IMG/VR virus record: IMGVR_UViG_3300030380_005249
Location: 1-22,481 of that record
Direction: 5' to 3' (one strand)
Source of the DNA: a virus
DNA: 22,481 bases
The notes below the pieces were generated by a model that saw only the letters and a list, made by a program, of their open reading frames with translations, was not told the DNA's origin and did no database searches. Position numbers and translations under genes: made by a program. Shown here piece after piece: positions 1-22,481 of the stretch (within the stretch, counting starts at the first letter, position 1; the number at the start of each line of letters is the position of its first letter).

Positions 1-115
1 TGGAAGAGTAAGAAAACCAGTTACAGTAAAAGAAATTACACCAAAAGGTAAAAAAGGTGTTTTAATTTTTAAAGGCAAAGCTAAAGATTATAAAAACGTT
101 GGTAAAAGTAAATAA
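1..115 (+). CDS. C-terminal end of a gene cut by the window edge, unknown product
   Basis: An open frame enters from the left edge (codons from base 2) and ends at the TAA at 113-115, leaving 37 residues. The visible tail is very basic, full of Lys and Gly (for example PKGKKGVLIFKGKAKDY), with no recognisable motif. It lies just upstream of a connector-type gene, so a small head or head-tail joining protein is plausible from position alone. The part seen does not identify it. The next gene begins 13 nt after the stop, with an AAGGAT ribosome site overlapping the stop. Confidence 0.6.
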   Translation, partial: GRVRKPVTVKEITPKGKKGVLIFKGKAKDYKNVGKSK

Positions 116-128
116 AGGATATGTTTAA

Positions 129-818
129 ATGGCTACATCAGGAAGCACAGCATTTGATTTATCAATTGATGACATTGTAGAAGAAGCCTATGAAAGATGT
201 GGTCTATCAACTAATTCTGGATACGATTTAAAGAAAGCTAGAAGAGGATTAAATGTTTTGTTTTCCGAATGGGGAAACAGAGGCGTTCATCTTTGGAAAG
301 TTGAAAAACAAGTTCAAGCATTAACTGCTGGTACAGCAACTTATACAACTCCTACATCTACTAATGATGTGTTAGAAGCATATGTTTCGACTGCAGCGGC
401 ACCAGGAACTAATGTTACAGATATAACATTATCTAAAATAGATAGATCTACATATGCAGCGTTACCTAATAAAGGATCTACAGGTCAACCTTCACAGTAT
501 TATGTAGATAGACAAACTACACCAACAATTACATTATATCTTACACCAGATGCAACGACTTACACACATTTATGTTATTATACATTAAAAAGAATTGAAG
601 ACGCGGGAGCTTACACTAATAATCCAGATATACCTTTTAGATTTCTACCTTGTATGATTTCTGGACTTGCTTTTTATTTATCTTTAAAATACTCACCAGA
701 AAGAACACAGGCTTTAAAAATGTATTATGAAGATGAACTCAAAAGAGCATTAGATGAAGATGGTCAAAGAGCCTCTGTATTTATTTCACCAGCTAACTAT
801 TATCCAACGAGGAACTAA
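129..818 (+). CDS. Connector / head-tail adaptor-like protein (P22 gp4 / T7 gp11-type), copy 1
   Basis: A 229-residue protein. It opens with an amphipathic helical stretch (about residues 10-55, with IVEEAYERCGL and RRGLNVLFSEWGNRG), has a central Thr-rich beta region (60-155, including TGQPSQYYVDRQ and LYLTPD), and closes with a helical segment ending KMYYEDELKRAL. This helix-beta-helix layout and the length match the adaptor proteins that sit under the portal ring in short-tailed phages (P22 gp4 and T7 gp11 relatives). The gene at 1186 has the same layout and matching motifs, so the two look like paralogues. The ATG is preceded by AAGGAT, and the stop overlaps the next start (TAATG). The adaptor role is family knowledge plus position. 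I see no catalytic residues to suggest the lysozyme activity of P22 gp4. Confidence 0.6.
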   Translation: MATSGSTAFDLSIDDIVEEAYERCGLSTNSGYDLKKARRGLNVLFSEWGNRGVHLWKVEKQVQALTAGTATYTTPTSTNDVLEAYVSTAAAPGTNVTDITLSKIDRSTYAALPNKGSTGQPSQYYVDRQTTPTITLYLTPDATTYTHLCYYTLKRIEDAGAYTNNPDIPFRFLPCMISGLAFYLSLKYSPERTQALKMYYEDELKRALDEDGQRASVFISPANYYPTRN

Positions 819-1186
819 TGGCAAGATTTGCTAAAGGTAAAAATTCACTAGCTATATCCGACCGTTCTGGTCAAGCTTTCCCTTACACTGAAATGGTAAA
901 GGAGTGGAATGGTTCCATCGTCCATATTTCAGAGTTCGAACCTAAACATCCACAGCTTACTCCAAAAGTTTATGGTTCTGATCCACAAGGATTACTAGAT
1001 GCTAGACCACAAAAACCTGACTTAACATCAAGTTTTACTTTATACATTAATAGTAATCCAACTAACGATCCATTGATTAATAGTTTTAGTATGATACCTT
1101 CATCAAGTGATAATATTTTGGGTACTCCTTTGACTAGTTTTTCTGCAGATATGTCAATTGGAAGTGTAACCGTGGAGATATCATAA
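818..1186 (+). CDS. Small conserved marine-phage structural-region protein, unknown function
   Basis: A 122-residue protein. The N-terminal third is conserved-looking: MARFAKGKNSLAISDRSGQ, then PYTEMVKEWNG and FEPKHPQLTP. The C-terminal half is Ser/Asn/Pro-rich without a clear fold. I recognise the N-terminal pattern (a short basic start, SDRSG, EPKHPQL) from small uncharacterised genes beside connector genes of marine phages, but know no function. The gene overlaps both neighbours by one base and sits between two related adaptor-like genes. That suggests it is made with them in fixed ratio and may be a head-tail joining component. The ribosome site GAGGA lies 4 nt before the ATG. Confidence 0.55.
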   Translation: MARFAKGKNSLAISDRSGQAFPYTEMVKEWNGSIVHISEFEPKHPQLTPKVYGSDPQGLLDARPQKPDLTSSFTLYINSNPTNDPLINSFSMIPSSSDNILGTPLTSFSADMSIGSVTVEIS

Positions 1187-1848
1187 TGGCAATTACATAT
1201 ACAAATTTTTTAACACAAGTAAGAAATTACACGGAAGTAGATGCTAACGTACTAACTGACGCAATATTAGATCAATTCATAAGAAACGTTGAATTAGATG
1301 TTGCAGGTCAAGTGGATTATGATGACACAAGAAAATATGCTACTTCTTCATTTACAGCTAACAAAAGATATCTTGTAACTCCTGCTGATTTTCTTGTAAT
1401 AAGATCTCTTCAAGTATTTGCTACAACATCAAATACTTCTGCTCGTACTTTTATGGAAAAAAGAGATACTAGCTTTATTACAGAATTCAATTCAAGCAGT
1501 GCAACAGGACAACCAAAATATTATGCTAATTGGGATGCTACTACTATTGTAGTTGCTCCAACTCCTGATATTGCTTACGCAACACAACTTAATTATATTG
1601 TAACTCCTCCACATTTTAATAGCACTACAACTACTTATTTATCAGATTATCAAGAATCAATGTTATTACATGGAGTTTTAGCTGAAGCATTTTCTTTTCT
1701 TAAAGGCCCCTTGGATATGTACAATTTATACAAAAACAAGTATACTGAGGAATTAAAAGCTTTTGGTATCCAACAAATGGGTAGAAGAAGAAGAGCAGAA
1801 TTCGATGATGGCGTTCCTAGAATGAAAGTACCGTCACCATCACCATAA
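1186..1848 (+). CDS. Connector / head-tail adaptor-like protein, copy 2
   Basis: A 220-residue protein. Helices flank a beta-rich middle: an N-terminal helical part (LTQVRNYTEVDANVLTDAIL), a central region with TGQPKYYANWD and VVAPTPD, and a C-terminal helical part (ESMLLHGVLAEAFSFLKG then NLYKNKYTEELKAF), ending in a short basic tail (MGRRRRAE). The order of motifs parallels the protein at 129-818 (TGQPSQYYVD and TPD, then a helix with MYYEDELKRAL). I read them as diverged duplicates of one adaptor family. One may sit on the portal and the other below it. Overall identity looks low by eye, so a structure comparison would be needed to settle the relationship. Confidence 0.6.
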   Translation: MAITYTNFLTQVRNYTEVDANVLTDAILDQFIRNVELDVAGQVDYDDTRKYATSSFTANKRYLVTPADFLVIRSLQVFATTSNTSARTFMEKRDTSFITEFNSSSATGQPKYYANWDATTIVVAPTPDIAYATQLNYIVTPPHFNSTTTTYLSDYQESMLLHGVLAEAFSFLKGPLDMYNLYKNKYTEELKAFGIQQMGRRRRAEFDDGVPRMKVPSPSP

Positions 1849-1862
1849 AAAGGAGTTAAAAC

Positions 1863-2303
1863 ATGGCAATAACAACTAACGCAATATGTAATTCATTTAA
1901 AAAAGAATTACTTGAAGGAAAACACGACTTTACACAAACTAGTGGAGATCAATTTAAACTAGCACTTTATACTAACTCTGCGGTTTTAGGTAAATCAACA
2001 ACTTCATTTACTACTGACAACCAAGTGAATGCTTCAGGTCAATATACATCAGGTGGAGGAAAATTAGCAAAATCAGGTCAAAATACATCAGTTGCTTCTG
2101 ATGTCGCTATAGTAGATTTCCCTAACAGATCATTTACTGGTGTAACACTTACAGCTAGAGGAGCTTTAATTTATAATACTTCAAACTCTAATTCAGCTGT
2201 TTGTGTTCTAGATTTTGGTGGAGATAAAACTGCAACTGCAGGAACATTTACAATTCAGTTTCCTGCATTTACAACATCTGCTGCAATACTAAGATTAACG
2301 TAA
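1863..2303 (+). CDS. Beta-rich virion structural protein (widespread marine-phage family)
   Basis: A 146-residue protein. It starts with a short helix (AICNSFKKELLEGKHDF) and continues as beta strands: FKLALYTNSAVLG, GGGKLAKSG, VAIVDFPNRSFTGVTLTARG, ALIYNTSNSNSAVCVLDFGG, then a C-terminal strand. The combination of NSFKKELLEG, KLALYT and ARGALIYN is a pattern I know from small virion proteins in cyanophages and pelagiphages, next to tail genes. Its exact location in the particle is not known to me; a tail or head decoration role is possible. It has the clearest ribosome site of its neighbourhood (AAGGAG about 9 nt before the ATG), suggesting high expression. Confidence 0.55.
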   Translation: MAITTNAICNSFKKELLEGKHDFTQTSGDQFKLALYTNSAVLGKSTTSFTTDNQVNASGQYTSGGGKLAKSGQNTSVASDVAIVDFPNRSFTGVTLTARGALIYNTSNSNSAVCVLDFGGDKTATAGTFTIQFPAFTTSAAILRLT

Positions 2304-2312
2304 GGAGGGTGC

Positions 2313-2771
2313 ATGGCTCTAATCATAAATGATAGAGTTAAAGAAACAAGCACCACTTCAGGAACGGTTACGTTACAACTTGCTGGTGCTTCACAGGATT
2401 TTATAACTTTTGTATCTGGAATTGGTACAGGTAATACTACGTATTATTGTATATCAGAAACAGGTACAGATAAGTTTGAAGTCGGTATTGGCACAGTTAC
2501 CGATGCTTCTCCCGATACTCTATCTAGAGATACAGTGATAAGTAATTCATCAGGAAATACTTCTAAGATTAATTTTGGTTCAGGAGAAAAAGAAGTATTT
2601 TGTACTGTACCTGCTAAGAAAGCAATGTCACCTGTTATGCAAGCAACAGGTTACGTTGTAACTCATGCATCTACATTAGATGAGGTTCAAACGATGGATT
2701 CAGGTGTACTAGCAGGACCAGTAACAGTAACAGGAACAATAACAGTAACAGGGAATTTAATAATAATATGA
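2313..2771 (+). CDS. Tail-associated virion protein, beta-rich (marine-phage family)
   Basis: A 152-residue protein with the order DRVKET (start), QDFITFVSGIGTGNTTYYCI, DKFEVGIGTV, DTLSRDTVISNSSGN, and GEKEVFCTVPAKKA. I recognise this series from many marine and cyanophage tail-fibre regions, where it is a small beta-sandwich protein at the base of fibre genes. Residues after about 110 form a distinct tail ending in Thr/Val repeats (GPVTVTGTITVTG) that resemble the repeat protein at 11249. The ribosome site GGAGG overlaps the preceding stop (TAAGGAGG). The stop overlaps the next start (ATGA), which couples it to the glycine-rich fibre. It may be the attachment partner of that fibre; this is inference. 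Confidence 0.55.
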   Translation: MALIINDRVKETSTTSGTVTLQLAGASQDFITFVSGIGTGNTTYYCISETGTDKFEVGIGTVTDASPDTLSRDTVISNSSGNTSKINFGSGEKEVFCTVPAKKAMSPVMQATGYVVTHASTLDEVQTMDSGVLAGPVTVTGTITVTGNLIII

Positions 2772-4180
2772 GCACTTTAGAAGTAGATAAGGTTATACCA
2801 CAATCAGGTACTAGTACTCAAATAGGTGAGAATGGTGATACTATTACAGTTCCTACAGGAGCTACTTTAGATGTATCTAATGCTACACTTTCGTTACCCT
2901 CAACTGTTGTAACAACTACAGGAACACAAACTTTAACAAATAAATCAATTGCTTCATCTCAAATTACAGGAACAATTACACCAACAGATAACACTGTTAC
3001 CCTTGCAAAACTTACAGCAAGTGGAACTAAAGATAATACTACTTTTTTAAGAGGAGATAATACTTTTGCTACTGCAGGTGTTTCAACTTTTGCAGCTTTA
3101 TCAGATACAACAGTTTCATCTTCTAATCCAACAAATACATCAAATAAAACACCCGTGGGACACATTTGGGTAAATAGCACTTCAGGAGAAGCTTATATTT
3201 TAACTGACGCAACAACTAATCAAAACACATGGCAAAACATTGGTGAAGGTTCTGGAAACATAAATTATTTTCCAGGTCTTACATCATTAACTATGATTGG
3301 TGGTGGCGGAAGTGGTGCAGGAGATATGGCAGGTGGAGGAGGAGCAGGTGGTCTTCTACATTTCACAGGTTACAGAGGCACAATTCAATATGGTACACAA
3401 TATACTATTACAGTAGGTCAAGGTGGTTCTTCTGTAGTTGCTCAAAACGATGGTAATAATGGTAACAACACAACAGCTTTTGGTGAAACTGCAGGAGGTG
3501 GTTTTGGAGGTTCAGCATCGGGTGGCTCTGGTGGGGGTGGAAGTACAGGCGGTGGTGATAGTGGTTCAGCAACTACTTCAACAAGTAATACTTTATATAC
3601 TTCATTTAACGGTTATTCGAATGACGGTGGAGATAATACTGGAAACCCTGGAGCAGGAGGAGCAGGTGCAGGTGCAAATGGTGTAACTCCTCCATCTGGA
3701 AACGGACCTGGTGGAGCAGGTGGTGTAGGAATTCAACTGGCAAATGTTTATAATGGTTCAGATAATTATTATTGGGCTGGCGGCGGAGGCGGTGCTGGTT
3801 ATGGAGATACTGAAAATGGCGGCGCTGGAGGTCTTGGCGGCGGAGGCGGAGGCGGAAAATTCCGAACAACTGGAGGTGGCTCTGGTGGTGCGGGAGGTGG
3901 CTCTGCTTTAAATAATGGTACTGCAGGAACTGGTAACAATGGTGCTGGAAATGGTGGTGCTGCTGGAGCCAATACAGGTGCAGGTGGAGGTAATGCTTCG
4001 CATCATGGTGGTGGACAATCAAGTTCAGCTAGTGGTGCAGGGGGTTCTGGAATAGTTATGATTAAAACACCAGACTCTTATACAACAGCAACAACTACAG
4101 GAAGTCCAGTTTTTACAAACACAGGAGGATATAAATATTATGCGTTCACAAGTTCTGGAACAATAACATTTAATACATAA
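2768..4180 (+). CDS. Tail fibre with glycine-rich adhesin domain
   Basis: A 470-residue protein. Residues 1-35 carry an anchor motif (LEVDKVIPQSGTSTQIGENG) that recurs in the genes at 4498 and 7724. Residues 35-100 look like a phage fibre stalk (TTTGTQTLTNKSI, then LRGDNTF). Residues 105-165 form a small domain with PVGHIWVNSTSGEAYI and TWQNIGEG. From about 175 to 425 the protein is extremely Gly-rich (GGGGSGAG, YTITVGQGG, a seven-Gly run near 357-363). It ends in a short beta segment (SGIVMIKTPDSY, GGYKYYAFTSSG). Such domains form polyglycine sandwiches in phage adhesins and bind surface receptors, so this is probably a receptor-binding tip. The reverse-strand frame over it is a composition artefact. 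Confidence 0.75.
   Translation: MSTLEVDKVIPQSGTSTQIGENGDTITVPTGATLDVSNATLSLPSTVVTTTGTQTLTNKSIASSQITGTITPTDNTVTLAKLTASGTKDNTTFLRGDNTFATAGVSTFAALSDTTVSSSNPTNTSNKTPVGHIWVNSTSGEAYILTDATTNQNTWQNIGEGSGNINYFPGLTSLTMIGGGGSGAGDMAGGGGAGGLLHFTGYRGTIQYGTQYTITVGQGGSSVVAQNDGNNGNNTTAFGETAGGGFGGSASGGSGGGGSTGGGDSGSATTSTSNTLYTSFNGYSNDGGDNTGNPGAGGAGAGANGVTPPSGNGPGGAGGVGIQLANVYNGSDNYYWAGGGGGAGYGDTENGGAGGLGGGGGGGKFRTTGGGSGGAGGGSALNNGTAGTGNNGAGNGGAAGANTGAGGGNASHHGGGQSSSASGAGGSGIVMIKTPDSYTTATTTGSPVFTNTGGYKYYAFTSSGTITFNT
3779..3856 (+). repeat. GGC/GGA simple-repeat patch inside the glycine-rich adhesin
   Basis: Nine GGC glycine codons fall within these 78 bases, in three clusters, ending in a run of seven consecutive Gly codons alternating GGC and GGA (3836-3856). 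Elsewhere the gene mostly uses GGT and GGA. The patch is the most GC-rich stretch I noticed in this AT-rich window. Its 3- and 6-nt periodicity could change length by slippage while keeping the frame. Confidence 0.6.
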
Positions 4181-4184
4181 AATT

Positions 4185-4505
4185 ATGAATAAAAGATTTG
4201 CAAGAATAAATAGTTTAACTAAAAAAGTAGATACTGTTATTGTGGCTACTGATGAATTTATTAATTCTTTACCAGATTATGATTTATGGATTGCTTCATC
4301 TGTAGAAAATACAAAAAAACTAGCTGATAAAAATGATATATATGATGTTGATAATAATAATTTTAAAGGATTTAAACCTTATGATTCATGGGTTTTTAAT
4401 AATAGCACATGGAATTGGGAACCACCTATCGCTATGCCAGATCAAACAAATGAAGAAGTTTATAATTGGAATGAAGAAACACAAACATGGGATTTAAATG
4501 AGTGA
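4185..4505 (+). CDS. Small Trp-rich fibre-associated protein, possible fibre assembly factor
   Basis: A 106-residue, very AT-rich gene. The N-terminal part (RFARINSLTKKVDTVIVATDEF) is beta-like. The C-terminal half has repeated Trp motifs: FKPYDSWVFNNSTWNWEPP, then YNWNEETQTWDLN. I recognise the pattern SWVxxxxTxxWExPxxxP...YxWxExTxxW from small genes next to tail-fibre genes in cyanophages, where it is suspected to be a fibre chaperone or a fibre-tip component. No function is proven to my knowledge. No clear ribosome site precedes the ATG, which begins 5 nt after the upstream stop, so translational coupling is likely. It overlaps the next gene by 8 nt. Confidence 0.5.
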   Translation: MNKRFARINSLTKKVDTVIVATDEFINSLPDYDLWIASSVENTKKLADKNDIYDVDNNNFKGFKPYDSWVFNNSTWNWEPPIAMPDQTNEEVYNWNEETQTWDLNE

Positions 4506-5262
4506 AGTAAAAGTAAATAAAATCAGTCCAAGATCGGGGACAACTGTAACAATGGGAGACTCTGGAGATACGGTTGTATTTCCATCTAATGCTTTACAAA
4601 ATTCATCTTTACCTGGCTCAGGACAAATTACAATTAATGGTCAAGCAGTAGCCCTTGGTGGATCTATAACATTAACAACTGAAACAAGACCAACTTTTAC
4701 ATCTATAACTCCAAATGTAATTGAAAATACACAAACAACTTGTGTAATAGCAGGTGGTAGTTTTGTATCTGTACCATTAGTTACAGCAATTAATTCAACT
4801 ACAGGTGCTAGAGTATCTGCTGATGAAGTAGCTTTTAATTCTGCAGCACAAATTACAGTAAAATTTACATTGCCTGTTGATGGCACTTATTTATTATATA
4901 TTGAAAACCCAGACGGTAATGCAGTTCAAACATCTGCAGTACTTACAGTTTCTGATGCACCAGCATGGCAAACTGCAGCAGGATCATTAGGTACATTTGT
5001 GGCTGGAACAAGTTTTGGAACAATTACATTAACAGCAACAAATTCTGTATCAATGGCAAAAGCATCTGGAAACTTTCCTGGTGGTATGTCCATTAACAGT
5101 GGCTCAGGTTCGTCTACACTTACAGGTACAGAATCGGGTGCTACTGCTAACACAACATATACTTTTACAATTCGTGCAACTGACGCTCAAGGACAAACTG
5201 CGGATCGTCAGTTTACAATAACAATAACAGTAGGAGCAGGTGGATCTATGGGATTCAACTAG
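4498..5262 (+). CDS. Tail fibre: anchor motif, IPT/TIG-like domain, Ig-like domain (cassette copy 1, gene 1)
   Basis: A 254-residue protein. Residues 1-30 hold the shared anchor motif (VKVNKISPRSGTTVTMGDSG). Residues about 65-152 form an IPT/TIG-like immunoglobulin fold (PTFTSITPNVIENTQ, INSTTGARVSADEV, LPVDGTYLLYIENPDG). Residues about 155-248 form a second Ig-like domain of the He_PIG type (AGSLGTFVAGTSFGTITLTA, FPGGMSINSGSG, FTIRATDAQGQTADRQF). It probably acts as a fibre stalk presenting or binding carbohydrate. The gene at 7724 has the same two C-terminal domains, with a long stretch of identical residues near the end. The downstream genes 5272 and 6636 complete a cassette that is repeated at 7724-11245. 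Confidence 0.7.
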   Translation: MSEVKVNKISPRSGTTVTMGDSGDTVVFPSNALQNSSLPGSGQITINGQAVALGGSITLTTETRPTFTSITPNVIENTQTTCVIAGGSFVSVPLVTAINSTTGARVSADEVAFNSAAQITVKFTLPVDGTYLLYIENPDGNAVQTSAVLTVSDAPAWQTAAGSLGTFVAGTSFGTITLTATNSVSMAKASGNFPGGMSINSGSGSSTLTGTESGATANTTYTFTIRATDAQGQTADRQFTITITVGAGGSMGFN

Positions 5263-5271
5263 GATATTATT

Positions 5272-6630
5272 ATGGCAGCAACTTCATTATCACGAACACC
5301 AAGTTCAACAGGAAACAGAAGAACATTTACATTAAGCGTGTGGTGTAAAAAAATGTCTTCAAGTCAAATGAATTTTTTAGGAGCAGGTGCAAGTAATGCA
5401 CAAAATCATATTCAATTTGAAAATAATAGATTTCAAATGAGATATTACACTTCTTCAAATACTACAATAGTAAACACTGATGCTTTATTAAGAGATGAAA
5501 GTGCTTGGTATCATCTTGTTTGTGCGGTGGATACCACACAAGCTACAGCAAGCAATAGAATAAAGCTATATATTAATGGAGAACAACAAAGTTTAAATGA
5601 TGAAACATTTCCTGGACAAAATGGTGATTGGGGCTTCAATGTAAGTGGTGAAACAATGTACATAGGCAGAAGAGGACATAGTGCTGCTTATTATTATGAT
5701 GGTGAAATGGCTCATTTTGCATGGGTTGATGGACAACAATTAACACCAAGTACATTTGGTGAAACCGATTCAACTTCAGGTATTTGGAAATGGAAAGACA
5801 TAACGGGAGTTACTTGGGGTACAAATGGTTTCTATTTAAAATTTGAAAACTCTGCAGCACTTGGTACAGATAGTTCAGGTCAATCAAATACATTTACAGT
5901 TGCTGGAAGTGCTACAAGAAATATAGATAATCCATCAGTAAACTATAATACGTTAAATGGAGTTTCAAATCCATCAAGTGGTTATACTTTATCTAATGCA
6001 AATACAGAATGCACTGTAAGTGGTCAAAGTTTTGTAAGAACATTTATTGCAAATACACTTTGTCCTGAAAGTGGTAAATGGTATTGGGAATCAAAATTAG
6101 TTACTTCTGGAGCTTCTGATAGGACATCTCTTGGTATTTGTTCAACTGAAGAAAATATAGGAACAGGAACTACTATACCACAAAATGAATGTAGTATCTG
6201 TACAGGATATTCAAGAATAAGATTTACAGTAGCAGGAAGTGTTACAGAAGTTGATAGTTTTTATACAGTCCCATCTGCAGGTGATATTTTTATGTATGCT
6301 TTAGATTTAGATAATACAAAATTTTATTTTGGTGTTAATGGAAATTGGTGGAATTATAATTCTGCACAAACAGGAGGTGATCCAACATCAGGTAGTGGCT
6401 ATGTTACAAATAATTCAAGTATAATTCATGGTGCTATGTCGTTATTTATAAGAACACAAGCAGGAGCATCAGCAACAACATTTACTAACCAATTTAATTT
6501 TGGCAATGGATATTTTGGTACAACAGCTATAACTTCTGCAGGATCTAATGGGAATGGAAGTTTGTTTGAATATGATGTACCATCAGGATATTACGGATTA
6601 AATACAAAAAATATAAATACTTACGGATAG
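5272..6630 (+). CDS. LamG-like plus SPRY-like tail fibre / adhesin (cassette copy 1, gene 2)
   Basis: A 452-residue protein. Residues about 15-170 form a concanavalin-A-like (LamG/laminin-G) domain: FTLSVWCKKMSSS, WYHLVCAVDTTQAT, NRIKLYINGEQQ, TMYIGRRG, YDGEMAHFAWVDGQQL. A linker follows (FGETDSTSGIWKWK, YLKFENSAALGTDSSGQSN). Residues about 250-430 form a SPRY-like domain (SGKWYWESKLV, YALDLDNTKFYFGVNGNWW, FNFGNGYFG). Both domains are beta-sandwiches common in phage receptor-binding proteins; LamG often binds glycans. The order LamG, linker, SPRY is a known marine-phage fibre arrangement. The gene at 8935 is its paralogue with the same order. A TAGGAT sequence overlapping the upstream stop may serve as ribosome site. 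Confidence 0.7.
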   Translation: MAATSLSRTPSSTGNRRTFTLSVWCKKMSSSQMNFLGAGASNAQNHIQFENNRFQMRYYTSSNTTIVNTDALLRDESAWYHLVCAVDTTQATASNRIKLYINGEQQSLNDETFPGQNGDWGFNVSGETMYIGRRGHSAAYYYDGEMAHFAWVDGQQLTPSTFGETDSTSGIWKWKDITGVTWGTNGFYLKFENSAALGTDSSGQSNTFTVAGSATRNIDNPSVNYNTLNGVSNPSSGYTLSNANTECTVSGQSFVRTFIANTLCPESGKWYWESKLVTSGASDRTSLGICSTEENIGTGTTIPQNECSICTGYSRIRFTVAGSVTEVDSFYTVPSAGDIFMYALDLDNTKFYFGVNGNWWNYNSAQTGGDPTSGSGYVTNNSSIIHGAMSLFIRTQAGASATTFTNQFNFGNGYFGTTAITSAGSNGNGSLFEYDVPSGYYGLNTKNINTYG

Positions 6631-6635
6631 AAATT

Positions 6636-7721
6636 ATGGCTTATAGTTCAATTGTAAAACCTTCTGATTATTTTAATACTAGACTTTATACAGGTAATGG
6701 TAGCACACAACATAGTATTACAGGTGTAGGATTACAACCAGATTTAACATGGATTAAATCAAGAAGTGATGCTTATAATCATTTTTTATTTGATGCTGTT
6801 AGAGGTGTAGGAAAACAAATCTATTCAAATGCAACTAGTGTAGAAGCTACAAATATGAATAATTTATATGCATTTAATGCTGATGGGTTTTCTTTAGCTC
6901 AATCTGGAAATGATGATGTTACTAATAAAAATAATTCTAATTTTGCATCATGGAATTGGAAAGCAGGAACAACAGGTTCTGGAACTACAACAGGTTCTGG
7001 GACAGGTAAGGCATACACTTATTCTGTAAATACAACAGCAGGATTTAGTATTATAGGTTATAAAGGTAATGGAACAGCAGGTCATACTATACCACATCAT
7101 TTAGGAGTTACACCTGACACAATTATTGTTAAAAATAGAGATTATGCTAGAAATTGGTCTGTTTATCATAAAAATGCTTTCACATCTCAAGCAGCTCCTG
7201 GAGTATTATATTTGAATACAACTGCAGCAAAAGCTAATGATGTAAATGTTTGGGGTAACTCAAGTGTTACTATTAACTCAACTGTATTTAGTTTAGGGGA
7301 TTATGAGGGGACAAATCGAAACGATGATGATTTAGTAGCTTACTGTTTTGCAGAGAAAAAAGGTTACTCAAGTTTTGGACCTTACACTGGAAATGGAAGT
7401 GCTAGCGATGGACCTTTTGTTTACACAGGTTTTAAACCAGCTTTTGTTATGACAAAAAGAATAGATAATACTGGAGGTTGGGGTATGAATGATAATCGAA
7501 GACCAGGTTATAATGTTGCACATCAATATTTACTTGCAAACGATAGTCAAGGAGAAGCAACTGATGGAAGTTGGAGTATGGATTTATTAAGTAATGGTTG
7601 GAAAGCTAGATATAATAATGGTAATTACAATGCTGATGGCGGTTCTTATGTTTATTGGGCATTTGCAGAAGAACCTTTAGTAGCAAACGTAGGAGCAGGA
7701 GTACCAGCAACGGCAAGATAA
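6636..7721 (+). CDS. DUF7483-like tail-fibre protein (cassette copy 1, gene 3)
   Basis: A 361-residue protein. It starts with DYFNTRLYTGNGSTQ, ITGVGLQPDLTWIKSR and FDAVRG, then ASWNWKAG (around residue 105). A second half begins with FSIIGYKGNGTAGHTIPHHL and GVTPDTIIVKNRD, followed by DDLVAYCFAEKKGYSSFG, YTGNGSASDGPFVYTGFKPA, and ends YVYWAFAEEPLV. The repeated Y(T/K)GNG followed by QPD, TPD or KPA points to three internal repeats of one beta unit. I know this family from fibre regions of cyanophages and other marine phages (DUF7483, number from memory). It normally sits after LamG-type genes, as here. Function is unproven; virion surface attachment is likely. The gene at 10235 is its paralogue. 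Confidence 0.65.
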   Translation: MAYSSIVKPSDYFNTRLYTGNGSTQHSITGVGLQPDLTWIKSRSDAYNHFLFDAVRGVGKQIYSNATSVEATNMNNLYAFNADGFSLAQSGNDDVTNKNNSNFASWNWKAGTTGSGTTTGSGTGKAYTYSVNTTAGFSIIGYKGNGTAGHTIPHHLGVTPDTIIVKNRDYARNWSVYHKNAFTSQAAPGVLYLNTTAAKANDVNVWGNSSVTINSTVFSLGDYEGTNRNDDDLVAYCFAEKKGYSSFGPYTGNGSASDGPFVYTGFKPAFVMTKRIDNTGGWGMNDNRRPGYNVAHQYLLANDSQGEATDGSWSMDLLSNGWKARYNNGNYNADGGSYVYWAFAEEPLVANVGAGVPATAR

Positions 7722-7723
7722 TT

Positions 7724-8935
7724 ATGAGTAGTATATTAAAAGTAAATACAATAGTACCTGAATCAGGCTCTACAATAACAATTGGAGAGTCAGGTGATGT
7801 AATAAAAAATATTGGTCCTGCTATTACTGCAACTCAAGGAACTTCTTCTAATCCAATAACATTTACAGTGACTGTAGCTGCAAAAACTTCAGGTAATGTT
7901 TACAATGGTGCAGGAAGTTCTAATGCTTATTATATAAATGGTGTTGAAGCTCCAGCTATTTTAATTGAAGGTAATGAATCTTCTTCTTATGAATATTACT
8001 ATAGATTTGATCAATCAGATGCTTCTAATGGAAATGGTGGAGGACATCCCTTAAGATTTTATTTAGATGCAGCTAAAGGACAAATATTTTCAACAAATGT
8101 AACAACTAATGGTACACCAGGTCAAGCAGGAGCTTACACACAAATTAAAGTAGGGGGTTATACTCCACATGTTTTATATTACCAATGTAGTAATCATGGC
8201 TTTATGGGTAATAAAATTATTAACCCAGCTACAAAAACTTTAAACCTAAGCGGAGCTGCAATAACTTTACCAACAGGCACAGGTAGTGCAGATCAAGTCA
8301 TAAAAGTTTCAAGTATATCTAATGGTGTTTCAACTTTAAGTTTTGGAGACCCTGTAACTTTTCCAGTGGTATCATCTATTAGTCCAAGTGTTATTGAAAA
8401 CACAGCCACTAATGTTGTAATTACAGGTACAAATTTTAAAGATAGTTCAACACCACCAACTGTTGATGCAATTAATTCATCTACTGGTGCGATAGTCACT
8501 GCAAACTCTGTAACCTTTACAAGTGCAACTTCTATAACTGCAAACTTTACTTTACCAGTTGATGGTACTTATTTTTTAAGAGTAGAAAATAGTGATGGTC
8601 TTGCAGCAAGATCATCTTCTGCATTATTAACTGTATCTGATGCACCTGGATGGACAACTTCGGCAGGAAATTTAGGAACAGTTGCTGCTTTAGGAAGTGT
8701 TAATTTTACGGTCGCAGCGACTAATGCTACAGCTTTTGCAAAAGTATCTGGCACTTTTCCAGGTGGTGTAACTATTAATAATTCTGGTGTAATATCAGGT
8801 ACTGAATCAGGCTCAACTGATACGACTACGTATACGTTTACTATACGAGCAACGGATGCACAGGGCCAAACAGCGGATCGTCAGTTTAATATTATTATAT
8901 CTCACGGTGCAAGTGGAGGAGGACAATTTAACTAA
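7724..8935 (+). CDS. Tail fibre: anchor motif, cupredoxin-like domain, IPT/TIG-like and Ig-like domains (cassette copy 2, gene 1)
   Basis: I take the ATG at 7724 (403 residues), not the longer frame open from 7655, because it places the anchor motif (LKVNTIVPESGSTITIGESG) at the N-terminus as in its paralogues and avoids a 67-nt overlap. Residues about 33-170 form a cupredoxin-like beta domain, with GHPLRF (His108), TNGTPGQAGAYTQI and YYQCSNHGFMGNKI (Cys155, His158, Met161). These are the four residue types that hold copper in type-1 or CuA-type cupredoxins; metal binding here is not proven. Residues about 225-310 are IPT/TIG-like and about 315-398 are He_PIG-like. Compared with the gene at 4498, the cupredoxin-like block is an insertion between the anchor and the IPT domain. 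The stop overlaps the next start (TAATG). Confidence 0.7.
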   Translation: MSSILKVNTIVPESGSTITIGESGDVIKNIGPAITATQGTSSNPITFTVTVAAKTSGNVYNGAGSSNAYYINGVEAPAILIEGNESSSYEYYYRFDQSDASNGNGGGHPLRFYLDAAKGQIFSTNVTTNGTPGQAGAYTQIKVGGYTPHVLYYQCSNHGFMGNKIINPATKTLNLSGAAITLPTGTGSADQVIKVSSISNGVSTLSFGDPVTFPVVSSISPSVIENTATNVVITGTNFKDSSTPPTVDAINSSTGAIVTANSVTFTSATSITANFTLPVDGTYFLRVENSDGLAARSSSALLTVSDAPGWTTSAGNLGTVAALGSVNFTVAATNATAFAKVSGTFPGGVTINNSGVISGTESGSTDTTTYTFTIRATDAQGQTADRQFNIIISHGASGGGQFN

Positions 8936-10233
8936 TGGCTAGTACATATATAAAAAGAGATTTATCAGTTTCAGAAACAATTTATAAATATACTTGGTCT
9001 GCTTGGATTAAAAGAACTGGTCTTGGAGTTGCTGGAGATTTATTTAAAAGTAGAGCAGATGGTAATAATTGGGTTCAAGCTTATCTTGAAACTGATAATA
9101 AATTTATTTTACAAAGTTATAAAAATGGTGGTTATCATTATAATTACAAAACAAATAGAGTGTTTAGAGATGTTAATGGTTGGTATCATTTTGTTATAAA
9201 TGTAGATAGTTCACAAGGAACAGCAGGAGATAGAGTAAGAATTTATGTCAACGGCGAAAGAATTACTTCTTTTGGGACATCAACTAATAATTTGTCTAAT
9301 GGTGATACTTTAATTTTTAATACATCAGATAGTGGAACAGGTCATACTATTGGTTCATGGAACGCAGGAACATATTTTGATGGCCTTATGTCCCATGTAC
9401 ACTATTCTTCAGGTTATTCTTATGCACCTACAGTATTTGGTTCAACAGACAGTACAACTGGAGAGTGGAAAATTATAACTTCTCCTACTTTTACATTAGG
9501 TGGTAATGGGTATACAGTTTTAAAAGATGGAAATACAATTACAGACCAATCGTCTAACTCTAACGACTTTACATTAGGTGGTGGCACACTATCTAATACT
9601 AAAGATTGTCCCAGCAATGTTTTTTGTACTATGAACTCATTAGCAGCAGGTTCAGATATGACTTTTGGAAATGGTAGTACCAAAATTAGAAATGATGTAG
9701 GTACATGGAATAGTGGATTAGGAACTATAGCTATGGGAACTGGTAAATATTATTGGGAAGTTTATGTACATGGTGGTGGAGATAACAATACTGGAGTAAC
9801 TTTATCAAGTGCAGATGGTACTACTCATAGTAGTGTTGACGCAGGTAGATGTGTTTATTCAAGGAATGGTTACATTTATAGAGAAGGTTTATCAGGTCAA
9901 GGTAATGTTTCTACAGGTGTAACTTATGCAGATGGTGATTATATTGGAGTTGCTTTTGATAGTGAAAATGGAGTTTTAACATTTTATAAAAATGGAACTG
10001 CTGTAACTAATGGTGCTACTACCGACACATCTTTTTTACGTACTAATAATGAATATATACCACAATGTGGTTTATATAATGGTGGAGAATTTAGATTTAA
10101 TTTTGGTAATGGAGCATTTGGTTCTACACAACTTACTGGAACAACCTATCAAGGGGACGGAAATAATGGTATATTTAAATATGATCCACCAACAGGATTT
10201 ACAGCTTTATCAACTAAAGGATTAAACCAATAA
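8935..10233 (+). CDS. LamG-like plus SPRY-like tail fibre / adhesin (cassette copy 2, gene 2)
   Basis: A 432-residue protein. The N-terminal LamG-like domain (about 10-165) shows YTWSAWIKRTGLG, NGWYHFVINVDSSQGTAGD, VRIYVNGERITSF, HTIGSW and YFDGLMSHVHYSSG. It is followed by the same linker as its paralogue (FGSTDSTTGEWK, GNTITDQSSNSNDF). The SPRY-like domain (about 240-415) has TGKYYWEVYVHGG, DYIGVAFDSENGVLTFYKNG and FRFNFGNGAFGS, and the protein ends KYDPPTGFTALSTKGLNQ. Every landmark aligns with the gene at 5272, but intervening residues differ widely, consistent with a change in receptor specificity. The start overlaps the upstream stop (TAATG) with no separate strong ribosome site. Confidence 0.7.
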   Translation: MASTYIKRDLSVSETIYKYTWSAWIKRTGLGVAGDLFKSRADGNNWVQAYLETDNKFILQSYKNGGYHYNYKTNRVFRDVNGWYHFVINVDSSQGTAGDRVRIYVNGERITSFGTSTNNLSNGDTLIFNTSDSGTGHTIGSWNAGTYFDGLMSHVHYSSGYSYAPTVFGSTDSTTGEWKIITSPTFTLGGNGYTVLKDGNTITDQSSNSNDFTLGGGTLSNTKDCPSNVFCTMNSLAAGSDMTFGNGSTKIRNDVGTWNSGLGTIAMGTGKYYWEVYVHGGGDNNTGVTLSSADGTTHSSVDAGRCVYSRNGYIYREGLSGQGNVSTGVTYADGDYIGVAFDSENGVLTFYKNGTAVTNGATTDTSFLRTNNEYIPQCGLYNGGEFRFNFGNGAFGSTQLTGTTYQGDGNNGIFKYDPPTGFTALSTKGLNQ

Positions 10234-10234
10234 T

Positions 10235-11245
10235 ATGGCATACACAACTATAAATAAATCTGCAGATCATTTTAATACATTACTTTATTCTGGTAATGGT
10301 TCAGCAAGAACTGTAACAGGTGTTGGATTTCAACCTGATTTTTTTTGGATTAAACAAAGAAGTAGTAATCAAGGCCATTTACTTTGGAACGTTTTAAAAG
10401 GTGGTAATTATTATCAACCGTCTTCAAATACTGCGGCAAGTGCAGCTGATATTGGAACTTTTACTGCTGCATCAGATGGTTATAGTTTAGCAACAGATGG
10501 TGCTTATAATGGTAATAGCCAAACTTATGTTGGTTGGAACTGGAAAGCAGGTGGTGGTCAAGGTTCATCAAATACTGATGGTTCTATAAATACTACTTAT
10601 ACTTCAGTAAATACTACGGCAGGTTTTTCAATGTCACAATACACAGGTACAGGAAGTAATGCTACTGTTGGCCATGGTTTAGGTGTTGCGCCTAAATTTA
10701 TTATAGTCAAGTGTATAAGTCATGTCGGAGATTGGATGGTTTATTATGGAGATCCTACAGATTTTTTTAAATTAAATGAAGATAATGCAACAGAAGATTT
10801 AGATACAGTTTGGTATGATACTGCTCCAACAAATTCAGTTTTTAGTCTTGGTAGTAATGGTGATGTAAATACAAGTGGAAGAACTTATATAGCCTACTGT
10901 TTTGCAGAAAAAATTGGCTACAGCAAGATGGGTACATATGTAGGTAATGGTAATTCTAACGGAAATTTTTTATACACTGGTTTTAGACCTTCTTGGTTTT
11001 TAGTTAAAAGAACTGCACAAGAAGCTTGGATTTTGACAGATAGCCAAAGAGGTTTTCCGCAAAGTTGGAATTATCTTATACCTAACACAAACGGTTCAGA
11101 ACAAGGTGGTTTACCTTATGACTTTGTAAGTAACGGAATAAAATTTAGAGGTACAACACAAAATGAAAGTGGAAGTACTTACGCCTACATGATTTTTGGT
11201 CAAACATTAGTTGGATCTAATAATATACCATGTACAGCGAGGTAA
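10235..11245 (+). CDS. DUF7483-like tail-fibre protein (cassette copy 2, gene 3)
   Basis: A 336-residue paralogue of the gene at 6636. Landmarks in order are DHFNTLLYSGNGSARTVTGV, GFQPDFFWIKQRSS, GWNWKAGGGQ, FSMSQYTGTGSNATVGHGLG, VAPKFIIVKC, YIAYCFAEKIGYSKMGTYVG, FLYTGFRPSWFLVKR and YAYMIFGQTLV, ending PCTAR (the paralogue ends PATAR). The triple beta-unit layout is kept. The ATG starts 2 nt after the upstream stop without a clear ribosome site, so reinitiation by ribosomes leaving the LamG-SPRY gene is likely. It probably lies on the virion surface together with the two preceding proteins. Confidence 0.65.
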   Translation: MAYTTINKSADHFNTLLYSGNGSARTVTGVGFQPDFFWIKQRSSNQGHLLWNVLKGGNYYQPSSNTAASAADIGTFTAASDGYSLATDGAYNGNSQTYVGWNWKAGGGQGSSNTDGSINTTYTSVNTTAGFSMSQYTGTGSNATVGHGLGVAPKFIIVKCISHVGDWMVYYGDPTDFFKLNEDNATEDLDTVWYDTAPTNSVFSLGSNGDVNTSGRTYIAYCFAEKIGYSKMGTYVGNGNSNGNFLYTGFRPSWFLVKRTAQEAWILTDSQRGFPQSWNYLIPNTNGSEQGGLPYDFVSNGIKFRGTTQNESGSTYAYMIFGQTLVGSNNIPCTAR

Positions 11246-11248
11246 ACC

Positions 11249-11929
11249 GTGTTAGGTATTACCGCCCTCTCACAATCTCCGATATCTTCATTAGGTGGAA
11301 CTAATGTTAATGTAGCTGTTACAGGATTACAACTAACAGGAAGTGTTGGTGCTTCAACTGTAGTAGGACATGCAAATGTAAATGTTACAGGTATTCAATT
11401 ATCTGCTAATATCGGATCAGTTACTACAGCATTGAATACTCCAGTAGATGTAACAGGATCACAATTAACACTAAATATAGGTAACGAAACTGCTACGGGA
11501 GATGCGAGTGTATCAGTAACAGGGTCACAATTAACCACAACTTTAGGAACATTCTCTGTATCAGCGGATGGTAATGTATCTGTAGTAGTAACAGAACATG
11601 ACATGACCATGGCCGTCGGATCATTAACTCTTACAGGAAATGCTAACGTTAATGTTACTGGATTGTCAACTACAATGTCTATTGGTAATGAAACCATAGA
11701 TATTAATACTCCTGTAGATGTTACAGGAAGTTCGATTTCAACTTCAATAGGAAGTGTAACAATTGATTTAAATCAACAAGTAGATGTTACAGGAATAGAA
11801 TTAACAGGTTCAATAAATAATCCTCTTATAACTGCATGGTCTAATGTAGATCCAGGAGTATCTAATACATGGACTGAAGTAAATAAAGGTGTTTCTAATA
11901 CTTGGACTGAGGTTGATATAGCAGCATAG
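11249..11929 (+). CDS. Repeat-built tail-fibre protein (eight repeats of about 22 residues), GTG start
   Basis: A 226-residue protein starting at GTG 11249. A GAGG ribosome site overlaps the upstream stop 6 nt before it, and no ATG fits. After a short leader it consists of about eight Val/Thr/Gly repeats of the form xVxVTGxxLxxxIGxxTxxxxx. The fifth repeat is degenerate (24 residues, VVVTEHDM). It ends with two tandem copies of GVSNTWTEV. I know this repeat protein, with its Trp-Thr ending, from fibre regions of cyanophages and pelagiphages. A regular 22-residue period with Gly at the turns suggests an elongated beta structure, used as a spacer or fibre shaft. The composition has no charged-residue clusters and no enzyme motif. 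Confidence 0.65.
   Translation: MLGITALSQSPISSLGGTNVNVAVTGLQLTGSVGASTVVGHANVNVTGIQLSANIGSVTTALNTPVDVTGSQLTLNIGNETATGDASVSVTGSQLTTTLGTFSVSADGNVSVVVTEHDMTMAVGSLTLTGNANVNVTGLSTTMSIGNETIDINTPVDVTGSSISTSIGSVTIDLNQQVDVTGIELTGSINNPLITAWSNVDPGVSNTWTEVNKGVSNTWTEVDIAA
11309..11821 (+). repeat. Tandem 66-bp coding repeats (22-residue units)
   Basis: Eight diverged units begin at codons 21, 43, 65, 87, 109, 133, 155 and 177 of the gene at 11249. Each carries V-x-V-T-G at its start and I/L/V-G near position 13-14. Unit five is two codons longer and has lost the TG motif. Conservation is at protein level, so the array is old rather than recently expanded. Confidence 0.65.
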
Positions 11930-11947
11930 AAAGGATATAATACTCGC

Positions 11948-12619
11948 ATGGCTTCAACATTTTCGACAGATTTAAAATTAGAACTAATGGCTACTGGTGA
12001 AAACGCTGGTACATGGGGAACTAAAACAAACACAAATTTAAATTTAATTCAACAAGCAATTGCTGGTTTTGAACAAATTACTATATCTTCAGGTGGAACT
12101 ACTGCACTTGTAATGAGTAATGCATCTATTTCTACAGCTAGAAATATGATAATAAAATTTGCAACTGTAACACTTTCTGGCGCTACTACAGTGACAATAC
12201 CTGATTCAATAGAAAAATTTTATATTTTCGATTGCACAGCTGTGACTAATCCTACTAATCTAACAATAAAAACTGCAAGTGGTACTGGTTTTACACCTAA
12301 TGCGTCTTTAATTTTTGCTGCTTATGCAGATGGAACTAATTTAAAAGAAGTATCTTTAGATACTTTAGGTGGTACGATTGGAACTGCTCAAATAGCGGAT
12401 GATGCTGTGACGAATGCTAAAGTTGCGGATGATGCTGTAAACACAGCTCAACTTGTTGACGACGCTGTGACAAACGCCAAAGTAGCAGACGATGCTGTGA
12501 ACACGGCTCAAATAGTAAATGATGCGGTGTCAGCTTCTAAACTTGCAAGAAAATTTACAATTAGTACATCTTCACCGTCTGGAGGGAATGATGGAGACAT
12601 CTGGCTTCAGTATTCATAA
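11948..12619 (+). CDS. Tail fibre with conserved head and 10-residue collar repeats
   Basis: A 223-residue protein. The N-terminus (TFSTDLKLELMATGENAGTW, then GTKTNTNLNLIQQAIAG) is a head domain I recognise from many marine-phage fibres. A beta-rich middle follows (about 45-145: SARNMIIKFATVTLSG, DSIEKFYIFDC, ASLIFAAYADGTN). Residues about 149-198 are five 10-residue units alternating ADDAVTNAKV and ADDAVNTAQ(L/I), typical of a trimeric fibre shaft. The C-terminus reads SPSGGNDGDIWLQYS, a short module seen at the ends of phage fibres. An AAAGGAT ribosome site lies about 10 nt before the ATG. The following adhesin gene starts 4 nt after the stop, so the two may form one fibre (shaft plus tip). 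Confidence 0.7.
   Translation: MASTFSTDLKLELMATGENAGTWGTKTNTNLNLIQQAIAGFEQITISSGGTTALVMSNASISTARNMIIKFATVTLSGATTVTIPDSIEKFYIFDCTAVTNPTNLTIKTASGTGFTPNASLIFAAYADGTNLKEVSLDTLGGTIGTAQIADDAVTNAKVADDAVNTAQLVDDAVTNAKVADDAVNTAQIVNDAVSASKLARKFTISTSSPSGGNDGDIWLQYS
12391..12540 (+). repeat. Five tandem 30-bp coding repeats in the fibre shaft
   Basis: Exact 30-base periodicity runs from 12391 to 12540, with the core GATGATGCTGTG recurring in each unit with few changes. Units alternate in type, giving a 60-bp super-repeat (TNAK then NTAQ). Nucleotide similarity is high, so this array is younger than the 66-bp array upstream and could change copy number by recombination. Confidence 0.8.
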
Positions 12620-12622
12620 TGT

Positions 12623-13555
12623 ATGAGTGTAGGAACATTTGTTAAAGTTAGTGGTGTTTGGAAAAGAGTAAACAGACTTTACGGTAAAGTTTCAGGAGCT
12701 TGGAAAGAAGCTGTCAACGGTTATGCAAAAGCATCAGGTACTTTTGAATTAGTTCATGTTGCCTTTGCTGCTTCAAGTTATGTCACAGTAGGTGCAGGTT
12801 CAGGTTCTATTACAGTACCTTCTTCAGCTAACGCAATTCATTTTCAATATGGTGTAGGTGGCGGAGGTGGAGCAGTTACTGGAGCAGATTATGATAAAGC
12901 AGGTGGTGAATCTGCAGGTGCTGGAGGTGGATCAGGAGCTTTTATATCCGATGTAATTTTTTCTGTTTCTGGCGGAGCTAGTTATGCTTACAATATAGCT
13001 TCAGGCGGTAACGCAGGTAATGGTGGTAACAAATTTAATATAAGTGCTAGTGCTGGTCAAGCAACTACGGTTACTAGTTTATTTTCATTAGGAGGTGGAG
13101 GTGGAGCTTCTGGAACTGGAGGTGGTGTTAAGGGTCCATTAAGATCTAACACTGCAGGAACAGCTGGAGGAATAACATTAACTGGAACAAGAATTACTTC
13201 AGGTAATTATTTAGATAGTTCTTTTAATTTAAAAACAGTTAATAGTAGTAATTCAGATTTAGCACAAGGGCCTGCATCATCTTTTAATGAACAAGGAAAT
13301 GGTGCTGTAGGTTCTAACAATGGTAACTGCGGTGGAGATAACTGTAGAATTGGTGGATCTAATGGTGCAGCATCCTATAATGGAAATCATGCTGGAGGTG
13401 CAGGAGGCAGTTCTTCAGGAGCTGGTACAGCTGGAGCACATGGTACAAGAGGTGCTGGAGGCGGAGGGGGAGCTGCTCAAGTAAATGCAGGATCCACAAA
13501 TGGTGGTAATGGTGGACAAGGGGAATTAAAATATAGATTTTTAAATGTATTCTAG
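12623..13555 (+). CDS. Second glycine-rich adhesin with short SGxWK repeats at the N-terminus
   Basis: A 310-residue protein. Residues 1-45 hold three short repeats (FVKVSGVWKRV, GKVSGAWKEAV, YAKASGTFELV), a pattern found in marine-phage tip proteins. From about residue 60 the protein is Gly-rich (AIHFQYGVGGGGGAVTG, AGAGGGSGAFIS, SLGGGGGASGTGGG, AGGAGGSSSGAGTAG). It ends in GQGELKYRFLNVF. A Cys pair (GNCGGDNCRIGG, about residues 234-239) is unusual for such domains. It probably forms the receptor-binding tip, like the polyglycine adhesins of T-even-type phages. The ATG at 12623 is preferred over an out-of-frame ATG at 12619. The stop overlaps the next gene (TAGTG). Confidence 0.7.
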   Translation: MSVGTFVKVSGVWKRVNRLYGKVSGAWKEAVNGYAKASGTFELVHVAFAASSYVTVGAGSGSITVPSSANAIHFQYGVGGGGGAVTGADYDKAGGESAGAGGGSGAFISDVIFSVSGGASYAYNIASGGNAGNGGNKFNISASAGQATTVTSLFSLGGGGGASGTGGGVKGPLRSNTAGTAGGITLTGTRITSGNYLDSSFNLKTVNSSNSDLAQGPASSFNEQGNGAVGSNNGNCGGDNCRIGGSNGAASYNGNHAGGAGGSSSGAGTAGAHGTRGAGGGGGAAQVNAGSTNGGNGGQGELKYRFLNVF

Positions 13556-13878
13556 TGTTTCTAAAACCACAAAAAATAATATTTGATTCAATAATAAAAA
13601 GATATAATATTAAAGATATTAAACCTAATCAATTTAATAATAATCAAGAACTTATAGATCAACTTGAGATTGATATAAAACTTAACGGTTTGTTATGTCC
13701 ATTAGTTGTTAATAATAATGTATTAATTGATGGCCATCATAGATATGAAGCTATTAAAAATTTTTGTACAGAAACACTTGTTTATGTGGTAAAAGATAAT
13801 GATATGGAAAAATTACTATCAAAGCTAAATAGTTATATTTGGTTCGATTACCAAGGTAAACTTGATGGAGACAGCTAG
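13555..13878 (+). CDS. Small ParB-like nuclease-fold protein, GTG start
   Basis: A 107-residue protein starting at GTG 13555, overlapping the upstream stop by one base. Residues about 17-70 match the N-terminal ParB domain: a short strand (YNIKDIKPNQF), a helix with ELIDQLEIDIKLNGLLCPLV, then NNNVLIDGHHRYEAIKNF. The DGHHRYEA box (residues 59-66) is the phosphate/nucleotide-binding signature of this fold. There is no DNA-binding or dimerisation domain, so partition function is unlikely. Single-domain ParB-like proteins act variously as CTPases, nucleases or kinase-like enzymes; which applies here is unknown. The gene is very AT-rich (Asn, Ile and Lys from AAT, ATA and AAA) and overlaps the oxygenase gene, with which it seems to form a pair. 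Confidence 0.7.
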   Translation: MFLKPQKIIFDSIIKRYNIKDIKPNQFNNNQELIDQLEIDIKLNGLLCPLVVNNNVLIDGHHRYEAIKNFCTETLVYVVKDNDMEKLLSKLNSYIWFDYQGKLDGDS

Positions 13879-14551
13879 AATATTAGGATCTCTTATAGGT
13901 ATATCAAAATTAAATAATTTTGAAAAAATAAATAAAGAACTAATACCTGTAATTGAAAAAGATATTTGTCCTCCAGAGTATAGGAAAAGATACTATGAAT
14001 CTCATCAAACAGGTTTTTCTTTTACTTCTGATAAAGCAGCACAACTAGGTTCTTTTGAATCTTTATATGGCGATCAATTACAATTAAATAATAAATTTAA
14101 TAATTTTTTTAATGAGTTAAAAATAAACTTAAATATCTTTTTAGAAAATTTAAAATATAAAAATGTTGATTATTTTATAACAAAATCATGGGTAGCATAC
14201 ACAGATAAAGGTGATCATATATCGGCTCACGATCATGGAGCTAGTCATTTTAGTTTTGTTTACTATGTTCTTAAAAATAAAAATCATTCTTCTCTAACAT
14301 TCTATGAACCAACTCAAAGATTTTATATGCCAGAAGCAACAGAGTGGAATGATCAAAACCATCAAAACTTAATAATTAATAATGAGCCTGGTCAATTAAT
14401 TATATTTCCTAGTTCACTTAAACATGGAACACAAAAAACAGAAGAAAAGTCACCCCGTATATCAATAAGTGGAGACATTATTATGACATCTCAAAAAAAC
14501 AAAGTAAGTGAGATTTTAATACCTAACCCTTCTACTTGGAAGAAGCTATAA
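13865..14551 (+). CDS. 2-oxoglutarate/Fe(II)-dependent oxygenase
   Basis: A 228-residue protein from ATG 13865, with an AAGG site 8 nt upstream; a TTG at 13862 would add one residue. The core shows the double-stranded beta-helix landmarks of phage 2OG oxygenases: SWVAYTDKGDHISAHDHGAS with His122 and His124, HFSFVYYVL, SSLTFYEP, PGQLIIFPSSLKHGT with His187, and PRISISGDI with Arg198 for 2-oxoglutarate. The first ligand motif is H-x-H rather than the usual H-x-D, as in the family often named 2OG-FeII_Oxy_5. It should hydroxylate a substrate while turning 2-oxoglutarate and oxygen into succinate and carbon dioxide. The substrate is not evident. The gene lies in a structural operon upstream of three glycosyltransferases, so a virion protein is one candidate. 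The gene is markedly AT-rich. Confidence 0.75.
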   Translation: METARILGSLIGISKLNNFEKINKELIPVIEKDICPPEYRKRYYESHQTGFSFTSDKAAQLGSFESLYGDQLQLNNKFNNFFNELKINLNIFLENLKYKNVDYFITKSWVAYTDKGDHISAHDHGASHFSFVYYVLKNKNHSSLTFYEPTQRFYMPEATEWNDQNHQNLIINNEPGQLIIFPSSLKHGTQKTEEKSPRISISGDIIMTSQKNKVSEILIPNPSTWKKL

Positions 14552-14569
14552 AATGTAGTAAAATACATT

Positions 14570-16489
14570 ATGCCTTTAACAAATGTTCAAATAAGACCAG
14601 GATTAAATAAATCAGACACTCCTTCAGGTGCTGAGGGCCAATGGATAGATGGTAACTTTGTAAGATTTAGATATGGTCAACCTGAAAAAATAGGTGGTTT
14701 TCAAGCTATCGGTCAAAAAACAATATCTGGTCCTGCCAGAGCTCAACATTGTTGGAATGATTTAGAAGGAAGAAAATATTCAGCATTAGGAACATCAAAA
14801 GCATTATATATTTATTATGAAGATGCTTTTTATGACATTACACCTTTAGCTACTGCATTAACAGGAGCTACGTTTACATCAACGGCAAGTTCCAGCACAA
14901 TAACTGTTAATAAAAATTCACATGCTTTAGATGTAGGTGAGTACATTACTTTTACATCTGTGACAGTACCAGGATCATCTTCTTTTGTAGACACGGATTT
15001 TACAAGTTTTACTTTTGAAATATTAACGACTACTACAAATTCTTTTACAATAACTATGCAAACCACTGAAACAGGAACACCAATGACGGCCGCTGGATCA
15101 GCTAGTATAAACCCATATGAAGAAATAGGGCCTACCATCCAAACGTATGGATATGGTTGGGGTACAAGCACATGGGGAACTGTCGGTTGGGGTAATCAAA
15201 CAACATCAACCCAAGTAATTCTAGACCCTGGATCATGGTCATTAGATAATTTTGGACAAGTATTAATCGCAACTATAAAAGACGGTAAAACATTTACCTG
15301 GAACGCTGGTGCAGCCAATCCTTTACAAACACGAGCAACATTAATGACAGGAGCTCCAACTGCTTCTAGACTTACAATTGTTTCAGACAGAGATAGGCAC
15401 GTCGTTCATTTTGGAACTGAAACTACAATAGGAAATACTACTACACAAGATCCAATGTTCATAAGATTTTCCAATCAAGAAGATTTTAATACTTATCTAC
15501 CTACTTCAACAAATACTGCTGGAACATTTAGACTAGATACAGGTAATAAAATAGTAGCTGCAGTTTCTGGTAAAGACTATAATTTAATATTAACAGATAC
15601 AGCCGCTTATGTTATGCAATTTGTTGGGCCACCTTTTACATTTTCTATTAGACAAGTAGGTTCTAACTGCGGATGTATTGGACAGCATGCTGTTGTTTAT
15701 GCAGATGGTCAAGTATTTTGGATGGGGACAGGTGGAGGTTTTTTTAAATACGACGGTACAGTAAAACTACTACCTTCTTTAGTAGAAGATTTTGTTTTTA
15801 CTACAAATGGAGATAATATTGGTGTAAATTATTCATCAAATGAAATTATATATGCATCACACAATTCTTTATTTAATGAAATAATATGGTTTTACCCAGC
15901 AGGTAAACCTTTAACAAATCCAGCTGTTCAAAATAACAGATCTGTAGTTTATAATTATGTAGAAAATACTTGGTCGATTATGACATTAGCCAGAAGTACT
16001 TATCATGATGCATCAACATATGACTTACCTTACGCAACGGAATACGATTCAACTGGAACTCCTTCTTTTGCAGGTTTGAGTGGAGCTACAAATACTTTTG
16101 GCGCAAGTAAATATTTTGCACAAGAAACAGGAACTAATATTGTAGATCTAAACGGTACAGAAACTCCAATTGCAGCGTTTATACAATCAGGTGATTTCGA
16201 TTTACCACAGGAAGGGGACGGTCAATTCTTAATGAGAATAAGTAGATTTTTACCTGATTTTAAAAATTTGCAAGGTAATGCAGTGATTACAATAAACCTT
16301 AAAGATTTTCCAATTGATGCAAACGCTTCTTCTTCATTAGGGCCTTTTACTATAAATTCAACCACACAAAAAATTGATACTAGAGCTAGAGGAAGATTAG
16401 CTAATTTAAAAATAGAAAACACTGCTAATAATGAAACATGGAGATTTGGAACTTTTAGAGCAGATGTAAATGTGGATGGAAGAAGATAA
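14570..16489 (+). CDS. Large tail hub / nozzle protein (T7 gp12 / P22 gp10-like)
   Basis: A 639-residue protein. The start (VQIRPGLNKSDTPSGAEGQW, then NFVRFRYGQPEKIGGF) is the hallmark of a large virion protein of marine and rose podoviruses and relatives, which I place with the beta-propeller hub or stopper proteins of short tails. Later landmarks are YSALGTSKALYIYYED, WGTSTWGTVGWG, LDNFGQVLIATIKDGKTFTW, IVSDRDRHVVHFG, YNLILTDTAAYVMQF, GQVFWMGTGGGFFKYDG and SVVYNYVENTWSIM; they look like successive propeller blades. A Cys pair (SNCGCIGQHA) sits near residue 366. The tail of the protein (EGDGQFLMRISRFLPDF) is also family-typical. It would close the tail tube and hold the DNA. No clear ribosome site precedes the ATG. 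Confidence 0.7.
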   Translation: MPLTNVQIRPGLNKSDTPSGAEGQWIDGNFVRFRYGQPEKIGGFQAIGQKTISGPARAQHCWNDLEGRKYSALGTSKALYIYYEDAFYDITPLATALTGATFTSTASSSTITVNKNSHALDVGEYITFTSVTVPGSSSFVDTDFTSFTFEILTTTTNSFTITMQTTETGTPMTAAGSASINPYEEIGPTIQTYGYGWGTSTWGTVGWGNQTTSTQVILDPGSWSLDNFGQVLIATIKDGKTFTWNAGAANPLQTRATLMTGAPTASRLTIVSDRDRHVVHFGTETTIGNTTTQDPMFIRFSNQEDFNTYLPTSTNTAGTFRLDTGNKIVAAVSGKDYNLILTDTAAYVMQFVGPPFTFSIRQVGSNCGCIGQHAVVYADGQVFWMGTGGGFFKYDGTVKLLPSLVEDFVFTTNGDNIGVNYSSNEIIYASHNSLFNEIIWFYPAGKPLTNPAVQNNRSVVYNYVENTWSIMTLARSTYHDASTYDLPYATEYDSTGTPSFAGLSGATNTFGASKYFAQETGTNIVDLNGTETPIAAFIQSGDFDLPQEGDGQFLMRISRFLPDFKNLQGNAVITINLKDFPIDANASSSLGPFTINSTTQKIDTRARGRLANLKIENTANNETWRFGTFRADVNVDGRR

Positions 16490-16653
16490 TGGCTAAGATA
16501 AACGTATATGTTCCTGAACCACCTAAAGAATATACTGAAGAAGGATTTAGACAAATAAACCAAGCTATAGCAACAGTTGAAAACCAGTTAAATACATCTT
16601 ATCAAACAGACTTGAAAAATGAACAAGATGCGTTTAATTACTTTATGTCATGA
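16489..16653 (+). CDS. 54-residue conserved microprotein next to the hub gene
   Basis: A short gene overlapping the upstream stop by one base (TAATG) and the downstream start by four (ATGA). It starts MAKINVYVPEPPKEYTEEGF, continues with RQINQAIATVENQLNTSY, and ends QDAFNYFMS. A Pro-rich strand is followed by one amphipathic helix (about residues 18-52) that could form a coiled coil. I recall similar 50-60-residue proteins at this position in marine phages. Overlaps on both sides and the intact frame support it as real. It may be a small tail component or a helical peptide that trimerises like a tail needle; this is inference. Confidence 0.65.
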   Translation: MAKINVYVPEPPKEYTEEGFRQINQAIATVENQLNTSYQTDLKNEQDAFNYFMS

Positions 16654-17000
16654 CAATACAATATAAAAATAAAGGATATAAACAATCAGATACAAATGTG
16701 AACACTGTATTAGTTTGTCCTACAGATGCAACTTTAATTGTAAAAAGTATTTATTGTGCAAATAATGATGCCTCTTCAGCTATTTTAGTAAATGCAATTT
16801 TAGTGGATTCATCTGATTCTAACACTGAGTATGAATTTTTTAGAGATGACGTGGCTGCAAAGACCCAAATAAATGCCTCTCCTCAAGGTTTTAATTTAGA
16901 AGCTGGAGATTCAATAAAAATTCAAGCAGCGACTGGAAGTAATAAAATACAAGGTGTAATTAATTATGCACAAATAGATAGATCACAGGAAAATGGCTAG
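16650..17000 (+). CDS. Small beta-rich virion protein (marine-phage family)
   Basis: A 116-residue protein: YKNKGYKQSDTNVNTVLVCP, TLIVKSIYCANNDASSAILV, LVDSSDSNTEYEFFRDDVAA, QGFNLEAGDSIKIQAATG, and an ending YAQIDRSQENG. I recognise this series, especially DSSDSxTEYxFF, LEAGDSIKI and IDRSQENG, from small structural genes beside the hub gene of pelagiphages and cyanophages. It is predicted to be a single beta-sandwich. The role in the particle is not known; decoration or tail attachment are possible. The start overlaps the upstream gene (ATGA), and its last codons overlap the next small gene by 8 nt. Confidence 0.55.
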   Translation: MTIQYKNKGYKQSDTNVNTVLVCPTDATLIVKSIYCANNDASSAILVNAILVDSSDSNTEYEFFRDDVAAKTQINASPQGFNLEAGDSIKIQAATGSNKIQGVINYAQIDRSQENG

Positions 17001-17127
17001 ACAAAAATTTGTAAGTTTTACTCCTAGACCTAAACCTAGAAAGAGACCTCGTACCCATAAGAAGAGACTTAACAAAAATGAAAAAAGAGACTATAAACCT
17101 TATAACAGACAAGGAAGGAAACAATGA
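16993..17127 (+). CDS. 44-residue strongly basic microprotein
   Basis: A short gene whose start lies inside the preceding gene and whose stop overlaps the next start (ATGA). The product begins MARQKFVSFTPRPKPRKRPR and ends DYKPYNRQGRKQ. About 45% of residues are Lys, Arg or His, with alternating Pro, and it has no hydrophobic core. I recall near-identical small basic proteins at this place in pelagiphages. Its charge suggests nucleic-acid or scaffold-like binding, perhaps in the virion. An AGGAAAATG arrangement gives a ribosome site close to the start. The flanking overlaps and the AGGAAGGAA ribosome site it carries for the next gene support that it is translated. Confidence 0.65.
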   Translation: MARQKFVSFTPRPKPRKRPRTHKKRLNKNEKRDYKPYNRQGRKQ

Positions 17128-17324
17128 GTGATGATTTAATTAAAATACCTGCTCAAGCAAAAGAAATTGTAAAAAATAAAAGAACAGGTAAGATTTATGA
17201 TACCAAAGCTGATTTTGATACTGATGTTGCTGATCCCAATACTGATACTGTTGAAGATGATTTTCAACAAGACTTAGAAATAACTGTTGCATCTTTAAAA
17301 GTATTTGGTAAAACCAAGGAATGA
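17124..17324 (+). CDS. 66-residue acidic protein, unknown function
   Basis: Overlaps the basic microprotein (ATGA) and the glycosyltransferase start (ATGA) by four bases each. The sequence reads LIKIPAQAKEIVKNKRTGKIYD, then a strongly acidic stretch (FDTDVADPNTDTVEDDFQQD), and ends with a short strand (LEITVASLKVFGKTKE). The N-terminal pattern (a short hydrophobic strand, EIVKNKRTGKIY) recurs in small uncharacterised marine-phage proteins, always in this neighbourhood as far as I recall. The opposite charge to the preceding 44-residue protein raises the possibility that they pair. The ribosome site AAGGAAGGAA is strong. No enzyme motif is visible. Confidence 0.6.
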   Translation: MSDDLIKIPAQAKEIVKNKRTGKIYDTKADFDTDVADPNTDTVEDDFQQDLEITVASLKVFGKTKE

Positions 17325-18250
17325 ACCCGCAAGGTGGAACTGAATTACAACATAGTTTTTTAGAACAATACGCTGATAAAAAATTATTAGATCAGGTACA
17401 AATTACAACTTCTGTCCCTGAAAAAATTACTTTGCATCCTACAAAACCAAATATCCTTTGGCAAAAAAATTCTTACGACCAACCTAATATTGCACCCTGG
17501 TTCAGTCAAAAAACTAATCATAATAAATATGACTGGTATGTTTTTAATAGTAATTGGACTTATGAAAAATTTAGAATGGTATTTGATTTACCAACTGAAA
17601 AATGTCATGTGATAAAAAATGGTTGCACAAGTTTCCCTAAAAGAAAAATTTATAAAAAAGGAGATCCAATAAGAATTATACATCAAAATACACCATGGAG
17701 AGGTTTAAGTGTACTATTAGGCGCAATGCAATTAGTAAAAAATCCATTAATAAAATTAGACGTGTATAGTTCGACAGAAGTATATGGTGAAGAATTTAAA
17801 AAACAAAATGATCATACTTATGTTCCTTTATATAAACAAGCTTCCGAATTATCTAACGTTAATTATATAGGTTATAGACCAAATAGTTTTATATTAGACA
17901 ATTTAAACAAGTATAATATGTATGTGTACCCAAGTATTTTTGAAGAAACATCGTGTATTTCTGCTATTGAGTCTTTGTCTGCTGGACTGTATTCTATTGT
18001 GACCAACTTTGGTGCTTTATATGAAACTTGCGCAGAGTTTCCAATGTACGTAACTTATACTAAAGATTTTAAAATATTGTCTCAAACATTTGCTACAGCT
18101 ATTGAAATGGCTGCTGAAACATTACATGAAGGAACTATTCAAGATAGCTTAGATATGCAACAGGCATTTTATAAAAAATATTACAATTGGGATAAAAGAG
18201 CTATGGAATGGAACAATTTTTTATATAACGTAATTAATGCAAAAAAGTAA
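17321..18250 (+). CDS. Glycosyltransferase, GT4-like (GT-B fold)
   Basis: A 309-residue protein. It begins MNPQGGTELQHSFLEQY, with the GGTE nucleotide-sugar or acceptor loop at the very N-terminus; the usual leading strand is missing, so it is a trimmed form. Other landmarks are NSNWTYEKFR, CHVIKNGCTSFP, DPIRIIHQNTPWRGLSVLL, SNVNYIGYRPN and YVYPSIFEETSCISAIESLS. The Glu pair Glu209 and Glu217 gives the E-x7-E motif of retaining GT4 enzymes, followed by GLYSIVTNFGALYET. It should transfer a sugar from a nucleotide-sugar donor to an unknown acceptor. It lies inside the structural operon, overlapping its upstream gene by four bases, and is followed by two GT-A enzymes. Confidence 0.75.
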   Translation: MNPQGGTELQHSFLEQYADKKLLDQVQITTSVPEKITLHPTKPNILWQKNSYDQPNIAPWFSQKTNHNKYDWYVFNSNWTYEKFRMVFDLPTEKCHVIKNGCTSFPKRKIYKKGDPIRIIHQNTPWRGLSVLLGAMQLVKNPLIKLDVYSSTEVYGEEFKKQNDHTYVPLYKQASELSNVNYIGYRPNSFILDNLNKYNMYVYPSIFEETSCISAIESLSAGLYSIVTNFGALYETCAEFPMYVTYTKDFKILSQTFATAIEMAAETLHEGTIQDSLDMQQAFYKKYYNWDKRAMEWNNFLYNVINAKK

Positions 18251-18286
18251 AAATTGGTCTAATAACGATACCTATCAAACAATAAA

Positions 18287-18290
18287 GGAG
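18287..18290 (+). promoter_or_regulatory. Ribosome-binding site that fixes the GTG start at 18297
   Basis: The sequence AAAGGAG at 18284-18290 lies 6 nt before GTG 18297, while the in-frame ATG 60 bases upstream at 18237 has no purine-rich site. An ATG at 18295 is in another frame and closes after about 22 codons. The GTG is therefore the likely start of the second glycosyltransferase. Confidence 0.65.
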
Positions 18291-18296
18291 ATAAAT

Positions 18297-19136
18297 GTGT
18301 CCTCACAAGATCCAGCAAAACCTATTTGGTTCGATAAAGAAAAAACTACTTCTGAATTATTAATGGAAGGTTATAAAGAAGAACAACAAATTAAATTATG
18401 TATTGGTACACCAGTTCACTCAGAGGTATCTATTCATTACACGCAATGTTTACTTGAGATACAAAAAGAATTTTTAAAAAATGGAGACAGTGTGTCATTT
18501 ATAATGCATAAATCATCACTTATAACACAAGGCAGAAATTTAACAGTTGCATCATTTTTAGAAACAAAAGCAGATTATTTGTTGTTTTTAGATTCTGATA
18601 TAGCAATTGGTCCGCATGTAATTAGAAAAATGGTTGATGCAGATAAAGATGTAATATGCGTACCTTATCCACTAAAAAGTATACAATTTGGAAAATTAAA
18701 AGAAAGATTTGAAAGAGGACTAATTAAGACAGAAGCGGATATGGAAACTGGTGTATGTACTTATCCAGTAAGATTAGAAGATGCTAGTAAAATTGTAGTT
18801 AATAATGGAATAACAGAAATAACTCATGCTCCTGCTGGTTGTTTGTTAATAAAACGTTCTGTATTTGAAAAATTAATTAAAACATTTCCTGATAGAAAAA
18901 TAAAACAAACATCTATTATAAATGGTAAAAGTGAAGAAAAAGATAATTACTATAATTTTTTTGATACTGTTCATGATAAGAAGACGCAAACTTACATGGG
19001 AGAAGACTTTGGTTTTTGTAGACTTTGGAAAGAAGTAAATGGTAAAATATTTGCTGTTGTAGATGAATATATAATGCATGTAGGAGAGCACCAATATATT
19101 GGTAGATACATGGATGAGTTTATAAAACATGACTAA
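18297..19136 (+). CDS. GT-A type glycosyltransferase, tandem copy 1, GTG start
   Basis: Starting at GTG 18297 the protein has 279 residues; the frame is open from an ATG at 18237, which would add 20 residues. Landmarks are KLCIGTPVHSEVSIHYTQCL, MHKSSLITQGRNLTVASFL, YLLFLDSDIAIGPHVIRKM with the DxD metal/donor motif (Asp99 and Asp101), VCVPYPLKS, HAPAGCLLIKR, YNFFDT, GEDFGFCRLW and MHVGEHQYIGRY. This is the GT-A layout, with the ED pair and the later His as likely active-site residues. The next gene has the same landmarks in the same order. Donor and acceptor are unknown. It overlaps the following gene by 8 nt. Confidence 0.7.
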   Translation: MSSQDPAKPIWFDKEKTTSELLMEGYKEEQQIKLCIGTPVHSEVSIHYTQCLLEIQKEFLKNGDSVSFIMHKSSLITQGRNLTVASFLETKADYLLFLDSDIAIGPHVIRKMVDADKDVICVPYPLKSIQFGKLKERFERGLIKTEADMETGVCTYPVRLEDASKIVVNNGITEITHAPAGCLLIKRSVFEKLIKTFPDRKIKQTSIINGKSEEKDNYYNFFDTVHDKKTQTYMGEDFGFCRLWKEVNGKIFAVVDEYIMHVGEHQYIGRYMDEFIKHD

Positions 19137-19866
19137 GTTATATGTAACTTCTCCAACTACTGGTCTTGTAGATATACACTACATGAAATCTATCTTTTCT
19201 TTACAAGCAGAGTGCCATAAGAGAAAAACTGGTATTACTTTACATTTACACAAAAGTTCTATTGTAACATTTGGTAGAAATGGTTGCACTGCAGGGTTTC
19301 TAAGTTCAGACTGTACCCACATGTTATTCGTAGATACTGATATACAATTTAATGAACAAGATATTTTTAAAATGGTTGAAGCTGATGAAGAAGTTACATT
19401 AATACCATATCCTATGAAATGGATGGATTGGAAGAAATCAAAAGAACTATTTGATAAACATAAGATACCTGTAAATAAAGGAGGGTATCACTTTCCTATT
19501 AAAGTTATGGATGAAGATAACTTTGAAAGCATTAATGGTTGGATGGAGATAAAACGAGGGCCTGCTGGTTGTATGTTAATTAAGAGAGAGGCTTTTGAAC
19601 GTATGATTAAATACTATCCAGAGCTTAAAGTAAGACAGAATCATTTAGTCAATGAGACCACTAAAAACATGGAGCATTCATATAACTTTTGGGACACTGA
19701 ATTCATTAAAGAAACAGGTCAAATAGTTGGCGAAGACTTTGCTTTCTGTGACCGTTATAGGAAGGCAGGAGGACGTATATTTGCCCTCATAGACTCTGAA
19801 ATAACGCATCATGGTAACTATCCTTTTAGAGCTAAGTTCATTGACGAATGCGCTAAAATTGAGTAA
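19129..19866 (+). CDS. GT-A type glycosyltransferase, tandem copy 2
   Basis: A 245-residue paralogue of the preceding enzyme. Matching blocks are LHKSSIVTFGRNGCTAGFL, HMLFVDTDIQFNEQDIFKMV with DxD at Asp69 and Asp71, LIPYPMKWMDWKK, KRGPAGCMLIKREAFERMI, YNFWDT, GEDFAFCDRYRKAGG and THHGNYPFRAKF. Compared with copy 1 it lacks the N-terminal extension. Its codon use appears somewhat less AT-biased near the 3' end (GAC, CGT and GCC codons). Two different but related GT-A enzymes suggest a short chain with two distinct sugar additions, perhaps begun or ended by the GT4-like enzyme. A 39-nt gap follows, one of the few gaps of that size in the window. Confidence 0.7.
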   Translation: MTKLYVTSPTTGLVDIHYMKSIFSLQAECHKRKTGITLHLHKSSIVTFGRNGCTAGFLSSDCTHMLFVDTDIQFNEQDIFKMVEADEEVTLIPYPMKWMDWKKSKELFDKHKIPVNKGGYHFPIKVMDEDNFESINGWMEIKRGPAGCMLIKREAFERMIKYYPELKVRQNHLVNETTKNMEHSYNFWDTEFIKETGQIVGEDFAFCDRYRKAGGRIFALIDSEITHHGNYPFRAKFIDECAKIE

Positions 19867-19888
19867 ATTTACATAAATACGTATTTAC
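19863..19888. promoter_or_regulatory. Overlapping palindromes before the internal virion protein genes
   Basis: The gap between the last glycosyltransferase and the next gene contains the perfect 14-base palindrome TAAATACGTATTTA (19874-19887), overlapped by GTAAATTTAC (19863-19872), and GTAAAT/ATTTAC form outer arms. There is too little GC for a strong terminator and no T-run. It could be an operator, a promoter part or a processing site, or may be chance in AT-rich DNA. A clear AGGAG ribosome site follows at 19892-19896. Confidence 0.3.
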
Positions 19889-19905
19889 AACAGGAGCTTA
19901 AAAAT

Positions 19906-21357
19906 ATGCATCCATTAATGATGGCCGCTTTGATATCAGGAGGTGTCAATGCATTACAAGGTAAAAGAGGATCTGACCTTTTAAAATCTACAATTAAAGA
20001 TACAGCTATAGCCGCAGTCTTAGGTGGTGCTAAAATGCCTGGAGGAGATAAAGGTATATCTACATTAGCTGCGGAAGGTGGCAAACAAGCAGCCATGAGC
20101 ACAACAGGTACGATTGCTGCTAACTCTCCTTTTGCTGCAGGTCAAATAGGTGCACAACAAGCTAGTAAACAAATGATGTTAGCAAATGCAAACAAAGCTA
20201 AAGAAGGTTTGACCATGGGTCAGAAATTAGAAAAAGCATTTACTGCGATTGAAAAACCATTTAGAGATCCTGTAACTAACAAAATATCAAACTTTAGAGT
20301 TGGATTAGGATCAGCTGGTTTAGGGGGTGCTGCTTATGCTGCAGGATTATTTGACCCTAAAGATCCACCTGATCCAAAGTATCCTGGATATAATAAATAC
20401 TACGCAGCTAATCCAAAAATGTTTCAACCAGGTTCAGGTCAATACGGCCCTGATACAGATCTGTATCCTGAAGGGTCACCTTATTCTGGTTTGCAAGAAG
20501 GTGGTATTGCAGATGTAGAAATGATGTCACCTGACGATGAGATGTTACAATTCGATATGCAACAACAAGCCATGGACGACGGACCAGGGATTGTTGCAGC
20601 TTTGGAAGCGAGATTTAAAGAGTCTTTTTTAGATCCAGATAAAAAAGCAATGAAAGCTTCTATGAGAAGACCAACAAAATCTGGTGTAACACCAGTTTCA
20701 GAAATGTCAACCGCAACTCCAATGATGGCAGAGATTAAAACCATGGTGCCTGAAAGAATTAAAAAAGATTTTATAATGAAGTATAAACAAGATCCTGATA
20801 AAACAGCAATTGAATATGCAACAATGATGAGAGATAAAGATAGAATAACTATTGCAGATGTTCAAAGGGCTAAAGAAATGTTAGATCAAATGACAAACGA
20901 AACTGAAATGGACGTAGGTGAAATAGAAGGTATCATGGGTTTAACACCAAGCACTGGAGAAAAAGTAAGAATACCACAAGCTCCACCTCCTCCTGCACTT
21001 CAAAACATTTTAGATACGTTTAGATCTAGAGCAACTAATGAACCAAGAATGCAAGAGTTTAACAAAGGTGATTTAGTTGATGTGTTACCATCTAAATTAA
21101 AAAGAGATGAGAATGATACATCAAATTACAAAAGAACTTCTGGTAAAATGGTTACTGATGAAACAGGCAAAGGATCAGGAACCAAGGATACTATGTTAGC
21201 TCAGTTAGCAGATGGAGAATTTGTTACTAAAGCTAAATCGGTACTAGGTGCTGGTAAAGCTATGGGTGGTAAAAATAAAGAAGAACAAAGAGAATTAGGA
21301 GCTAAATTTTTCTATACACAAATGAGTGAACTAGAGAAGTTAGCAGAAAGTGCATAA
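19906..21357 (+). CDS. Putative internal (ejected) virion protein
   Basis: A 483-residue protein. The N-terminal third is Ala/Gly-rich with possible membrane-active helices (MHPLMMAALISGGVNALQG, RVGLGSAGLGGAAYAAGLFD near residues 130-150). The middle has Pro/Tyr-rich loops (DPPDPKYPGYNKYYAANPK) and GLQEGGIADVEMM. The second half is helical and charged. The C-terminal part, LAQLADGEFVTKAKSVLGAG with FFYTQMSELEKLAESA, is one I recognise from large virion proteins of marine podoviruses, next to internal-core genes. By position it would correspond to the T7 gp14-gp16 group, which is ejected to form a channel for DNA. There is no lysozyme or transglycosylase motif in it. The AGGAG ribosome site lies 9 nt before the ATG. 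Confidence 0.5.
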   Translation: MHPLMMAALISGGVNALQGKRGSDLLKSTIKDTAIAAVLGGAKMPGGDKGISTLAAEGGKQAAMSTTGTIAANSPFAAGQIGAQQASKQMMLANANKAKEGLTMGQKLEKAFTAIEKPFRDPVTNKISNFRVGLGSAGLGGAAYAAGLFDPKDPPDPKYPGYNKYYAANPKMFQPGSGQYGPDTDLYPEGSPYSGLQEGGIADVEMMSPDDEMLQFDMQQQAMDDGPGIVAALEARFKESFLDPDKKAMKASMRRPTKSGVTPVSEMSTATPMMAEIKTMVPERIKKDFIMKYKQDPDKTAIEYATMMRDKDRITIADVQRAKEMLDQMTNETEMDVGEIEGIMGLTPSTGEKVRIPQAPPPPALQNILDTFRSRATNEPRMQEFNKGDLVDVLPSKLKRDENDTSNYKRTSGKMVTDETGKGSGTKDTMLAQLADGEFVTKAKSVLGAGKAMGGKNKEEQRELGAKFFYTQMSELEKLAESA

Positions 21358-21791
21358 TGTATTTAATACAATTTAAACCAGAAGAAATAGATAAGGTATG
21401 GCCATTGGTTAAGGATAAAGTTCAATCTGCTTTGGAAAGAAACCATGAAGGTAAAACTTTAATGGACAATCAACATGTAAAAGAAATGTGTAAACAAGGT
21501 GTAAAACAATTGTGGGTTACGGTTGATAAAGAAGATAATTTTAAAGGTGTATGTATTTCAGAAATAGCAAGATATCCTAATTACAATGTGGGTGTAGTTA
21601 ATATTGCAACTGGTAATGATTTACCGCAATGGATAGATAAAATTAATGTATTTGAAAAGTGGGCTTTTGATAATTGTGGATGTAAAAAAATTGAAGTGTA
21701 TGGAAGACCAGGTTGGAAAAAAATGTTAGAACCTTTAGGTTTTCAATTTAATCACGTACAAATGGATAAATTTATAGGAGGGCACGTATAA
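21357..21791 (+). CDS. GNAT-like (acetyltransferase-fold) protein among internal virion genes
   Basis: A 144-residue protein. Landmarks are YLIQFKPEEIDKVWPLVKD (first strand and helix), HVKEMCKQGVKQLWVTVDKE, DNFKGVCISEIARYPNYNVG, VVNIATGNDLPQWIDKI, FEKWAFDNCGCKKIEVYGRP and GWKKMLEPLGFQFNHV. The last blocks (helix, strand, then GRPGWxxxLxxLGF) are typical of the GNAT fold. The acetyl-CoA-binding R/Q-x-x-G-x-G/A loop is not evident, so activity is doubtful. Small GNAT-fold proteins at this place are found in several podoviruses of this kind. It may serve as a virion component rather than an enzyme. Both ends overlap the neighbours by one base (TAATG). Confidence 0.6.
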   Translation: MYLIQFKPEEIDKVWPLVKDKVQSALERNHEGKTLMDNQHVKEMCKQGVKQLWVTVDKEDNFKGVCISEIARYPNYNVGVVNIATGNDLPQWIDKINVFEKWAFDNCGCKKIEVYGRPGWKKMLEPLGFQFNHVQMDKFIGGHV

Positions 21792-22481
21792 TGTCAGGAG
21801 GAGGAGGTGGAGGCGGTACACCCGCGGACACTACAAACGTACAAACTATTAGAGAAGCACCAGAAATAGAAGCAAGAAGATTAGGTCTTATGGATGCTGC
21901 AGGAACACTTGCGGACAAACCATTAGGGTTACCTGATTTTCAAGTAGCTGGATTAACTGGAGCAGAACAACAAGGTATTACTCAAGCACGTCAAGGGACA
22001 GGTGCGGGTTTAACTTCTATCGCTGCTGCCGAATCAGCTGCTGCGTTAGATCCTTCATCACAACAGTTTCAAAATTATTTTAATCCTTATCAATCTTTTA
22101 TAACTGATGAAATAAATCGACAAGCTCAATTAGGCCAACAACGTGTAGCTAACCAAGCAATCTCAGCTGGCGCATTTGGTGGTGGAAGAGAAGGGGTACA
22201 AAGAGCAGAAGCGGAAAGAGCAAGACTATCAGAAATAGGATTAGCACAAGGTAGAGCGTTTCAAGGAGCGTTAGGTGCATTTCAACAAGGACAACAATTA
22301 CAAGCACAAACTGGATTAGCTGCGGCTGATGCTAAAATGAGACAACAACAAGGAGATCTCAACGCATTATTCACAGCAGGTGGATTAGAAAGAGGAGTAA
22401 CTCAAGCTGAACTAGAAGCTAAAAGACAAAGTGAAGTACAGAAAATTACAGATCCATATCAAAGATTGTCTTTTGTATCTG
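21791..22481 (+). CDS. Ala/Gln-rich putative internal virion protein, 3' end outside the window
   Basis: An open frame of 230 codons from ATG 21791 running off the right edge. It starts MSGGGGGGGTPADTT, followed by APEIEARRLGLMDAAGTLAD, LPDFQVAGLTGAEQQGITQA, FQNYFNPYQSFITDEINRQA, ANQAISAGAFGGGREGVQRA, and long Gln/Ala-rich helical stretches (LGAFQQGQQLQAQTGLAAAD). The motif YFNPYQ...ITDEINRQ followed by SAGAFGGGREG is one I know from large structural or internal proteins of marine phages. The Ala/Gln-rich helices suit a coiled, ejected internal core protein. AGGAGGG lies 7 nt upstream of the start. No catalytic motif is visible in the part seen. Confidence 0.6.
   Translation, partial: MSGGGGGGGTPADTTNVQTIREAPEIEARRLGLMDAAGTLADKPLGLPDFQVAGLTGAEQQGITQARQGTGAGLTSIAAAESAAALDPSSQQFQNYFNPYQSFITDEINRQAQLGQQRVANQAISAGAFGGGREGVQRAEAERARLSEIGLAQGRAFQGALGAFQQGQQLQAQTGLAAADAKMRQQQGDLNALFTAGGLERGVTQAELEAKRQSEVQKITDPYQRLSFVS

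Follow-up and report, generated by a model that had tools for sequence, protein, structure and literature searches.

The window, by which we mean the whole stretch of DNA analysed (an IMG/VR record of 22.5 kb), has structural genes that look like those of Pelagibacter phages: HTVC023P has a protein with 90% identity to that of the ORF at 14570, and the records matched by the window's DNA number 13, of which 12 are Pelagibacter phages. Inside the tail gene cluster, positions 13862-14551 hold an ORF that by eye resembles a 2OG-Fe(II) oxygenase, and the matching region of HTVC023P has three ORFs annotated as 2OG-Fe(II) oxygenase plus a putative ferrochelatase. The tail-fibre-like protein analysed here, its parts and its paralogue lie as follows:

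4498..5259, + strand: paralogue without the cupredoxin-like domain, by sequence comparison
7724..8932, + strand: tail-fibre-like protein of 403 aa, starting at ATG 7724 (PHROG 30742, Pfam He_PIG)
7730..7804, + strand: N-terminal tag, aa 3-27, common to the fibre-like proteins at 2768 and 4498 (48-56% identity over 25 aa)
7856..8221, + strand: predicted cupredoxin-fold domain, aa 45-166 (~120 aa), from first to last modelled strand (AlphaFold2 model, structural matches)
8045..8047, + strand: His108, predicted copper ligand 1, in GHPLRF (aa 107-112) at a strand start
8186..8188, + strand: Cys155, predicted copper ligand 2, in CSNHGFM (aa 155-161); sole Cys of the protein
8195..8197, + strand: His158, predicted copper ligand 3, in CSNHGFM
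8204..8206, + strand: Met161, predicted axial copper ligand; sole Met besides the start
8357..8932, + strand: C-terminal Ig-like part, common to the 4498 paralogue and HTVC104P gp66/gp71

The 7724 protein matches PHROG 30742 (tail fiber protein) with E 1.8e-29 and comprises, in order, the N-terminal tag, the cupredoxin-like domain, a linker and the Ig-like part with He_PIG (Ig-like) at its C-terminus (aa 327-392); no signal peptide is evident in this virion protein. With its paralogue at 4498 it has just two stretches in common, 25 aa of the tag at 56% identity and 196 aa of the C-terminal Ig-like part at 58%, and sequence comparison found no counterpart of the cupredoxin-like block there, as the preliminary description of this DNA had stated. 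HTVC104P gp66 and gp71 have the C-terminal part alone in common with the 7724 protein (60% and 48%, respectively) and are also without the block. At both 4498 and 7724 the protein is the first of a three-gene cassette, and the two cassettes (4498-5272-6636 and 7724-8935-10235) are duplicates whose counterparts are 58% (C-terminal part), 31% and 38% identical; this tandem duplication, 4498-7721 plus 7724-11245, comprises an Ig-like fibre protein, a LamG/SPRY-type protein and a DUF7483-type protein. Pelagibacter phage HTVC104P also has the doubled cassette (gp71-69 and gp66-64), with other N-termini and no cupredoxin-like domain. Since the domain is missing from the paralogue and from the HTVC104P cassettes, it sits in an exchangeable N-terminal module. 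The block is thus indeed extra, but rather than being inserted into a finished fibre, as had been proposed, it is better seen as belonging to a variable N-terminal module (tag, domain and linker) on a shared C-terminal part. The tag, MSxxLKVNxIxPxSGxTxxxGxxGDxI, opens three fibre-like proteins in the window (2768-2863, 4498-4593 and 7724-7804), a sequence similarity which suggests that several fibres use one common attachment site.

His108, Cys155, His158 and Met161, numbered from ATG 7724, are all at the positions first reported for them, and give the type-1 order H...C-x(n)-H-x(n)-M with one Cys, two His and an axial Met. The arrangement resembles that of amicyanin, pseudoazurin and plastocyanin (PF00127, PF13473), with a His in the loop before a strand, a Cys ending a later strand, and then His and Met, and the loop C-x2-H-x2-M has the spacing of type-1 amicyanin (CTPHPFM in 1AAC, CSNHGFM here). 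Of the two site types originally suggested, type-1 agrees with this spacing and with the ligand set and its order, whereas CuA (C-x3-C-x3-H-x2-M, two Cys bridging two coppers) is excluded by the protein's single Cys. We also rejected a disulfide role for Cys155, given a single Cys in the whole protein and exactly one in 101 of the 104 domains collected, and an HxH iron site, there being no HxH in the protein, whose only His are at 108, 149, 158 and 394. Cys, His and Met are otherwise scarce in these proteins: the one at 7724 contains a single Cys, four His and, apart from the start, one Met. Some orthologues of about 400 aa have no His and no Cys beyond the ligands; L005 and L020, of ~400 residues each, contain no His but the two ligands. 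The residue after the first ligand His is Pro, where Asn or Ser is usual in cupredoxins, but this is not fatal to the copper-site reading because multicopper oxidases also have Pro after the corresponding His (NHPIHLHG, AHPMHLHG).

Ligand conservation is far beyond chance. In the 104 collected sequences the four ligand positions are the four most informative of the 139 domain columns, and all four ligands are kept in 102 of 103 complete homologues, the exception being L022. As a safeguard against retrieval bias we searched with a ligand-free query, the N-terminal part of the domain, and all four ligands were present in 78 of 78 unique homologues among the matches listed. In a second ligand-blind scan, 12 of 14 complete members keep the set, L227 and L228 being without the whole set, and one further member is truncated. 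Conservation stood up to these two tests for motif-biased retrieval, and the ligands do not vary freely among homologues, the outcome that had been named beforehand as refuting the proposal; their near-perfect invariance is a direct observation. The 7724 protein conforms to the family signature YxFDQSDxSN...HPLRF...GTPGQAGAYTQI...LYYxCxxHxxMG, and cultured-phage copies scoring merely E 1e-4 still read HPF...CxxHxxM; among divergent cultured-phage copies, one has C-x2-H-x3-M and two are without the motif. Variants of the loop occur. L022 (4600-5007), a close homologue, shows joint ligand loss, with Cys replaced by Ser and His by Asn (QSSSNSFMGN), and so offers a natural protein for comparison; L032 (5959-6354) has a two-residue insertion in the ligand loop (CNTNGHNYMGN); and L246, with C-x2-H-x3-M, is a natural loop-length variant.

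We compared the domain profile with one built from bacterial small blue copper proteins (amicyanin/pseudoazurin) collected for the analysis. The two aligned in register, HPLRF opposite HNVHF and YYQCSNHGFM opposite YHCTPHPFM, with a score of 29.8 (P 1.5e-4) that none of 200 column-shuffled controls reached (null mean 9.5, maximum 21); with the C-x2-H-x2-M subset the score was 32.5 (P 5e-5). Masking the ligand columns lowered it to 16.9 (P 0.036), yet this was still above all 150 masked shuffles. The profile similarity to blue copper proteins thus leans on the ligand columns. Pfam and NCBIfam cupredoxin models (PF00127 Copper-bind, PF13473 Cupredoxin_1 and amicyanin TIGR02657) did not match the 7724 protein, nor did a PDB sequence search with it give a match; a PDB search with the domain profile gave weak matches only (a nanobody, 0.47, and pseudoazurin, 1.3), and hhalign of the profile against multicopper-oxidase domains gave no signal. 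The most divergent phage copies matched PDB cupredoxins at E 0.0015 and the Cupredoxin_1, Copper-bind, rusticyanin and amicyanin models at E 3.5e-4 to 1e-3, always under the curated cut-offs. Judged by curated sequence models, the domain is thus filed under no named blue-copper family. Pfam PF25489 (At5g54830-like) was a recurrent sub-threshold match.

The AlphaFold2 model of the cupredoxin-like domain alone, from an alignment with 41 homologues, had a pLDDT of 91.6 (95-97 in the ligand-bearing blocks) and a pTM of 0.87. It has eight strands, with a His at a strand start, the Cys at a strand end and His and Met in the next loop, as in cupredoxins. In Foldseek searches against the PDB the top match was rusticyanin (E 8e-4), followed by copper nitrite reductase (CuNIR) and laccases, with modest TM-scores of 0.40-0.48; at rank 10 stood a nitrite reductase into which the amicyanin loop CTPHPFM had been engineered. 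VIA-align matched residues 26-137 of three-domain CuNIR (3.0 A over 101 residues) with a Z of 8.7, barely above the range reached by common folds, and the best 50 matches listed were all copper nitrite reductases, laccases or other multicopper oxidases, rusticyanin or factor VIII. Matches of the model in BFVD were to marine phage fibres, with some giant-virus beta-sandwich proteins ranking behind. The cupredoxin-like fold proposed for the block is accordingly supported, the model matching type-1 copper proteins almost exclusively, and as predicted the domain is a cupredoxin fold at the superfamily level. Judged by topology and alignment register, the four ligand side chains would converge.

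Relatives of the domain are numerous in marine phages, as had been surmised for their fibres: a scan of IMG/VR yielded 263 and the ligand-blind scan at least 547 confirmed viral relatives. The carrier phages, whose hosts are Pelagibacter, Prochlorococcus, Synechococcus and Methylophilales, have the domain in fibre or baseplate proteins, and include the cultured Synechococcus phage Bellamy, P-SSM2, P-TIM68, S-TIM5, Pelagibacter phages Mosig and Baldr, Methylophilales phage Melnitz and P-HM1 (gp7). Several genomes have more than one match (four in P-SSM2), and in complete ORFs the domain is internal in 87, N-terminal in 53 and C-terminal in 12. It belongs to a large marine-phage family shuffled between fibre and baseplate proteins. 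In Prochlorococcus phage P-HM1 (L098/L249), the baseplate wedge protein gp7 has >4,000 aa, and a ligand-bearing copy adjoins a related copy without CxxHxxM.

Cupredoxins are periplasmic or extracellular redox proteins and also occur as domains of copper enzymes. The domain of the 7724 protein differs from the small blue copper proteins in falling below Pfam/NCBIfam detection and in belonging to a virion protein in which no signal peptide is evident. Its first His is followed by Pro rather than Asn, and its two ligand halves are separated by a long conserved GTPGQAGAYTQI stretch. Rusticyanin and the N-terminal cupredoxin domain of three-domain CuNIR, its best structural matches, share only 13-19% identity with it, have other ligand-loop lengths and are periplasmic redox proteins. 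Metal sites in phage fibres have precedent in the iron-binding HxH motifs of the tail fibres of T4 gp37 and alterophage R22Y (PMC11705849), proposed sites that likewise have marine trace-metal implications; those, however, are octahedral His sites of a fibre trimer, whereas the 7724 protein has a predicted single-chain, four-ligand site with Cys and Met.

On balance, and with moderate confidence, we favour the reading of the block as a domain of cupredoxin fold that holds a complete type-1 (blue) copper site, is probably metal-loaded and would serve fibre stability or attachment. That the site binds copper in the finished particle we infer because selection holds exactly the residues of the copper set and their losses are joint. 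The protein is synthesised in the cytoplasm, which has minimal free copper, and, as it has no evident export route of its own, the metal would be taken up on or after lysis, with cell debris or seawater as the presumptive source of copper. Less certainly than copper binding itself, the metal would lock the small domain, which lies directly behind the N-terminal tag of the tail-fibre-like protein, into a rigid form, most likely for fibre stability and/or attachment rather than electron transport. We rate as improbable the far-reaching version in which marine phages whose hosts are the ocean's most abundant bacteria bear genuine blue-copper sites on fibres or baseplates, copper occupancy governs attachment or receptor choice, and virions form a strongly bound marine copper pool.

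Several other readings share part of this evidence. There is a modest chance that fold and ligands are right and yet the physiological metal is not copper but, say, Zn(II) or none in particular, or that the site takes up any soft metal it meets and is just a structural clip: the model and the conservation are silent on metal identity, cupredoxin sites take Zn, Co, Hg and Ag in vitro, and a virion protein is made in a copper-poor cytoplasm. Met161, however, is as invariant as the other ligands, and one Cys and two His completed by a Met make up the classic copper set; Met is seldom a ligand in zinc sites. We think it unlikely that the four residues never hold metal and are kept for packing or by descent in a beta-sandwich derived from a cupredoxin. 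Metal-free Ig-like sandwiches are commonplace in fibres, and members without the residues do persist (L022, L227/L228 and one P-HM1 gp7 copy), but the ligand columns are the most conserved even at an overall identity of ~40% or below, also in ligand-blind retrieval, the losses are joint, and for a lone free Cys, conserved in a virion surface protein, no packing role is obvious.

Two further proposals give the copper site, as such, another task. The domain might mimic a secreted copper carrier and dock on an outer-membrane receptor for copper or another metal, as a copper 'Trojan horse'; this is possible but unsupported and in our view very unlikely, as the domain lies directly behind the N-terminal tag and not obviously at the tip, TonB-type receptors are few in picocyanobacteria and SAR11, and no receptor was identified. 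Both the HxH iron sites of phage tails and the Trojan-horse idea have been published (PMC11705849), and an interaction of secreted azurin with OprC, a copper receptor of the outer membrane, has been reported, as discussed in PMC8610252, but the azurin-OprC complex was not seen in that study itself and the precedent is disputed. A redox task for the site at the surface of the host, or a shielding of the particle from reactive oxygen species, seems hardly credible: there is no partner, ligands for catalytic type-2/3 copper are absent, and none of the window ORFs and families examined is evidently coupled to it. Such a task would accord with the fact that type-1 sites are normally redox sites.

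If the copper-site reading is true, phages of Pelagibacter, Prochlorococcus, Synechococcus and Methylophilales may carry copper on their fibres, and a large, ligand-invariant cupredoxin family in their virion proteins would add copper to the discussion of iron in phage tails, offer studies of phage adsorption a concrete, measurable metal site and pose the problem of how copper reaches a particle that is assembled in the cytoplasm. Our literature search, lying mostly outside subscription journals, found no publication joining cupredoxins to tail fibres or type 1 copper to phage virions. The family is open to testing in the cultured phages Bellamy, P-SSM2, S-TIM5, Mosig and Melnitz. Like the proteins of PHROG 30742, these carry the same domain (PSSM2_295 in P-SSM2, gp121 in Bellamy), in proteins annotated as tail fibre, virion structural, baseplate or hypothetical, and the records of the cultured-phage carriers hold no cupredoxin or metal-binding annotation. 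Outside virus collections, only nine loci came from one scan of 84,980 genomes of bacteria and archaea, on contigs that may be viral or cellular. Three of the contigs bearing the domain, which may be of phage or cellular origin, are assigned to Epulopiscium (L087), a marine Euryarchaeota MAG (L089) and a SAR116 single cell, the last with a 2,870-aa open frame (L090).
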